The translations under genes were made by a program, and so were the position numbers. Of a stretch of 64,000 nucleotides of DNA, positions 1 to 64,000 are shown one piece after another. This stretch comes from Rothia nasimurium (GTDB taxonomy: Bacteria > Actinomycetota > Actinomycetes > Actinomycetales > Micrococcaceae). The stretch lies in the NCBI RefSeq assembly GCF_004569295.1, contig NZ_SPQC01000010.1:1-64000 (forward strand). Direction: 5' to 3'. The number at the start of each line of letters is the position of its first letter. The stretch's first letter is position 1. The notes under the pieces are model-generated. The model saw only the letters and a list, made by a program, of their open reading frames with translations, was not told the origin of the DNA and made no database searches.

Positions 1-1419
1 GGACCAGACGTCCTGGGGGCCGGGGTTGAGGGTGGCCAGCAGGTCGTCCATGGCGGCACTTTCGGTGGCGAAGGGGTCCTTACACATGACGGTTAGGTGG
101 GGCTTGTTGTTAAGTTTCAGGTGCACCCAGTCCACGGTGAAGGGCTCGCCGGCGTTGCGGGCGGCACTGATGAAGCGGCCGCGCAGGGAGGCCCGGGTAG
201 CAGGTGGGTGCACGGTGGCATGGGCAATATCATCGTGGCTGATGAGGTTCTTGACCAGGCCCTTGCGGGTCAGCAGGCCAAAGACACCGCGGGTGGGGTC
301 AATATCGTGGTAGGCCAAATCAAGCTGCTGGATTTTGGGGTCGTCGTAGCCGCTAGCCCCGCGGGCGATGTAGGTATCGAGCAGCTTCTTTTTGATGGCC
401 CAGTCGATTTCGATATCGATTAGGGAGGTATCGCCGCTTTCCACCGCGTCCAGGGCCCGACCCCAGAGATCCAGGATGTAGGGCACGTCCTCGTGGTGAG
501 CCCCCTTCTCCTCAATATATCGGGTGGCTGCTGCCTGGTAGTGGCGTTGCAGGGTCAGGGCGTTGGCTTCACGGCCGTCCGCTAGGGGGAAGGTGGCTGT
601 GCCGGTCAGGTCGTGGGAGATGACGCGCAGGGCGGTGGCTGTGTCTTTGATTTCGAAGTTCTCGAGGGGGTAGTAGTCCTCAAGCATACGAAGTACCAGG
701 TCGGTGGCCCCGAGTTTGAGCAGGGTGGTGGCCTGCGACATGTTGGAATCCCCGTTGATGACGTGCATACGACGGTAGAGCGAGGCGTCGGCGTGGGGCT
801 CGTCGCGGGTGTTGATGATAGGGCGGGCCCGGGTGGTGGCTGTTGATGAGCCCTCCCAGATGTAGTCGGCCCGTTGGGAGAAGGAGAAGCTGGGCTGCCC
901 CTCTGGCCCGAGCGGACGTCCGCCCCACTGCGGGGGCCCCGCAGGGTGTACCTTACCCGCCCCCACCACAATCTGGCGGGTAATCAGGAAGGGAATCAGG
1001 GAACGGACCAGGCGGGAGAACTCCACCTTGCGCTCTAGCATGTAGTTCTCGTGGGAGCCGAAAGAGTTGCCCGCCGAGTCAACGTTGTTTTTGAAGAGGA
1101 AGATCTGCCCCTGGTAGCCCTCTGCTTCGAGGGAATCTTCTGCCTGGTTGACCAGGTCATTGAGCAGGTACTCCCCCGCCTTGTCCTGAATCAGGGCATC
1201 GCGGACCGAGGCGGTCTCGGCGGTGGCGTATTCGGGGTGGGATCCCACGTCGAGGTAAAGTCGCCCGCCGTTGGGCAGGAAGACGTTGGAGGAACGCCAG
1301 GTGTCTACCACAGGCTTGAAGAGCTTGCGGGCGGCCTCTTCTGGGGCCAGGGGGCCAAGCCCTTTGGGGATGTATCTGATGCCGAACTCGGTTTCGATGC
1401 CGAATATTCTGCGTTCCAC
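1..1419 (-). CDS. pafA: Pup--protein ligase PafA (3' end outside window)
   Basis: ATP-dependent ligase that joins the C-terminal Glu of Pup to lysines of target proteins. The visible 473 residues start at a GTG (1417-1419) preceded by an AAGGAAG ribosome site and read MERRIFGIETEFGIR. The N-terminal GIETEFGI belongs to the nucleotide/metal site of the carboxylate-amine ligase fold. The Asp near residue 57 in NGGRLYLDVGSHPEY corresponds to the family's catalytic Asp. Further family blocks include SFGSHENYM and INTRDEPHAD. It is the last visible gene of the arc-dop-pup-pafA run, 52 bp after pup, and the 20S proteasome genes that lie near here in mycobacteria are absent. The C-terminus runs off the window at position 1. 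Confidence 0.95.
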   Translation of the reverse strand, partial: MERRIFGIETEFGIRYIPKGLGPLAPEEAARKLFKPVVDTWRSSNVFLPNGGRLYLDVGSHPEYATAETASVRDALIQDKAGEYLLNDLVNQAEDSLEAEGYQGQIFLFKNNVDSAGNSFGSHENYMLERKVEFSRLVRSLIPFLITRQIVVGAGKVHPAGPPQWGGRPLGPEGQPSFSFSQRADYIWEGSSTATTRARPIINTRDEPHADASLYRRMHVINGDSNMSQATTLLKLGATDLVLRMLEDYYPLENFEIKDTATALRVISHDLTGTATFPLADGREANALTLQRHYQAAATRYIEEKGAHHEDVPYILDLWGRALDAVESGDTSLIDIEIDWAIKKKLLDTYIARGASGYDDPKIQQLDLAYHDIDPTRGVFGLLTRKGLVKNLISHDDIAHATVHPPATRASLRGRFISAARNAGEPFTVDWVHLKLNNKPHLTVMCKDPFATESAAMDDLLATLNPGPQDVWS

Positions 1420-1471
1420 GGGTCTTCCTTAGGCGTTGGGGCGGGTGCTGGCTGCTTGTGAGGGGCTGGGC

Positions 1472-1669
1472 CTACTGGCCGCCCTTTTGGACGAAGCCCT
1501 TAACGAAGTCTTCGGCGTTTTCTTCGAGCACGCCGTCGATTTCTGCCAGCAGGTCATCGATGTCTGATACTGCCTGCTCGTTCACCTCGGTGTTCTGGTG
1601 GGCGATGGCTATCTCTTCTACCTGCTGGGAGGTGGTTGAGGTGGTGTTCTGGCGCTGGATGCGGTCCAT
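1472..1669 (-). CDS. pup: Prokaryotic ubiquitin-like protein Pup
   Basis: Small 65-residue protein modifier. It is hydrophilic and rich in Gln, Glu and Asp, with the C-terminal half (VSDIDDLLAEIDGVLEENA) being the helical region that ARC/Mpa coiled coils bind. It ends in GGQ, so the terminal Gln must be deamidated by Dop to Glu before PafA can ligate it. It lies 29 bp downstream of dop and 52 bp upstream of pafA, so all four genes are probably one transcript. Length and ending match the family exactly. Confidence 0.97.
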   Translation of the reverse strand: MDRIQRQNTTSTTSQQVEEIAIAHQNTEVNEQAVSDIDDLLAEIDGVLEENAEDFVKGFVQKGGQ

Positions 1670-1698
1670 GATGTCTCTCTTTCTGTGGGGTATGACGG

Positions 1699-3300
1699 CT
1701 AGCTGTGCTGCTGGCCGGCCAGTAGGGCAAAAAGCTGGTCTGCGTGCTCTAGCCCCAGGTGGGGTTCAACGATTTCGGCGGTAAAGTGCTCGGGGTTATC
1801 CATGGTAAGGCGGTGCAGGTCGATGGAAAGCGGGTTGCGTACCGAGAGGGTGTCCCAGTTGGCTCCTACGACCTCATCGGGCCAGGTGGTGATGAGCTTG
1901 CCGCGCAAGTAGGCACGGGTGTCGTGCGGCGGCTCGGCCGCAGCCCGGGCAATGTCTTCGGGGCTGAAGATGGTCTTCATGCGGCCCATGGCTACCAGCT
2001 TGTGGTACAAGCCCTTGCCGGGGCGGACGTCCGAATACTGCAGGTCGATGGCGGCCAGCTTGGGGTTATCCCAGCCCAGGCCCCGGTCAACGTAGCCCTT
2101 CAGTAGGGCGTACTTGGCAACCCAGTCCAGGCGGTCAGCCAGAGACAGGGGGTTATCTGCCAGGGCCTCTAGCACCTCGCCCCAGAGCTGCAGGATTTCG
2201 GCGGTTGCCTCATCGGGGTTGGTCTCTAGCGCGATGGCAGCATCGAGGTAGACCCGCTGAATCTGCAGGGCACTCATGCTGCCCCCACCCGCGAGGGGCA
2301 GCTGGGCGGTCAGAGTCAGGTCGTGGCTGACCGTGTGCATGGCAGCAACCGGGTCAGCCAGTTTGATGGTAGGGGCGGTCTTGGCCTCGATGAGATTCAG
2401 AACCAGGGACATGGTGCCGAACTTGAGTAGGTTGGAGGTGTGCGACAGGTTAGCGTCACCGGTGATCACGTGCAGGCGGCGGTAGCGGTTGCTGTCGGCG
2501 TGGGGCTCGTCACGGGTGTTAATCAGCGGTCGGCGGACGGTGGTTTCCAGGCCGACTGTGCGCTCAAAGAAGTCAGCACGCTGGGAAATCTGAAAACCTG
2601 CCTGCTCCCCCGCTGTACCCAAGCCCAGCCGTCCTGCCCCCACCATGACCTGGCGGGTGGCAAAGAAGGGTAGCAGGCTAGCTGCCAGGTACTCAAAATC
2701 GACGGTGCGGGGCACCAGATAGTTCTCGTGGGAACCGTAGGACTGGCCTTTGCCGTCCGTATTGTTCTTGTAGAGGTTGACCGCGGGCATAGCCGAGCTC
2801 TGGCTAGCGGTCACCTTTTCAATGGTGGCTACGGTTTGTGCAGCGATGTGGTCGCCTGCCGCATCCCAGAGGACGGCGTCGCGCGGGTTAGTCACCTCGG
2901 GCGAGGAGTACTCGGGGTGGGCATGATCCACGTAGAAACGGGCCCCGTTGGGCAGAATCGAGTTCATGGTGACCGCGTCCCAGTCGATACGCTCAGCAAA
3001 ATGCCCGGCCTCGCTCAGGGCTTCTGCTGCGATGTCTTCGCTGGTGAGCACGTGGGCGGTATCGGTCAGCTGGGTGGGGTGGGCCTGCTCGCGCGGCATG
3101 TCGAAACCGCGAGCATCGGCTAGCGGGGCTTCTGAGCCATACTCCCAGCGGGTTTCAAGGGCCGCTGAGAGTTCCTGCTTGAAAAGGGTGTCGTAGGTGT
3201 TGACCACAAAGGCAGAAAGCACCGTGGGGTTGGCGTGGGGCTTTGCCGGGGCATGCACCCCGTACTCGGTCTCGGCCCCCATGATACGGCGAACAGTCAT
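1699..3300 (-). CDS. dop: Pup deamidase/depupylase Dop
   Basis: Homologue of PafA that deamidates Pup-Gln to Pup-Glu and removes Pup from substrates. 533 residues. The N-terminal MGAETEYGVHAP nucleotide-site block and the Asp near residue 125 in NGARFYVDHAHPEYS mark Dop; the VDHAHPEYS form separates it from PafA, which has LDVGSHPEY. YGSHENYLVPR and NTRDEPHAD are shared with PafA. It starts 2 bp after the arc stop codon, suggesting translational coupling, and pup follows. Slightly longer than the roughly 500 residues usual in mycobacteria. Confidence 0.95.
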   Translation of the reverse strand: MTVRRIMGAETEYGVHAPAKPHANPTVLSAFVVNTYDTLFKQELSAALETRWEYGSEAPLADARGFDMPREQAHPTQLTDTAHVLTSEDIAAEALSEAGHFAERIDWDAVTMNSILPNGARFYVDHAHPEYSSPEVTNPRDAVLWDAAGDHIAAQTVATIEKVTASQSSAMPAVNLYKNNTDGKGQSYGSHENYLVPRTVDFEYLAASLLPFFATRQVMVGAGRLGLGTAGEQAGFQISQRADFFERTVGLETTVRRPLINTRDEPHADSNRYRRLHVITGDANLSHTSNLLKFGTMSLVLNLIEAKTAPTIKLADPVAAMHTVSHDLTLTAQLPLAGGGSMSALQIQRVYLDAAIALETNPDEATAEILQLWGEVLEALADNPLSLADRLDWVAKYALLKGYVDRGLGWDNPKLAAIDLQYSDVRPGKGLYHKLVAMGRMKTIFSPEDIARAAAEPPHDTRAYLRGKLITTWPDEVVGANWDTLSVRNPLSIDLHRLTMDNPEHFTAEIVEPHLGLEHADQLFALLAGQQHS

Positions 3301-3302
3301 CG

Positions 3303-4988
3303 TTAGACCCCCGCTCCGGTATCGACGGCACGAGCCGGGGCTGCGTTGAGTACGCGCAGACGAATGTTGAGGGTAGAGAGGACGTCCTCAATTTCGCTGG
3401 CCTGGGGCACCTCGACCTGGTCTTCAAATTCTGCGCGCACGGCCTCAAGCAGGTGCTCGGTGCTGATACCCTCAGCGCCGGTAGACAGGTAGGACTTAAT
3501 CGCCAGCTTCTTAGCCTGATCGACGATATTGCGGATTACGGCGCCCGAAAGGAAGTCGCCCCTGAAGAGCCAACGGCTCACGCCGTTCTCTAAATCAACG
3601 CTGATGTAGCGGTTCGCCGGCTCAGCGGAGAAGAGGTGTTCAATGACCGTCTCAATCATGCTGGCAACCGCCTGCTGCTGGGACCCAGCCCGAGCCACTT
3701 CATCCTGACTGATGGGCAAATCCTCGGTGAGGTACAGCCCGAAGATTTCGGCAGCGCCGGACCGGTTGGGGCGGTTAATGCGGATTTTCACGTCCAAACG
3801 CCCCGGGCGCAGCACGGCCGGGTCAATCATGTCTTCGCGGTTGGTCGCACCAATCACAATGACGTTATCCAGGCTCTCAACCCCGTCAATCTCAGCCAGA
3901 AGCTGGGGCACAATGGTGGTTTCTACGTCCGAAGACCGGCCCGAACCGCGGGTGCGGAAGAGCGACTCCATCTCGTCAAAGAAAACTACTACGGGGTGGC
4001 CCGCTCGTGCCTTGTCGCGGGCAGCAGAGAAGATATCGCGAATCTGGCGCTCGGTCTCGCCCACATACTTATCCAGCAGCTCCGGGCCCTTGATGTTCAA
4101 GAAGTAGCCGGTCTTTTTACCATTCTCAGAGCGCTCCGCAGCCCGCGCAGCCAGAGAGTTAGCCACAGCCTTGGCAATCAGGGTCTTACCGTTACCGGGA
4201 GGGCCGTAGAGCAAGATACCCTTGGGCGGGGTCAGGCGGTACTGGCGGTAAATATCGGGGTGCAAGAAAGGTAGCTCAACGGCGTCCCGAATCAGGTCAA
4301 TCTGGTCGCCCAGACCACCGATATTGTCATAGGTAACATCGGGTACCTCTTCCAGCACCAGCTCCTGGGCATCGGTATGGGGAACCAGGGAGGTCACCAT
4401 CTGAATACGCGAATCGTAGGTGACGGTATCCCCCACCCGCAGCTCATCCGGGTCCAGGGCACCCGAAATGCGGGCCACAGCCTTTGACTGGTTGGGCAGG
4501 TCAACCACCAGGTGATCGTGATCGAGCACCTCCCGCACCGTCACCACATCACCGTAGCCCTCAAACCCCAGCGACACCACGGCCTGGGTCTGCTCGTTGA
4601 GCAGGACGGTCATACCCGGCTTCACCTGGACAATCGGCAACAGGGGTGAGCAGGTGATACGTACCAGGCGTCCGCCCAAGAGAACGTCAAGATGCTCCTC
4701 AATCTCAGCCGGAGTCTTGCCCTCCGCAAGATTATGGTAGGTCATCGTCGCCCCGTGCACCCCCAGCACCAGGGCAGAGTTCAGCGGAGGAGCCACCTCC
4801 TGAGCCAGCGCCATGCGCAGATGCTCAATCTCGTTCTTAGTCTTGGTCAGAGCCGTCACCAGCTTCTGGTTGCGCTCGCCAGCTGCCCGCAACTGCCGAT
4901 TAAGATTGCGGCGGTTATCGTTAGCGATATTGAGCTGCCGCAGAATACGCTCGTAATCTACCGACGAAACGGTTAAACGTTCACTCAT
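3303..4988 (-). CDS. arc: AAA ATPase forming ring-shaped complexes (ARC/Mpa), no proteasome-docking tail
   Basis: Hexameric AAA+ unfoldase that recognises Pup. 561 residues: an N-terminal coiled coil (about 8-62), OB-fold interdomain (about 75-205) and one AAA+ domain with Walker A GPPGNGKT, Walker B VVFFDEMES, a sensor region VIGATNRED and arginine-finger segment VLRPGRLDVKI. Proteasome-associated Mpa ends in a short tail with a penultimate Tyr (QYL) that docks into the 20S core. This protein ends ARAVDTGAGV and has no such tail. That fits the missing prcBA genes and suggests a Pup pathway used for unfolding or delivery to another protease. First gene of the operon; dop follows after 2 bp. 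Confidence 0.94.
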   Translation of the reverse strand: MSERLTVSSVDYERILRQLNIANDNRRNLNRQLRAAGERNQKLVTALTKTKNEIEHLRMALAQEVAPPLNSALVLGVHGATMTYHNLAEGKTPAEIEEHLDVLLGGRLVRITCSPLLPIVQVKPGMTVLLNEQTQAVVSLGFEGYGDVVTVREVLDHDHLVVDLPNQSKAVARISGALDPDELRVGDTVTYDSRIQMVTSLVPHTDAQELVLEEVPDVTYDNIGGLGDQIDLIRDAVELPFLHPDIYRQYRLTPPKGILLYGPPGNGKTLIAKAVANSLAARAAERSENGKKTGYFLNIKGPELLDKYVGETERQIRDIFSAARDKARAGHPVVVFFDEMESLFRTRGSGRSSDVETTIVPQLLAEIDGVESLDNVIVIGATNREDMIDPAVLRPGRLDVKIRINRPNRSGAAEIFGLYLTEDLPISQDEVARAGSQQQAVASMIETVIEHLFSAEPANRYISVDLENGVSRWLFRGDFLSGAVIRNIVDQAKKLAIKSYLSTGAEGISTEHLLEAVRAEFEDQVEVPQASEIEDVLSTLNIRLRVLNAAPARAVDTGAGV

Positions 4989-5012
4989 GCTGGGGCACTC
5001 CTTTCTGGTGAC

Positions 5013-5028
5013 GACTCACCGGTGAGTC
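5013..5028. promoter_or_regulatory. Perfect 16-bp palindrome upstream of arc (possible operator)
   Basis: GACTCACCGGTGAGTC is an exact palindrome ending 25 bp before the arc start codon. An overlapping dyad GGTGA-CGAC-TCACC lies at 5007-5020, giving three alternating half-sites. The position fits an operator or promoter element of the pupylation operon. No regulator is identified in the window. Confidence 0.4.
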
Positions 5029-5032
5029 AGAA

Positions 5033-5062
5033 CCCCGCCACCCCAATCATCGGGTGGCGGGG
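5033..5062 (-). terminator. Hairpin after trmI
   Basis: An 11-bp GC-rich stem (5033-5043 with 5052-5062) lies 13 bp beyond the trmI stop. It lacks a long T-run, so termination may be weak; it could also mark the boundary between trmI and arc transcription. Confidence 0.5.
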
Positions 5063-5075
5063 CCGTCATGGGGTT

Positions 5076-6110
5076 TTAGTTTTCGGAATCCTGGTCAGCC
5101 TGCGCTGCCTCAGCCTTCTGGGCGGCAGAGGCGGCCTTTTCAGCCAGGTTCAGGGCATCGCGACCGGCCCGGCGGAGCTTACGGTCAGAGACATTGCGCT
5201 CGCCCAGGGCGGCGGGAGTCCAGGCATTCATATCCTCTTCTGAGAAATCGGTCTTTGAGGCACGGCGCTTGGGGGCAAGACGCTCTGCCCCGTCAACTAG
5301 GCGGCGGGCGGTAATAAGGAAGCCGGTGTGGGCTACCATGCGGTGGTCGGGGCGCACTGCCAGGCCCTCTACGTGCCAGCCTCGCACCATGGTTTCGTGG
5401 GATTCAGGCTCGGTAAAGCGGCCATCTGCGCGCAGGGCCTCAGCCACGCGGGAGAGCTGGGTGACGGTTGCAACGTAGCAGATAATGACGCCGCCGGGCG
5501 CCAGGGCGGTGGCTACGGCGTCCAGGCACTCCCAGGGGGCCAGCATGTCGAGGACGGCACGGTCTACGCTACCGGGCTCTTCGACCTCACCCAGGGCTTC
5601 TGCCAAATCACCAAGGGTCAGCGACCAGGCGGGGTGCTCCCCACCGAAGAAGGTTTCGATGTTGCCACGGGCGATGTCGGCAAACTCTTCTCGGCGTTCG
5701 AAAGAGCGCAGGTGGCCGCCGTCGCCCACGGCCCGCAGAAGGGCGATAGAGAGGGCACCGGAGCCGACGCCAGCTTCAATCACGCGGGCACCGGGGAAGA
5801 TATCGGCCATGGCCACGATCTGGCCGGCGTCCTTGGGGTAGACCACGGCAGCGCCGCGGGGCATAGAAAGCACGAAGTCCTTGTAGAGCGGGCGCAGGGC
5901 CTGGAACTTGAACCCCTCAGAGTTTTCAATCACGGTGCCCTCAACGTTGTCGATGAGCTCGCTGTGCTTAAAGAAACCACGGTGGGAGTGGTATTCCCCG
6001 CCTTCAGCCAGGGTAATGGTGGTCATGCGTCCGCGCTCGTCGGTTAGCTGGACGCGCTCTCCCGGGCGGAAGGGGCCACGGCGGTTGACGCTACCGGTGG
6101 GGGTGCTCAT
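5076..6110 (-). CDS. trmI: tRNA (adenine-58-N1)-methyltransferase TrmI
   Basis: SAM-dependent enzyme making m1A58 in the T-loop of tRNA. 344 residues. A small N-terminal beta domain (PFRPGERVQLTDERG) is followed by a Rossmann methyltransferase fold with the SAM motif VIEAGVGSGALSIALL and the acidic motif FERREEF. PRGAAVVYPKDAGQI is a family block. The last ~60 residues are a lysine/alanine-rich tail. In many actinobacteria this gene adjoins the proteasome-accessory genes and an M50 protease, exactly as here. Confidence 0.93.
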   Translation of the reverse strand: MSTPTGSVNRRGPFRPGERVQLTDERGRMTTITLAEGGEYHSHRGFFKHSELIDNVEGTVIENSEGFKFQALRPLYKDFVLSMPRGAAVVYPKDAGQIVAMADIFPGARVIEAGVGSGALSIALLRAVGDGGHLRSFERREEFADIARGNIETFFGGEHPAWSLTLGDLAEALGEVEEPGSVDRAVLDMLAPWECLDAVATALAPGGVIICYVATVTQLSRVAEALRADGRFTEPESHETMVRGWHVEGLAVRPDHRMVAHTGFLITARRLVDGAERLAPKRRASKTDFSEEDMNAWTPAALGERNVSDRKLRRAGRDALNLAEKAASAAQKAEAAQADQDSEN

Positions 6111-6176
6111 AAGGTCAGATTTCTCTTTCGTTTTTTGGTCTGGTTTCTTCTATTGTCTCAGAAAAGCGCGGTGGGG

Positions 6177-7322
6177 TCATTTAGATGAAGACGTGCCAGC
6201 GCCCACGGTGGCGAGCACCGCCTGAGTCATGGCCTGGGAGGTTACCAGCCCCACGGGGGTGGCGGCGTCCATCACCACCCAGGTGAGGTTCTGTCCCCGC
6301 TGCTCTTCGGGCAGGCGGTAATGGGCAAAGCCGCTGTACTCATCGAGGGTGTCGATGTAACCGGTCTGGATGCCCAGGGTACGGGCTGCAAGGGGCTGGG
6401 CGATTGCAGATAGGGGCTGCTGGTCAAGAGAGCCCAGCGAGGCAGCGAGCGTTGTGGGTTCAACAAGGGCAAAGGGGCGCACGGACGCTCCCTGCTGCTC
6501 TACCAGGAGCAGGTGGGATACGCCGTCCCAGCGCTGATGGGCGCCACCGATGCTGCTGCGCGGGTCAGCAAGCTGGGCAGGAACCATCAGAGCGGACGCC
6601 CGCAGGGGGTGGCGAGGGTCAGAATCCTGCGCGAGTTGTTTGAGGGAGTGGTTAGTACCGCTCCACAGATAAAAAGCCAGGGCAGCGGCCACCAGTAACA
6701 CCCAGGGGGACCGCCACAGGCCGGTGAAAAACAGGGCGCTAGCTAAGAGGGCAAGGAGCAGAAGACCCGTATAGGCCGTCACCCGGGTTGCCACCGACCG
6801 GCGGCCTACCAGGATAAAGACAAGGGCTTCGAGGGTATAACCGCCGTCAAGGGGAAAGGCCGGTATCAGGTTAAAAATGCCGATAGCAAGGTTGACCTGG
6901 GCAGCTAAGGCAAAGCCAAAGAAGTCGGCGGACCCCGTCACCAGCCAAATAAGCTGGCACAGGGCCGCTACCGCAAAGTTCATCAGCGGGCCAGCGACCG
7001 ACACCAGTAGTGAAGTCGCAGCCGAAGTGGTCTGCATCTTGGTCTGCCCGCCCCACATGTTCAGGGAGATGGACGAAATCCGCACTCCCCGTACCCGGCC
7101 GACCGCAGCGTGCGCCAGTTCGTGGGCGAAGACTCCCAGCGCCAGGGTACCGGCAACCACACCGGCAGCGAGATAGCCCTGCACATCCGTTAAAGACCTC
7201 AGCGACGCCAGGTTCATACCGTAACCCACTACGACCAAAGCCATGAGGGGGAACCAGGAGAGACGCAGATATATTGGCGCCCCCGCGAAAGAACCAATCC
7301 GAAGACCTGGATAGGACGTCAT
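6177..7322 (-). CDS. M50 family membrane metalloprotease (site-2 protease type)
   Basis: Intramembrane zinc protease of the SpoIVFB/Rv2625c type. 381 residues with about six hydrophobic segments. The zinc-binding HELAH in VFAHELAHAAVG lies in an early membrane helix, and the second site motif is NLIPAFPLDGG, supplying the third ligand Asp. The C-terminal part (about 230-375) has weak CBS-like character (ASALMVPAQLA, DAATPVGLVTSQAM). It starts 66 bp upstream of trmI and is probably co-transcribed with it. The substrate cannot be predicted. Confidence 0.88.
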   Translation of the reverse strand: MTSYPGLRIGSFAGAPIYLRLSWFPLMALVVVGYGMNLASLRSLTDVQGYLAAGVVAGTLALGVFAHELAHAAVGRVRGVRISSISLNMWGGQTKMQTTSAATSLLVSVAGPLMNFAVAALCQLIWLVTGSADFFGFALAAQVNLAIGIFNLIPAFPLDGGYTLEALVFILVGRRSVATRVTAYTGLLLLALLASALFFTGLWRSPWVLLVAAALAFYLWSGTNHSLKQLAQDSDPRHPLRASALMVPAQLADPRSSIGGAHQRWDGVSHLLLVEQQGASVRPFALVEPTTLAASLGSLDQQPLSAIAQPLAARTLGIQTGYIDTLDEYSGFAHYRLPEEQRGQNLTWVVMDAATPVGLVTSQAMTQAVLATVGAGTSSSK

Positions 7323-7411
7323 ACCTTGTACCTCCTGAGCGCTACATCACCGGAGCTGCCGCCCCGGAACTCTTTAGTCTATTGCCTGTAGAGGTTACGG
7401 CCTATCAGGGG

Positions 7412-7417
7412 TAGGAT
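7412..7417 (+). promoter_or_regulatory. Candidate -10 box for a leaderless PAC2 transcript
   Basis: TAGGAT matches the actinobacterial TANNNT -10 consensus and abuts the first ATG. Transcription would begin about 7 nt further on, at the in-frame GTG at 7424, so a leaderless start there is plausible. Confidence 0.45.
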
Positions 7418-8308
7418 ATGGGGGTGATTAATCAGCCCCTCCCCCTCAATGCTCTGAACCATTTCGCAAGCACCTCCACCCTACCGGCTCACACCCCCAC
7501 CGTGCTCCTGGTCGGTTTCACAGGGTGGAATGACGCCGGTGACGCCGTCATCGACGCCTTCCGCGCGCTGTGGGAGCACTACCCCGTCACACCGGCGCCC
7601 GGCTTTGACGTGAGCGGCTGCTACAACTACACCGAAACCCGACCTCTTCTGAGCATCGACGAGGACGGCACCCAGCGCATTACCTGGCCCGATACCGTCT
7701 TTACCGAGGCACACACCACCGCCGGCGTCCGCCTGCTCACCCTCTCGGGCCCCGAGCCTTCCATGAACTGGCAGGCCTACATCGAGCGTTTTAAAGACCT
7801 GGTGCAGCGGGAGCAGGTTGACCTGGTTGTTTTCTGTGGGGCCCTGCTCGATGAGGTCCCCCATACTCGCCCCCTGCCGCTGAGCGTTACCAGCTATACC
7901 AGCAGCGTCCTCGCCTTAGAGGGCGTAGAAGCCAATACCTACCAGGGCCCAACCGGTCTGCTCGGCGTGCTGGCTTTCGAAGCCGGGCAGGCTCGCATAC
8001 CGGCGCTCTCCCTCTGGGTGTCGGTTCCCCACTACCTGCCTGAGCCGCCCCACCCCAAGGCAACTTTCACCCTGCTCTCTGCCCTCGAAGTGATTCTGGG
8101 CTTCCCTATGCCCCTAGAGCGCAGTGCGGACGACATCGCCAGCTGGAACCACCAGGCCGACGCCCTAATCGAGGACGAGCCCGAGCTGGCCAGCTACGTA
8201 CGAACCCTAGAATCAATAGCTGAGGCCAACGACGATATCGCTGACCTCAGCCAAATAGATATTGCGGCCCAGTTCGAGAAATTTCTCAAGGACCAGGACG
8301 ACAACTAG
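7418..8308 (+). CDS. PAC2 family protein
   Basis: Member of the PAC2 (proteasome assembly chaperone 2-like) family, common in actinobacteria and of unresolved function. 296 residues from the first ATG. Typical family segments are VLLVGFTGWNDAGDA near the start, FCGALLDEVPHTRPLP in the middle, and PHYLPEPPHPKATFTLLSALE. No catalytic site is evident. The next in-frame codon GTG at 7424 lies 6 nt beyond a TAGGAT box and may be the true, leaderless start (294 residues). The 3' end overlaps the convergent mshC by 4 bp. Confidence 0.9.
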   Translation: MGVINQPLPLNALNHFASTSTLPAHTPTVLLVGFTGWNDAGDAVIDAFRALWEHYPVTPAPGFDVSGCYNYTETRPLLSIDEDGTQRITWPDTVFTEAHTTAGVRLLTLSGPEPSMNWQAYIERFKDLVQREQVDLVVFCGALLDEVPHTRPLPLSVTSYTSSVLALEGVEANTYQGPTGLLGVLAFEAGQARIPALSLWVSVPHYLPEPPHPKATFTLLSALEVILGFPMPLERSADDIASWNHQADALIEDEPELASYVRTLESIAEANDDIADLSQIDIAAQFEKFLKDQDDN

Positions 8309-9609
8309 GCAGCAGGCACCAAATCAACGCCCAGACGGGCCATGAGCAGGTCGGCTACCAGCTGACCGCCTGCACCACCGTTCTCAAGGGTAGAGAGGGC
8401 CCACTGGTCAAGAGCGACCAGGGCGGCGGGGGTATTGAGATCGTCGGCAAGATGCTGGCGGACGGTCTCAAACAGGGAAAGGGCGGCCTCATCGGCCTGC
8501 CCCTCGGCAGCTGCCGCAGCCGAACGGTAGAGGTCCAGACGCCCCTGGGCCTTGGTCAGCAGATCTTCCTGCCAGAACCAGTCGGTGCGGTAGTGGTTAT
8601 CCATAATTGCCAGGCGGATAACGGCAGCTTCTACACCGGCAGCCCGCAGCTTCGACACCAGCACCAGGTTACCCAGGGACTTGCTCATCTTTTCCCCGTC
8701 AAGGCCCACCATGCCGGTGTGCATGTAGTGGCGGGCCATAGGCTCACCGTTCAGGGCAAAGGAATGGCTCGAACCCAGATCGTGGTGCGGGAAAATCAGG
8801 TCAGAGCCACCGCCCTGAACAGAGAAGGGTGCGCCCAGGAACCCACTCGAAATCACGCTGCACTCGATATGCCAGCCAGGGCGGCCGCGTCCTAGCTCTC
8901 CTGCCTCCCAGGCAGGCTCCCCCGCCCGCTCAACGCGCCACAGCAGGGGGTCAAGGGCGTTACGCTTACCGGGGCGCTCAGGGTCGCCTCCGCGCTCACC
9001 AAAAATGGTCAGCATCTCTTCCAGGCTGTAGTGGGCCACCTGGCCCAGCGACCAACCACCTTCGCGACCTTCACCCAGTTTCTGGGCGGCCTCAATATCG
9101 AAGTAGATATCACCGTCGGGCTGGGTAACACCCTGCTCGTCGGTGAAACCGGGCACGCGGTAGGCCACCCCCTCGTGCAGCAGTTTCTGCACGGCAGCCG
9201 CCACAGAGGGCACCGAATCGACAACGCTCACATAGTGGTCGGGGGCAATGACGTTCAGGGCCACCATATCGGTGCGGAACAGCTCGGTCTGTTCCTCAGC
9301 CAGCTGCCGCCAGTCAACGCCGGTCGCTTCGGCGCGTTCAAGCAGGGGGTCATCAACGTCGGTGACGTTCTGTACGAAAGTTACCTCTACCCCGGCATCG
9401 CGCCAGGCCCGGTTCAGCACGTCAAAAGCAACATAGGTAGAAGCGTGCCCCAGGTGGGTCGCGTCGTAGGGGGTAATACCGCAGACGTACAGCCCGGCGC
9501 GGCTCTCACGCTCGAGGGTCTGCCTGCCTCCGGCCGCAGTATCAAAGACGGTGGGAAGGGGCGCCTGCCCCGGGAGTGACGGAATGGTGGGCTGGTCCCA
9601 AGCTCGCAT
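8305..9609 (-). CDS. mshC: Cysteine:1-D-myo-inositol 2-amino-2-deoxy-glucopyranoside ligase MshC
   Basis: ATP-dependent ligase of mycothiol biosynthesis that joins cysteine to glucosaminyl-inositol. 434 residues, related to cysteinyl-tRNA synthetase. Class I synthetase motifs are visible: HLGHA in the N-terminal third and KMSKS in the second half. CGITPYDATHLGHA is diagnostic of MshC rather than CysS, which has a GPTVY-type block. The zinc-binding region includes the WHIECSV segment. It shows that the organism makes mycothiol, an actinobacterial trait. Confidence 0.95.
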   Translation of the reverse strand: MRAWDQPTIPSLPGQAPLPTVFDTAAGGRQTLERESRAGLYVCGITPYDATHLGHASTYVAFDVLNRAWRDAGVEVTFVQNVTDVDDPLLERAEATGVDWRQLAEEQTELFRTDMVALNVIAPDHYVSVVDSVPSVAAAVQKLLHEGVAYRVPGFTDEQGVTQPDGDIYFDIEAAQKLGEGREGGWSLGQVAHYSLEEMLTIFGERGGDPERPGKRNALDPLLWRVERAGEPAWEAGELGRGRPGWHIECSVISSGFLGAPFSVQGGGSDLIFPHHDLGSSHSFALNGEPMARHYMHTGMVGLDGEKMSKSLGNLVLVSKLRAAGVEAAVIRLAIMDNHYRTDWFWQEDLLTKAQGRLDLYRSAAAAAEGQADEAALSLFETVRQHLADDLNTPAALVALDQWALSTLENGGAGGQLVADLLMARLGVDLVPAA

Positions 9610-9682
9610 GAAAACCTCACGATAGTTGATGTGCGCCTACCCCGAATAGTCTCGGGCAGCGCTTTTTCTCTTCCTAAAACAA

Positions 9683-9714
9683 TACCCGCCCGGAAAAGTA
9701 TTTCCGGGCGGGTA
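9683..9714 (-). terminator. Rho-independent terminator after uppP
   Basis: A perfect 14-bp stem (9683-9696 with 9701-9714) and a 4-nt loop lie 16 bp beyond the uppP stop codon. A T-rich stretch follows on the minus strand. Confidence 0.8.
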
Positions 9715-9729
9715 AAAAGTGAGACAGGT

Positions 9730-10584
9730 CTACGCGGCGAGGACGCCGGTGCCCAGCAGGATGTACAGGGCAAGACCCAGGGCGATACGGTACCAGACGA
9801 AGATGCTGTAGCTCTTGTTGGAAACGTACTTGAGGAACCAGCCAATGATTAGGTAGCCGACCACGAAAGCAACCAGGGTTGCGACCATGGTGGAACCGAA
9901 GCCGTAGTAGCCGGTGAAGCCCTCAGAGAGGCTGCCTGCCAGCTTGTAGAGACCCGATGCGAAAACCGCGGGGATTGCCAGCAGGAAGGAGTAACGGGCG
10001 GCAGCCTCACGGGTGTAGCCCATGAGCAGACCGGCCATGATGGTACCGCCGGAGCGTGAAACACCGGGAACCAGAGCCAGTGCCTGGGCGAAGCCGTACA
10101 GAATACCGTGCTTGACGGTGAGGTCTTTCAGCTCGCGCTGTTCGCGACCGATACGGTCTGCGATACCCAGGAAGATTGCGAACACAATCAGCATGGTTGC
10201 GGTAATCCAGAGGCTGCGGAAGGTTGAATCGATGTAGTTCTCTAGCAGGATGCCCAGAATACCAATCGGCAGGGAGCCGATGATGATGAACCAGCCCATG
10301 CGGGCGTCCGGATCCTTCTTATCAACCTTGCCCACCAAAGAACCGAACCAGTTCTTGATGACGCGAACGATGTCCTTCCAGAAGAAGACCAAAACAGCCG
10401 CTTCAGTACCCAGCTGGGTAATAGCGGTAAAAGCCGCACCGGGGTCCTCGTCATTCGGCAAGAACTGACCCACGATACGAATATGACCCGATGACGAGAT
10501 CGGCAAAAACTCAGTTAGACCCTGGACGAGACCCAGGATGATTGCTTGTATCCATTCCACAGCAGAAAACTCTACGCGAGTCAA
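9730..10584 (-). CDS. uppP: Undecaprenyl-diphosphatase UppP (BacA)
   Basis: Integral membrane phosphatase that recycles undecaprenyl pyrophosphate to the monophosphate carrier for peptidoglycan synthesis; overexpression gives bacitracin resistance in other species. 284 residues, about eight membrane segments. Both signature blocks are present: [14 protein letters not shown] near the N-terminus and [10 protein letters not shown] in the middle. An in-frame GTG at 10560 gives the more usual family start ([10 protein letters not shown]) and may be the real one. The upstream gene's terminator sits between them, so uppP probably has its own promoter. Confidence 0.95.
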
Positions 10585-10590
10585 AGAAAA

Positions 10591-10618
10591 AGCACAGCAC
10601 CGCTCGCGGTGCTGTGCT
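10591..10618 (-). terminator. Rho-independent terminator after the acidic protein gene
   Basis: A 13-bp stem (10591-10603 with 10606-10618) is followed on the minus strand by TTTTTCTTT. It ends transcription of the 10650-10949 gene just before uppP. Confidence 0.85.
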
Positions 10619-10649
10619 TGGAATAACAGGTTGAACCTAGGTAACCGGT

Positions 10650-10949
10650 CTACTTCTGCTCTTCATCGAGGTAGTACTCCACCTCGTCATCATCTTCGTC
10701 GTCTTCTTCATCGAAGTCGTAGTCAAAGTCATCGTCGTCGTCTTCATCTTCGATGAAAACTTCGAGCGGGGTGACCTCTTCGTAGGCGTCGAACAGGGCT
10801 TCTTCGTAGCGTTCAAAGGCGTTTGCGATGGCTACGTAGGTGTTGTCGACGGCGGCGTCGTGTTCACCGCGGCTATTGATAATAGCGTTGAGGTGCTCTT
10901 CGAGGGCGGCGGTCAGGTGAGCCAGTTCGGCACGAGGGTTATTACTCAT
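10650..10949 (-). CDS. Small acidic protein with a poly-Asp/Glu tail
   Basis: 99 residues. The N-terminal half ([31 protein letters not shown] and following) is predicted helical; the last ~35 residues are almost entirely Asp and Glu with a few Phe and Tyr. Similar short proteins in Micrococcaceae are annotated hypothetical or, without good support, 'primosomal protein'. A tail this acidic suggests contact with a basic partner or nucleic-acid mimicry, but that is inference. It has its own terminator and an AAGGGAG ribosome site. Confidence 0.75.
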
Positions 10950-11023
10950 AACAGTAGACGTTACTCCCTTTCTCAGTGGGTGGGAAATACCGTGCGGTGA
11001 AAATTTGGTGAATCACACATAAG

Positions 11024-11059
11024 AGTGCCGCCCCGCTCGGGTGGGAGCGGGGCGGCACT
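11024..11059 (-). terminator. Strong hairpin after ldh
   Basis: A perfect 15-bp GC-rich stem (11024-11038 with 11045-11059) and a 6-nt loop lie 45 bp past the ldh stop. The T-tract is interrupted. Confidence 0.7.
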
Positions 11060-11103
11060 GTCTATAGGGCTAGGCTTCGGATGCGCTAGTGGCTTATCCG
11101 GTT

Positions 11104-12066
11104 TTAGAAGCCCAGGGTTACCAGTGAGGAGTTGATGGCGTTGGCTGAGGCGCGCAGACGCTCGATTTCCTCGTCGGTCATGGGGACATCGAGTACGCGC
11201 TTGACGCCGTCACGTGAGACAACGGAGGGCAGTGAGAGAGCGGCTTCACCCTCGATGCCGTAGCGGCCGCGTACCTGGGTTGCGACGTTGAGTACGGCGT
11301 CCTGGCCGTGCAGGACAGCTTCGGCGATGCGGGTAGCTGAGATACCGATGGCGTAGTTGGTGGAACCCTTACCTTCGATGACCTTGTAGGCTGCACGCAT
11401 GGCTTCTTCTGCCAGTTCTTCCTTGACCTCTTCGGTGAAGACCTTTTCGCCGTCTTCGTTGGTCCACTCGTCAAGGGGAACCATACCGATGTTGGCTGCT
11501 GACCAGACGGGGAATTCTGAGTCGCCGTGCTCACCAACGATGTTGGCGTGAACTGACTTGATGGAGACGCCAGCCTTTTCAGCGATCAGCCAGCGCAGGC
11601 GGGATGAGTCGAGCACGGTACCGGATGCGAAGCAGCGCTCGGTGGGCAGGCCGGTAATTTTCTGAGCAACAACGGCGAGGACGTCGCAGGGGTTGGTGAC
11701 AATCATGAGGATAGCATTGGGTGCGACCTCCATGACCTTGGGAAGCATGGACTTGAAAATGTTGACGTTTGCTTCTGCCAGTTCGAGGCGGGGCTGGCCG
11801 GGCTTCTGGCGGGCGCCTGCGGTAACGATGATGAGGTCTGAGTCGCGCAGGATTTCTACGTCACCGCTGCCTGAAACTTCAACTTCGTGGGCAAACATGG
11901 TGCCGTGGGCGATGTCGAGGCCTTCTGCCTCGGCGCGCTCACCGGCGATGTCGTAGATAACGATTTCATCAGCTGCGCCGCGCAGGGTTGCTGCGTAGGC
12001 GGTTGCTGAACCAACACCACCTGCGCCGATAACGCCGAGCTTGGTGTTCTTCTTTTCGAGAGCCAT
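11104..12066 (-). CDS. ldh: L-lactate dehydrogenase
   Basis: NAD-dependent enzyme converting pyruvate to L-lactate in the cytoplasm. 320 residues. The Rossmann motif GVIGAGGVGSATAYA is near the N-terminus. In the substrate loop GARQKPGQPRLEL, Gln (not Arg) stands at the specificity position, favouring lactate over malate dehydrogenase. The active-site His is in GEHGDSEF, and the substrate Arg is in SSRLRWL. Its promoter lies in the 387-bp spacer shared with the divergent exporter gene. Confidence 0.95.
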   Translation of the reverse strand: MALEKKNTKLGVIGAGGVGSATAYAATLRGAADEIVIYDIAGERAEAEGLDIAHGTMFAHEVEVSGSGDVEILRDSDLIIVTAGARQKPGQPRLELAEANVNIFKSMLPKVMEVAPNAILMIVTNPCDVLAVVAQKITGLPTERCFASGTVLDSSRLRWLIAEKAGVSIKSVHANIVGEHGDSEFPVWSAANIGMVPLDEWTNEDGEKVFTEEVKEELAEEAMRAAYKVIEGKGSTNYAIGISATRIAEAVLHGQDAVLNVATQVRGRYGIEGEAALSLPSVVSRDGVKRVLDVPMTDEEIERLRASANAINSSLVTLGF

Positions 12067-12453
12067 GGGAGGTTCCTTTCAGCAGATGCTGTGGGGTTGT
12101 TTTGTGTTCGCTACATCTCAAGTATGCCAGAAAAAATGCGCTTTTATGTGGGTTTATCTGCTTTTCATTTGGGGTTTTACCGACCTTTACTCAGAAAAGC
12201 CCACAAAACCAAATATGTGCAGGATGACCCTTTGTGAAAGGTCACACCCGGTCTTACATAGATAATTTCAAGCCACCCTGCCCACTGTGGCACACAAGAC
12301 GCTTCCAGAAGGAAGTATTTTTGCAGAACTGCACTTAAGCTTGTTAAGTTCGCGAACCCAAGACTACGCAACCGCCCGCCACAAGCGTCCGCGCACCGTA
12401 GACCAAGCAAAACCGCGCGAACCCACAATTCACTCCAGACCTAAAGGTTCGTC
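12067..12453. other. Intergenic region between ldh and the DHA2 exporter
   Basis: This 387-bp spacer carries the divergent promoters. It contains an imperfect dyad TTGTGAAAGGTCACA (about 12232-12246) that resembles Rex or GlxR/CRP half-sites, but its 4-nt spacer does not match either consensus. No credible gene is seen; short frames here lack coding character. Confidence 0.5.
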
Positions 12454-14823
12454 ATGTCTACAGCACCAGCTACACCAGAGCAGACAACCGCCCAAGACCA
12501 ACCCCTCATAACCCATCGGCAAATCATGCTGGTCATCGTCGGTCTTATGGCGGGCATGTTCCTCTCATCCCTCGATCAAACCATCGTCTCTACAGCCATC
12601 AGGACGATCGGTGATGACCTCCACGGCCTAGAACAGCAGGCCTGGGTCACCACCGCCTACATGATCACCTCCACGATCACCACCCCCATCTACGGCAAGC
12701 TCTCCGACCTCTTCGGCCGCCGCCCCCTCTACCTCTTTGGTATCGTCGTCTTCATTCTGGGTTCGCTTCTTTCCAGCTTCTCCACTTCGATGATCATGCT
12801 GGCCGCCTTCCGCGCCTTCCAGGGCATCGGTGCGGGCGCCCTGATGTCTCTGCCTATGGCGATTATGGGCGATATGCTGGCTCCCCGTGAGCGCGCCAAG
12901 TACCAGGGCTACTTCTTGGCTGTCTTTGGCATCTCCTCCGTGCTCGGCCCCCTCACCGGTGGCCTCTTTGCCGGTAGCGACGAAATTCTATGGATTACCG
13001 GCTGGCGCTGGGTCTTCCTCATCAACGTCCCCATCGGCATCATTGCCCTGGCCATGGTCTGGAAGTTCCTGCACCTACCCCGCATCACCGATGCTGCCCT
13101 CAAGCCCCGCGTTGACTGGTGGGGCGCAACCAGCGTTGTTGTAGCCCTGGTCCCCCTCCTGCTCGTCGCTGAACAGGGTCGCGAATGGGGCTGGACCTCC
13201 GCAGCGTCCATCACCTGCTTCGTCATCTCCGCCCTGGGTCTAGCAGCCTTCCTCATCATCGAATCCAAGATGGGCCAGGATGCCATTCTCCCGCTGGCCC
13301 TCTTCCGCTCCGGCGCCTTCTCCATGTCGTCCATTCTGGGCTTCCTGGTTGGCTTCGGCATGTTCGGCGCCATGATGACCATCCCCCTCTACCTGCAGAT
13401 TGTCACCGGGCTAACCCCACCGAATCGGGCTTCGCAACCCTACCCATGATGGCCGGTATTATGACCGCCTCCATCGTGTCGGGTCGCATGGTCGCTAGCA
13501 CCGGTAAGTACCGCATCTTCCCCATTCTGGGCACCGCCCTTATGGTAGTTGCCTACTACTACCTGACCTTCATGACAGCGGACCGCCCCCTCTGGTTCCT
13601 CATGCTGGGCATGTTCATCATGGGTCTTGGCCTGGGTCAGCTCATGCAATCCCTGACCCTGGCAGCCCAGAATGCTGTTGCCCCCCTCCTACATGGGCGT
13701 GGCGTCCTCCGCCGCCACCTTCTTCCGTCAGATCGGTGGCACCATGGGTACCGCCGTCCTGCTGTCGATTCTCTTCTCAGCTATGCCCGGCAACATCATG
13801 AAAGCCATGGGCAACGAGGACGACCTGCGTTCGGGTCTTGACGCCGCGCTGACTCCCGCTGTGGCCTCTGCTCCTGAGAACCAGGGCATCATGGAGCAGA
13901 TGTGGAATCAGATTGTGGAGCCCGCCCAGAGCTCTATCGCCGCTCAGCTCTCAGCTGCCTCTGATCAGGCTCGCACCGCCGCCGACGATGCGGTCTACCA
14001 GCAGGTTTCTGCTGCGGTTCAGGCTCAGGTTGACGCTGGCGCCCTACCTGCCGACCAGGCCCAGACCTTCATTGATGCCCAGGTAGCTGAATCCACCCCG
14101 GCCGCTGAAGAGGCTGCACTGGCATCTACCGCCGAGCAGGCTCACGCATCGGTTCAGGACGGCACCCTGGTCGTTGACTGGTCTGATAAAGCCCAGCGCT
14201 CCTACTGGGTTGATCAGCTTACCCCCACCCTGGCAGAGCAGATTTCTTCCACCTCCACCGATGGTGAAGAATCAGGCGTTTCAACCTCTGATACCTCTTA
14301 CCTCACTGGTGCGGACGCCCGCCTCACCCGCCCCTTCATGGTTGGCTTCAACGCTTCAACCCTGTCGGTCTACTGGGTCGGTTTCTTTGCCACTGTTCTG
14401 GCCCTTGTTCTGGCTCTCTTCTTCAAGACTCCCCCGCTGCGTGCAGCTTCGGGTCTGCAGGAAAACGCTCAGGGCAACAAGCAGGCTGAAGACGCAGCTG
14501 AGCCTCATGCCGAGGTAGCTGAGCGCGATGTGCTCGAGGTTCAGACCGTCTACACCGGCAGTATCCCCGTGGTGGAGGCTGTTCCCGAGACCGAAAAGGC
14601 TCAGGTTTCGGTTGAGGTTGCAGAGCAGAAGCCTGCTGTTTCTTCTGAATCTCAAGCTGAGGTTTCATCTTCTACCGCGGAGGCAGCTCCCGCTGCTCCC
14701 GCACGCCAGGCTTCCCTAGCGTCTGGCAAGAAGCCGCGGGCTGGCGTCCTTGCCGCTGTTGCCGCAGGAACCCTGGCTCTAGGTGCCGCCCTGTTTAGCT
14801 GGCTGCGCCGCCGCTCCCGCTAA
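12454..14823 (+). pseudogene. DHA2 (EmrB/QacA-type) MFS exporter, disrupted by two compensating frameshifts
   Basis: Proton-driven multidrug exporter of the 14-helix family. Frame 1 runs from ATG 12454 and has LDQTIVSTAIRTIGDDL, the motif A block GKLSDLFGRRP and the motif C block GPLTGG. One C is missing in the run near 13415, so the frame-1 reading ends at 13449. Coding sense continues in another frame (TESGFATLPMMAGIMTAS) until one extra C in the run near 13680-13686 restores the first frame (SYMGVASSAATFFRQIGG). The remainder has a long Ala/Gln-rich extracytoplasmic insertion, a last helix, and a ~120-residue tail ending in another helix and RRRSR. About 789 codons if repaired. Both changes lie in C homopolymers and cancel, so sequencing error is as likely as mutation. 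Confidence 0.85.
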
Positions 14824-14838
14824 GCGCTCCCGATAGCA

Positions 14839-14887
14839 AAAGGCCGGGGCCTGCCACCGACGAGTTCGGTGGCAGGCCCCGGCCTTT
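14839..14887 (+). terminator. Rho-independent terminator after the DHA2 exporter
   Basis: A perfect 22-bp stem (14839-14860 with 14866-14887) with a 5-nt loop is followed by CTTTC. It lies 16 bp after the exporter stop and may also serve the formamidase relic coming from the other side. Confidence 0.9.
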
Positions 14888-14901
14888 CTTTCATGTTCTG
14901 A

Positions 14902-15599
14902 CTAAACGGGATTTGCTGAACGAGGCGCCCCAATTCCGGGATCAATCTTGACCGGGCCGTCCTTACCCGGGCGCACCTCAAAATCAAAAATTTCGGTGGG
15001 GATATAGACGGTGGCACAGGAGTTAGGAATATCAACAACGCCAGAGAAACGCCCCTCGATAGGTGCCGCACCGAGCAAGAGATAGGCCTGGCGAGTAACC
15101 AAACTGGGTTAGATAGTAGAAGATGCGGGATCCCTTAGTAAGGTTTTTGATGTCCTGGTTACCGCCGTTTTCACGAGGGGGCGCAGTACGTGCGGCTTCT
15201 GCGGCGACCCGCCTGATACTGTTCTTCGCTCAAAGAGCCAAGAAGAGCTCCATCCGGTTCAGGTGGTAGGGCAAGCGGTGGTACACGTAGTGGGTCAGTA
15301 GCAATCAAATCCCCTTCGCGCTTATTCCACACCGGTGTAACCCCAGCCCTGACCGGCTAGTGGGCCTTCTTCCTGAGAGATTGGGCCGAGTCGTCGTTTT
15401 TGATAAACCCGTCGAACCATTCCCGGCAATCTGCGCGGAAAGAGGTTCCCGGTTTGACGGTTGCTACCGGCGGAATTTCTGGGTGCCAGCGGTTATGTCC
15501 CAGTTTTTCTTGCTAGTCAAAGGGTTTGCTGGAATCGAGGGGAAAGAGATTAAGCCGCCCTTGCGGGGTATTGAGGCGAGATAGTCCCGCACCCGACAT
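14902..15599 (-). pseudogene. Formamidase/acetamidase relic (fmdA-like)
   Basis: Reading the minus strand across frames reconstructs a formamidase. From ATG 15599 it reads LNLFPLDSSKPFD, a TAG (15513-15515), then QEKLGHNRWHPEIPPVATVK and REWFDGFIKNDDSA, and a second TAG (15357-15359). AGQGWGYTGV follows in a second frame. WNKREGDLIATDPLRVPPLA and, after a frameshift, PPRENGGNQDIKNLTKGSR come next. The C-terminal part is QAYLLLGAAPIEGRFSGVVD to KIDPGIGAPR, ending at 14902. These blocks are collinear with the amide-hydrolysing FmdA/AmdA family, about 400 residues, but at least three internal segments are deleted, leaving 698 bp. The gene cannot make an active enzyme. Confidence 0.85.
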
Positions 15600-15704
15600 G
15601 AGTTTAGGCCATTACCCTACTTATAGGTGATGCTTAACACAAAAATAGGCCCAGCTGACCCAAGCCGTCAAGAGGTCTGCTGTAAATCTCTGGTGACTAC
15701 CGTG

Positions 15705-17210
15705 TTACGTTCCGCAAAAGCTCGTGAAGAAGCGGGACTCGGCAGGAGCGCCTTCCAGGTAGTCCAGACCGGCACGGCGCTCAAAGGGGTTACTGACGGC
15801 TTCCAGCAGCTCCTCAAGCGGCTGCTGGTTTCCGCGCTCCACCTGCCGCAGGGCAGCGTCGAGGGCTAAATTTCTGGGGATATAGACCGGGTTATGTGCC
15901 AGCATGAGTTCCATGGCCCGTTCAGGGGTAGTACCTGTAGTACTCTTCAGTTCTTCCCGCCGAGCCAACCAGCCTTGCCGGTCTTCATCCGGCAGCAGGC
16001 AGGTTCCTTCAGCCAAAGACCTAAAGAACCCTGTAAAATCCAGCGCGTGGCGCTCCAGTAGCCCCAGGGTTGCCTGCCCGAACCTGCCCACCTGGGCGCG
16101 GACGTCCTCACCTACCCCATCCAGCTCAAGCCCCAGCTTGACAGCAAAGGCCGCTATTTGCTGCTCTATCACTTCATCTTCGAACTCCGAGATCACTTCG
16201 GTGGCTAGGTGGATTGCCCGGTTCGGACCTTCAGGGTCGATGATATCGAGCAGGGTTTCGGCAAAACGGGAAAGGTTCCAGGCGGTGATACCGGGCTGGT
16301 GGTTGTAGGCGTAGCGACCCTGGCGGTCGATAGAACTAAAAACCTTGCCGCGCTCAAAAGCATCAATGAAAGCACAGGGGCCAAAATCGATAGCCTGGCC
16401 GGAAATAGTCACGTTATCGGTGTTGAGCACCCCGTGTACAAATCCCAGCGCCTGCCAGCTAGCTACCAGGTGAGCTTGCCGCTGCGCCACAGCCCTAAGC
16501 AGGGCAAGGGCCCGCTCACTGCGATTTTCTCCCGGGGTGAAGTCGGGGAAATGACGGACCAGGGCATAATCAACCAGCTGCCCCCGCACCTCAGGGTCGC
16601 AGTGGCACTGGGCAAACTGGAAGGTACCTACCCGCAGGTGGCTTGCTGCAACACGCAAGACCAGCCCCGCCGGCTCCGGTTCAGGTGCGCGGCGCCGCAC
16701 CTTCTCGCCGGTCTCAAACACAGCCAGGGCTCTGGTGGTCGGCAGACCGAGCGCATGCAGAGACTCCCCGATGACAGCCTCGCGCCAGGCCGCCGACAGT
16801 GGAGCCTTGCCGTCCGAACCGGGGCGTGAGAAGGGCGTACGACCACTGCCTTTCAGGTGCAGATCACAGTGGGCAGCACTACCACCTTCTTCTTGCGCGG
16901 GGATAGCCAGTTCGCCAATGAGGTGGGCCCGACCGTCGCCCAGCACCGGCGAGAGCTGCCCGAACTGGTAACCCGAGTAGGCCAGGGCGACCGTGGGGGC
17001 CTCTCCCCTGCCCGTCATCCAGGCTAGACCGGCGTCAGTGCGCAACCAGGTCGGGTCCAGCCCAAGGTCGCGGGAAAGATTCTCGTTGAGCCAGGCCAGG
17101 CGGGTACCCTGCGGGATGTCCGGCTGAACATGGCAGGCGAGATTAGGGAAGGTCTTACTGTAGGTATGGTCAAGGAGCGGGGCGGACGCACGGAGTTCAG
17201 TAGGCTGCAT
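15705..17210 (-). CDS. selO: Protein adenylyltransferase SelO (YdiU)
   Basis: Pseudokinase-fold enzyme that transfers AMP to protein Ser/Thr/Tyr residues and is linked to redox stress. 501 residues. Conserved blocks are YSGYQFGQLSPVLGDGRA, the ATP-binding LHLKGSGRTPFSR, and HGVLNTDNVTISGQAIDFGP with the catalytic-loop-like NTDN and metal-binding DFG. It ends TSFCGT; the near-terminal Cys is the position of selenocysteine in many eukaryotic SelO proteins. It is a single gene, with no neighbour of related function. Confidence 0.93.
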   Translation of the reverse strand: MQPTELRASAPLLDHTYSKTFPNLACHVQPDIPQGTRLAWLNENLSRDLGLDPTWLRTDAGLAWMTGRGEAPTVALAYSGYQFGQLSPVLGDGRAHLIGELAIPAQEEGGSAAHCDLHLKGSGRTPFSRPGSDGKAPLSAAWREAVIGESLHALGLPTTRALAVFETGEKVRRRAPEPEPAGLVLRVAASHLRVGTFQFAQCHCDPEVRGQLVDYALVRHFPDFTPGENRSERALALLRAVAQRQAHLVASWQALGFVHGVLNTDNVTISGQAIDFGPCAFIDAFERGKVFSSIDRQGRYAYNHQPGITAWNLSRFAETLLDIIDPEGPNRAIHLATEVISEFEDEVIEQQIAAFAVKLGLELDGVGEDVRAQVGRFGQATLGLLERHALDFTGFFRSLAEGTCLLPDEDRQGWLARREELKSTTGTTPERAMELMLAHNPVYIPRNLALDAALRQVERGNQQPLEELLEAVSNPFERRAGLDYLEGAPAESRFFTSFCGT

Positions 17211-17398
17211 AGGGCTAGTTTATCGCCCGGTCGAAGGCTAGAGAGGCTGGTCTGGAGGCAGGGAGCTGCCACCGATTTCAAAATTTTTTAAGGGTGCCAG
17301 CCGAAAATAATTAGTTTAACTGATGAGTAAAGTTGATAATCTACCAGGGCATAAAAATTCCGCCAGAGCCTGATTCCAGCGACAGGGCCTAAGTCAAC

Positions 17399-17434
17399 AA
17401 AAAACCGGCCCCTGTTGACAGGAGCCGGTTTTTT
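17399..17434 (-). terminator. Terminator after tRNA-Leu
   Basis: An interrupted stem (17399-17409 with 17424-17434, inner CCTG/CAGG) has A-rich and T-rich flanks and can act in either direction. It lies 26 bp past the tRNA 3' end. Confidence 0.75.
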
Positions 17435-17459
17435 CTGTGTCCCACATGGGATTTTCTTG

Positions 17460-17545
17460 TGCGCGAGGGGGGACTTGAACCCCCACCCTCTAATACGAGG
17501 ACTAGCACCTCAAGCTAGCGCGTCTGCCTATTCCGCCACCCGCGC
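17460..17545 (-). tRNA. tRNA-Leu (anticodon GAG)
   Basis: The 86-nt minus-strand sequence folds as a class II tRNA with a long variable arm. The acceptor stem is GCGCGGG paired with CTCGCGC, with discriminator A. The anticodon stem CTAGC/GCTAG encloses loop TTGAGGT, giving anticodon GAG (17509-17511 on the plus strand). The T-arm contains GGTTCAAGTC. No CCA is encoded. Confidence 0.96.
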
Positions 17546-17682
17546 AAGGTGTCTTGCACTTCTTCAACTGAAGCCGTGCTGGGAACGAGTTATTACTATA
17601 CACAAGGTTTAGCGAACGTGCAAAATCCACCTTCCACTACCCCGCCAACGCTCCCCAACTCGACCTTGTACATACAGGGGCT

Positions 17683-17688
17683 TACTAT
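17683..17688 (+). promoter_or_regulatory. Candidate -10 box for leaderless pepN
   Basis: TACTAT is 6 nt before the GTG start at 17695. No Shine-Dalgarno sequence precedes that codon, which fits a leaderless mRNA. Confidence 0.45.
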
Positions 17689-17694
17689 AGTGAT

Positions 17695-20355
17695 GTGAAT
17701 AACGAAAATTTGACTCAAGAAGAGGCCGCTCTGCGCGCCCGTACTATCAGCGTTGATACCTACGATGTGCATGTTGATCTCACCCATGCCAGCTCTGACT
17801 TCGAAACCTACCCGGTAGCCACCACCGTCCGGTTTACGGCGACCGAGGGTGCTAGCACCTTTATTGACTACATTCATCAGTCGGTGGAGTCTGTGAAGCT
17901 CAACGGGGTTTCGCTGCCTGTAGATGAAGTAGTGGAAGGTTCCCGTATTACCCTGCCGGGTTTGCAGGCGGAGAATACTCTCACTATCAAGGGGCGGTCG
18001 TACTTTAGCCGTTCTGGTGAGGGTCTGCACCGCTATATTGACCCGGCCGATGGCAAGGTTTATCTCTATACGCAGTATGAGCCGGCAGATTGTCGTCGGG
18101 TTTTCCCAAATTTTGAGCAGCCTGATTTGAAGGCTGTGTTCAACTTCCGTATTACGGCCCCTAAGAGCTGGGTGGTGAGCTCGAATGCTGAACTGGACCG
18201 CGAAATTGATGACCCGTCAGATTCATCGATTTCTAAGCGTGTTTTCAAGCCGACTGCCCGTATTTCTACCTATATCACCGCTATTGTGGCGGGCGAGTAC
18301 TTTACCGCTTTCGATACCTATACGCCGGCGTCCGCTGTTAATTCCGGGCCTATCCCCCTGCTTGCCTACTGCCGCCAGTCCCTCAAAGAGCATTTTGACT
18401 ACCAGAACATCTTTACCGTGACCAAGCAGGGCCTGGACTTCTTCCAAGACCTCTTTGACCACCCCTACCCCTATCCCAAGTACGAGCAGGCTTTTGTTCC
18501 CGAGTACAACCTGGGGGCAATGGAGAACCCCGGCCTGGTGACGTTTACCGAGGGGTATATTTTTATCTCCGGTGCTGATGAGTCTCAGCTTGAGGGCCGG
18601 GCTAATGTGATTTGCCACGAGATGAGCCATATGTGGTTTGGTGACCTGGTTACCATGAAGTGGTGGAATGATCTGTGGCTCAAGGAGTCTTTTGCAGACT
18701 TTATGGGGCATCTGGGCGCTGCTGAGGCCAATGGCTATAAGGACGCCTGGGTCACCTTTGCGAATTCCCGTAAGGCTTGGGCTTACCGTCAGGATCAGCT
18801 GCCGACTACTCACCCGATTGTTGCGGATATCCCCCACCTTGAAGCTGCCCGTCAGAACTTTGACGGTATTACCTACGCCAAGGGTGCGAGCGCCCTGAAG
18901 CAGTTGGTTGCTTATGTTGGGTTTGATCAGTTTATTGAGGCTGCGCGGGTTTACTTTAAGCGGTTTGAGTGGGGTAATACGACTCTTGATGATTTCTTGG
19001 GTGTGCTCGATGAGGTCTCTGATCGTGATGTTCGTACCTGGGCTGAGGCATGGTTGCAGACGAGTGGTTTGTCTGAGCTGTCGTGTGAGCGTGTGACTGG
19101 TGCTGATGGTTCTGTGCAGTTGGTGGTGCGTCAGCAGTTGCCTGTGGGTGTTCCCGCTGAGTTGGGGCGTCCGCATCTGTTGAAGATTGCCCTGTTCGCG
19201 TCTGAGGGCGGGCGTCTGGTGCCTACGGGTGTGGTGTCGGCTGATATTCCTGTGGGTCAGAATGAGGTGTTGGTTGGGTTGACTGAGCAGGAGCAGGCTC
19301 TTGTGGCTGCTGCTGATGTGGTTTTACTCAATGCTGAAGATTTGACCTATGCGAAGGTTGCCCTGGCTGAGGCTGATGGGCTTGAGTTTGCTTTGAGTCA
19401 GGTGTCGTCGGTGGAGGATGCTCTGTCGCGGGGTCTGCTGTGGGGTAGCTTGTGGAATATGGTGCGTGATGGCAAGCTTGCTAGCCGCCGGTTTGTGCTG
19501 GCTGTGGGGCAGGCTGCCGGTGCTGAGCCGTCCGCTACCTTACTGTCGAATATTGTGGATCAGGCGCAGGCTGCGATTTCTTTGTATACCCCGGCGGGTG
19601 CTCGTGGTGAGCTGTGGGATGCCCTGTATGCTGCACTGTCTGAGGCTCTTGCTGGCGCGAAGGGGGGTAGCGATGAGCAGCTGATTCTGGTGCGTGCGCT
19701 ACTGTCTGTGTCGGCGCATTCGCAGCTGGGTCTTGAGTTCGCTCAGGATGTGGCGCGGGGTGCGAGCGGGCAGGTTGAGGGCTTTATTTCTGATGCTCCT
19801 GGTATGAGCTATAACCAGACTCTGGGTTGGAAGGCGCTGGGGGCGCTTGCGGTTCAGGACGCGGTGACCCGGCAGGAGCTGAATGAGGCGCGATCTTTCC
19901 GTCCTTCTGCCACGGCTGAGCGTGGCTATGCTTTTGCGACCGCTGCTCTGCCGGTGGCGGCTGCGAAGCAGGCCGCCTGGAACCTGGTGACTGAAGATAT
20001 GAGCCTTTCGAATGAGTTGCTGTCGGCGACCGCTGCTGGTTTCCAGCATGGCCCGGAGGAGCTGCGCATCGGTTACCGGGATGCTTTCTTTGAGCTTCTT
20101 GCCCCTACCTGGGCTGCCCGTACCGGCGGTATGGCTACCCGCGTTATTCGCGGCCTCTACCCTGCGGTAGAGCTGGCAGAGGGCACTGCGGGAACCCACC
20201 CGGTCGTCCGCGCCACCGAGCGCTGGCTAGCCGAGCATGCGGACGCCCCCACCGCCCTGGTGCGACTGGTGCGGGAGCTGCTCGATGATGCCGTCCGTAT
20301 CCTCACCGCTCAGGCCTATAACGCATCTGGCGCCGAAGAGGGGGCAGGTAACTAG
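17695..20355 (+). CDS. pepN: Aminopeptidase N (M1 family)
   Basis: Cytoplasmic zinc aminopeptidase that removes N-terminal residues from peptides. 886 residues. The substrate-binding block GAMENPG (about 280) and zinc motif HEMSH...E (VICHEMSHMWFGDL with Glu 19 residues on in KESFADF) are intact. The C-terminal ERAP1-like helical domain covers about 540-870. The start GTG lacks a ribosome site but follows a -10 box by 6 nt. The middle and 3' part (about 18.9-19.9 kb) uses noticeably more T-ending codons than neighbouring genes, without any break in the protein. Confidence 0.95.
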   Translation: MNNENLTQEEAALRARTISVDTYDVHVDLTHASSDFETYPVATTVRFTATEGASTFIDYIHQSVESVKLNGVSLPVDEVVEGSRITLPGLQAENTLTIKGRSYFSRSGEGLHRYIDPADGKVYLYTQYEPADCRRVFPNFEQPDLKAVFNFRITAPKSWVVSSNAELDREIDDPSDSSISKRVFKPTARISTYITAIVAGEYFTAFDTYTPASAVNSGPIPLLAYCRQSLKEHFDYQNIFTVTKQGLDFFQDLFDHPYPYPKYEQAFVPEYNLGAMENPGLVTFTEGYIFISGADESQLEGRANVICHEMSHMWFGDLVTMKWWNDLWLKESFADFMGHLGAAEANGYKDAWVTFANSRKAWAYRQDQLPTTHPIVADIPHLEAARQNFDGITYAKGASALKQLVAYVGFDQFIEAARVYFKRFEWGNTTLDDFLGVLDEVSDRDVRTWAEAWLQTSGLSELSCERVTGADGSVQLVVRQQLPVGVPAELGRPHLLKIALFASEGGRLVPTGVVSADIPVGQNEVLVGLTEQEQALVAAADVVLLNAEDLTYAKVALAEADGLEFALSQVSSVEDALSRGLLWGSLWNMVRDGKLASRRFVLAVGQAAGAEPSATLLSNIVDQAQAAISLYTPAGARGELWDALYAALSEALAGAKGGSDEQLILVRALLSVSAHSQLGLEFAQDVARGASGQVEGFISDAPGMSYNQTLGWKALGALAVQDAVTRQELNEARSFRPSATAERGYAFATAALPVAAAKQAAWNLVTEDMSLSNELLSATAAGFQHGPEELRIGYRDAFFELLAPTWAARTGGMATRVIRGLYPAVELAEGTAGTHPVVRATERWLAEHADAPTALVRLVRELLDDAVRILTAQAYNASGAEEGAGN

Positions 20356-20379
20356 GTCTTTACCTGGGAATCTACGCAG

Positions 20380-20423
20380 AAAGCCGGTTTTGGGGCGCAG
20401 CATTGCAAACCAAAACCGGCTTT
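20380..20423 (+). terminator. Rho-independent terminator after pepN
   Basis: A 14-bp stem (20380-20393 with 20410-20423) ends in TTTTT, 24 bp past the pepN stop. Confidence 0.85.
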
Positions 20424-20470
20424 TTCGTGAGAAGCTATAGAGAGTAACTTTTTGGGATAAGGAGCCTACT

Positions 20471-21640
20471 GTGACCGACTACGTACTGGGCGATCGCGGC
20501 ACCGTGCAGGTCATCACCGATGACTACTACGATGCAGAAATTCTTCAGGTTTTTGAAGAACTCTTGATTGACCGCGAACGGGTCTGGAACGGTGAGGTTC
20601 GCCTTGTACCAGAACCCGATAACCCCTACCAGCCCCAGGCTATTGCGGTCTACGCTGACGACCTCAAGCTGGGGCGCCTTTCCCCCGAGGACTCCGCTGC
20701 CTATTGGGGCCCGATTACCCGCGTTGTGGCCTCGGGCTACGATGCGGTGACTCGCATGCAGCTCTCTGCTGTTCTGCGCGGGGTCACCGGTGAAACCCAC
20801 ATCGAAAGCAGCGGCCAGCTCTCCCTGAGCGCTCCCGGTTCCCTCTTCCCCCTCAATAACGTCCCCACCCAGGCAACCCTGTTGCCCCAGGGGGCTTCCA
20901 TGAAGGTGCTCGATGAGAAGGACCATTCCGAGTACCTGCACTCCATTCTGCCTCCCTCCGGTGAGGGCCGGGTGATTCTCTCCCTGGAGAACAACCAGAT
21001 TAAGCACGCGGACGGGCGCGTGGTTGACTCGGTCGATGTCCTGCACGACCGCAAGGTAGTGGGCCGCCTCTCCACCCAAATCTCCGAACAACTAGCCCCC
21101 GTCATCCGCTACGCCTATGAGCACGATAAGCTCACCAGCGTCTGGGGCACCATCCGCGGCAACTCCTTTGAGCTGTCCCTGACGGTGCAGGCCGTCCGCC
21201 CCTCTGAAATTCCTGCCGAATGGTACCAGGAGCTCCCCAATTACCTGCCCGAGCTTCTACCGGCTGCACCCTCCTACGAGGTACCCCCCGCCTACGTGCC
21301 GACCGAGGGTGAATCGACCCGCAGCAACGCCCCCAAGAAGAAGCGCTCACTTATGCCCAGCCGTCCGGCCGCAAGCGAGCCCACTACCGTTGAAGCCAAC
21401 GGCGCAGAGGTCGCAGAGCCCACCGCCGCACATTCCCTGGGCCTACAGCGCATCTCTGTTCTCCTTGGGCTTGTCGGCGGGCTTATCCTGGTCACAGGCC
21501 TGGTTCTTGTCTTCTTCAAGCCCCTGCTCGGCGTCCTCGGTATCGTACTGGGAGCCTCCATTGCCTTCCTCACCCTCTTCTTTGGGCGTGACAACAGCTA
21601 CGCCGAAGAAGAAGTATCGGCAGACCCGCTCGAACACTAG
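20471..21640 (+). CDS. HIRAN-like domain protein with two C-terminal membrane helices
   Basis: 389 residues of unknown function. The segment VRLVPEPDNPYQPQAIAVYA followed by LGRLSPEDS resembles the HIRAN fold, which binds DNA ends in Rad5/HLTF-type proteins. A second, weaker copy may cover about 140-245 (LSLENNQIKHADGRVVDSVD with VGRLSTQISEQLA). A Pro/Ser/Lys-rich linker (245-320) leads to two hydrophobic helices (about 325-375) and an acidic tail. The helices would anchor the domains to the membrane, an unusual setting. The start GTG has a good AAGGAG site. Confidence 0.75.
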   Translation: MTDYVLGDRGTVQVITDDYYDAEILQVFEELLIDRERVWNGEVRLVPEPDNPYQPQAIAVYADDLKLGRLSPEDSAAYWGPITRVVASGYDAVTRMQLSAVLRGVTGETHIESSGQLSLSAPGSLFPLNNVPTQATLLPQGASMKVLDEKDHSEYLHSILPPSGEGRVILSLENNQIKHADGRVVDSVDVLHDRKVVGRLSTQISEQLAPVIRYAYEHDKLTSVWGTIRGNSFELSLTVQAVRPSEIPAEWYQELPNYLPELLPAAPSYEVPPAYVPTEGESTRSNAPKKKRSLMPSRPAASEPTTVEANGAEVAEPTAAHSLGLQRISVLLGLVGGLILVTGLVLVFFKPLLGVLGIVLGASIAFLTLFFGRDNSYAEEEVSADPLEH

Positions 21641-21658
21641 CATCACCCTCAAAGGAAA

Positions 21659-21703
21659 ATATAAGGGGAGCCCCACCACAAACTGGTGGGGCTCCCCTTA
21701 TAT
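21659..21703. terminator. Bidirectional terminator
   Basis: A perfect 20-bp stem (21659-21678 with 21684-21703) lies between two convergent genes. A-rich and T-rich ends let it serve both. Confidence 0.85.
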
Positions 21704-21727
21704 CCTCTGGCGAGGGGCTACCTGGGC

Positions 21728-22885
21728 TTAGTCAGAACCGTAGGTAGCAATGTAGTTAGGCATGGTATCGGTCTGCAGGGCATATGACAGGGCGCTGGTT
21801 GCAGCAGCATCGAGGACCACGATGGACTGGCCGTCCCAGGACCAGCCGGTACCGGCATTCGGCAGGGTCATGGACACCAGCTGGGTGTTACCGTTAGCCA
21901 GAACAGGCTGGGCAATACCCACGATGGCTGAAGGGGATAGACCCGAATCAACACTCATGTAAGGTGAAACAGACTCAATGACCTGCAGCAGCTTGCTAGC
22001 AGACGACAGGGCGCCATCAGCTTTCAGTTCGTTGTAGACACCGCGCAGGAAGGCACGCTGGTTACGGACGCGCTGGTAGTCACCGTCTGAGAAAGCATAG
22101 CGTTCACGAACGAAGACCAATGCCTCACCGCCAGACATTGTCTGGGGGCCAGCAGTAAAGGAGTAGCCAGGTACAGAAGCAGTGAAGGACAGGGGAACAT
22201 CAACGGTGATTCCACCCAGAGTATCAACCAGAGCCTTAAAGCCCTGGAAGTCAATTTCAGCAACGTGATCCATCTGAATACCAAGGAGTTGCTCAATGGT
22301 AGCAACCTGCAGGTCAACACCACCGTAGTTCAGACCGGCATTAACCTTAGCGGAACCGTAACCGGGGATATTGACCCAGGTATCACGCATCACTGAAATC
22401 AGGTAGGCAGCTGAGCCGTCCTCAGGGATATGGAGCACCATGATGGTATCGGCACGGGCACCGGTCACCACCTGGGCTTCGGCACCGGAGCGCTGGTCAG
22501 AGCCCAGCAGCAGAATATCGGTGGAGGCGGTGTTGACCGGACGGTCGGTGACAGCGCCACCGGCTACAGCATCCAAAATGCCGTCGCCGTTAGCATCGCC
22601 CTCAGAGACGTTGCTTTCTAAGGTAGCGCCCGACTCATTGGTAATCGTTGCGTTAGCTGCCTGATCAACCAGGGCCTGCAGCTCGTCATTATGGGGGGTT
22701 GTGACGGTGCCGTCCTCATTGGGCATGGCGTTATCAAAGGTCTCGGACTTATTCCAGGCCTTATTGATCATAAACAGGTAGCCGCCCACAGCGATAACCG
22801 GAATCAGCAACAGAATGAGCAGGGTAATCCAGAGGGCTTTTTTGCTTTTCTTCTTTTTAGGTTCTTCGTGAGCCTCGACGGACAC
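21728..22885 (-). CDS. LytR-CpsA-Psr (LCP) family cell-wall ligase
   Basis: Membrane-anchored enzyme family that transfers lipid-linked polymers such as teichoic acid or capsule to peptidoglycan. 385 residues: a short Lys-rich cytoplasmic end, one membrane helix (about 19-41), a linker, then the LCP domain with DILLLGSDQRSG, the catalytic-region ARADTIMVLHI, SVMRDTWVNIPGYGSAKVN and VRERYAFSDGDYQRVRNQ. The Arg and Asp residues of the pyrophosphate site are present. The GTG start has a GGGAGG site. Confidence 0.92.
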   Translation of the reverse strand: MSVEAHEEPKKKKSKKALWITLLILLLIPVIAVGGYLFMINKAWNKSETFDNAMPNEDGTVTTPHNDELQALVDQAANATITNESGATLESNVSEGDANGDGILDAVAGGAVTDRPVNTASTDILLLGSDQRSGAEAQVVTGARADTIMVLHIPEDGSAAYLISVMRDTWVNIPGYGSAKVNAGLNYGGVDLQVATIEQLLGIQMDHVAEIDFQGFKALVDTLGGITVDVPLSFTASVPGYSFTAGPQTMSGGEALVFVRERYAFSDGDYQRVRNQRAFLRGVYNELKADGALSSASKLLQVIESVSPYMSVDSGLSPSAIVGIAQPVLANGNTQLVSMTLPNAGTGWSWDGQSIVVLDAAATSALSYALQTDTMPNYIATYGSD

Positions 22886-22984
22886 GGTACCTCCCTAACT
22901 AATCTCAAAAGGGGCGCACCCACCCGGCAAAAGGGTGCGGTACGCAGAGTGAACCGAACCCAATTCTACGCAGTGAACCTACAA

Positions 22985-23025
22985 AAACACCCCGTAACAC
23001 GTGATAAATCACGGTCACGGGGTGT
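22985..23025 (-). terminator. Terminator after rpmE2
   Basis: A stem ACACCCCGT/ACGGGGTGT with an inner CACGTGAT-type arm is followed on the minus strand by TTTTTG. It is 32 bp past the rpmE2 stop. Confidence 0.75.
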
Positions 23026-23056
23026 GATATTAAGCCTGAATAGACTGGCTGTAAAC

Positions 23057-23314
23057 TTAGGCCTTCTTGCCGAAGTTTGCAAAGCGAGCGTTGAAGCGCT
23101 CAACACGACCAGCGGCGTCCATGATGCGCTGCTTGCCGGTGTAGAAGGGGTGTGAAGCTGATGAGATTTCAACTTCTACGAGGGGGTACTCGTTGCCGTC
23201 TTCCCACTTTTCGGTCTTCTGAGAAGTCATGGTTGACTTGGTCAGGAAGGTCTCGCCTGATGCGAGGTCGCGGAAGAGAACGTAGTTGTATTCAGGGTGG
23301 ATGCCAGCCTGCAT
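23057..23314 (-). CDS. rpmE2: 50S ribosomal protein L31 type B
   Basis: 85-residue ribosomal protein, starting [17 protein letters not shown] and containing [12 protein letters not shown]. It has no CxxC pairs, so it is the zinc-free type B paralogue, which commonly replaces type A L31 when zinc is scarce. It is monocistronic, with its own terminator. No clear Zur box was found in the short upstream region. Confidence 0.95.
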
Positions 23315-23410
23315 GATATTTACCTTCTTCGTGCCCTGGATTTTGCCAGTGCATATCTTGTTGCTACCGGGGCGGGTGCCTACCGGTGGTTGCGGTTTAC
23401 AACCGAGGAA

Positions 23411-24289
23411 CTACTCTACCATCTTTGGGCGGGTTTCCCAGAAGGCAACGGCTGAGGCGGCCGCTACATTGAGGGAATCGACCCCGTGGCTCATGGGAAT
23501 CATGACGGTGTGCTGGGTGGCTGCCAGGGTGGATGTGGCCAGCCCGTGCCCCTCGGTGCCCAAAATCAGGGCTAGCTTCTCGTCTTTGCGGTCTGCCAGT
23601 TCGGTCAGACTCAAAGAATCTTCTTCCAGGGCGAGCGCAGCGGTGGTGAAGCCCGCTGTGTGTAGGGTGTCGAGGGCGCCGGGCCAGGAGTCCAGTCGGG
23701 CCCAGGGTACCTGGAAGACGGTTCCCATAGAGACGCGGATTGAGCGCCGGTAGAGCGGGTCGGCGCAGCGCGGGGTTACCAGCACCAGGTCGACGTCGAG
23801 GGCAGCTGCCGAGCGGAAGATGGCACCCACGTTGGTGTGGTCCACGATATCTTCTAGGATCGCAACGCGCCGCACCCCCTCAAGCAGGGTCTGCAAGGGG
23901 GCGGGTTCAGGCCTGGCCATGGAGGCTAGGGCCCCGCGGTGTAGGGCGAAGCCGGTAACTTGCTCCAGCTCGTCCTCACTGCCCACATAGGCGGGCACCT
24001 CAGGGTGCTCCTGCAGTACGTCAATGAGGTCGTCGGCCCATTTTTCGCTCATGAGAAAGGAGAGAGGCCGGTGCCCGGCGGCGAGCGCCCGCCGGATTAC
24101 CTTGGAGGACTCTGCAATGTAGATTCCCCATTCGGGTTCTTTGATAGAGCGTAGCTTGACGTCGGTGAGGTGGGTGTAGAAACGGGTGGCCTCGCTCGGG
24201 GCTGTGCTGAGCGGACGCGTGTTGGGCAGGGCGGTGACGCGGGCTGAGCGTTCTGCCAGCTGCTCGGGAGTGAGTTGTTTGGGTTTCAT
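23411..24289 (-). CDS. SPOUT (TrmH/SpoU) family RNA methyltransferase
   Basis: SAM-dependent 2'-O-ribose methyltransferase of rRNA or tRNA; the target is not predictable. 292 residues. The N-terminal substrate-binding part (about 60-120) is followed by the knotted SPOUT domain with motif 1 DHTNVGAIFRSAAAL, motif 2 LILGTEGHGL and motif 3 IPMSHGVDSLNVAAASAV. It is 9 bp downstream of the ABC ATPase gene and probably co-transcribed with it. Confidence 0.9.
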   Translation of the reverse strand: MKPKQLTPEQLAERSARVTALPNTRPLSTAPSEATRFYTHLTDVKLRSIKEPEWGIYIAESSKVIRRALAAGHRPLSFLMSEKWADDLIDVLQEHPEVPAYVGSEDELEQVTGFALHRGALASMARPEPAPLQTLLEGVRRVAILEDIVDHTNVGAIFRSAAALDVDLVLVTPRCADPLYRRSIRVSMGTVFQVPWARLDSWPGALDTLHTAGFTTAALALEEDSLSLTELADRKDEKLALILGTEGHGLATSTLAATQHTVMIPMSHGVDSLNVAAASAVAFWETRPKMVE

Positions 24290-24298
24290 GCTCGTAAG

Positions 24299-25084
24299 CT
24301 AGCGGGCGAAGGCTGAGTAGCGGCCGGACTCGTGAACGGTCAGGTCGAGGTCGAGGCCGTAGGTGGCTGAGACGTTGGCCTGGGTGAGGGTTTCTTCGAT
24401 GGGGCCTGCTGCTACGATTTCACCTTCGCGCAGGAGCAGGGCGTGGGTGAAGCCTGCGGGAATTTCTTCGAGGTGGTGGGTGACCAGGATGGTGGCGGGG
24501 GCGTAGGGGTCTAGGGCCAGGTGGGTGAGGCGCTTGACCAGGTCTTCGCGGCCTGCGATGTCCATACCGGCGCCGGGTTCATCGAGAATCAGCATTTCGG
24601 GGTCGGTCATAAGAGCGCGGGCGATGAGCACGCGCTTCTTTTCGCCCTCAGACAGGGTGCCGAAGGGGTGGTCAGCTAGGTGGGCTACCCCCCAATCGTC
24701 GAGGAGGGCCTTGCCCTGGTTGTCGTCGAAGGAGTCATATTCTTCGTTCCAGCGGCCTGCTACGCCGTAGGCTGCGGTGATGACGACATCGAGCACGGTT
24801 TCGTTGCCGGGAATTTGGGCGGCCATGGGGGCTGATGAGAGGCCGATGCGGGGGCGTAGTTCAAAAACGTCGACGGCGCCGAGGATTTCGTCGAGGATGT
24901 CGACTTCGCCGCGGGTGGGGTGCAGGCGGGCTGCTGCGATAGAGAGCAGGGTGGTTTTGCCCGCGCCGTTGGGGCCAAGGACGACCCAGCGTTCGCCTTC
25001 TTCGACAGACCAGGTGATGTTGTGGATGAGGTTCTTACCGCTTCGTGAGACAGTAACCTTATTAAGTTCAAGAACTGATGCCAT
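24299..25084 (-). CDS. Orphan ABC transporter ATP-binding protein
   Basis: 261-residue nucleotide-binding protein without a permease nearby. Walker A is GPNGAGKTT, the signature is LSEGEKKR (a variant of LSGGQ), Walker B is MLILDEPGAG, and the switch His is in VTHHLEEI. Related stand-alone ATPases (ModF/YbhF-like) have poorly known roles. The ATG start lies only 21 bp from the divergent serB reading frame; a TAAAGT box 8 nt before it suggests a leaderless transcript. Confidence 0.85.
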   Translation of the reverse strand: MASVLELNKVTVSRSGKNLIHNITWSVEEGERWVVLGPNGAGKTTLLSIAAARLHPTRGEVDILDEILGAVDVFELRPRIGLSSAPMAAQIPGNETVLDVVITAAYGVAGRWNEEYDSFDDNQGKALLDDWGVAHLADHPFGTLSEGEKKRVLIARALMTDPEMLILDEPGAGMDIAGREDLVKRLTHLALDPYAPATILVTHHLEEIPAGFTHALLLREGEIVAAGPIEETLTQANVSATYGLDLDLTVHESGRYSAFAR

Positions 25085-25102
25085 GGTTCACAACTTTAGT
25101 AG

Positions 25103-25108
25103 ATAATG
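25103..25108 (+). promoter_or_regulatory. Candidate -10 box for leaderless serB
   Basis: GATAAT (within TAGATAAT) lies 6 nt before the ATG at 25115. It overlaps the earlier in-frame ATG at 25106, which therefore is probably not the start. Confidence 0.45.
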
Positions 25109-26050
25109 GTGCCTATGAGTACTTCTGTAAATATTGTTGCTATTTCTCGTGCGGACGCTTCCCTGATTGCTACCGAGGAGCAGCTGGTGGCTGCGCTGCA
25201 GGCGGTTGAGGGCCTGGAGCTTGAGTCAGGTCTTTTGATGGAGGTTCCTGCCTCTCGCGTAGAGCGCGAGGCTGAGGGCCCGGCCTACTCGGTCTATATT
25301 GCCGCGGCTTCGTGGGAGCGCGGTGGTGTTGAGGACGCCCGCGGCGCCTTGGGGCTGCTCGATGGGGCGCGCTCGCTGGGCTTTGACCTGAATGTGGTGC
25401 CCGCTGAGTTGGCCAACGATGAGAAGAAGCTGCTTATTATGGATGTTGACTCTACCCTGATCCGCCAGGAGGTCATTGACGAGTTGGCAGCTGCGGCAGG
25501 ACGCGGCGCTGAGGTTGCTGAGGTGACCGAGCGGGCGATGCGCGGGGAGCTCGATTTTGAGGCGTCCTTGCGTGAGCGGGTTGCCACTCTAGCCGGTCTC
25601 GAGGAGTCGGTGATTGATGAGGTGGCTTCCAAGGTGCTGTACTCCCCCGGCGCCACCAAGCTGGTTGAGGTTTTCCTGGCTGCCGGCCACGAGGTCTGCG
25701 TGGTCTCGGGCGGGTTTGTGCAGGTTCTCTCCCCGCTGGCAGGCTACCTGAACCTTTCCAAGGCGCGCGCCAACGTCCTTGAAATAATCGAGGGCAAGTT
25801 GACCGGCAAGGTCACCGGTGAGGTCATTACCGGTGAGGTCAAGAAGGAGTCGCTGAAGGAGTGGGCTAAGGAATTCGATATTAAGTCCTCCCAGACCATT
25901 GCTGTGGGCGACGGTGCCAACGATGTGCTCATGATCCTTGAGGCGGAGCTGGGTGTTGCTTTCAATGCCAAGACTGCCCTGTTGGAGGTCGCCGACACCC
26001 AAATCAACACCCTGCGCCTAGACGCGGTGCGCCACTTCGCTGGGCTCTAA
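25106..26050 (+). CDS. serB: Phosphoserine phosphatase SerB
   Basis: HAD-family enzyme catalysing the last step of serine synthesis. 314 residues from the first ATG. The N-terminal ~100 residues form an ACT-like region. The HAD domain has motif I IMDVDSTLI (nucleophile Asp), motif II VSGGF, the conserved Lys in the KARAN region and motif III VGDGANDVLM. The start at ATG 25115 (MSTSVNIV) is favoured because the -10 box overlaps the first ATG. Confidence 0.94.
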   Translation: MVPMSTSVNIVAISRADASLIATEEQLVAALQAVEGLELESGLLMEVPASRVEREAEGPAYSVYIAAASWERGGVEDARGALGLLDGARSLGFDLNVVPAELANDEKKLLIMDVDSTLIRQEVIDELAAAAGRGAEVAEVTERAMRGELDFEASLRERVATLAGLEESVIDEVASKVLYSPGATKLVEVFLAAGHEVCVVSGGFVQVLSPLAGYLNLSKARANVLEIIEGKLTGKVTGEVITGEVKKESLKEWAKEFDIKSSQTIAVGDGANDVLMILEAELGVAFNAKTALLEVADTQINTLRLDAVRHFAGL

Positions 26051-26083
26051 AGACTTGCGGGGCACTGCCCTCACGCTATAGAT

Positions 26084-26117
26084 AAAGGACGCTGGTAGGT
26101 AGCTACCAGCGTCCTTT
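26084..26117 (+). terminator. Rho-independent terminator after serB
   Basis: A 15-bp stem (26084-26098 with 26103-26117) and 4-nt loop end in TTTT, 34 bp past the stop. Confidence 0.9.
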
Positions 26118-26140
26118 TACGTACTGAAATCAGCGGGTTT

Positions 26141-26190
26141 GTACCATGCCCTGCCCACTTTTAACCTTAAAAGCGGGCAGGGTGCGGTAC
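26141..26190 (-). terminator. Terminator after the 26207-26947 SDR gene
   Basis: A long interrupted hairpin pairs GTACC, CCCTGCCC and CTTTTAA with TTAAAAG, GGGCAGGG and GGTAC. It lies 17 bp past the SDR stop. Confidence 0.65.
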
Positions 26191-26206
26191 AAAGTTCGGC
26201 AGGAGG

Positions 26207-26947
26207 CTACTTGATGAAGCTGCCTGCGCCGCCGACCAGCTCGATGTGGCCGGTTTCTACGTCGGCAGTTACCATCTTGGAGACTTCCTGGGCGAACTCG
26301 TTGACGGTGTAGAGTTTGCCGGCTTCTTCGCGGCGGGCCTCAATGGCGCCGGGGTGCAGGCGGTTGAGCAAGGCTGCGGTGACGGTACCTTCAATCATGT
26401 CGGCGGAGACAACCACCAGGGAGATGCCCTTTTCGGTGAGGGCGGGGATTTCTGCTAGCAGGGCGTCCTCGCCGGCGCGCTTGGACTCAGCAACCGGCTT
26501 GTACTCGGGCATGGTCTCTACTTCGCGGATGAAGTGAGCCTGGTGGCTGGTCACAAAGACGATACGGCCACCCTCAGGCATCTTTTCGGCTGCCAGGCGG
26601 GCCAGGCGCAGCTGGGAGTCGCGGTTAAGCACCATGGCGTAGTCGTCGGGCATGCCGGCTTCCATGCCGCCAGAGGCGTTGAGAATGAGGTAGTCCAGGG
26701 AGCCGAAGTTCTCGATGGCAGCCTCTACCAGGGCGGCGGCGTCCTCAGCCTTGGTCACGTCGCCCTGTACGGCAACGGCCTTGCCACCGGCTTCTTCAAT
26801 GGCGGCAACAACCTTGGTTGCACGGGGTGCCTTGGAGCGGTAGTTGACGATGATGTTGGCTCCCTGGGCGGCAAGAATCTGGGCGGTGTCTGCGCCCACG
26901 CCGCGGGAGGAACCGGTAATGATAATGGTCTTGTTCTGAAGTGACAT
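26207..26947 (-). CDS. SDR family oxidoreductase with a displaced catalytic Lys
   Basis: 246-residue Rossmann-fold protein. The cofactor motif TGSSRGVGA and the NASGG block (in place of NNAG) are clear, and the catalytic Ser is probably in VTSHQAH. The classical YxxxK is absent: the nearest Tyr and Lys are in EYKPVAESK, seven residues apart. The substrate is therefore unknown and reductase activity uncertain. It lies downstream of fabG, separated by a structured element (27037-27126). Confidence 0.82.
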   Translation of the reverse strand: MSLQNKTIIITGSSRGVGADTAQILAAQGANIIVNYRSKAPRATKVVAAIEEAGGKAVAVQGDVTKAEDAAALVEAAIENFGSLDYLILNASGGMEAGMPDDYAMVLNRDSQLRLARLAAEKMPEGGRIVFVTSHQAHFIREVETMPEYKPVAESKRAGEDALLAEIPALTEKGISLVVVSADMIEGTVTAALLNRLHPGAIEARREEAGKLYTVNEFAQEVSKMVTADVETGHIELVGGAGSFIK

Positions 26948-27036
26948 TCTTAGTCCTTATAAGCGTTGTACAAATGATTTGTTTAAGTAGCAATGGGCGG
27001 TAGCTCCCCGCTCTGGCGTACACAGCAGCCTGGGAA

Positions 27037-27126
27037 GGTGTGTGCCCCGTCCGTTGGCTCGGGGCTGGCGTGAATCACGACGAGCCCCCGGGCGAGGAGT
27101 GAGAGGGTCGCGGACGGGCACACACC
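27037..27126. other. Structured intergenic element (candidate RNA motif) between fabG and the SDR gene
   Basis: An outer stem of about 16 bp (27037-27053 with 27111-27126, one bulged base) encloses a branched interior. On the minus strand the interior has a GGGGCU/AGCCCC stem topped by a CGUG-AUU-CACG hairpin. It starts 13 nt after the fabG stop and ends 90 nt before the SDR start. There is no T-tract, so it is not a plain terminator. It may be an mRNA-stabilising or regulatory structure, or a copy of a repeat. Confidence 0.5.
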
Positions 27127-27138
27127 GGCTAGGCTGTA

Positions 27139-27846
27139 TTAGTGCCCCATACCCAGGCCACCGTCGACGGGAATCACGGCACCTGAGATGTACCCTGCGG
27201 CGTCGGAGGCGAGGAAGAGGGCTACGTCGGCGATTTCTTTGGGTTCGGCGAAGCGACGGGCGGGGATGGAGTCGGTGTACTGCTTTTTGAGGTCGTCGGA
27301 GAGTTCCTCGGTCATGTCGGTTTTGATGAAGCCGGGGGCGATGACGTTGGCGGTGATGTTTCTGGCGCCGAGTTCGCGGGTGATAGAGCGGGCCATGCCG
27401 ACGAGACCTGCTTTGGAGGCGGAGTAGTTGACCTGGCCGGGGTTGCCGTAGAGGCCGGCGACGGAGGAGATGAAGATGATGCGGCCGCCCTTGTTTTTGA
27501 GCAGGCCCTTGGTGGCGCGCTGGGCGACGCGGAAGGCGCCGGTGAGGTTGGTGTCGATGACGGTGGTGAAGTCGTCTTCTTTCATGCGCATGAGCAGGGT
27601 GTCTTTGGTGATGCCTGCGTTGGCGATGATGACGCTGACGGGGCCGAATTCTGCTTCGACGGCGGTGAAGGCTGCATCGATGGAGGATGAGTCGGTGACG
27701 TCTGCTTTGACGGCGAAGAAGTCGGTGGGGGGTTCGCCGCTGCGGTAGGTGATGGCGACGTTGTAGCCGGCTTTTTTGAATTCGGTGGCGATGGCGTGGC
27801 CGATGCCGCGGTTGCCGCCGGTGATGAGTACGGTGGGGTTGGTCAT
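27139..27846 (-). CDS. fabG: 3-oxoacyl-[ACP] reductase FabG
   Basis: NADPH-dependent reductase of the fatty-acid elongation cycle. 235 residues. Cofactor motif TGGNRGIGHA, NAGIT block, catalytic Ser in ISSVAG, and YSASKAG supplying Tyr and Lys. EVIAPGFIKTDMTEEL-type sequence (VIAPGFIKTDMT) is typical of FabG. The protein ends GGLGMGH. Upstream gene of a likely two-gene unit with the divergent-catalytic SDR. Confidence 0.92.
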   Translation of the reverse strand: MTNPTVLITGGNRGIGHAIATEFKKAGYNVAITYRSGEPPTDFFAVKADVTDSSSIDAAFTAVEAEFGPVSVIIANAGITKDTLLMRMKEDDFTTVIDTNLTGAFRVAQRATKGLLKNKGGRIIFISSVAGLYGNPGQVNYSASKAGLVGMARSITRELGARNITANVIAPGFIKTDMTEELSDDLKKQYTDSIPARRFAEPKEIADVALFLASDAAGYISGAVIPVDGGLGMGH

Positions 27847-28014
27847 TGTTTCACCTTGTTGTGGGGTTTTGTTTCTGCCCCTATCTTACGCTCTTGAGAA
27901 AAAAGTGGTGGTTTGTTCAAGTAGGCGCGTGTTATTTGGCCTGGTGGGTTTGGTTAAGGGGTCGGGCGGGGTGTGTGTGCGAGGGGTAGACTGGTGGGGT
28001 GAGTTTGAGCCTGT

Positions 28015-28530
28015 GTGAGGAGGGTGCCGGTGGCGCAGAAGTATTGGACTGCTGAGGATTTGAAGGCTGCTGGGTACTCTTCGGGTGATTCTGAGGTTTT
28101 TGAGATTACGGACGCTGCTGAGCGGCAGTCGGTGGGGGTTAGTTCGCGGGCTAAGGTGTATGCCTTCAAGATGTTTTTGCGCATTGTTTTTATTATTGCT
28201 GCGGTGATGGTGGACGGTGTGTGGCAGTGGGTGTGCCTGGCGGCAGCTGCGATTATTCCATGGACGGCTGTGGTGGTGGCTAACGGTGAGGCTAAGCAGG
28301 GTGGTGGCGGTTTTTCTGCCATGCTGCCGCCGGAGCAGCAGGCTGCTATTGAGGCGGCTCAGGCTGATCGGGCAGCTCGTGCCGCTGCGGCCGAGGGTGC
28401 GGACGCCGGTGGGCCAGCTGGTAGCCGTACCCAGGCGAGCGCTCACTCGGCAGATTCTGCGGCTGAGGGTTCTGGTGAGCCGGTGATTATTGATGGTGAA
28501 GTGGTTTTTGATGAGGACGGTAGGGAGTAG
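28015..28530 (+). CDS. DUF3099 domain membrane protein
   Basis: Actinobacterial membrane protein of unknown function. Two hydrophobic helices (about 50-95 of the longest reading, FLRIVFIIAAVMVDGVW and CLAAAAIIPWTAVVVA) and the preceding EITDAAERQ segment match DUF3099. The Ala/Glu-rich tail ends in an acidic stretch. The real start is probably GTG 28030 (VAQKYW), because AGGAGG at 28018-28023 is spaced 6 nt from it. A TAGACT box (27987-27992) would start transcription at about 27999, opening an 18-codon frame that overlaps this gene. Confidence 0.8.
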   Translation: MRRVPVAQKYWTAEDLKAAGYSSGDSEVFEITDAAERQSVGVSSRAKVYAFKMFLRIVFIIAAVMVDGVWQWVCLAAAAIIPWTAVVVANGEAKQGGGGFSAMLPPEQQAAIEAAQADRAARAAAAEGADAGGPAGSRTQASAHSADSAAEGSGEPVIIDGEVVFDEDGRE

Positions 28531-28533
28531 CGG

Positions 28534-28776
28534 GTGGATATTTTAGGCTCTTTGAATCAGGGTCAGGCAGATGGCAGTGGCCAGGGGCCTGAGTTTGTGA
28601 AGTGTAGCCGTAAGGGCTGCCAGGGGCAAGCTTGTTTTGAGGTGCTGTGGAATAACCCGAAGGTGCATGCCCCGGAGCGGCTCAAGAGCTGGGCGGCTTG
28701 TGAGGAGCATGTGCAGTATTTGCAGGATTTTTTGGTGGCGCGTAGTTTTTGGAAGCAGACTGTCCCTCTGGGATAG
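28534..28776 (+). CDS. Small conserved Cys-containing protein
   Basis: 80 residues from a GTG, 3 bp after the DUF3099 stop. The core KCSRKGCQGQACFEVLWNNP then PERLKSWAACEEH has four to five Cys and a His in an arrangement that could bind a metal, but no known zinc-ribbon family was recognised. Similar proteins recur next to DUF3099 and SURF1 genes in actinobacteria, to my knowledge without an assigned function. Start uncertain within about 15 codons. Confidence 0.7.
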   Translation: MDILGSLNQGQADGSGQGPEFVKCSRKGCQGQACFEVLWNNPKVHAPERLKSWAACEEHVQYLQDFLVARSFWKQTVPLG

Positions 28777-28787
28777 GGTGGTTGGTT

Positions 28788-29756
28788 GTGAAGAAATACG
28801 GTTTTTTGCTCTCTGGTAAGTGGGTTGGCCTGTTTGTGCTGACGGTGGTCGCCTCGCTGGTGTGCCTGTATTTGGCGAGCTGGCAGATGAGCCGCAAGGA
28901 GGCGCTTGATTTTTCGAATGAGCGTATTTCGCAGAACTATGATACCGCTCCCCTGGATTTTGCGGACGATTCTAGCCTGTTTGCGTCCGCTTATTCTGAG
29001 CTGCGCTGGCAGCCGGTGACCATGACCGGCCAGTACCTGAGTGAGCACCAGTTGCTGGTGCGTAACCGGCCCTATAACGGGTTGAACGGGTATGAGGTGC
29101 TGGTGCCTTTCCAGACCGACCAGGGCCATATTGTGGTGGTCAACCGTGGCTGGATGGAGGCTGCGTTTGGGGATGCCGGCTCGACGGCTTCCCCGGTACC
29201 TGCTCCCCCGACTGGGCAGGTGACCATTACGGTGCGCCTGGTAGAGGGTGAGATTGATACGGGTGCTTCATCGGTGGATGGGCAGATTACCAGTATTGAC
29301 CTTCCCGAGGTTGCTGAGGTGACCGGTCTTGATGTTGATACGGTCAATTACGGTGTGATGGCTTCTGAGAGCCCGGCCCCGGCAAGCACCCCGGTTGCTA
29401 AGGATAAGCCAGAGGAAGATTACGGGCCGAACCTGTCGTATTCGGTGCAGTGGTACTGTTTTGCGGCTATGTTCTATATTGCCTATTTCTGGTCTGCCCG
29501 CCAGAAGGTGCGTAACGATGAGCTCGATGCACAGGTTGCCGCTGAGCTTGAGGCCTATTTTGGTCAGTTCTACGATGCTGATGGCACCTATATCGGCGAT
29601 GAGGACGAAGAGGTGGTACGCCGCCGCATGGAGTTTGTGGATGATATGCCCGCGCATATGAAGTCCATTGTGCGCCCCAAGGCTCCTAAACGCAGTAAGA
29701 AGATTACCGATGAAGAGGTGGAGGATGCCCTGCTCGATGAGCAGCTCTACCGCTAG
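28788..29756 (+). CDS. SURF1 family protein
   Basis: Assembly factor for haem-copper (cytochrome c oxidase) oxidases. From GTG 28788 it is 322 residues. An N-terminal membrane helix (WVGLFVLTVVASLVCLYLASW) is followed by a periplasmic domain with the SURF1 blocks VTGQYL-like MTGQYLSEHQLLVRNRP and GYEVLVPF, VVNRGW. A second helix near 230 has YSVQWYCFAAMFYIAYF. The acidic cytoplasmic tail is long. The frame is open from 28749, but that would overlap the previous gene; AGGG near 28776 supports the GTG. Confidence 0.88.
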   Translation: MKKYGFLLSGKWVGLFVLTVVASLVCLYLASWQMSRKEALDFSNERISQNYDTAPLDFADDSSLFASAYSELRWQPVTMTGQYLSEHQLLVRNRPYNGLNGYEVLVPFQTDQGHIVVVNRGWMEAAFGDAGSTASPVPAPPTGQVTITVRLVEGEIDTGASSVDGQITSIDLPEVAEVTGLDVDTVNYGVMASESPAPASTPVAKDKPEEDYGPNLSYSVQWYCFAAMFYIAYFWSARQKVRNDELDAQVAAELEAYFGQFYDADGTYIGDEDEEVVRRRMEFVDDMPAHMKSIVRPKAPKRSKKITDEEVEDALLDEQLYR

Positions 29757-29781
29757 GCTTTGTAGGTGATTGAGATAGAAA

Positions 29782-29818
29782 ACGCTCCCCTCCACCGATT
29801 CAGGGTGGAGGGGAGCAT
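29782..29818. terminator. Bidirectional terminator between SURF1 and xpt
   Basis: A 15-bp stem (29782-29796 with 29804-29818) and 7-nt loop with T-rich and A-rich flanks lie between convergent genes. Confidence 0.85.
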
Positions 29819-29838
29819 TTCTTTAGCTGGCTGCTGTG

Positions 29839-30429
29839 CTACTGGATTTTTTCTACCTCGTGGGTAAAGACCACCCCGTCGTCGGTGAAGTGGTCAATCA
29901 TGGCCAGGGAGTAGACGTCGTAGCCGCGGTTGCGGAATTCTTTGCCGCCGCCCTGGAAGACCTTTTCGATGGCAATACCGATGCCGGCTACCTGGGCCCC
30001 GCCCTGCTCGCAGAGGTGGGTTAAGCCGTGCAGGGCCTGGCCGTTGGCCAGGAAGTCATCAATAATCAGGATGCGATCCTCGGGGGTAACAAAACGCTTG
30101 TCGACGCGGATGTCGTACTCGATTTTCTTGGTGTACGAGAATACCTTGGAGTGGTAGGTGTCGGTGGAGAGGGTTTTGGAGGAAATCTTCTTGGCAAAGA
30201 CCATGGGCACACCCAGGTGCAGGGCTGCGGTCATGGCCATAGAGATACCGGAGACTTCGAGGGTGAGGACTCGCGTGATTCCAGCGTCCTTAAAGTGCTC
30301 GGCGAAGTCGCGGCCCATGTCCATCATGAGCTGGGGGTCGACCTGGTGGTTGACGAACTGGTCAACTTTAAGAATGTTGCCGGGTAGGATGCGGCCATCG
30401 CGGCGGATGCGGTCTTCGAGGAGTTTCAT
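29839..30429 (-). CDS. xpt: Xanthine phosphoribosyltransferase
   Basis: Purine-salvage enzyme converting xanthine and PRPP to XMP. 196 residues. The PRPP-binding motif ILIIDDFLANGQA and the block VLTLEVSGISMAMTAALHLG are typical. It starts inside the end of the permease gene (4-bp overlap), so the two are translationally coupled: uptake then conversion of xanthine. Confidence 0.94.
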   Translation of the reverse strand: MKLLEDRIRRDGRILPGNILKVDQFVNHQVDPQLMMDMGRDFAEHFKDAGITRVLTLEVSGISMAMTAALHLGVPMVFAKKISSKTLSTDTYHSKVFSYTKKIEYDIRVDKRFVTPEDRILIIDDFLANGQALHGLTHLCEQGGAQVAGIGIAIEKVFQGGGKEFRNRGYDVYSLAMIDHFTDDGVVFTHEVEKIQ

Positions 30430-31769
30430 GCGGTTTTCTTCTTTCGGTCGACCAGGATGATGTTGAGCAACAGGGCTGCCAGGGTTCCGGTGGAGATGCC
30501 GGATGAGAGAATCATCTGCAGGGCGGTGGGCAGGTTGGCGAGCATGTCGGGGCGGACAGTTACGCCAATACCCAGGGCGAAGGCCACCGAGACGATGAGC
30601 AGTTCGCGGTCGCCCAGTTCGATGGTGGTGAGGGTTTTGATGCCCTGGGCTGCGACCAGACCGAACATGATGACGCCTGCACCACCGAGGACGGGCTGGG
30701 GCATCACGGAAATCAGGGCTGAGAGCTTGGGGAAGACGCCGAGGATAGCCAGGATGATGCCTGCGGTAATCATGACGCGGCGGGAGGCTACCTTGGTGAG
30801 GGTAATGAGGCCGACGTTCTGGGAGAAGGCGGTGTTGGGGCCTGCGCCGAAAGCGCCTGCTAAAGCTGAGCCGACGCCGTCCGCAAGCACACCGTTAGAG
30901 ACGCGCTTGCTGTCGAGTGTGGCGCCGGATGCCTGGCCGATAGCCATCATGATGCCGACCGTTCCGATGGTGGAGACGATGTAGGCGGGGACAAAGGCAA
31001 GGGTGGAGGCCAGGTCAAAGTGCAGGCCGTAGGCGAAGATATTGGGCAGGGCGAACCAGGCGGCATCTGAGACGACAGAAAGGTCAACTAGGCCCAGGGG
31101 AATGCAGACCAGGTAGCCGGCGACCATGCCGATAAAGACGGCGGCAGCGCGCAGAATACCGCGGCCAAAGTGGGCGATCGCGAGAGTGAGAGCCATGACG
31201 CCAAAGGCAATGGTGAGGTTCTGCAGGGAGCCATAGTCCTCGGAGCCCGCGCCGCCTGCTGCCCAGTCCATGGAGACCGGCAGCAGGGTGATGCCGATGA
31301 GGGCCACCACGGTACCGGTAATCAGCGGCGGGAAGAAACGCATCAGGGGCTTAATGAAGCGGGAGAGCACAATCTCAACCAGTGAGGCGCTGATGGTAGC
31401 GGCAACGATTCCGGCCATGCCGAACTGGGAGCCAACCGCGATAGTGGGGTTGACGAAGGTGAAGTCGGTGCCCATCATGCCGGGCACGCGAGCGCCCACG
31501 GGGCCGATGCCGCGGGACTGGATGAAGGTGGTGAGGCCCGCGACGAAGATGGAGGCACTGACCATCAGTGAGGTTTGGGCGACGTTAAAGCCGAGGGCGG
31601 TGCAGACGACCAGGGGTACCGCGATGATTCCGGCAAAGGCTGCCAGGATGTGTTGGAACGCTAGCAGGATAGAGACACCGAGGGGTGGAGTGTCGTCGAT
31701 CTGGTAGAGCATGTCGGTTGAAGTTTCAGCAGGGGCCTGGGGTTCTGACCCTTGGGTATGTTGGTTCAA
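30426..31769 (-). CDS. pbuX: NCS2 family xanthine/uracil permease
   Basis: Proton-coupled nucleobase symporter, 447 residues, about 14 membrane segments. Family features are the PPLGVSILLAFQHILA start, the substrate-site region GIAGMVGTD-like VPGMMGTDF, and FGAGPNTAFSQNVGLI in the carboxyl half. Coupling to xpt favours xanthine as substrate. The first in-frame start is a TTG at 31769; ATG at 31712 (MLYQIDDTPPLG) is an alternative. No purine riboswitch was seen upstream. Confidence 0.9.
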   Translation of the reverse strand: MNQHTQGSEPQAPAETSTDMLYQIDDTPPLGVSILLAFQHILAAFAGIIAVPLVVCTALGFNVAQTSLMVSASIFVAGLTTFIQSRGIGPVGARVPGMMGTDFTFVNPTIAVGSQFGMAGIVAATISASLVEIVLSRFIKPLMRFFPPLITGTVVALIGITLLPVSMDWAAGGAGSEDYGSLQNLTIAFGVMALTLAIAHFGRGILRAAAVFIGMVAGYLVCIPLGLVDLSVVSDAAWFALPNIFAYGLHFDLASTLAFVPAYIVSTIGTVGIMMAIGQASGATLDSKRVSNGVLADGVGSALAGAFGAGPNTAFSQNVGLITLTKVASRRVMITAGIILAILGVFPKLSALISVMPQPVLGGAGVIMFGLVAAQGIKTLTTIELGDRELLIVSVAFALGIGVTVRPDMLANLPTALQMILSSGISTGTLAALLLNIILVDRKKKTA

Positions 31770-31927
31770 CGAAGGACTTTCGGTATGTAGTTGTAGTGGG
31801 TGTAAGGACGCTCGCCCCGGCAGGGCTGCCGTGGCGGGGTGATCCTAATTTTTAGTCTACGCTTCTTGCTCGCTCTGGGCGAACACTCCCCCGGCTATGC
31901 CCACCCCGTGACCACCGGCATCCTTTT

Positions 31928-31941
31928 AGAACAAATATTCG
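31928..31941 (+). promoter_or_regulatory. Degenerate LexA-like box upstream of the YdjM-like gene
   Basis: AGAAC-AAAT-ATTCG resembles the actinobacterial SOS box CGAAC-N4-GTTCG with two mismatches. The gene downstream is related to E. coli ydjM, a LexA target, which is why the weak match is listed. Confidence 0.25.
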
Positions 31942-32000
31942 AAATTGTGTTAAAGTGGTACTTTCACTTCCAGAGGATTATTCATAAGGATTGCACCATC

Positions 32001-32732
32001 ATGATGGGTTATTCCCACTCCATTAGCGCAGCAGCAGCCTGGCTAGCTCTCAACGAGGCGGGAGTACTGGGTATTGATGACCCCACCACCCTGGCTGTCA
32101 CTACCCTAGCGGCCGCCGGTGCGGGCATGCTCCCCGATATTGATCACCACAACGGCACCATCGCCCACTCGATTCCTCCGGTCAGTCGCTGGGTTGCGCT
32201 GCTGGTGGGGCGGCTCTCAGGTGGCCACCGTAAGGGAACCCATTCTTTGGTTGGCCTAGCAGCCTTTTGGGCCCTGGCCTTTTTTGCCGACCGCCTGACC
32301 TACGCGGGTATCCCCGTCCTAGCCCTGGCTCTAGCCGGTTTTGCTGGTGGCCTGGCCCTACGCACCTTCAAGGCGGCGAGGGGCTGGCTGGGGGCGCTCG
32401 CGGTCATTGCCGGAACCATCTATACCGACTCACTGGCCCTAATGCCCTGGGCGGTTCTCACCGGGGCGACCACCCATATTCTGGGCGATGCCCTGACTAC
32501 CAGAGGAGCCAACCCCTTCTGGCCAGCCACCGTCAAGCCCGTAGTGCCCAGCAAGCTCTGGCGCAAGAGCGGCTACATGGCCCTACCCATCCTGGGCGAT
32601 GCTGGCTCAGCCCGCGAGAACTTCCTCACCGCCGCCCTGACCGTCTACATCGGGGCCTACATCCTGGCCTTTTTCGGCTTCCTAACCAGCTACCCCACCC
32701 AGCTAATCAGCGGCTTCTTCACCGGAGCCTAA
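32001..32732 (+). CDS. Membrane-bound metal-dependent hydrolase (YdjM family)
   Basis: Inner-membrane protein of the LexA-binding, metal-dependent hydrolase family (DUF457). From ATG 32001, with AAGGA 10 nt upstream, it is 243 residues. The N-terminal HS of MGYSHS, DIDHHN and the block KGTHSL are the candidate metal ligands; THILGDALTTRG follows in the second half. Five or six hydrophobic segments. The frame is open from 31839 but that part reads poorly. Physiological substrate unknown. Confidence 0.85.
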   Translation: MMGYSHSISAAAAWLALNEAGVLGIDDPTTLAVTTLAAAGAGMLPDIDHHNGTIAHSIPPVSRWVALLVGRLSGGHRKGTHSLVGLAAFWALAFFADRLTYAGIPVLALALAGFAGGLALRTFKAARGWLGALAVIAGTIYTDSLALMPWAVLTGATTHILGDALTTRGANPFWPATVKPVVPSKLWRKSGYMALPILGDAGSARENFLTAALTVYIGAYILAFFGFLTSYPTQLISGFFTGA

Positions 32733-32750
32733 GACTTCAGGCAAAGACAG

Positions 32751-32786
32751 CAGGAGGCCCGGCACCGCGTGGTGCCGGGCCTCCTG
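32751..32786 (+). terminator. Rho-independent terminator
   Basis: A perfect 16-bp stem (32751-32766 with 32771-32786), 4-nt loop and TCTTTC lie 18 bp after the YdjM-like gene. Confidence 0.9.
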
Positions 32787-32879
32787 TCTTTCACCCGTGT
32801 ATCACTTCTATGTAGTCACTCATTGAGGTGGGGTGGGAAGGAAAACAAAATATATCTGTGCCGCTGAGGCGAACGATGC

Positions 32880-32960
32880 TTAGTCTTCGGTCCAGAAAAC
32901 GTCGACCTCTACGCCCTCTTCAGCGATTTCGGGGTAACGTACGTCGTGTGATTCCAGCAT
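32880..32960 (-). CDS. Candidate 26-residue small ORF
   Basis: ATG at 32958-32960 with AAAGGA upstream opens MLESHDVRYPEIAEEGVEVD followed by VFWTED and a TAA. It is strongly acidic and has no membrane segment. It sits alone in a 493-bp gap, with a perfect 8-bp hairpin (33010-33029) 50 nt upstream. It could be a real small protein, a precursor peptide or the 5' remnant of a lost gene. No homologue was recognised. Confidence 0.4.
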   Translation of the reverse strand: MLESHDVRYPEIAEEGVEVDVFWTED

Positions 32961-33279
32961 TGAATCATCCTTTCAAGGTTCGGCCCAACGTCGGTGTTGG
33001 ATTTGTGTGCCGCCTCATCGGTGAGGCGGTGTTCTTGAGGTGTAGCTGGGGAAGATTGGCTTCCGAAGCTGGTATTTACTTTACGCCGCCCGACCTGCCC
33101 TGCACTAGCGAAATAGGTCCGTTATCATTTCGTGACCTTTGGTTGGGAAAGGAAAACCCACGAAACACACAGGTCTTGTTCGTAGAGTGTGGTGACCCCA
33201 ACAGTGGGCTTGTGTAAGAAACAGACACACAAGCCTATTTGTACGGACCAGAGGGGGGCGGGCGTCCGCTCATTCCTGC
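32961..33279. other. Intergenic region downstream of the ABC-F gene
   Basis: It holds two hairpins: 33010-33017 with 33022-33029, and 33207-33215 with 33227-33235, the latter 45 nt past the ABC-F stop. A 129-codon plus-strand frame (32828-33217) crosses the region but has basic, low-complexity coding character and no ribosome site. Confidence 0.4.
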
Positions 33280-34878
33280 CTAAGCCAGGGAGATGAGGTC
33301 CTGGTATTCCTTGCTCCACAAATCTTCTACCGCATCAGGCAGCAGTAGCACGCGCTCGGGGTCAAGGGCCTCAACCGCACCCTCATCGTGGGAGACCATC
33401 ACAATGGCTCCCTGGTAGTTCTTCAGGGCGTTCAAAATCTCTTCGCGCGAGGCCGGGTCGAGGTTGTTGGTGGGCTCATCGAGCAACAGAACATTGGCAG
33501 ACGAGGCCACCAGGGTTGCCAGCGACAGGCGGGTTTTCTCGCCGCCGGAGAGCACGCCGGCGGGCTTATCAACGTCGTCCCCCGAAAAGAGGAAGGAGCC
33601 GAGAATAGTGCGGACGCGGGTGTCATCGAGGTCGGGGGCCGCCGACTTCATGTTCTCAAAGACGGTGCGGTCGTGGTCCAGGATCTCGTGTTCCTGGGCA
33701 AAGTACCCCACCTTGGCCCCGTGTCCGTAGATGACCTCGCCGGTATCGGGCTGGGTGCTCTTAGCTAGCATGCGTAGCAGGGTGGTCTTACCGGCGCCGT
33801 TAAAGCCCAACACCACCACGCGCGAGCCGCGGTCGATGGCCAAATCGACGTCGGTGAAAATTTCGAGGGATCCATAGCTCTTGGATAGGCCGGCTGCTGA
33901 CAGGGGCGTCTTGCCGCAGGGGGCAGGGTCGGGGAAGCGAATCGCGGCCACCTTATCGACCTGGCGCTCTTCCTCCAGCCCGCGCATGAGCTTTTCGGCT
34001 CGCTTAATCATCTGCTGGGCCGCAACTGCCTTGGTTGCCTTGGCGCGCATCTTGTTGGCCTGCTCCATCAGGGCCAAGGCCTTCTTCTGGGCATTGGCGC
34101 GCTCGCGCTTGCGGCGGGCCTCATCCTGCTCGCGCTGCAGCAGGTAGTTCTTCCAGCCCATGTTGTAGATGTCAATGACGCAGCGGTTGGCATCCAGGTA
34201 GAAAACCTTGTTGACTACCAGTTCCATCAGTTCCACGTCGTGGGAGATAACCAGGATGCCGCCCTGGTAGTTCTTCAAAAACTCGCGCAGCCAGACCACC
34301 GAGTCGGCGTCCAGGTGGTTGGTGGGCTCATCGAGCAGCATGGTGTCAGCATTGGCAAAGAGAATGCGGGCCAGCTCGACGCGGCGGCGCTGACCACCGG
34401 AGAGGGTGGACAGGGGCTGATTGAGGACGCGCTCGGGCAGGTCAAGATTGGCGGTGATGGTAGCTGCCTCAGATTCGGCCGCATAGCCGCCACCGGCAAT
34501 GAACTCAGCTTCGAGCCGGTCGTAGCGGCGCATGCCCTTGGCGTGCTCTGCGGGGTCTTCACTGGCCATCATTTCCTGGGCCTGGCGCATTTTGCGGGCA
34601 ACCCCGTCCAGGCCTCGGGCCGAGAAGATACGGTCCTTGGCGAGCTGGGTCATGTCATCGACCTTGGGGTCCTGGGGCAGGTAGCCGATGGTACCACCAC
34701 GGGTGACGGTACCGTCTGCAGGCAGGGTCAGCCCGGCCAGCACCTTGGTCATGGTGGTTTTACCAGCGCCGTTTCGGCCCACGAGTCCCACCTTATCGCC
34801 CTTATCGATGCGGAAGGTGACGTCCTCCATGAGCAGGCGAGCGCCAGCTCGCAGTTCGAGGTTATTGACTGACAGCAC
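33280..34878 (-). CDS. ABC-F family ATPase
   Basis: Cytosolic protein with two ABC domains in one chain and no membrane part, a class that acts on the ribosome in translation or antibiotic protection. 532 residues. Domain 1: GRNGAGKTT, LSGGQRRR, MLLDEPTNHLD. Linker with charged helices (about 235-315) carries the P-site interaction region. Domain 2: GFNGAGKTT, LSGGEKTR, VLLLDEPTNNLD. Which subfamily (housekeeping or resistance) cannot be told from sequence alone; the short linker argues against a strong resistance type. Confidence 0.92.
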   Translation of the reverse strand: MLSVNNLELRAGARLLMEDVTFRIDKGDKVGLVGRNGAGKTTMTKVLAGLTLPADGTVTRGGTIGYLPQDPKVDDMTQLAKDRIFSARGLDGVARKMRQAQEMMASEDPAEHAKGMRRYDRLEAEFIAGGGYAAESEAATITANLDLPERVLNQPLSTLSGGQRRRVELARILFANADTMLLDEPTNHLDADSVVWLREFLKNYQGGILVISHDVELMELVVNKVFYLDANRCVIDIYNMGWKNYLLQREQDEARRKRERANAQKKALALMEQANKMRAKATKAVAAQQMIKRAEKLMRGLEEERQVDKVAAIRFPDPAPCGKTPLSAAGLSKSYGSLEIFTDVDLAIDRGSRVVVLGFNGAGKTTLLRMLAKSTQPDTGEVIYGHGAKVGYFAQEHEILDHDRTVFENMKSAAPDLDDTRVRTILGSFLFSGDDVDKPAGVLSGGEKTRLSLATLVASSANVLLLDEPTNNLDPASREEILNALKNYQGAIVMVSHDEGAVEALDPERVLLLPDAVEDLWSKEYQDLISLA

Positions 34879-35012
34879 GGGTCTGCTCCTTGGGTGGGGT
34901 GAGTTGGCCAGCTATCTATCTTACCGCCCCGGTGTGGTGCTGGTCGATGTTGGAAGGGCCACCGGGGCGTTGATTCGGGCCAGCGTCACAAAAGCGAAAG
35001 AAAAGCGGAGTT

Positions 35013-35029
35013 TTTGAACGGTGTTCAAA
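35013..35029 (+). promoter_or_regulatory. Perfect palindrome upstream of bioY, BioQ-type operator
   Basis: TTTGAACGGTGTTCAAA is a 7+3+7 perfect dyad. It agrees with the TGAAC-N3-GTT half-site pattern described for the TetR-type biotin repressor BioQ in Corynebacterium. It overlaps the likely -35 (TTGAAC), and the -10 TATAGT is at 35036-35041. A repressor here would block bioYMN when biotin is plentiful. Confidence 0.7.
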
Positions 35030-35035
35030 CCTGTT

Positions 35036-35041
35036 TATAGT
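35036..35041 (+). promoter_or_regulatory. -10 box of bioY, leaderless mRNA
   Basis: TATAGT is spaced 16 bp from TTGAAC (35014-35019) and 7 nt from the A of ATG 35049. That places the transcription start on the start codon. Confidence 0.6.
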
Positions 35042-35048
35042 AGTGGAC

Positions 35049-35651
35049 ATGACATCATCACAGACTTCCCCGCGCACAGCGCGCGCCGCCGCTAATCCCG
35101 GTCACGATTTGGCCCTTATCGCTGTTTTTGCCGCTTTTATTACCGTATGCGCCTTGCTGCCCGCTATTCCGGTGGGCCCGGCTGCCGTTCCGATTACCCT
35201 CCAGACCCTGGCGATTTACATCGCAGCCCTGACCCTGGGCGGTACCCGCGCTGCTCTTGCCGTCACTCTGTATGTCGTTGCTGGCCTGGTTGGCCTTCCG
35301 GTTTTCTCGGGCGGACGCGGCGGCTTCGGCACCATTGTCTCCCCCTCCTTTGGCTACCTGCTGGGCTTTATTCCCGGTGCCCTGGTTACCGGCGGGCTTG
35401 CCTACGCAGCCCTGCGCCGCCGCATGAGCGGGGCCGGCCTATTTGGCGCCTTTGTGGTGGCTGTATTGGCAGGCTTTGCTATCATCCAGGTCTTTGGCGT
35501 TGCCGGCATGATGATCAATGCAGACCTTGAACTGGGTGCTGCCGTTGCCGCTGCCCTGATTTACATCCCCGGCGATCTCATCAAATGCCTGGTAGCCGTG
35601 CTGGTTGCCCTGGCCGTGCACCGAGCATTCCCCACCCTGGCCCGCCGCTAG
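35049..35651 (+). CDS. bioY: Biotin ECF transporter S component BioY
   Basis: Substrate-binding membrane subunit for biotin uptake. 200 residues from ATG 35049, with six hydrophobic segments. Typical blocks are VPITLQTLAIYIAALTLGG, VYVVAGLVGLPVFSGG (reads LYVVAGLVGLPVF) and SFGYLLGFIPGALVTG. GTG 35043 is an alternative but would leave only 1 nt from the -10 box. ATPase and EcfT genes follow. Confidence 0.95.
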   Translation: MTSSQTSPRTARAAANPGHDLALIAVFAAFITVCALLPAIPVGPAAVPITLQTLAIYIAALTLGGTRAALAVTLYVVAGLVGLPVFSGGRGGFGTIVSPSFGYLLGFIPGALVTGGLAYAALRRRMSGAGLFGAFVVAVLAGFAIIQVFGVAGMMINADLELGAAVAAALIYIPGDLIKCLVAVLVALAVHRAFPTLARR

Positions 35652-35665
35652 GTACGATAGAGCCC

Positions 35666-36472
35666 GTGTTTTTCTCTCGCTCTTCACGCGCAAGTGCTGC
35701 AAGCCCGTCGGCCCAATTTTCGGACGACGGGCTGCTTGCCACCCGCTCAGCCACCGTTACCGTTGATACCGGCACCAGCGACCGCACTCTCTTGCACAAC
35801 ATCACCGTGGAGCTTTCAGCCCCGCGTACCGCAGTGCTCGGTCTCAACGGCTCGGGTAAATCAACCTTCTTAAGGCTCTTCAACGGGCTCTCCCAGCTCA
35901 CCTCGGGCGAGGTCACCGTACACGGGGTAAGCGTGAGTGAGCATCTACCTGCGGTGTGCTCGCGGGTAGGCATGCTCTTTTCAGACCCCGGCGCCCAGCT
36001 GGTGATGCCGACGGGTGTTGAGGATGTCGAGCTCTCCCTTCAGCACATCAAGGGTAAGGACACCCGCCGCGCCGCCGCTCTGGAGGCCCTTGCTGAGCGC
36101 GGGGTTGAGCACCGCGCTTTTGACTCTGTCTATAACCTCTCAGGCGGTGAAAAACAGTTGACCGCCCTAGCTGCTGTACTTGCAGTAAACCCTAAGGTTC
36201 TACTTTTAGATGAACCCACAACTCTTTTAGATCTCAAGAATAGGTTGAGGCTATTTGACCTGCTCGACTCACTTCCCCAGCAGCAGGTCATCTCCACCCA
36301 CGATCTTGACCTGGCAGTTACCTGCGATGAAGCAATCGTCATCCATGAGGGCCGCCTGCTGGCGCAGGGGCCGGCAGAAGACGTCCTGGCAGATTACCAG
36401 CGCTGGTGCTCCACGGACTTCCCAGCCCCATCTGAACCTGCTGAGCCCCAACGTCCCGGGGGCCGGGCGTGA
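35666..36472 (+). CDS. bioM: Energy-coupling factor ATPase (BioM)
   Basis: ABC ATPase of the biotin ECF transporter. From GTG 35666 it is 268 residues. Walker A is GLNGSGKST, the signature is NLSGGEKQ, Walker B is KVLLLDEPTT and the switch His is in ISTHDLDLA. The frame is open from 35585, but that portion lies over the bioY end and reads as low-complexity Gly/Pro. TACGAT at 35653-35658, 7 nt before GTG, could give a second, internal leaderless transcript. bioN overlaps by 4 bp. Confidence 0.93.
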   Translation: MFFSRSSRASAASPSAQFSDDGLLATRSATVTVDTGTSDRTLLHNITVELSAPRTAVLGLNGSGKSTFLRLFNGLSQLTSGEVTVHGVSVSEHLPAVCSRVGMLFSDPGAQLVMPTGVEDVELSLQHIKGKDTRRAAALEALAERGVEHRAFDSVYNLSGGEKQLTALAAVLAVNPKVLLLDEPTTLLDLKNRLRLFDLLDSLPQQQVISTHDLDLAVTCDEAIVIHEGRLLAQGPAEDVLADYQRWCSTDFPAPSEPAEPQRPGGRA

Positions 36473-37083
36473 ACATTGCCAACCAGCTCTTTGGCACCTA
36501 TCAGCCCCTTAACACTCCGGTACACCGGGCACCCCTGTGGGTCAAAGGCGTCTTCATTCTTCTGCTGGGCATCTACCTGGCAGCTACCAGCCACTGGGGT
36601 TTTGGCTTTGCGGCCCTCGTGCTGGTGCTGACTCTTGGGGCTCTGGCAAAAATTCCCTGGCGCACCTGGGTGCAGTCCCTGGCTTCTCTTTCCTGGTTGC
36701 TGGCGATTCTGTTGGTCTACTACCTGGTCAGCGGCAAGATTGAGTCGGGGGCGGACGTCCTGCTGACCCTACTCACCATGATTGCAGCTTCAAAGGTGCT
36801 GCTGTGGTCGACCCCTATGCCGGTGTTGATTGACGGGTTTATCTGGCTGTGCACCCCCCTGAAGCGGGTGGGTGGCTCCCCTGAGCGGGTGGGGCTGGCT
36901 CTGGCCCTGATGGTGCGTTCTATTCCGGTGATTATGGATAGCTGGCAGCTAATTCAGGCGGCGGTGGCCGCCCGCGGAATCAAGGTCGCCCAGTTCCGGC
37001 TTTTCATTCCCTTGGTGATTGCCACAGTGGCCTACGCCCACGAAACCGGCGATGCCCTGGCCGCCCGGGGCCTTGACCGATAA
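36469..37083 (+). CDS. bioN: Energy-coupling factor transmembrane protein (BioN/EcfT)
   Basis: Membrane-coupling subunit of the biotin transporter, 204 residues with about five helices. The coupling segments with Ala-Arg-Gly are AVAARGIK and ALAARGLDR at the end, as in EcfT proteins. It begins with GTGA overlapping the bioM stop, so expression is coupled. BioY, BioM and BioN together form the complete importer. Confidence 0.93.
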   Translation: MNIANQLFGTYQPLNTPVHRAPLWVKGVFILLLGIYLAATSHWGFGFAALVLVLTLGALAKIPWRTWVQSLASLSWLLAILLVYYLVSGKIESGADVLLTLLTMIAASKVLLWSTPMPVLIDGFIWLCTPLKRVGGSPERVGLALALMVRSIPVIMDSWQLIQAAVAARGIKVAQFRLFIPLVIATVAYAHETGDALAARGLDR

Positions 37084-37106
37084 AGATGATTTACTGTGTA
37101 TAAAAA

Positions 37107-37134
37107 GAAGAGGAGCCAGACCTGGCTCCTCTTC
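37107..37134 (+). terminator. Hairpin after bioN
   Basis: A 13-bp stem (37107-37119 with 37122-37134) lies 24 bp past the stop. It lacks a clear T-run but has A-rich sequence before it. Confidence 0.6.
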
Positions 37135-37221
37135 GTAATTATCTTGTGCTAAAGGGGGAGAAAGCTAAACTGCTTCCAACTAAATCCTCTAGCTTCGTGA
37201 GACCAACTTTATACTAGAACC

Positions 37222-37893
37222 ATGCCTGAAGCAACCAATTTAAGCATTGACGAGCTTACCAAGGTACTCAGCGCACCACGCCTAAAGACCTACCAGCTCG
37301 CCTATTACCAGCTCGGATTTTCAGATGTCACTGGGCTTTATACATGGAACGCAAAAGTCTCAGCAGCGCTCATACTGCCAGCCCATTTTGCTGAAATATC
37401 AATCCGCAACGTTGCAGATGAGGTTCTTACCACCGTGTACGGCGAAAAATGGCCCTGGTCACCGGGTTTTGTACAATCGCTACCACACAGACAGAGCCAA
37501 AATCTAATACGTACTAGGTCAAGTTATACAACAACAGGCAAAGTAATTGCCGAGCTCAAGCTTGTCTTCTGGCAGCAACTTTTTACGCAGCGCCACGATA
37601 ACCGTCTTTGGCTCCCCTATCTTGCACCGGCAATGCCACACAGCCCTACACGTGACCCCCGGCTTCTCCGGTCAGAGATTCGTGAAAGTATCGAAAGAAT
37701 ACGAACACTTCGAAACCGAATCGCACACCACGAACCCGTTTTCCCCCGAGACCTTACTGAAGATTTAGCCGTCATGCTGAACCTTATTTCGTATCGTTCT
37801 GAGGCCACAGGAGAATGGGTAAAAAGTTTAGAAGAGGCCAGCTTTCTCATCTCAACGTTACCGGTTTCACCAACATCTAGCCGCTCTACCTAG
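37222..37893 (+). CDS. Abi-like protein with a HEPN RNase motif
   Basis: 223 residues, resembling the Abi_2/AbiD-AbiF family linked to phage-abortive infection. Features are LSAPRLKTYQLAYY near the start, LPAHFAEISIRNVADEVL, and RTLRNRIAHHEPVF, which contains the RNxxxH HEPN RNase motif (Arg-Asn-Arg-Ile-Ala-His). The gene is more AT-rich than its neighbours and stands alone between two terminators, suggesting horizontal gain. No antitoxin partner is adjacent. Function in defence is inferred from family. Confidence 0.8.
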   Translation: MPEATNLSIDELTKVLSAPRLKTYQLAYYQLGFSDVTGLYTWNAKVSAALILPAHFAEISIRNVADEVLTTVYGEKWPWSPGFVQSLPHRQSQNLIRTRSSYTTTGKVIAELKLVFWQQLFTQRHDNRLWLPYLAPAMPHSPTRDPRLLRSEIRESIERIRTLRNRIAHHEPVFPRDLTEDLAVMLNLISYRSEATGEWVKSLEEASFLISTLPVSPTSSRST

Positions 37894-37911
37894 GGCATAA
37901 TAGAAAGGACG

Positions 37912-37935
37912 AAGGTGCAGAGATGCACCTTTTTT
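37912..37935 (+). terminator. Rho-independent terminator after the Abi gene
   Basis: AAGGTGCA-GAGA-TGCACCTT is followed by TTTT. Confidence 0.85.
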
Positions 37936-37961
37936 CTTTGACGAAAACGCCCTAGGATTCC

Positions 37962-39716
37962 ATGAAAATCACCCAATTCATTCACCGGCGAGAATGGTTA
38001 CTCGCCCTGGTGGCGGTGCTGTCCATCGTGGCCCAGGTCTACCTTGACCTCAAGGTTCCCGAGTATATGGAGAACATCACCCTCACCATCTCAACGCCCG
38101 GGTCCGAGCTGAAGGACGTCATCTCAGACGGCACCCTCATGCTGGCAGCAGCCCTGACCTCTATGGTCTGCGCCATTATCACCGGCTACTGCACCGCAAT
38201 TTTCGGTACCACCCTAGCCCGGCGCATGCGGGCCGGGGTCTACAACAAAACCTTCGACCTCTCCAGCGCCGAGGTGAACCACATCGGCACCGACAGCCTT
38301 ATCACCCGCTCCACCAACGATGTCACCCAGGTGCAGATGTTTGTGGTCATGGGTCTGCAGATGAGCATTAAGGCTCCCATCATGGCGGTCTGGGCTAGCT
38401 CCAAAATCGCTACCCAGTCGCTGACCTGGACCATCCCCACCGGGATCGCCGTCCTCGCCACCCTGCTGGTGCTGGGCGTCGCCATGGGCCTGGCAATCCC
38501 CCGCATGATGCGCATGCAGAAAATCACCGACCGCCTCAACCGGGTGACCCGCGAGCACCTGACCGGTCTGCGCGTCATTCGGGCCTACACCACCGGTGAC
38601 TTCCACGAAGAGCGCTTTGAAGAGGTCAACACCGACCTGCGCAACACCACCCTCTTCGTCAACTCCACCATGGCCTTCATCATGCCCCTACTGACCGCCA
38701 TCATGACGGGCCTTTCCCTCTCCATCTATGTGCTGGGTGCTGTGCTGATTGACGGCACCGCCGACCTGACCGAGCGCGTCACCCTCTTGGGGCAGATGGT
38801 GGTCTTCTCTACCTACGCCCTGCAGGTGGTGACCAGCTTCATGATGATGACCGTCATCTTCGTCATTGGCCCGCGAGCCCTGGTTGCCTGGCGTCGTATT
38901 CGCGAGGTGCTCTCAACCGAGCCTGCGATTGTGGACGGCGGGGCGAGCGTTGGGGCTGCCCCGGCAGGTTCCCTGGAGTTTAGGGACGTGTCCTTCCGCT
39001 ACCCCGAGGCAGACGGGGATGCCCTGCATTCGATTTCCTTTACGGCTGCCCCGGGTGAAACCGTGGCGATTATCGGCTCGACCGGCTCGGGCAAGTCCAC
39101 CCTGGTGAACCTGATTCCGCGTTTTGCTGATGTGCGCGAAGGGTCGGTGCTGGTGGACGGCGTTGATGTACGCGACTGGAACCAGAAAGACCTGCGCGAC
39201 CGCCTGGCCTACGTGCCCCAAAAGAGTGTGCTGTTCTCGGGCTCGGTGGCCTCTAACCTGGCCCTGGGTGAGGGCCTGCGCCCGGTGACCCCCGGGGACG
39301 TGGTGGCGGCGGCTCACGCTGCTGCGGCGGCTGACTTTGTGGGGAAGAAAGAGGATGGCTACGCCTCGGTGGTTGCCCAGAACGGCAAGAACTTCTCGGG
39401 TGGCCAGCGGCAGCGCCTGTCCATGGCCCGGGCTTTTGCCCGCGGCGGGGAGATCATGATTTTCGATGATTCCTTCTCAGCCCTGGATTATAAGACCGAG
39501 CGGGATATCCGCAGCCAGCTCAAGAAGACCGCCAAGGGGGCGACCATTGTGGTGGTGGCCCAGCGTATCGGTACGGTACGGGAAGCCGACAAGATTCTGG
39601 TGCTCGATAAGGGCCGGCTAGTTGGCTCCGGCACCCACGAGGAACTGCTGGCTACCAACGAGGTCTACCAGGATATTGCCCTGTCCCAGCTCTCTGAGGA
39701 GGAACTTCGCTCATGA
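37962..39716 (+). CDS. Heterodimeric ABC exporter, subunit with degenerate site
   Basis: Fused membrane/ATPase half-transporter, 584 residues, six helices then an ABC domain with GSTGSGKST, FSGGQRQR and Walker B MIFDDSFSALD. The catalytic Glu after Walker B is replaced by Asp, the hallmark of the degenerate site in heterodimeric exporters such as TM287/288, BmrCD and LmrCD. The next gene overlaps by 4 bp and supplies the intact site. Substrate unknown: drug or lipid export likely. Confidence 0.92.
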   Translation: MKITQFIHRREWLLALVAVLSIVAQVYLDLKVPEYMENITLTISTPGSELKDVISDGTLMLAAALTSMVCAIITGYCTAIFGTTLARRMRAGVYNKTFDLSSAEVNHIGTDSLITRSTNDVTQVQMFVVMGLQMSIKAPIMAVWASSKIATQSLTWTIPTGIAVLATLLVLGVAMGLAIPRMMRMQKITDRLNRVTREHLTGLRVIRAYTTGDFHEERFEEVNTDLRNTTLFVNSTMAFIMPLLTAIMTGLSLSIYVLGAVLIDGTADLTERVTLLGQMVVFSTYALQVVTSFMMMTVIFVIGPRALVAWRRIREVLSTEPAIVDGGASVGAAPAGSLEFRDVSFRYPEADGDALHSISFTAAPGETVAIIGSTGSGKSTLVNLIPRFADVREGSVLVDGVDVRDWNQKDLRDRLAYVPQKSVLFSGSVASNLALGEGLRPVTPGDVVAAAHAAAAADFVGKKEDGYASVVAQNGKNFSGGQRQRLSMARAFARGGEIMIFDDSFSALDYKTERDIRSQLKKTAKGATIVVVAQRIGTVREADKILVLDKGRLVGSGTHEELLATNEVYQDIALSQLSEEELRS

Positions 39717-41635
39717 GCCAGTCACCAGTGTTTACCCCCGAAGAGCTAGAATCAGCCCGCCGGGGCCTTGAGTCTGCTGAGCAGCTGCGCGATAGCCAGC
39801 TCAAAAGCGAGAAGGGCTCCCGCCCAGGGGGCCCGGGTGGCCCCGGCGGCCCGCCGCGGGCCCCCATGCCGGGGCAGGCGTCCGCCCCCTTTAAGCAGAC
39901 CATGGGCAAGCTCCTGGCCTACCTGCGCCCAGTACTGCCGGGCATGGTGGTCGCTATTGTCGCTGCCGTCATCGGGGTAATTCTCAACATTGTTGCCCCG
40001 CAGTTCCTCTCGGCCATCACCGACGAGATTCAAAAGGGCTTCACCGGCCAGCTGGATATGGGCGAAATCTACCGCCTCATGTGGATTTCCATCGGCATGC
40101 TGGTGGCCTCCCTACTCCTGAGTCTGGTGGAGGGGCAGATTATGGCCCGCTCAACCGTCTGGGTATCGCGCTCCATGCGCCACGACCTAGACCGCAAAAT
40201 CGACCGGCTCCCCCTAGCCTATATGGACAAGGGTTCTACCGGCGACACCCTTTCGCGCGTGACCAACGACGTCGACACCCTACAGCAGACCCTCAACAAC
40301 TCTCTGGCTACCACCATCACCGGTGTGGTCACCCTGGTGGGCTCAGCCGTTATGATGTTTGTGACCGACTGGCGCATGGCCCTCGCCACTATTGCCGCCT
40401 CCCTACTCGGCATTGTGGCCTCCGGCTTCGTGCTGGCCCGCAGCCAGAAGTACTTCGTGGCCCAGCAGCAGCTCCTCGGTAAGCTCAACGGCCACATCGA
40501 AGAAACCCTGAGCGGCCACTCCATGATTCGCGCCTACAACGGCGAAATCGCCGCCCGCGCCGAATTTGCCGACCGCAACACCGACCTCTACCAGGTGGCC
40601 TGGAAGTCCATGTTCTTCTCGGGCCTCATGTTCCCCCTCATGGGTTTTATCGGCAACCTGGGCTACGTAGTGGTCTGCGTGGTCGGCGCCGCCCTGGTGC
40701 TGAACAACACCATCACCTTCGGCATCATCGTCGCCTTCATCGTCTACGTCCGCCTCTTCACCAACCCCCTAGGCCAGCTGGCCCAGTCGGCTACCTCCCT
40801 GCAGTCGGTGGCGGCTGCGGGCGCTCGCGTCTTTGAGTTCTTGGAGGCCGAGGAGCTGGCGGACGAGTCTGCCAAGAGCACTCCCATGCCCCAGCCCGTG
40901 CGCGGCGCTGTGGACTTTGCGGACGTGCGGTTCAGCTACGAGCCGGGCAAGGAGATTATCCACGGCTTTACCGCCTCGGTAGCTCCCGGCCAGAAGGTGG
41001 CGATTGTGGGCCCGACCGGGGCCGGTAAGACCACCCTAGTCAACCTGCTCATGCGCTTCTACGAGCTCGATTCGGGGCAGATTCGCATTGACGGGGTACC
41101 CACCACCGATCTGACCCGTGAGCAGGTTGATTCCCTCTTTGCTATGGTGCTGCAAGATACCTGGCTCTTTGAGGGAACCCTGCGTGAGAACGTAGTCTAC
41201 GGGGCCGGGGAAGTCAGTCAGGAGCGCCTGGATGAGGTCATGGCCTCGGTCGGTCTGGACGAGCTGGTATCGCAGCTGCACGACGGGTACGACACGGTAC
41301 TGACCGACCAGACCCAGCTTTCTGCAGGGCAGAAGCAGCTGGTCACGATTGCCCGCGCCATGGTGGCCCAGAAACCCTTGCTGATTCTGGATGAGGCAAC
41401 CTCGTCGGTCGATACCCGCACCGAGCTGCTGATTGCCCGGGCCCTGGGCCAGCTGGCCGTGGGCAAGACCTCCTTCGTGATTGCCCACCGTCTCTCTACC
41501 ATCCGGGACGCCGACGTCATTTTCGCTATGCGCGACGGCGACATCGTCGAATCCGGCTCCCACGCTGAGCTGCTGGAGCGCGGCAGCTTCTACGCTGAGC
41601 TCTACAACTCGCAGTTCGCGGGGGCGGACGAGTAG
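39713..41635 (+). CDS. Heterodimeric ABC exporter, subunit with canonical site
   Basis: Partner half-transporter, 640 residues. A Gly/Pro-rich N-terminal extension (GPGGPGGPPRAPMPGQ, about 42-57) precedes six helices. The ABC domain has GPTGAGKTT, signature LSAGQKQL and Walker B LLILDEATSSVD with the catalytic Glu, and the switch His in IAHRLST. It overlaps the previous gene by 4 bp, so the two are coupled. Confidence 0.93.
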   Translation: MSQSPVFTPEELESARRGLESAEQLRDSQLKSEKGSRPGGPGGPGGPPRAPMPGQASAPFKQTMGKLLAYLRPVLPGMVVAIVAAVIGVILNIVAPQFLSAITDEIQKGFTGQLDMGEIYRLMWISIGMLVASLLLSLVEGQIMARSTVWVSRSMRHDLDRKIDRLPLAYMDKGSTGDTLSRVTNDVDTLQQTLNNSLATTITGVVTLVGSAVMMFVTDWRMALATIAASLLGIVASGFVLARSQKYFVAQQQLLGKLNGHIEETLSGHSMIRAYNGEIAARAEFADRNTDLYQVAWKSMFFSGLMFPLMGFIGNLGYVVVCVVGAALVLNNTITFGIIVAFIVYVRLFTNPLGQLAQSATSLQSVAAAGARVFEFLEAEELADESAKSTPMPQPVRGAVDFADVRFSYEPGKEIIHGFTASVAPGQKVAIVGPTGAGKTTLVNLLMRFYELDSGQIRIDGVPTTDLTREQVDSLFAMVLQDTWLFEGTLRENVVYGAGEVSQERLDEVMASVGLDELVSQLHDGYDTVLTDQTQLSAGQKQLVTIARAMVAQKPLLILDEATSSVDTRTELLIARALGQLAVGKTSFVIAHRLSTIRDADVIFAMRDGDIVESGSHAELLERGSFYAELYNSQFAGADE

Positions 41636-41696
41636 GGAGGGCGGAGCAGGCTCCCGCTCACTGCCACCCCCAAGGGGACCTGATTTCCAAAATTCG

Positions 41697-41945
41697 CCAA
41701 TTACCAGGCCGAAGCTGCTGCGGACGCCGTGCGCCGCAACCTGCCGACGGACGGCACCGAGGCGGGCGAACTCGTCCGCGCCCACCGCCAAGCACTACCT
41801 CATCTCACGCAGCTACATCAGCGACGAGCAGTTCACCCGCTACTATGAGTCCCAGCAGCCCGGCTTGGCTCAGTGGCTGGCCGATGCTATCGAGGCAGAG
41901 GCCCAGCTGTCCGGTGTGGATCTGGCTAACCCTACCTGGGACTAG
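41697..41945 (+). pseudogene. Relic of a TipA-type MerR regulator (C-terminal ligand-binding domain only)
   Basis: After the exporter stop, one frame reads FANYQAEAAADAVRRNLPTD and AGELVRAHR. A frameshift near 41788 follows, then KHYLISRSYISDEQFTRYYE, QQPGLAQWLADAIEAEA and a stop at 41945. The pattern of YIxDxxFTxYY...PGLAxWLxDAI matches the TipAS antibiotic-binding domain. The DNA-binding MerR part is absent, so the regulator has been lost. Intact TipA-type regulators often sit beside drug exporters. Confidence 0.6.
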
Positions 41946-41964
41946 CAACCGCCTCTCACCTAAC

Positions 41965-42031
41965 CGAGCGTGCGTCATATCGCTGAGCGTGCACCTATCA
42001 GCCGCACGCTCAGCGATATGACGCACGCTCG
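41965..42031. repeat. Palindromic repeat, copy 1 (28-bp perfect arms)
   Basis: Left arm 41965-41992, 11-nt loop, right arm 42004-42031, all pairs perfect. Each arm contains GAGCGTGC twice in direct order, so the element has two direct and two inverted copies of this octamer. A second copy lies at 45256-45322 and both are preceded by CTAAC. It resembles REP-type extragenic palindromes. Confidence 0.85.
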
Positions 42032-42035
42032 TTGT

Positions 42036-42254
42036 ATGGCTGGGCACCTCTGGTTCGTTGAGGACTACTGGCGGGAAAAAATCTTGCTCAGCCGCACCCT
42101 ACCTGAGCCGTGGGCGTCCTTCGACTGGGAGCAAGATACGGACGCTGACTGGCACCTACCCCTTCCCCTACCTCAGGTTCTAGAGAACCTACAGGCCAGC
42201 ATGGAAGCTACCCGAGAACTGCTAGCTGAGCGCAACTGGGATAGCCTCAGCTAG
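42036..42254 (+). CDS. Short hypothetical ORF or gene fragment
   Basis: 72 residues from ATG 42036 (MAGHLWFVEDYWREKILLSR ... LLAERNWDSLS), immediately after the palindrome. The Trp-rich, acidic composition looks coding, yet there is no good ribosome site and no recognised family. It could be the end of a gene broken by insertion of the repeat. Confidence 0.35.
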   Translation: MAGHLWFVEDYWREKILLSRTLPEPWASFDWEQDTDADWHLPLPLPQVLENLQASMEATRELLAERNWDSLS

Positions 42255-43354
42255 AGCACCCGCAAAGCTGGCCTGCCCGCAGGGCTTTTCTCAACTGAGG
42301 TCGCCACTGACTTCACAGGAGCCATCACCTCACCAAAGGTAAAACCGTTAACCTCTTGCATGGTCACACCCACCGTTGCCGCAAGCGCCGCGATGCTCTT
42401 ACCTTTCTCACGCATGTCCGCCACAATATACGGAATCACCCGAGAACTATCAGGCTTATAGCCGTCGGGCTCCCCCATTTTATACCCGAGTTTGTTAAGG
42501 GAAACGTAGTTCTGACGCTGGCCCCACTCAGTCAAAATATCAAGCTCACCGCCACGGTAGTTCATAGCCATAGCAGATACTCGGAATTTCTTTTTCAAGG
42601 AAAAAATGGAGTCCAGGCCCGCTGAGCGTGGCATTTCAGCCCGAATAGCCCGAGCAGGCATGAGAAACTCCGAAGCAAACCTATCAGCTTCTTTTTCGAC
42701 ATCCCGCTCCGCAAGATAGGAGCCACGTGAGTGCATCACCAGATGCCCAAGTTCATGAGCAAGATCAAAGCGCATACGCTCAGCTGTTTTACTCGTTTTA
42801 AGAAAAATATAGGGCTGGCCATCTGGATACCAGTGGCTAAAAGCATCAAGCTTCTCGGCTACCTTAGGTAAGGACAGCACACGAATACCCCGTGATTCAA
42901 AAAGCTGCACAAGATTAGGTAGAGGGTGTTCGCCCAACCCCCAGAGAATACGCAGTTGCTGAGCTGCCATCTGAGGCTCAGTGTTATCAAAAGTTGGAAC
43001 ACCTACCTGAGGTAACTGATAAGGCTTCACAAAGTGCTCAAAGAACTCCATGCCAATTGCACCTAACGAAGTGCTCTCGTACTTGGACTTCTTAGAAACC
43101 TTCTTAGCAGACCTAAAATAGACGTCGTCTAGGCTAATAAGTTCGAAAGGGGAACCCGTAAAGAAACTTTGAGGCCGACCTGTCGCAGCCGCTAGTGAGT
43201 CAGCGTGCTTTGCTGGTGCCCCATCGTTTTCGTAGGTATTGATGGTTCGGGGCTCAACCTGCAAAAAATTAGCTAATTGTACTTTTGTAAGGCCTGCAGA
43301 TTCTCGTGCAGCCCTTACACGGTTGGGGTCAATTGTGCTAACTTGCTTCTGCAT
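42251..43354 (-). CDS. XRE-family HTH / ImmA-IrrE (DUF955) metallopeptidase-type regulator
   Basis: 367 residues. The N-terminal HTH (about 9-58: RVRAARESAGLTKVQLANFL, EPRTINTYEND) is followed by an ImmA/IrrE domain with zinc motif FDLAHELGHLVMH (about 195-207), an Arg/Glu-rich segment EKEADRFASEFLMPA that supplies the downstream Glu ligand, and a C-terminal ~100 residues of uncertain fold. Proteins of this type cleave or sense a repressor and often control mobile elements or toxin genes. The start overlaps the 43338-43718 gene by 17 bp, so they form one unit. Confidence 0.88.
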   Translation of the reverse strand: MQKQVSTIDPNRVRAARESAGLTKVQLANFLQVEPRTINTYENDGAPAKHADSLAAATGRPQSFFTGSPFELISLDDVYFRSAKKVSKKSKYESTSLGAIGMEFFEHFVKPYQLPQVGVPTFDNTEPQMAAQQLRILWGLGEHPLPNLVQLFESRGIRVLSLPKVAEKLDAFSHWYPDGQPYIFLKTSKTAERMRFDLAHELGHLVMHSRGSYLAERDVEKEADRFASEFLMPARAIRAEMPRSAGLDSIFSLKKKFRVSAMAMNYRGGELDILTEWGQRQNYVSLNKLGYKMGEPDGYKPDSSRVIPYIVADMREKGKSIAALAATVGVTMQEVNGFTFGEVMAPVKSVATSVEKSPAGRPALRVL

Positions 43355-43718
43355 CGCCTATCAAGAAATCAATATCGGGTGTGGAATCTGGCTGAGCATC
43401 TAGGAGAAGCTCTTCAGAACCAAATTCTAGGGTGGGCAGAATTATTCGTTCTTTCCAGACCCTAATGTAGCCGTCCTTGAAACCGTCAGGGGCAGGCTGT
43501 GAGAGCTCCACGCGAATATGGTTCTTTGCTTTACTATAGAAGTACAGCAGTACCCAGGTTACCGGCATTGGCTCTGATAGCAAATCAGCCAGTCCACCGA
43601 GTGTCTGCTGGTCTGAGTGCCGGTTATTCCACACATCTCTTTCAGTCATTACCCCCTTGGGCGTTGCGTTAGACGGCGATTTCTTTGTGCCTGTTTGAGC
43701 GGTGCCCGTAGCCACCAT
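43338..43718 (-). CDS. Unknown protein coupled to the XRE-ImmA regulator
   Basis: 126 residues from ATG 43718; ATG 43649 (MTERDVWNNRHSD) is an alternative. No family recognised. The body is hydrophilic: EPMPVTWVLLYFYSKAKNH is beta/hydrophobic, and RVELSQPAPDGFKDGYIRVW follows. It is first in a two-gene unit; the regulator starts within its 3' end. Such pairs are typical of toxin-antitoxin or phage-response modules, but nothing here proves that. Confidence 0.6.
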   Translation of the reverse strand: MVATGTAQTGTKKSPSNATPKGVMTERDVWNNRHSDQQTLGGLADLLSEPMPVTWVLLYFYSKAKNHIRVELSQPAPDGFKDGYIRVWKERIILPTLEFGSEELLLDAQPDSTPDIDFLIGDAEAS

Positions 43719-43942
43719 AAGTGATACCTGGTGGTTAGGGCTAACAATTCGATCGGAAGAACATCAATCTGGGGCATAACCCACTCCTTACTTGGCCTAC
43801 TAATATAGTGAAACTATCCTCTCATTAAAAGGTAAAAAACCGGAAGTTATTGACCTTCGTTTCACCTCAAATTCACCCGGATATAAGGCTTTTCTCTCAC
43901 ACTTGTAATCAACTTATTCACTGTTCTACGAGAGGTACTATC

Positions 43943-45254
43943 ATGCTCACCGTCTTCGATCTCAACACCCGCACTATGCTCTACACGCCGGACTTTTGGG
44001 AGCTCACGGCAGGTTACTCGGCCGACGAGTTTGCGATTCTCACCGGGTCCATGAACCTCACCCGGGCAGCCATGACCCAAAACCACGAGCACAGCACCCT
44101 CTGCCGGGGCCGCTTCGACAGCCCCGCCGGTAAACCGCGCACCCCCGCTGGGTTGCCACCGACGACGGCACCCTGCTCATCAACCACGAGGGGAAGGAGC
44201 TTACCCCGCTCACCGACGCAGAAGTCACCGCCCGCGATACCTCCACCTTCGTCGATATCGTGCTCTCCTACCGGGACAACAAGATGCGCGATGAATCCCA
44301 CCAAGCCCTGAGCGCTTTCCTCTTTGCCATGACGGCCCCGGTGCTCTGGCGTATCCGCCACCTAGTCATGGAAACCGGTGAAAACCCCGACAAAATCCCT
44401 GTTCTCCTGGCTATTTTGGGGTCTGGGTCATCAGGTAAAACCACCATGGTTGACGACTACCTCAATCCCTTCATCGGTGACTCCTCTCCTCTGCTGGCCG
44501 AAGAGCTGCTCAAAACCACCTACGGGTCAAAAACCGGGTCCATTAACTATATGAACAGCTACATGGAATCGGGTGAAGTCTCACCCCTCATCATCGACGA
44601 GGTGGGCACCCAGTTCCTCAACGGGGCAACGGTACAGGGCAAAATCAAGCACTGGGCCAACCTGCGCTCCAACGGGTTTGAGGGCCCACAAGGAACCATT
44701 ATTCTGACCTCAAACGCCGACGGGGCTGTGCTGCAAGAAGCCATCAAAAAACGTGTCTGGTATATCTCCATTACCAGCGACTACAAGCCCACTGACCAGC
44801 AGGTCTATAACTTCACCTCTTTGGCGGGGTCGGTCAACAGCAACCTCTACCGCCACGTGCTCTACACCCTCAGCCAGCGGCTCGACCACCTGACTGCCCA
44901 CGAGATTCAGCGTTTTTCACGCAACTGGGTCTGGCTCACCGCCGAGATTCTGCAAGAACCCCTGGCCCGTTTTGGGCTAGAAACGGCCTTTCCCGCCAAG
45001 AGGTGGCGTCCGTCCTGCGTTCTGCCTGGGAGGCAACCGGCACCTTCAACAAGACCCAGAAAGAAGAGATGATTGAATTTCGCTCTATTCTGCCCGCCGA
45101 CTGTGTTTTAGAGGCAACCCCTAAGGCCATCACGCTGAACATCGAGCGCACCGATGCCTATCTGGGCGAGCCCCTGCTAGCCGGCTACCGCGAGCGCAGC
45201 CCGCTCGCGCGGGTGGGGGCGGCTGTGGCGGCGGGAGGCTCCGCTGCGCCCTAA
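43943..45254 (+). pseudogene. P-loop NTPase of phage/plasmid or defence type, two frameshifts
   Basis: The first part from ATG 43943 (GAGAGG upstream) reads MLTVFDLNTRTMLYTPDFWE and ILTGSMNLTRAAMTQNHEH. After a missing C near 44145-44149 the frame resumes at WVATDDGTLLINHEGKELTP. The ATPase core has Walker A GSGSSGKTT, Walker B PLIIDEV and a sensor-like TIILTSN. A missing T near 44970 shifts to RNGLSRQEVASVLRSAWEA through to AAVAAGGSAAP at 45254. Repaired length is about 437 residues. The Walker geometry suggests a replication/primase-helicase-like or defence ATPase; the N-terminus may be truncated. Both breaks are homopolymer losses, so sequencing error is possible. Confidence 0.6.
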
Positions 45255-45255
45255 C

Positions 45256-45322
45256 CGAGCGTGCATCATATCGCTGAGCGTGCACCAACCATGCGCACGC
45301 TCAGCGATTTGGTGCACGTTCG
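45256..45322. repeat. Palindromic repeat, copy 2
   Basis: Left arm 45256-45283 and right arm 45295-45322, 11-nt loop. The left arm differs from copy 1 by one base; the right arm has several changes that break pairing. The GAGCGTGC octamers are largely kept. The two copies bound the XRE-ImmA/NTPase segment. Confidence 0.8.
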
Positions 45323-45327
45323 CTCAC

Positions 45328-46590
45328 CTAGGCCAGCAGCGCGTTGAATACCTCAGAGGTTGAGGGGTGGGTGTAGATGCCCTCACCGACCGTGGCAGCC
45401 GGGATCTTCTGGGTCATGGCCAGGGCTACCGTGTTGATCAGCTCCTGGGAGTCAATGCACCAGAGGGTGGCACCCAGAATCTGGTTGGTTTCTTGGTCGA
45501 GCACGAACTGGGCGATGCCCTCAGGCCGACCCATAATCTTGGGGCGGGGCACAATCGCCAGGTCAGCAATTTTTGACTCGCGCACCTCAATCTCGTGGTG
45601 AGCACCAGCGGCCTCAGCGGTGAGCCCCACGGTTGAGAGCGGCGGATTGATAAAGGTGGTGGTGGGCAACAGACGGCCGGTGCGGGTTCGGGTTCCGTCG
45701 CCCCAGCGGTGCGACAGCACAATTCGGTGGTCGTCATAGGACGCGTAGGTGAACTGGGGTGCGCCGGTTACGTCCCCGACCGCGTAGATACCCTCAGCAC
45801 TGGTGCGGCAGTGTTCATCAACCTCAACCCCCTTCTCGGTGTACTTGACCCCCGCAGCCTCAAGATCCAGCCCCGCAACTGCCGGGCGGCGTCCGGTCGC
45901 TACCAGTATCACCTCGTCGTTGAGCTGGTCTGTGGCCTGGTCTACCGAGACGCGCTGATCAACAAGAGTCACGCCCTGGGCTTCTAGGTGCTCGCGCACC
46001 GCTTGGGCAATGTGCCGGTCGAGGGCGGGTAGGAAGTCCCCCTCACCTTTATAGATGGTCACCCGGCTACCGAAGCCCGAGAACATGGTAGCGAATTCTA
46101 GACCAATCGGCCCGCCGCCAATAATGGCCAGTGACGCCGGGGTGTGCTCTAGCTGCTGGATGCTGGTGGAGTCGTGCACACGTCCGCCCACCTCAACACC
46201 CGAGCTGGCCCCGGTGTTAATAATGATGGTCGAGGCGCTCACCTGCACCTGCTCCCCCACCTGAACAGTAGAAGAATCAAGGAACCGGGCAGCACCGTCT
46301 AGAAGCAGCACGCCCTTGCCTTCCACCATCTTCTGGTTAGCAGCGTTCAGACGGTCGATGAAAGTATTGCGGGCATCGCGGGCCTGGGTGAATTCCCGGT
46401 GGGAGTGGGCCTGTTCCAATAAGAACTTGGTCGGCACACAACCAATGTTGATGCAGGTACCGCCGTACATGTCCGGGTTTTGCTCGACCAGCGCTACCCT
46501 GTCGCCGGCAGCAGCTCGCTTCATCGCAATGGTCTTTCCGGCCTTACCAAAACCAATCACCAGTACATCTACGGTGAGCTGTTCCATCAT
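45328..46590 (-). CDS. RclA-like pyridine nucleotide-disulfide oxidoreductase
   Basis: Class I flavoprotein disulfide reductase, 420 residues. FAD motif VLVIGFGKAGKTIA, redox-active cysteines in GGTCINIGCVPTK, NAD(P) motif IIGGGPIGLEFATMF, second FAD block GIYAVGDVTG, and C-terminal dimer interface with YTHPSTSEVFN. The GFGKAGKT block and CINIGCVPTK match RclA/hypothiocyanous acid reductases, which protect against host oxidants (HOCl, HOSCN). ATG at 46587, 5 nt after AGGAG, may be the real start. The palindromic repeat lies 6 bp past the stop. Confidence 0.88.
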   Translation of the reverse strand: MMEQLTVDVLVIGFGKAGKTIAMKRAAAGDRVALVEQNPDMYGGTCINIGCVPTKFLLEQAHSHREFTQARDARNTFIDRLNAANQKMVEGKGVLLLDGAARFLDSSTVQVGEQVQVSASTIIINTGASSGVEVGGRVHDSTSIQQLEHTPASLAIIGGGPIGLEFATMFSGFGSRVTIYKGEGDFLPALDRHIAQAVREHLEAQGVTLVDQRVSVDQATDQLNDEVILVATGRRPAVAGLDLEAAGVKYTEKGVEVDEHCRTSAEGIYAVGDVTGAPQFTYASYDDHRIVLSHRWGDGTRTRTGRLLPTTTFINPPLSTVGLTAEAAGAHHEIEVRESKIADLAIVPRPKIMGRPEGIAQFVLDQETNQILGATLWCIDSQELINTVALAMTQKIPAATVGEGIYTHPSTSEVFNALLA

Positions 46591-46681
46591 GACTCCTCTG
46601 TGTTTCTTAGGGGTTTACCCTGCCTACCTTACTCCCGGCAGGCGTCCACCCCGGGCACCTGCCCAGCTTTTTCGCTTAGAA

Positions 46682-46727
46682 AAAACTCCCCGCACCAGAC
46701 GCTGAACATCTAGGAACGGGGAGTTTT
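46682..46727 (-). terminator. Terminator after the beta-propeller relic
   Basis: An 11-bp stem (46682-46692 with 46717-46727) ends in TTTTTT on the minus strand. It lies 30 bp past the stop of the preceding relic. Confidence 0.7.
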
Positions 46728-46756
46728 CAGGGGCTAGCTGGGTTTCAAAACCGGGG

Positions 46757-47680
46757 CTATCGCACCTCGCCAATCATGTCGAAGGTGGTTGCTGCACCCT
46801 TGGTGTTGGAGTTGACCATCACCGCGATGGAGTTCTTGCCCTGCTTGAGGTCAGAGGCGGGAATCTCAATGACCAGCGGGGTGGTGCGGGCGGCGCCGAA
46901 GTCCGCAGCGCGGGTGGCGGTGTAGGTGGGCAGGGCACCCCAGATCAGGTTCTGGCGGGTGTATTCCTTGCCGTTGACCCAGATCATCATGCCGTCGTCC
47001 ACGTAGGTGGTGAGTACCAACTTCTGACCCGCTGCCAGGTAGAGATCGAGCTCCTTGCGCAGCATCATCGACACCGGCTGAGCGCTGGATGAGAACTGGT
47101 ACATGGTCGCCACACGCGGCTCGCCCCAGCCTACAGAGGAGTAGGTGGTGTACCACTTGGCGGTGTCGTACTTGTAGTCGGTGGCGCGCCAGGTGGAGTC
47201 CAGGCCCTGCCAGGCGTTCAGACCGAAGGCAATCTTCCACTCGTCACCCGATGCCAGCACCGGCTCAGAGTTTTCTGCCGGAACCGCAAACGGCTCAATG
47301 GGAGCAGCGTTGTTGATGACGGTATCGTTGGCAGGAGCCTCAGCAAGGCGCTCGGGCTCAGCGGGAGCGGCTCTTCAACGACCGGGGGGCTCAACCGGGG
47401 TGACCGGCTGAGGGCCAGGTCAGGACGTCGGTGGTGTTGAGCTGGGCTAGCTTCCAGGTCTTGGTGCCGTTGATCTCTGAGAAGTAGCCTGCGGTGGCGA
47501 CGGTTGCCCCGTCATCTGCTGCTGAGAGGCCGTTGACGGTGCCGTTGAGGTAGGGGCGCCAGTTGGCGTCCGGCCCGTTCTGGCTGAAGCTGAAGCGACC
47601 GGCGTTGCGGGAGTAGCCGGTGGCCCCGGCCTTGGTAGCCAGGTTGGGTTTTTGAGTGAGAAGGGGGCTTTGAGCTGGGT
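46757..47680 (-). pseudogene. Secreted beta-propeller/galactose-binding-like protein, broken
   Basis: The minus strand reads AGATGYSRNAGRFSFSQNGP, NGLSAADDGATVATAGYFSE and NGTKTWKLAQLNTTDVLTW, a delta-60-type propeller repeat. Several frameshifts near 47380-47430 hit a Pro-rich linker (PVTPVEPP, PVVEEP). The frame continues as AEAPANDTVINNAAPIEPFA and the last ~165 residues (open from GTG 47260) form a beta-rich C-terminal domain (VLTTYVDDGMMIWVNGKEY). The N-terminus and signal peptide are missing. At least three indels fall in C-rich runs. The family (surface enzyme or adhesin) is not identified. Confidence 0.6.
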
Positions 47681-47797
47681 GCGAGTAGCCCGCCGGCTGA
47701 TGGGCGGTGCAAGGTGTGTATACCTAGCTTAGGGTTTCGGCACCCACCCCGCCTACTGCGATGTGTGATCCCGGATCAACATGACCGGTTACAACAA

Positions 47798-47853
47798 GGA
47801 CGCTGCCCCGCACTCCCCGGCCCATGGGCAAGGAGGGCGCGGGGCAGCGTCCT
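47798..47853 (-). terminator. Terminator of the suf operon
   Basis: A 15-bp stem (47798-47812 with 47839-47853) encloses a 26-nt loop, 20 bp past the sufT stop. Confidence 0.7.
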
Positions 47854-47872
47854 CACATGTTAACCGCGTTGG

Positions 47873-48211
47873 TTAGATGTTGAAGCCGAGAGCGCGCATC
47901 TGGTCGCGGCCGTCCTCGGTGATGCGCTCGGGGCCCCACGGGGGCATCCAAACCCAATTCACGTGCCACTCATCAATCATGGTTTCCAGGTTCTGCTGAA
48001 TCTGTTCCTCAATGACGTCCTGCAGGGGGCAGGCGGCGGTGGTCAGGGTCATGTCGAGCACGAGGGCGCCTTCGTCATTCCAGCGCATACCGTAGAGCAG
48101 ACCCAGGTCAACGATGTTGACGCCCAGTTCGGGGTCAATCACGTTCATGAGGGCTTCTTCGATGACCTCTTGGCTGGGGGCACCAGCGGGGGCTTCTAAC
48201 ATAGCAGTCAC
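47873..48211 (-). CDS. sufT: Metal-sulfur cluster assembly factor SufT (DUF59/MIP18)
   Basis: 112-residue protein that helps mature Fe-S proteins. The family blocks are VIDPELGVNIVDLGLLYG and MTLTTAACPLQDVIEEQI, with the conserved Cys in TAACPL. VNWVWMPPWGPERITEDGR ends the protein. Last gene of the suf run, 18 bp after sufC. Confidence 0.92.
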   Translation of the reverse strand: MTAMLEAPAGAPSQEVIEEALMNVIDPELGVNIVDLGLLYGMRWNDEGALVLDMTLTTAACPLQDVIEEQIQQNLETMIDEWHVNWVWMPPWGPERITEDGRDQMRALGFNI

Positions 48212-48229
48212 CTTTCAGTTCAGCCGCTA

Positions 48230-48988
48230 CTACTTAGCAGCCAGGTAGCGCTCGTAGCCCTCTTCTTCAAGACGGTCAGCGAGCTCGGAGCCGCCCTGGT
48301 CTACCATCTTGCCGTCCACGAAAACGTGAACGAACTGGGGCTTGATGTAGCGCAGGATGCGGGTGTAGTGGGTAATCAGCATAACGCCCATGTCGTTGGC
48401 CTGGTGGGCGCGGTTAACGCCCTCAGAAACAACCTTGAGAGCGTCGACGTCCAGGCCGGAGTCGGTCTCATCGAGAATGCCGAACTTGGGCTTGAGCAGT
48501 TCCAGCTGCAGGATCTCGTGGCGCTTCTTCTCGCCGCCGGAGAAGCCTTCGTTGACGTTACGGGAGATGAAGGCGGGGTCGATGGAGAGGTTCTCCATAG
48601 CTGCCTTGACGTCCTTGGTCCAGGTGCGCAGGGCGGGGGCTTCGCCGTCAACAGCGGTCTTGGCTGAGCGCAGGAAGTTGCTCATGGTGACGCCGGGGAT
48701 TTCGACGGGGTACTGCATAGCCAGGAAGAGGCCGGCGCGGGCGCGCTCGTCGACGGACATCTCGGTGACGTCTTCACCGTCGAGCAGAATCTCACCGGAG
48801 TCAATCTGGTACTTGGGGTGGCCGGCGATAGTAGAGGCCAGGGTGGACTTACCGGAGCCGTTGGGGCCCATGATGGCGTGGATTTCACCGGAGTTGATGG
48901 TGAGGTTGACGCCCTTGAGGATGGGCTTGGTGTTTTCGTCGTCCAGAATAACGGAGACGTGGAGGTCCTTGATTTCAAGGGTTGCCAT
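48230..48988 (-). CDS. sufC: Fe-S cluster assembly ATPase SufC
   Basis: ABC-type ATPase of the SufBCD scaffold, 252 residues. Walker A is GPNGSGKST, signature FSGGEKKR, Walker B FGILDETDSGLD, switch His in ITHYTRIL. The TDSGLD form is typical of SufC. sufD is upstream, sufT downstream. Confidence 0.96.
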   Translation of the reverse strand: MATLEIKDLHVSVILDDENTKPILKGVNLTINSGEIHAIMGPNGSGKSTLASTIAGHPKYQIDSGEILLDGEDVTEMSVDERARAGLFLAMQYPVEIPGVTMSNFLRSAKTAVDGEAPALRTWTKDVKAAMENLSIDPAFISRNVNEGFSGGEKKRHEILQLELLKPKFGILDETDSGLDVDALKVVSEGVNRAHQANDMGVMLITHYTRILRYIKPQFVHVFVDGKMVDQGGSELADRLEEEGYERYLAAK

Positions 48989-49017
48989 AGTTTGTTTCTC
49001 CTGTAAAAGGTAAAGCT

Positions 49018-50265
49018 TTAGTTGTTGGAAATCGCGAGTTCAGCTTCGAGGGCATCGGTGAGCTGTTCTTCGAGCTCGGGGATGCGAATCTGCTGAATAA
49101 TCTCGTTGAGGAAGCCGCGGACGACCAGGCGGCGGGCTTCAGCCTCGGGAATACCGCGGGCCTGCAGGTACCAAAGGTGCTGCTCGTCGAGCTGACCGGT
49201 GGTGGATGCGTGGCCGGCGCCTTCGATGAGACCGGTTTCGATTTCCAGGTTGGGCACGGAGTCAGCGCGGGGGCCGTCTTCGAGAATCAGGTTGCGGTTG
49301 AGCTCGTAGGTGTCGGTGCCTTCTGCGTCCTTACCGATGAGCACATCGCCTACCCATACCGAGTGTGCGCCCTTGCCCTGCAGGGCACCCTTGTAGGTGA
49401 CGCGGGACTTGCAGTTGGGCTCGGTGTGGGCCACGAAGAGGCGGTTCTCAATGTGCTGGCCGGCATCGACGAAGTAGAGACCGTACATCTCGGTTTCAGC
49501 GCCAGGGGCGGTGAACTTGGTGGAGGGGGTGACGCGCACCAGGTCGCCACCGAGGGAGATATTAACGTGCTTGAACTTGGCGTCGCGACCCAGAGCAGCG
49601 TACTGGGCTGAGGCGTGAATCGCGTCGTCCTCCCACTGCTGAACGGTGATGACGGTCAGTGAGGACGAGTCACCCACCTTGAACTCAACGTTCTGGGAGA
49701 GCACAGCTGAGCCGGTGTGGCGCAGTACGACAACGGCCTTGGAGAAAGGCTTGGTCTCAATGAAGAGGTGCTGGGCTGCGGCGTCCTTGTGGGTGCCGTT
49801 GATAGCAACCTCAATCTGGCCTTCCAGTTCAGCTTCGGCGGGAACGGTAATGGCGGTTGCCTCGGAGAAGGTGCTCCAGGCGTTGGCCGCTACGCGGTCC
49901 TCGGGAATACCGGCGGAGCCGATGCGGGCGTCGTCACGGGCGATAGTCTCGACCTGGACGCCGGCGGGGGCCTTGACCTCTACAGCGGGGGCAGCACCGG
50001 TGAGTTCATCGGTGTGCAGACCGCCCAAGCGCTTAAGCGGGGTGAAACGCCAGTCTTCTTCGCGGCCGGTGAGGGCTGCAAAGTCTTCAACCTTGTAGGA
50101 GGTCTTACGTTCGGCGCGGGAGCCGTCAATCTCGACCTTGTCGGTGTTGTGCTTTGAGACGCGGATGGTGTCGTCGGTGGCCAGCTCGGTTGCGAGCTTC
50201 TCACCTTCCTGGTCCATACCGGGAATCGCGGGGTTGTTGTGACCCTGGTTTTCTGCGTTAGCCAT
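49018..50265 (-). CDS. sufD: Fe-S cluster assembly protein SufD
   Basis: Scaffold subunit pairing with SufB, 415 residues with a beta-helix core. VSLGGDLVRVTPSTKF, FVDAGQHIENRLFVAHTEPN and GHASTTGQLDEQHLWYLQ are typical; His in the EGAGHASTTG segment is the region needed for cluster assembly. It lies 3 bp after sufB. Confidence 0.95.
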   Translation of the reverse strand: MANAENQGHNNPAIPGMDQEGEKLATELATDDTIRVSKHNTDKVEIDGSRAERKTSYKVEDFAALTGREEDWRFTPLKRLGGLHTDELTGAAPAVEVKAPAGVQVETIARDDARIGSAGIPEDRVAANAWSTFSEATAITVPAEAELEGQIEVAINGTHKDAAAQHLFIETKPFSKAVVVLRHTGSAVLSQNVEFKVGDSSSLTVITVQQWEDDAIHASAQYAALGRDAKFKHVNISLGGDLVRVTPSTKFTAPGAETEMYGLYFVDAGQHIENRLFVAHTEPNCKSRVTYKGALQGKGAHSVWVGDVLIGKDAEGTDTYELNRNLILEDGPRADSVPNLEIETGLIEGAGHASTTGQLDEQHLWYLQARGIPEAEARRLVVRGFLNEIIQQIRIPELEEQLTDALEAELAISNN

Positions 50266-50268
50266 AAT

Positions 50269-51726
50269 TTAGCCTACGGATCCTTCCATCTGGAGTTCGA
50301 TCAGGCGGTTGAGTTCAAGCGCGTATTCCATGGGCAGCTCGCGGGCGATGGGCTCCACGAAGCCACGCACGATCATGGCCATAGCTTCGTCTTCGGGCAG
50401 GCCGCGCTGCTGCAGGTAGAAGAGCTGTTCTTCTGAGACGCGGGAGACGGTTGCCTCGTGGCCCATGGTGACGTCGTCCTCGCGGATATCTACGTAGGGG
50501 TAGGTATCTGAGCGGGAGATGGTGTCGACCAGCAGGGCGTCACAGACCACCGAGCTCTTAGCGTGGGAGGCACCTTCGCGCACCTGTACCAGGCCGCGGT
50601 AGGCGGCACGTCCACCGTTACGAGCCACAGACTTGGACACGATGGTGGATGAGGTGTTGGGGGCGATGTGGACCATCTTGGAACCGGTGTCCTGGTGCTG
50701 GCCCTCGCCTGCGAAAGCAATGGAGAGAGTCTCGCCCTTGGCGTGCTCACCGACCATGTAGACAGCGGGGTACTTCTGGGTGACCTTGGAGCCGATGTTG
50801 CCGTCGATCCATTCCATGGTGGCACCCTCGTGGGCGATGGCGCGCTTGGTCACCAGGTTGTAGACGTTGTTCGACCAGTTCTGAATGGTGGTGTATCGAA
50901 CGCGGGCGTTCTTCTTGACCACGATTTCAACTACTGCTGAGTGCAGGGAGTCGGTCTTGTAGATGGGGGCGGTGCAGCCTTCGATGTAGTGAACGTAGGA
51001 GCCCTCATCAGCGATGATGAGGGTACGCTCGAACTGGCCCATGTTCTCGGTGTTAATGCGGAAGTAGGCCTGCAGGGGGATCTCTACGTGAACTCCCGGG
51101 GGCACGTAGACGAAGGAGCCACCTGACCATACGGCGGTGTTCAGGGCGGCGAACTTGTTGTCACCGGCGGGGATGACGGAGCCGAAGTATTCTTCGAAGA
51201 ACTCGGGGTGTTCCTTGAGGGCGGTGTCGGTGTCCAGGAAGATAACGCCCTGGGCTTCGAGGTCCTCGCGGATCTGGTGGTAGACAACCTCTGACTCGTA
51301 CTGGGCGGCTACGCCGGCGACCAGGCGGTTACGTTCTGCTTCGGGGATGCCGAGCTTTTCGTAGGTGTTGCGGATGTCTTCGGGCAGTTCTTCCCAGGTT
51401 TCGGCCTGGCGCTCGGTGGAGCGGACGAAGTACTTGATGTTGTCGAAGTCGATGTCCGAGAGGTCTGCGCCCCAGGTGGGCATGGGCTTGCGGTCGAAGA
51501 ACTTGAGGGCCTTCAGGCGAAGGTCCAGCATCCATTCGGGTTCGTTCTTCTTGGCTGAAATGTCGCGCACGACATCTTCGTCAAGACCACGCTTTGCAGC
51601 CTGGCCTGCTTCATCGGAGTCAGCCCAGCCGTACTCGTAGGTACCGATACCTTCGAGTTCGGGGTTTGCCTCCAGAATTTCTGAAATGACGGTGTTGTTG
51701 GCGGTGCGCTCAACCTGTTCAGTCAT
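50269..51726 (-). CDS. sufB: Fe-S cluster assembly protein SufB
   Basis: Scaffold protein on which the Fe-S cluster is built. From ATG 51726, preceded by AAAGG, it is 485 residues. [20 protein letters not shown] contains the Cys that is the candidate sulfur acceptor. [20 protein letters not shown] and [19 protein letters not shown] are family blocks. The frame is open from 51756, but this ten-residue extension lacks support. Confidence 0.95.
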
Positions 51727-51825
51727 TACGGCCTTTCTTGGTGGGTTGGTTTTCACCGAGGCAAGTCGGTGAAATCTTCTTCTCAGTGGCAGAATCTGCT
51801 GGGCATACCCTGCCGGTGGAAAGTT

Positions 51826-52584
51826 TTAGGGGGCGGTGTCGCCTGCGGTTTCTTCGGGGTTTGGTGGGGCGGACGCCGGTGGGCGGCCGAGCGGGATATG
51901 GGTGGTGCAGACGTGGGCACCACCTGCCATGGTGGAGAGTCTGCGCACATCAACCCCGAGAAGTTCGGAGATGATTTCGGTTTCCTGGTCGCAGAAGACG
52001 GAGAAGTCTTCGGCAAGGTCTCGTACGGGGCAGTGGCCCTGGCAGAGCTGGATAGAGGCCAGCAAGTTATCGGGCAGCTTGGACCGCATGCCAACAGCCG
52101 GGGCCATCTCATTGGCGGTGGCGACGAAGCCGTCGCGGGTCATTGCCTCTGCGAGCGCTTCGGCGCGGGCTGAGACGTCGTCGCCTGCCGCTTCGACGAT
52201 GGGGCGGTAGCGCCCTGCCATGTCGTGGGCGCGGGCTGAGGCGAACTGGCGCAGGGCGTCTTCACCGACGGCGTCCTTCAGCATGGTGAGGGCGTCACGG
52301 GCGATGTCGAGGTAGTCGTTGCCCAGTTCGCTGTGCCCCTGCGGGGCAATGACGTAGCGGCGGGCGGGACGGCCTGCTCCGGCACCGTGCTGGCGGTGGG
52401 AGGCAACCTCGATGAGGTTGTTCTTTTCAAGCGCGTCGAGGTGGCGGCGGACGGCTGCCGGGGTGAGGCTGAGCAGTTCACCCAGTTTGGCCGCAGAAAC
52501 AGGGCCGTGAGTGAGAACTCCCTGGAGCACGCGGTCTCGCGTGCGTTCCTCTGTTTCTGCAGGGCGGGCAGTTTTAGTGGACAC
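51826..52584 (-). CDS. sufR: Fe-S-sensing transcriptional regulator SufR
   Basis: Repressor that controls suf genes by Fe-S occupancy. From GTG 52584, which has AGAAAGG 7 nt upstream, it is 252 residues. Winged HTH at about 20-75 (GVLTHGPVSAAKLGELLSLT). The C-terminal Cys cluster CQGHCPVRDLAEDFSVFC plus HVC offers the cluster ligands. It is first in the sufR-B-D-C-T run, 100 bp before sufB. Confidence 0.92.
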   Translation of the reverse strand: MSTKTARPAETEERTRDRVLQGVLTHGPVSAAKLGELLSLTPAAVRRHLDALEKNNLIEVASHRQHGAGAGRPARRYVIAPQGHSELGNDYLDIARDALTMLKDAVGEDALRQFASARAHDMAGRYRPIVEAAGDDVSARAEALAEAMTRDGFVATANEMAPAVGMRSKLPDNLLASIQLCQGHCPVRDLAEDFSVFCDQETEIISELLGVDVRRLSTMAGGAHVCTTHIPLGRPPASAPPNPEETAGDTAP

Positions 52585-52805
52585 AGTTCTGCCTTTCTCT
52601 GCGGAATACACAAATAAAGTATGTCGTAATTGAGACCCTTTAAGCTAGTAAGGACTACCTATATTAAGGCAGTACAGTCGGTCACATTATTATGATTTAC
52701 TCATAATAAACCCTTTTGTTTCAGCCTGACACCCGCCAGCGTGAAAACTCGCTGTGAATCCCCCACCCGGCAGCAAGCGTCCGCCCAGAGCCGAAACGAA
52801 AGGGC

Positions 52806-52811
52806 TAGAAT
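52806..52811 (+). promoter_or_regulatory. Candidate -10 box for the leaderless ABC-2 operon
   Basis: TAGAAT ends 6 nt before GTG 52818, with no ribosome site between. A leaderless transcript is likely. Confidence 0.5.
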
Positions 52812-52817
52812 AGACGG

Positions 52818-53852
52818 GTGACGACACACCGCCTGCCCCCCAGCCTTAGCCCACGTGAGAGCACATCTGACGCACCCGCGTCCGCCGCTCTCATCATTGA
52901 CAACCTGGTCAAGGACTTCACTCCCTCCAAGGACTTCGCGCGCACGCACCCCGAAGCCCTCACCAGCGAGGGACTCAAACGAGCGGTAGACCACCTCTCC
53001 CTGACCATTGAACCGGGGCAGGTAACGGTTCTGCTGGGAGCTAACGGGGCCGGAAAAACCACCACCCTAGCCTGCGCCCAAGGCCTACTCAAACCCACCA
53101 GCGGCAGCATCTCCCTGCTCGGTCACACCCCCTGGGGGGCTTCCCCTGAACTACGTGCCCGCGTGGGTATCATGCTGCAGGACGGCGGCCTACCCCCGTC
53201 CGTCCGTCCGCTTCCCCTGCTGCGACACATCGCCAGCATGTACACCAACCCCCTCGACGTTGATGCCTTAGCATCCCGACTCGGTATCGATGCCTTTAAC
53301 GGCACCACCATCCGCAGGCTCTCGGGCGGGCAAAAGCAGCGGGTAGCCCTGGCAGCTGCCATTATCGGCCGACCCGACATTCTCTTTCTCGACGAGCCCA
53401 CCGCCGGCCTCGACCCCCAATCGCGCAGCGTCGTTTTCGACATTATCCGCGAACAGCGTGACGCCGGCGTAGCCGTTGTACTCACCACCCACCTGCTCGA
53501 TGATGCCCAGCGCATCGCCGACTACGTCTACATGATTGAGCATGGCAGGGTCGTACTGGCCGGAACCATGGCCCAGGTGCTAGCCAGTGGGCAGGACGAC
53601 GCCCGCCGCCTCACCTTCACCGCCCCGCCCGGTATCACCCTTGCTGCCATCTGGCCCGCAGGTGGCTCCCCCCTGCACCTGGTCGAAGAGCCCCAAGGTC
53701 ACTACCAGCTCACCGGCCCGCTCACGGCCCAGCACCTAGCCGACCTCACCGCCTACTGGGCCGCCCAGGGCTACATGCCCGGCGAATTCTCCCTGGCCAG
53801 CCAAACACTAGAAGACATCTTCCTCGAACTATCAGGCAGTGATATCCGATGA
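52818..53852 (+). CDS. ABC-2 exporter ATP-binding protein
   Basis: 344 residues. An unusual N-terminal ~25 residues precede the ABC domain: Walker A GANGAGKTT, signature LSGGQKQR, Walker B ILFLDEPTAGLD, switch His TTHLLDDA. The C-terminal ~80 residues are an accessory domain. The permease overlaps by 4 bp, and ctaA follows. In other actinobacteria this pair is found between suf and ctaA, without a firm substrate. Confidence 0.9.
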   Translation: MTTHRLPPSLSPRESTSDAPASAALIIDNLVKDFTPSKDFARTHPEALTSEGLKRAVDHLSLTIEPGQVTVLLGANGAGKTTTLACAQGLLKPTSGSISLLGHTPWGASPELRARVGIMLQDGGLPPSVRPLPLLRHIASMYTNPLDVDALASRLGIDAFNGTTIRRLSGGQKQRVALAAAIIGRPDILFLDEPTAGLDPQSRSVVFDIIREQRDAGVAVVLTTHLLDDAQRIADYVYMIEHGRVVLAGTMAQVLASGQDDARRLTFTAPPGITLAAIWPAGGSPLHLVEEPQGHYQLTGPLTAQHLADLTAYWAAQGYMPGEFSLASQTLEDIFLELSGSDIR

Positions 53853-54616
53853 GCACCACCTCCACAGCAGCACCAGCCCTCACCCGCGTGCTAGCCCAGG
53901 GCAAGTTCGAAACCATCGCCATGCTCAAAAACGGTGAGCAGCTCATGCTGAACATTGCCTTCCCCATCATGGGCCTACTGGCTCTCGCTTACACCGGCTT
54001 CCTCGACCCATGGGCGAGCCGCTACGGGGTAAGCCGCGTCGACATTGCTGTGCCCGGAGTGCTAGCCCTGTGCGTGCTCTCCACCGCGCTCTCAGGTCAG
54101 GGTATTGCCACCGGCTTCGACCGCCGTTACGGGGTGCTGCGCTTTATCTCCACCACCCCGCTCGGCAAGGGCGGCCTGATTGCGGGCAAGGTGCTCGCGG
54201 TGCTCTCGGTCCTCCTGATTCAATACCTGCTGGTGGGGGCACTCGGCCAGCTACTGGGCTGGACGGCCACTGTGCCCGGCGTCCTCATGTCCCTGCCGAC
54301 CCTCTTACTGGGGGCAGCCTGCTTTACCTCCCTGGGACTACTCATCGCCGGAACCGTGCGCGCCGAAGCGACCCTGGCCATCGTCAACATGGCCTGGGTA
54401 CTGCTGGCCGCAGCCGGAGGAATCCTCATCCCCACCGACCGCTACCCCGCATGGCTGGGCTTCATTATCGACCTGTTGCCCTCAGCCGCCTTAGGCAACG
54501 CCCTGCGCGGGGACTACATCTACCACAGCTTCCTGCTGCTCCCCCACCTCATCCTGGTGATAGCAACCGTTGTTTTTGCTACCCTGGCCACCCGATTCTT
54601 CAAATGGTCAGCCTAA
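53849..54616 (+). CDS. ABC-2 type permease
   Basis: 255 residues with six hydrophobic segments (for example FPIMGLLALAYTGFL and GVLALCVLSTALSGQGIATG), matching ABC-2 permeases. The motif FDRRYGVLRFISTTPLGK in the cytoplasmic loop is the usual coupling region. Starts within the ATPase gene's stop; forms its transporter. Confidence 0.9.
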   Translation: MSTTSTAAPALTRVLAQGKFETIAMLKNGEQLMLNIAFPIMGLLALAYTGFLDPWASRYGVSRVDIAVPGVLALCVLSTALSGQGIATGFDRRYGVLRFISTTPLGKGGLIAGKVLAVLSVLLIQYLLVGALGQLLGWTATVPGVLMSLPTLLLGAACFTSLGLLIAGTVRAEATLAIVNMAWVLLAAAGGILIPTDRYPAWLGFIIDLLPSAALGNALRGDYIYHSFLLLPHLILVIATVVFATLATRFFKWSA

Positions 54617-54657
54617 CCTGACCCACACCGTCCGCAACCCTCGTGAAGGAAAGCTCC

Positions 54658-55827
54658 ATGCCGACCACGCACACACCCACGCCCGGCAACTACCAGCCAG
54701 CCACCCTGGGTGAAAAACTTATCCCCCGCAACTACACCCGCTGGGTCAAACAGACCGCCTGGGCCGTAGCCATCGCCAACATCGTGCTCATTATCTCCGG
54801 CGGCGTCGTCCGCCTGACCGGATCCGGCCTGGGCTGCGACGCCTGGCCCCGCTGCACCTCAGACGGCTCCTGGACCACCACCCCCGAAATGGGCATCCAC
54901 GGCATGGTCGAATTCGGCAACCGCCTACTGACCTTCGTGCTGGTCGCCGTTACCGTCATCGCCTTCCTGGCAGTGCTGCGGGTGGTGTTCCCTGAGCGAG
55001 TCACTTTGGGTCGCTTCATCTGGGGCCTCCTCGTGGGCAGTCGCCCCGAGAGCTACCGTGCTCAAGGGGTAGGCACCTGGCTGGAGTCGCGCGGCCTTGT
55101 CGCCCCCCGCTCCCGCTACTCTGACCTCTTCAACCTCACTCTGCTGCTGCTCTGGGGTATTCCGGTGCAGGCTGTCGTCGGTGGTATCTCGGTCTGGCTG
55201 CGCCTCAACCCCTGGATGATTACCGCCCACTACATGCTTTCAGCCCTGATGATCATGATTGCCGGTATCTACCTCAACCGCGTCTACCGCTACTTCGGAG
55301 GCACCGCTGCCCGCGAGGGGCTCGTCCCCGCCACCAACCCGGCGGCTCAGGGTGCGGACGCCGGCGCCCCCGCGTCCGCCCACCTCATGCGGGTGCTCGG
55401 TTGGGTCGGCGTAGTGCTGGTTGTTGCGCTGATGTTCATGGGGACTGTTACTACCGGTACCGGCCCGCATGCCGGTGACGCCGAGACCCACCGCCACGCT
55501 TTTAACCCGGTATGGGTGACCCGCCTGCACGGTTCTCTCGTGTGGATCTACTGCGCTTCGGTGCTGGGCTTCTTTGCCCTGTGGCGGTCAAAGGGGTGGG
55601 CCCCTATCTTTGGGGAGTCTTTGGCCTTTGTGCTGGTGGTGCTGGGCTACCAGGCCATCGTAGGCTACACCCAGTACTTCAACGGGCTGCCGATTTGGCT
55701 GGTGGAGATGCACCTGATTGGGTCGGGTGTGTTCGCGCTGGCGGCGTCTTCGCTGTTTGAGCGGCAGCTGGTGCTCTCATCCCCCGCTGCGCGCGAGAAG
55801 GCGGCGGAACGCGTCCGGACGGCGTAG
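54658..55827 (+). CDS. ctaA: Haem A synthase CtaA (COX15)
   Basis: Membrane enzyme oxidising haem O to haem A for cytochrome oxidase. 389 residues from ATG 54658, which has AAGGAAAG upstream; the frame is open from 54643. Eight helices. The first loop has the Cys pair in GLGCDAWPRC; haem ligand His residues are in HGMVEFGNR, ITAHYM, TRLHGSLVW and MHLIGSG. ctaB converges from the other side. Confidence 0.94.
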   Translation: MPTTHTPTPGNYQPATLGEKLIPRNYTRWVKQTAWAVAIANIVLIISGGVVRLTGSGLGCDAWPRCTSDGSWTTTPEMGIHGMVEFGNRLLTFVLVAVTVIAFLAVLRVVFPERVTLGRFIWGLLVGSRPESYRAQGVGTWLESRGLVAPRSRYSDLFNLTLLLLWGIPVQAVVGGISVWLRLNPWMITAHYMLSALMIMIAGIYLNRVYRYFGGTAAREGLVPATNPAAQGADAGAPASAHLMRVLGWVGVVLVVALMFMGTVTTGTGPHAGDAETHRHAFNPVWVTRLHGSLVWIYCASVLGFFALWRSKGWAPIFGESLAFVLVVLGYQAIVGYTQYFNGLPIWLVEMHLIGSGVFALAASSLFERQLVLSSPAAREKAAERVRTA

Positions 55828-55846
55828 CCTTCCTCCTCCGGTATGT

Positions 55847-55901
55847 ACCATCTAAATCAGAAAAACCCACCAACTAGGTGGGTTTTTCTGATTTAGATGG
55901 T
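55847..55901. terminator. Terminator palindrome, copy 1 (after ctaA)
   Basis: 25-bp perfect arms (55847-55871 and 55877-55901) around AACTA; arms contain AAAAACCCACC. It is a strong bidirectional terminator, almost identical to copy 2 (56985-57039), and the two enclose one gene. Confidence 0.9.
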
Positions 55902-56069
55902 CTTTTCCACAGGCTCGCGCCGACGCTTCATAGAGGCGTCATCACTGCACCAACTTTCTACCGTGTCAGGGCTCAATCCCCTGAATTTTCTCGCCCCGCC
56001 CGCCTTCAAGTTATCCACAGACTGCACTACCTCTAGCAAAAGTGAGACTGCATCAGTGAGTCTAGAGCC

Positions 56070-56969
56070 ATGTCAATGCATGAATACACCAACGCAGTCC
56101 GCACGGCCCGGCAGCTTCTGAACCAGGGCTACACCTACGACCAAATTAATCGAGACGTGAAAACCCAGAAACTCACACGCGTCAGAAAGGGTATCTACTG
56201 CCCAACAGCCTGGTGGAACTCCCTGAAGCCCTATGAGATCTACAGAGTCCAGATCGCCGCAGTACACCTGTCAGACCCATCTACCACTTTTTCGCACGCC
56301 GCTGCTGCTTGCCTGCACGGGTTAGCTCTAGCGAAAACCCCGCCTGCAGTCGATATCGTTGGCCCACCAGATTCACGCGGACGAGCTGCTGGAACCCGCA
56401 AACATTACACCTACAAACCGATAGAGGAGCACAGGACGCTCGTGGGCGGCTTGAGAGTGACGGGTTTGGTCCAGACGGTTGTAGATTGCGCGCGGTATCT
56501 TCCCGTAAACGAGGCAACCGTCATCGCAGATAGTGCCTTGAACCAAAAACTGGTGAGTGTAGAGGAACTCTCACACGAGCTTTCTCAGATAGTTGGGTGG
56601 GGTTCCCGCAAATGTCGAGGGGTTGCACTGGGTATGAGCCCCTATGCCGAAAGCCCGGGTGAAACCTTACTTCGTCTTATCTTGATTGATGCGGGTCTGC
56701 CAGAACCAGCCGAACAGGTCGAGGTAACCGTTAGCGGGCTACGTTTCAGGCTTGATTTGGCCTATCCTAATCAGATGGTTGCCCTTGAGTTTGATGGTGA
56801 GGTCAAGTACGAGAGCTTCGGTCCACGACAAGATTCTGAGTGGTCTGAGCGCCGTCGGGAGTCTCTTCTCCAAAATTCGGGGTGGACAGTCCGCCGGTAT
56901 CGATGGGTTGATCTTATGACGCGTCGGGCAGAAATCGTTGCCGAGATTCGCTACCTCCTTAACCGCTAG
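56070..56969 (+). CDS. AbiEi-like winged-helix plus DUF559 (PD-(D/E)XK-like) protein
   Basis: 299 residues. The N-terminal part (about 20-65: GYTYDQINRDVKTQKLTRVR, KGIYCP) is like the type IV antitoxin AbiEi N-terminal HTH. The C-terminal part (about 210-295) resembles DUF559/Vsr-type endonucleases: ESPGETLLRLILIDAGLPEP, RLDLAYPNQMVALEFDGEVK, where the acidic residues Asp and Glu-x-Asp match a PD-(D/E)XK core. No partner toxin is adjacent. The gene is inserted between convergent ctaA and ctaB and is bracketed by near-identical palindromes. Confidence 0.82.
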   Translation: MSMHEYTNAVRTARQLLNQGYTYDQINRDVKTQKLTRVRKGIYCPTAWWNSLKPYEIYRVQIAAVHLSDPSTTFSHAAAACLHGLALAKTPPAVDIVGPPDSRGRAAGTRKHYTYKPIEEHRTLVGGLRVTGLVQTVVDCARYLPVNEATVIADSALNQKLVSVEELSHELSQIVGWGSRKCRGVALGMSPYAESPGETLLRLILIDAGLPEPAEQVEVTVSGLRFRLDLAYPNQMVALEFDGEVKYESFGPRQDSEWSERRRESLLQNSGWTVRRYRWVDLMTRRAEIVAEIRYLLNR

Positions 56970-56984
56970 CGTCCGCCAGAAAAG

Positions 56985-57039
56985 ACCATTTAAATCAGAA
57001 AAACCCACCAACTAGGTGGGTTTTTCTGATTTAAATGGT
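56985..57039. terminator. Terminator palindrome, copy 2 (before ctaB end)
   Basis: 25-bp arms (56985-57009 and 57015-57039) around AACTA. It matches copy 1 except one base pair in the stem (C-G changed to T-A), so pairing is kept. It lies 10 bp beyond the ctaB stop. Confidence 0.9.
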
Positions 57040-57049
57040 ACCTACCTGT

Positions 57050-58033
57050 TTAGAGGGGGAGCACCGGGCCGCCCACGAAGGGGTCGACCGCCAGGGCAAT
57101 AAATAGCACAGTCAGGTAGGTAATGGAGCCGTGGAAGACCACCATAGCGGTTCGGCTGGTTGCCTGCTCCGCCAGGGCCAGGCGGTGCAGCTTGTGGCAG
57201 TGGTAGAGGAACCAGGCCCCAATCAGCACAGCGGACGCCGTGTACACCCAGCCAGCGCCCCCCAGGGGAACCAGCAGCAGGGAGCACATCACCATGGCCC
57301 AGCCGTACAGCACCACCTGCACCGACACGCTCTTAGCTGAGTCGGTCGCGCCCAGCATGGGAATGCCGGCGGCCCGGTAGTCCTCGGCGTACTTCATCGA
57401 CAGGGGCCAGTAGTGCGGGGGCGTCCAGAGGAAAATCACCATAAAGAGCACCACAGCTGCCCAAGAAATGGTGTTCTCTACAGCCGCCCAGGCGATAAAG
57501 ACCGGCATGCAGCCCGCCAGGCCGCCCCAGACGATGTTCTGCTTGGTGCGCTTCTTCAGCCACAGGGAGTAGAAGACAACGTAGAGGAAAATCGCGACGA
57601 CGCCGAGACCGGCAGCCAGCGGGTTCACCAGGAAGTAGAGGTACACGATTGAAACAACCGACAGCACCCAGGCAAAGATAAGGGCTTCCCGGTCGGTAAG
57701 CTCGCCGGTGACCAGCGGACGCTTCTCGGTGCGCTTCATCAGTCGATCAGCTTCGCGGTCGATATAGCAGTTGAAGGCACAGGACGCGCCGGCGGCAAGT
57801 GACCCGCCAATCATGGTGTGGAGCACCAGCCAGAGGTTGGGGAAGCCACCGGCGGCAAAAATCATGGTGGGCGCGGTGGTCACCAGAAGCAGCTCAATAA
57901 TTTGAGGCTTCGTGAGGTGAATGTAGGCCCTAATTTTGCGGCCCAGGGAGACGCGGCCGGGTGCAGGCGCAGCGGGGGTTTGCTGGCCTTCTTCGGTACG
58001 GTCGATCACGGTGTTGATGCCATGGCCCTTCAC
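57050..58033 (-). CDS. ctaB: Protohaem IX farnesyltransferase (haem O synthase) CtaB
   Basis: UbiA-type prenyltransferase making haem O from haem B. 327 residues from GTG 58033, with AAGGGAAG upstream; the frame is open further but reads poorly. Membrane protein with motif [15 protein letters not shown] (Asp-rich site) and a second Asp region [27 protein letters not shown] is characteristic. Works with CtaA. Confidence 0.94.
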
Positions 58034-58487
58034 GTATGCTGACTTCCCTTGACTGTTGTGTGTGCAGCTCTTCGGTTCCCCCGCCGGGTGATTCACTATG
58101 TGAAACAGGTGACGGTTTTCGGCGTGTTGGGGTGCGGACGCCGTCTGCGCGCCCGGGTGCCCCTCGCACCAATTTTTTGGGTGGTACCCATCACTTTTAG
58201 CCAACCTTGGCCGGTTTGTGAGCACGCCAAAAGAGCTTTTGGTCAAATTACATCGTATAACGCCTACCTACCCCCTGGCTAATAGATTAAGCGCACCCCT
58301 AAAGCGGAGACGTCCGCTGAGAGGCAAACCAAGCCCACATATGCGCAGGTGAACTATCCTGGAAGTAGCGTCTTTTGCCGGTTTTTCCGTGTGCTTGTGT
58401 GGGCTTGCCCCGCTGGGCGGCGGTGGGCGGGTAGAAGAATAAGTTTGATGAATATTTCTGGGTAGCCAGATTGAGAGAGGACGGCTG
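58034..58487. other. Intergenic region between ctaB and tkt
   Basis: This 454-bp spacer holds divergent promoters. It contains a dyad CCAAAAG-AG-CTTTTGG (58227-58242) and a small hairpin AGCGGA-GACG-TCCGCT (58303-58318). No gene is supported. Confidence 0.5.
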
Positions 58488-60599
58488 ATGCCTAACCTGA
58501 ATCAGAAGCTTGAATGGACCGAGAAAGACCAGCGCGCGGTTGATACCGCTCGCGTGCTTGCTGCGGACGCCGTTGAGAAGGTCGGCTCGGGCCACCCCGG
58601 TACCGCCATGAGCCTGGCTCCTGTGGCCTACCTGCTCTTCCAGAAGGTCATGCGTCAGGATCCCCGCGATGACCGTTGGGAGGGCCGTGACCGCTTCATT
58701 CTCTCCCCCGGCCACACCTCGCTGACCCTGTACAACCAGCTCTTCCTGGGTGGTTTTGGTCTGGAGCTTGACGACATTAAGGCTCTGCGCACCGCGAGTG
58801 CCCTGACTCCCGGCCACCCCGAGTTTGGTCATACCAAGGGCGTCGAAATCACTACCGGCCCTCTGGGCCAGGGTCTGGCGTCCGCTGTGGGCTTTGCCTA
58901 CGCCCAGCGTCGCATGCGCGGCCTTTTCGACCCCGAAGCTGCCCCCGGCACCTCTCCCTTTGACCACACCGTCTTCACTATTGCCTCTGAGGGCGATGTG
59001 CAGGAGGGTGTAACCGCAGAGGCGTCCGCTCTGGCTGGTCACCAGCAGTTGGGCAACCTGGTCGTCATCTACGACCGCAACCACATCTCCATTGAAGATG
59101 ACACCGACGTCGCCTTCACCGAGGACGTCGCAGCCCGCTACGAGGCCTACGGCTGGGACGTTGCCAAGGTCGATTGGACCGCTGGCGGCGACTACAAGGA
59201 AGACGTCGAGGCCCTCTACGACGCTATCATCGCAGCAACCAAGGTCACCGATAAGCCCTCCTTCATCGAGCTGCGCACCATTATCGGCCACCCCGCCCCC
59301 ACCAAGCAGAACACCGGTGGCATCCACGGCTCCAAGCTGGGTGCCGACGAAGTTGCAGCCACCAAGAAGGTGCTGGGCTTCGACCCTGAACAGCACTTCG
59401 TGGTAGAGCCCGAGATTCTTGAGCACACCCGCGCCCTGGTTGAGCGCAGCGCAGCTGAGCGCGACGAGTGGCAGAAGTCCTTCGACGCCTGGGCTGCCGC
59501 CAACCCCGAGCAGGCCAAGCTCTACGAGCGCCTGGTCGCTGGCGAGCTCCCCGCCGACCTTGATGAGGCCCTGCCCACCTTTGAGGCTGGCACCTCCATC
59601 GCAACCCGTGCAGCATCGGGCAAGGTCATCAACGCAATCGCTCCGGTTCTGCCCGAGCTCTGGGGCGGCTCAGCCGACCTGGCCGGGTCAAACAACACCA
59701 CCATCGATACCGAGAAGTCCTTTAACCCCGAGTCCCGCTCCACCAAAAGCTGGACCGGCCACCCCTACGGTCGTGTGCTGCACTTCGGTATTCGCGAGCA
59801 CGCCGCCGCAGCTATCACCAACGGTATCGCGCTATCTTCACCCACCCGTCCTTTCTCCGGCACTTTCTTCGTCTTTACCGACTACCAGCGCCCGGCCGTC
59901 CGCCTGGCAGCGCTCATGGGTGTGCCCAACATCTTCGTCTGGACCCACGACTCCATCGGTCTGGGTGAGGACGGCCCCACCCACCAGCCCGTTGAGCACC
60001 TGACCGCTATGCGCGCAATCCCCAACCTCGATGTTGTGCGCCCCTCCGATGGCAACGAGACCGCCGTAGCCTGGCGCAAGATCCTGGACATCAAGGACCA
60101 CCCCGCCGGCCTGGTACTCTCCCGCCAGGACCTGACCAACGTAGCTCGTGAAGACCTGCATGCGGGCGCCGAGGGCGAGAAGTTCGCTTCCGCTAACGGC
60201 GCTGCCCGCGGCGGTTATGTACTGGCTGATACCGAAGGCACTCCAGACGTCATCCTGATTGCCACCGGTTCTGAGGTCGAGGTTGCCCTAGCTGCCCGCA
60301 CCCAGCTGGCAGAAGAGGGCATCGCCGCCCGTGTTGTCTCCATGCCCTGCCGCGAGTGGTTCGCAGCCGAGTCTGCCGAGTACCGCGAGTCAGTCATCCC
60401 CTCCGCCGTTAAGGCCCGCGTGACCGTTGAAGCCGGTCTGGCCATGCCCTGGACGGACATTCTGGGCGAAGCAGGCCGTGCCGTTTCTCTGGAACACTAC
60501 GGTGCATCAGCCTCAGCCGAGGAACTCTTCGCCGACTACGGCTTCACCGCCGAGAACGTCGCTGCCAAGGCCCGTGAGTCCATCGCCGCTGCCCGCTAA
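58488..60599 (+). CDS. tkt: Transketolase
   Basis: Thiamine-diphosphate enzyme of the pentose phosphate pathway. 703 residues. ThDP/Mg block [13 protein letters not shown] near the start, [10 protein letters not shown]-like [13 protein letters not shown], and phosphate site [10 protein letters not shown]. The pyrimidine-domain segment [11 protein letters not shown] supplies the catalytic Glu, with [20 protein letters not shown] following. It is first in a tkt-tal-zwf-opcA run; AGAGGAC is upstream. Confidence 0.96.
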
Positions 60600-60625
60600 C
60601 CAAACTTCAAGTTAAGGAAAACATT

Positions 60626-61732
60626 ATGACTACCCCCACCCAGAAGCTTTCAGACGCAGGCGTCTCCATCTGGCTCGATGACCTCTCCCGCGAGCGTCTC
60701 ACCAGCGGTAACCTGCAGGAGCTCATCGACACCAAGAACGTGGTCGGTGTAACCACCAACCCCTCCATCTTCGCTGCCGCCCTGTCGAACGGCGCAGCCT
60801 ACGCCGAGCAGATGAAGAAGCTGGCAGAAGAAGGCACCGAGGCAGAGGCAGCTGGCTTTGCTGCCATGATTGACGACGTACGCGACGCCTGCGACGTTTT
60901 TGCCCCCATCTACGAGGCAACCCAGGGCTTTGACGGCCGTGTCTCCATCGAGGTCTCTCCCCTGCTGGCCCGCGAATCAGCTACTACCCTGGCCCAGGCT
61001 AAGGAGCTCTACTCAGCAGTTGGCCGTGAGAACGTCATGATCAAGATTCCCGCCACCGAAGAGGGCCTAGAGCCCATCGCTGAGGCCCTGGCTGAAGGTA
61101 TCTCGGTCAACGTCACCCTGATTTTCTCCCTGGAGCGTTACCGCGCCGTCATCAACGCCTATCTGCTGGGCCTCGAAAAGGCACTGGAAAACGGTAAGGA
61201 CCTCTCAAAGATCCATTCCGTTGCTTCCTTCTTCGTCTCCCGCGTCGACACTGAGATCGATGCCCGCCTTGAGGCTATCGGCACCGACGAAGCCCTCACC
61301 CTGCGCGGCAAGGCCGGTGTAGCTAACGCCCGCCTGGCCTTCGAGGTCTACGAGCAGGCCTTCTCCTCCGAGCGCTGGGCCCGACTGGAAGCCGCAGGTG
61401 CCAACCGCCAGCGTCCGCTCTGGGCATCCACCGGCGTGAAGAACCCCGCCTACCCCGATACCCTCTACGTCACCGAAATTGCAGCCCCCGGCACCGTCAA
61501 CACCATGCCCGAGGCAACCCTCAACGCAACCTTCGACCACGCAGAGGTTGCGGGTAACGCTATCGAGGGCACATACGAGGAATCCGCCGAGATCCTCAAC
61601 CAGCTTGAAGCTGTAGGTATCTCCTACAACGACGTGGTAGAAAAGCTGGAAACCGAAGGTGTTGAGAAGTTCGAGGTCTCCTGGAAGGAACTGCTCGATA
61701 CCGTCACCGCCGCACTGGCTGACAGCAAGTAG
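60626..61732 (+). CDS. tal: Transaldolase
   Basis: Transfers dihydroxyacetone units in the pentose phosphate pathway. 368 residues of the actinobacterial long type. [27 protein letters not shown], and the Schiff-base Lys in NVMIKIPAT are visible. [16 protein letters not shown] follows. It begins 26 bp after tkt with AAGGAAA. Confidence 0.95.
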
Positions 61733-61745
61733 TACCGTTTCACGC

Positions 61746-61774
61746 TGAGGGTGGGGGCGTATCCCCCACCCTCA
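61746..61774 (+). terminator. Hairpin between tal and zwf
   Basis: A 12-bp stem (61746-61757 with 61763-61774) lacks a T-run. It may attenuate rather than stop readthrough into zwf. Confidence 0.5.
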
Positions 61775-61917
61775 CTGCACCCGTTCACCATCACCCCAGC
61801 CCGGCGGCAAGCACCCGCCGACCCGGTGGGCACTAGTACACTAGAACAAGAGAACCGCGGCAGCCCCCATACCTTTCACAGCTGCCGCCCCAACCAACCT
61901 GTGAAGGATTCACGGCG

Positions 61918-63453
61918 GTGGCCAACACTCACGATTCAAACCCCCTGCGCGACCCGCGCGACCGCAGACTGACCCGCGTGGCAGGCCCGTCCTCCCTGGT
62001 CTTCTTCGGCGTCACCGGCGACCTTGCGCGCAAGAAACTACTCCCCGCGGTCTACGACCTGGTCAACCGCGGCCTGCTCCCGCCCAGCTTCGGCCTGGTC
62101 GGTTTCGGACGCCGCGAGTGGAGCCACGAGGACTTCCAGCAGGAGGTGCGCGGGCACGTTGAAGCCCACGCCCGCACCCCCTTCCGCGAGGACGTCTGGA
62201 ACCAGTTCGCTGCCGGCATTCGCTTTGTCACCGGCACCTTCGACTCCGATGAGTCCTTTGAAAAGCTCAAGGCGACCCTGGCAGAGCTCGACGAAACCCG
62301 AGGCACCCGCGGCAACCACGCCTTCTACCTGTCGATTCCGCCCAAGGACTTCGACCAGGTACTGCAGAAGCTAGCCGATCACGACCTGGCTAACCACAAC
62401 CAGCACGAGGGTTGGCGCCGTGTGGTTATCGAAAAGCCTTTCGGCCACAATCTCGAAACCGCCCGCGAGCTCAACGCCATTGTTGAGCGGGTCTTCCCCG
62501 CCGATTCGGTCTTCCGTATCGACCACTACCTGGGCAAAGAAACCGTGCAGAATATTCTGGCCATGCGCTTTGCTAACCAGATGTTTGAGCCCCTGTGGAA
62601 TGCCACCAACGTCGACCACGTGCAGATCACCATGGCCGAAGACATCGGCATCGGTACCCGCGCTGGCTACTACGACGGCGTGGGCGCTGCCCGCGACGTC
62701 ATTCAGAACCACCTGCTGCAGCTGCTGGCGCTCACAGCCATGGAAGAGCCCGTCAGCTTCAACGCCGAACACCTGCGCGCCGAGAAGGCCAAGGTGCTTG
62801 AGGCAGTCCAGATTCCCGACGACATCGCCTCAGCCTTCGCCATCGGCCAGTACGCTGCCGGCAACCAGGGCGGTGAAGAGGTCAACGGCTTCTTCGAGGA
62901 GAACGACATTCCTGCCGACTCCCGCACCGAAACCTTCGCCGCTCTCAAGCTGAACATCAACACCCGCCGCTGGGCGGGCGTGCCCTTCTACCTGCGCGCG
63001 GGCAAGCGTCTGGGCCGCCGCGTCACCGAAATTGCCGTGGTCTTCAAGAAGGCTCCCAACCTGCTCTTCGGCGGTAGCGCCGATAGCTCCGGCCAGAACG
63101 CAATTGTGATTCGTGTGCAACCCGATGAGGGCATGACCCTGCGCTTTGCCTCTAAGGTGCCCGGCACCCAGATGGAAATCCGCGATGTCAACATGGACTT
63201 TGGCTACTCCCACTCCTTCACAGAAGAGTCCCCCGAGGCCTACGAGCGTCTGATCCTCGATGTGCTGCTCGGTGAGCCCCCGCTCTTCCCCCGCCACGAA
63301 GAGGTTGAGCTCTCCTGGAAGATTCTTGACCCCTTCGAAGAGTACTGGGAAGAAAACAAAATCAAACCCGAAGCCTACGCCCCCGGTTCGTGGGGCCCGG
63401 CTTCTGCCCACGAAATGCTGGAACGCGACGGCCGTGCTTGGAGGCGCCCATGA
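61918..63453 (+). CDS. zwf: Glucose-6-phosphate 1-dehydrogenase
   Basis: First enzyme of the oxidative pentose phosphate pathway. 511 residues. Nucleotide motif FFGVTGDLARKKL, substrate motif RIDHYLGKETVQN with catalytic His, and YLRAGKRLGRRVTEI. The GTG start has a GAAGGA site. It ends in ATGA overlapping opcA. Confidence 0.96.
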   Translation: MANTHDSNPLRDPRDRRLTRVAGPSSLVFFGVTGDLARKKLLPAVYDLVNRGLLPPSFGLVGFGRREWSHEDFQQEVRGHVEAHARTPFREDVWNQFAAGIRFVTGTFDSDESFEKLKATLAELDETRGTRGNHAFYLSIPPKDFDQVLQKLADHDLANHNQHEGWRRVVIEKPFGHNLETARELNAIVERVFPADSVFRIDHYLGKETVQNILAMRFANQMFEPLWNATNVDHVQITMAEDIGIGTRAGYYDGVGAARDVIQNHLLQLLALTAMEEPVSFNAEHLRAEKAKVLEAVQIPDDIASAFAIGQYAAGNQGGEEVNGFFEENDIPADSRTETFAALKLNINTRRWAGVPFYLRAGKRLGRRVTEIAVVFKKAPNLLFGGSADSSGQNAIVIRVQPDEGMTLRFASKVPGTQMEIRDVNMDFGYSHSFTEESPEAYERLILDVLLGEPPLFPRHEEVELSWKILDPFEEYWEENKIKPEAYAPGSWGPASAHEMLERDGRAWRRP

Positions 63454-64000
63454 TGAAGAAACTCAAAGACACCACTGTGGGCGAGGTTGCCAAGGAGCTC
63501 TCCCGCCTACGCAGTGAGGAGGGGGCGACCACATCCTCTCGCGTGCTGACCCTGGTCATTCTGGCCGAAAAGGGCCACTCAAAGACCGCGGTTGAGGCGG
63601 CCCTGAAGGCCTCCTACGAGCACCCCTCCCGCATTATCGTCCATATTGACTACGGTCAGGACGCCGACGACCGGCTTGATGCCCGCATTTACGTGGGCGG
63701 CGACACGGGTGCTTCAGAACTCATCATTCTGCGCGGGTACGGCTCAGCTGCAGTTGCTACCGAGTCCCTAATTTCGGGGCTGTTGCTGCCTGACTCCCCC
63801 ATCGTGGCCTGGTGGCCCCACTCGGTCCCCGAGAACCCGGCGGAGCACTCTATCGGCAAGATTGCCCAGCGCCGTATCACCGATTCAGCCCGCGCCTACG
63901 ACCCCCTGGGCGTGCTAGAGAAGCTGGCTGCCAGCTACAAGGACGGCGACACCGACCTAGCCTGGATTCGACTGACCCTCTGGCGTATTCAGATTGCCGC
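63450..64000 (+). CDS. opcA: Glucose-6-phosphate dehydrogenase assembly protein OpcA (3' end outside window)
   Basis: Activator/assembly factor of Zwf in actinobacteria and cyanobacteria. 183 residues visible: MMKKLKDTTVGEVAKELSRL, SRVLTLVILAEKG and LLPDSPIVAWWPHSVPENP. Overlaps zwf by 4 bp. Either of the two ATGs (63450, 63453) could be used. Confidence 0.93.
   Translation, partial: MMKKLKDTTVGEVAKELSRLRSEEGATTSSRVLTLVILAEKGHSKTAVEAALKASYEHPSRIIVHIDYGQDADDRLDARIYVGGDTGASELIILRGYGSAAVATESLISGLLLPDSPIVAWWPHSVPENPAEHSIGKIAQRRITDSARAYDPLGVLEKLAASYKDGDTDLAWIRLTLWRIQIA

Follow-up and report, generated by a model that had tools for sequence, protein, structure and literature searches.

The evidence points to a previously undescribed partnership between a family of nuclease-like genes and mobile palindromes. 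In the window, the whole 64,000-nucleotide stretch of Rothia nasimurium DNA that was analysed, a gene encoding a protein that joins an AbiEi-like DNA-binding part to a Vsr/I-Bth0305I-like (homing-endonuclease/Vsr) nuclease domain lies between ctaA and ctaB and is bracketed by two copies of one long palindrome. The same anatomy recurs around most of the related genes examined, each nuclease lineage pairing with its own palindrome. In the cases checked the palindromes are dispersed through the genomes, and at orthologous sites they are present in some and absent from others. At one site cassettes (palindrome-gene-palindrome) and solo palindromes replace one another, and the gene occurs in both orientations between inverted units.

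The ctaA-ctaB junction and its palindromic units

The nuclease-like gene is the sole ORF (299 amino acids) between the two palindromes and is placed between convergent neighbours. The features of the window are arranged as follows.

54643..55827, plus strand: ctaA, left neighbour
55840..55908, plus strand: left copy of polar palindromic unit B, with outer tail GGTATGT, palindrome 55847-55901 and inner tail CTTTTCC (limits taken from 28 copies)
56070..56969, plus strand: nuclease-like gene, 299 amino acids
56088..56639, plus strand: AbiEi-like N-terminal part, residues 7-190
56652..56966, plus strand: Vsr/I-Bth0305I-like C-terminal nuclease domain, residues 195-299
56978..57046, minus strand: right copy of unit B, inverted, with inner tail AGAAAAG, palindrome 56985-57039 and outer tail ACCTACC
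57050..58018, minus strand: ctaB, right neighbour, convergent
41965..42031, no strand assigned: solo palindrome of the nuclease cluster-12 family (CGAGCGTGC type), 94% identical over 67 nt to the L100 flank
45256..45322, no strand assigned: second solo palindrome of the cluster-12 family (CGAGCGTGC type), 84% over 67 nt

Each of the two palindromes around the gene is perfect (25+5+25), and a single paired position separates them, C-G in one and T-A in the other, so that the near-identical 55-bp palindromes with one covarying pair described in the original prediction are present. The match between inner (GAAAAG) and outer (GTACC) flanks as inverted repeats is likewise seen as claimed, with outer tails GTACC/GGTAC and inner tails CTTTTC/GAAAAG, and alignment of the palindromes as an inverted pair extends to 68 nt at 91% identity. 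The two B units are inverted relative to each other with the CTTTTC tail facing the gene. Among 28 distinct B copies compared from the fetched loci, most form a polar unit of ~69 nt (GGTAGGT-palindrome-CTTTTCT) and some end in an ACCT-type tail on either side; beyond the palindrome, conservation fades at 7-9 nt. Both window hairpins match the consensus pattern of an intrinsic terminator, a G+C-rich stem followed by a T run. The proposal that the palindromes are one duplicated terminator did not hold, the pair instead being members of a family that occupies about 20 places of the window's genome (21 at first look). The two cluster-12 solos are located 3.3 kb apart, and no cluster-12 nuclease is found among the matches listed for the window's genome (7 of 8). 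A short palindrome at 26149-26182 resembles a cluster-8 nuclease flank (84% over 32 nt).

The nuclease-domain residues Glu-198, Asp-229, Glu-240, Asp-242, and Lys-246 are invariant or nearly so, and PADLOC returns an AbiEi match for the gene. The Pfam models DUF559 and REase_MTES_1575 match 28 and 31 of 43 cluster representatives, respectively (E<=0.01); the match of PF18741 to the window protein falls below the cut-off of the model, and the ncbifam profiles gave no match to the three proteins searched. Median dN/dS values of 0.08-0.20 were obtained for 10 nuclease clusters, and purifying selection acts on the nuclease gene.

A ctaB match is present in 29 of 35 genomes of the genus, ten of them a close group that includes the window's genome (G000) and 19 more distant. 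Nuclease B with palindrome B occupies the ctaA-ctaB junction in G000, G002, G017, and G005, the B gene of G005 being flipped with its 3' end towards ctaA and the outer tails of the units still directed outwards (pieces on two contigs). A different nuclease, A, which is 51% identical to B and is accompanied by a different palindrome A, occupies the junction in G011, G013, and G026 with the gene in the opposite orientation to that of the window. In G020, G027, and G028 a single palindrome A is present with no gene. The first part of the G028 solo is like the left A copy of G011/G013 and its last part like their right copy, as would be the pattern of a recombinant or of a shared precursor. In the 19 more distant genomes the fetched locus has no nuclease hit and neither palindrome A nor B (by inspection of the loci that could be resolved, which leave out L080 and L075, the latter having no ctaA hit), and several of these loci carry ordinary unrelated hairpins. 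At L077 of Rothia aerolata (G016), a further pair of long palindromes, with GTACA-type repeats, lies in the 522-bp ctaA-ctaB gap, which gives no nuclease hit; by eye they resemble the palindromes beside R. aerolata nucleases.

A tree built from ctaB with its flank, in which some inner branches are poorly supported, requires at least six state changes at the junction among the ten close genomes. Presence of the gene at the junction varies, as had been anticipated, with the nuclease absent in three of the ten. The expectation that empty sites would hold one palindrome stood in part: each of the three gene-less junctions has one, but it is palindrome A and not the B of the window. A simple duplication of the host ctaA-ctaB terminator does not account for this, because the solo at these three junctions is the palindrome of nuclease A, which occupies the same site in three other genomes. 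The A and B states together with the dispersal of palindrome B rule out a single duplicated host terminator.

Paired flanks and dispersed solo palindromes

To score flank pairing, the 400 nt before each gene were aligned locally with the 400 nt after it and the best alignment was taken, for 107 nuclease paralogues from 100 Rothia-centred regions, chosen from the matches listed rather than covering every copy, and grouped into 44 clusters at 60% identity. A flank-pair score of at least 18 is found in 98 of the 107 genes (40 of the 44 clusters), compared with a maximum of 15.0 in 384 control pairs of upstream and downstream sequences from genes of different clusters. One of the 100 regions, L150, is from another family. 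The window's own gene lies outside the 107, and its orthologous locus in G002 scores 67.0, which against the control maximum excludes chance. That other genes of this kind generally lie between paired palindromes bears out this part of the original prediction. Ordinary genes of 200-400 amino acids in two 400-kb stretches reach 18 in only 4 of 325 cases, which also argues against chance pairing. Two of the four are copies of one transposase, which we take to be IS3-type, with its own inverted repeats and which serve as a positive control of the test; one lies by a duplicated tRNA-like stretch and one by a duplicated stretch.

The flank repeat is usually a long palindrome that differs in sequence from cluster to cluster. 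A flank palindrome scoring at least 18 is present in 33 of 44 clusters and in none of the other 11. Direct pairs predominate in 28 clusters and inverted pairs in 12, and the flanking copies thus are not fixed transposon ends. No flank pair is found within 400 nt in 4 of 44 clusters and 9 of 107 genes (L023, L029 plus copy, L038, L041, L042, L127, L135, L148, L149); L041 and L042 are a single gene split in two by contig ends, and the L038 pair lies just beyond 400 nt. For L107 (plus copy) and L100 the top direct score is due to a duplicated neighbour gene or tRNA.

Relatives of the nuclease occur in R. nasimurium, R. aerolata, R. amarae, Arthrobacter, Pseudarthrobacter, Cellulosimicrobium, Isoptericola, Sinomonas, Rhodococcus, and others. 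Among 79 wider loci, which include some Rothia loci already counted, the flank-pair score is at least 17 in 60, at least 20 in 54 and below 20 in 25. The figure of 60 of 79 is softer than that for Rothia since the wider control (99% at 25.5, maximum 52.0) is inflated by related loci. The flanking palindrome of Arthrobacter sp. SDTb3-6 occurs as the pair and at 5 further places, with no match in four other Arthrobacter genomes, and that of Isoptericola chiayiensis occurs as the pair and at 10 further places, with one clear match and otherwise weak ones in five related genomes.

Palindrome B is found in 12 of 35 genomes of the genus at up to ~26 places each; 10 genomes have palindrome A and 11 have that of cluster 3. 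These copies are almost confined to the close clade, G033, G004, and G023 having a few. In the two 400-kb stretches there are 18 and 20 palindromes scoring at least 18, of which 13 and 13 (26/38) match the flanks of nuclease genes in a library that includes the flanks of the G020 and G027 nucleases. The match rises to 7/8 and 6/7 (13/15) for palindromes of at least 22 and is 25/51 and 19/43 (44/94) for those of at least 14; no palindrome of the two stretches matches a control library taken ~1 kb further out. Leaving out palindromes beside a nuclease, 24 of 36 at the threshold of 18 still match. Nuclease genes number just 1 and 2 in the two stretches, so that most copies are solo. The majority of such strong palindromes behave like repeats specific to a lineage. 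Of 39 examined, 36 are extragenic, between codirectional (24), convergent (9), and divergent (3) gene pairs. Palindromes B and A are also present in genomes that have no matching nuclease at ctaA-ctaB; the enzyme is thus not needed to keep them, and this speaks against its driving their spread.

Solo palindromes are gained or lost cleanly at orthologous places, with a difference of 83 versus 5 bp at G020:229704, 82 versus 4 bp at G027:35753, and 71 bp at L028/L106, where the palindrome is not matched to any nuclease. One orthologous place holds two families, a B solo at G020:24171 and an A solo at G027:25166. Three further observations concern the solos. A palindrome of score 28 is common to G020:17711 (L306) and G027:17634 (L326) and matches no nuclease flank in the library. 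At L154 and L155, B palindromes ~1.1 kb apart lie on either side of an ordinary gene, presumably corA-like, adjoined by a presumably purA-like gene. At L224 (G023:C38) a run of N separates two identical palindromes, which hints that the repeats break assemblies.

The palindromes could be good bidirectional terminators between which homologous recombination swaps genes, the nuclease being a passenger. Solos between ordinary genes, B copies that also flank ordinary genes, the small number of solos between divergent genes (3/39) and the flipped B gene of G005, which recombination alone could produce, are all in keeping with this, but the pair frequencies (98/107 for nucleases, 4/325 for ordinary genes) and palindrome sequences that vary by lineage make it quite improbable. 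Dispersal with clean gain and loss would also be expected of MITE-like non-autonomous elements moved by an unrelated transposase with the nuclease genes as cargo. This is very improbable, as partner genes of one kind go with many unrelated families of palindromes, and a search for the Y1 family found no transposase match in the window's genome or in 31 of the 34 other genomes of the genus.

Sites with several states and a proposed mechanism

Cassettes are mostly at the same sites across relatives, and several sites exist in more than one state. The left flank of the L044 site adjoins a cluster-17 cassette in G005 and a cluster-2 cassette in G002, G011, G013, G017, G026, and G027. In G000 the same place holds a solo cluster-2 palindrome, with the sequences on both sides the same as at the G027 cassette, and solos are also found in G032 (cluster-2-like) and in G020 and G028 (cluster-17-type), which makes four states at this site. 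In G027 the right flank of the site lies ~3 kb from the cassette; in G005 this flank adjoins the cassette directly. At this right end (L134/L214) a cluster-2 cassette is present in G033 and nothing in G032. The difference of 1153 bp comprises both palindromes and the gene with ~15 bp outside each palindrome, leaving no palindrome in the empty allele, and in this one clean comparison there is no target-site duplication beyond 2 bp. G033 is the only candidate for movement of a cassette to a new junction, ~3 kb from the usual cluster-2 place, loss in G032 being equally possible. L134 and L214 mark a 3-kb segment with similar flanks at both ends and cluster-2 palindromes or cassettes at either.

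The L124 tRNA site carries cluster 16 in G028 and G026 and cluster 7 in six genomes, and is empty with no long palindrome in G005, where the flanks are 70-82% alike. At the L103 site G026 and G017 are without the nuclease and have kept the cluster-1 palindrome with other genes in between, the gene beside it being one that we assume to be heme-oxygenase-like. The automatic presence/absence search of the fetched loci returned 13 rows from 4 places, of which 3 rows were looked at. The L046 site shares its left flank alone with a cluster-6 site and was not counted as a shared site. At the ctaA-ctaB, L044, and L124 tRNA sites the palindrome family goes with the nuclease lineage and not with the site.

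A regulatory role for the palindromes, as operators and terminators through which the AbiEi-like part controls its own gene and other gene ends, has to be weighed against these states; the nuclease would then act elsewhere, for example in defence, and solos would arise by ordinary recombination. The N-terminal part has the AbiEi fold, AbiEi relatives are DNA-binding regulators, and the window hairpins score as terminators. Repeats within the palindrome arms, what several binding sites might be expected to give, are present in 14 of 44 clusters (p<=0.05 against shuffled arms, 60 shuffles each; for example GGGACCGC twice and CGAGCGTGC twice), with none significant in the other 30. However, regulation alone leaves unexplained a palindrome on each side of the gene, as well as the exact gain and loss of solos and the exchange of families at the same place, and this explanation is considered unlikely.

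A nuclease-palindrome partnership that works like a REPtron with an unrelated enzyme is somewhat favoured, the binding, cutting, and nuclease-driven spread being the inferred parts. Each nuclease lineage would have a private palindromic unit of ~55-70 bp with short tails, two copies bracketing the gene and further single copies lying extragenically as hairpins that could also look like terminators. The AbiEi-like part may bind the palindrome and the Vsr/I-Bth0305I-like domain may nick or cut there, perhaps on a hairpin or cruciform form of it. Repair of the lesion from a second copy would then spread the unit and, more rarely, the entire cassette with both palindromes into palindrome-bearing sites. 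Were the flanking copies to recombine with each other, the gene would be lost and a solo would remain; inverted copies would instead lead to inversion of the gene. The solo-A junctions and the flipped B gene of G005 agree with this.

Whether these genes form a previously undescribed selfish or domesticated class of elements in Actinomycetota, with dozens of AbiEi-Vsr-like lineages each owning and copying a private palindrome and homing as cassettes into places where such palindromes already lie, is evenly balanced in our judgement; if so, most long palindromes of the Rothia chromosome would be products of these enzymes. If the partnership is real, a family of enzymes with no relation to HUH transposases would have acquired a means of its own to possess and disseminate extragenic palindromes. 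The source of many long terminator-like hairpins of these Actinomycetota would be accounted for, the common but unassigned DUF559/AbiEi-like gene family would gain a role, and many natural enzyme-palindrome pairs would become available for direct tests of palindrome recognition and movement.

Comparison with known systems

The open-access literature (subscription papers being outside the scope) yielded no earlier report of a nuclease-palindrome partnership and no palindrome partner for DUF559 or REase_MTES_1575 proteins, whose Pfam models match most of the cluster representatives and cover the domain only. The Rothia cassettes differ from classical insertion sequences in being without fixed inverted ends, the orientations of the flank pairs given above ruling out ends of the IS type. 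The N-terminal fold and the PADLOC AbiEi match recall the AbiE type IV toxin-antitoxin systems, but in Rothia the AbiEi-like part is fused to a nuclease-like domain, and no adjacent AbiEii nucleotidyltransferase is present at the window locus, where the neighbours are ctaA and ctaB.

The REPtron, as outlined in PMC8266576, has the gene of a chromosomal DNA-processing enzyme amid palindromes of its own type that are also dispersed in the genome, and a conserved GTAG foot beside the palindrome. The Rothia nuclease gene similarly has same-type palindromes on both sides and the same palindromes dispersed extragenically. It differs in the enzyme, which is AbiEi plus Vsr-like and not a HUH transposase (TnpA-REP/RAYT), in longer palindrome arms of about 15-33 bp, in a lower copy number (some 10-26 places in each genome for families that were counted), and in the lack of a common GTAG foot. 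GTAG occurs within 12 nt of 12 of 87 palindrome copies, being absent in 27 of 33 clusters and beside the palindrome in all copies of two (B and 19). The Y1 HUH transposase model PF01797 has no match in G000 and 3 of the 35 genomes of the genus have one; RAYT-driven REPs are thus ruled out by the absence of a Y1 match in the window's genome.

I-Bth0305I is a free-standing homing endonuclease of the EDxHD, Vsr-like class. By fold the Rothia gene has a catalytic domain of the homing type and, as with homing endonuclease genes, it is present or absent at otherwise conserved sites. Unlike I-Bth0305I, the Rothia proteins have an AbiEi-like N-terminal part and family-specific palindromes, and the target-like sequence is intact on both sides of the gene.
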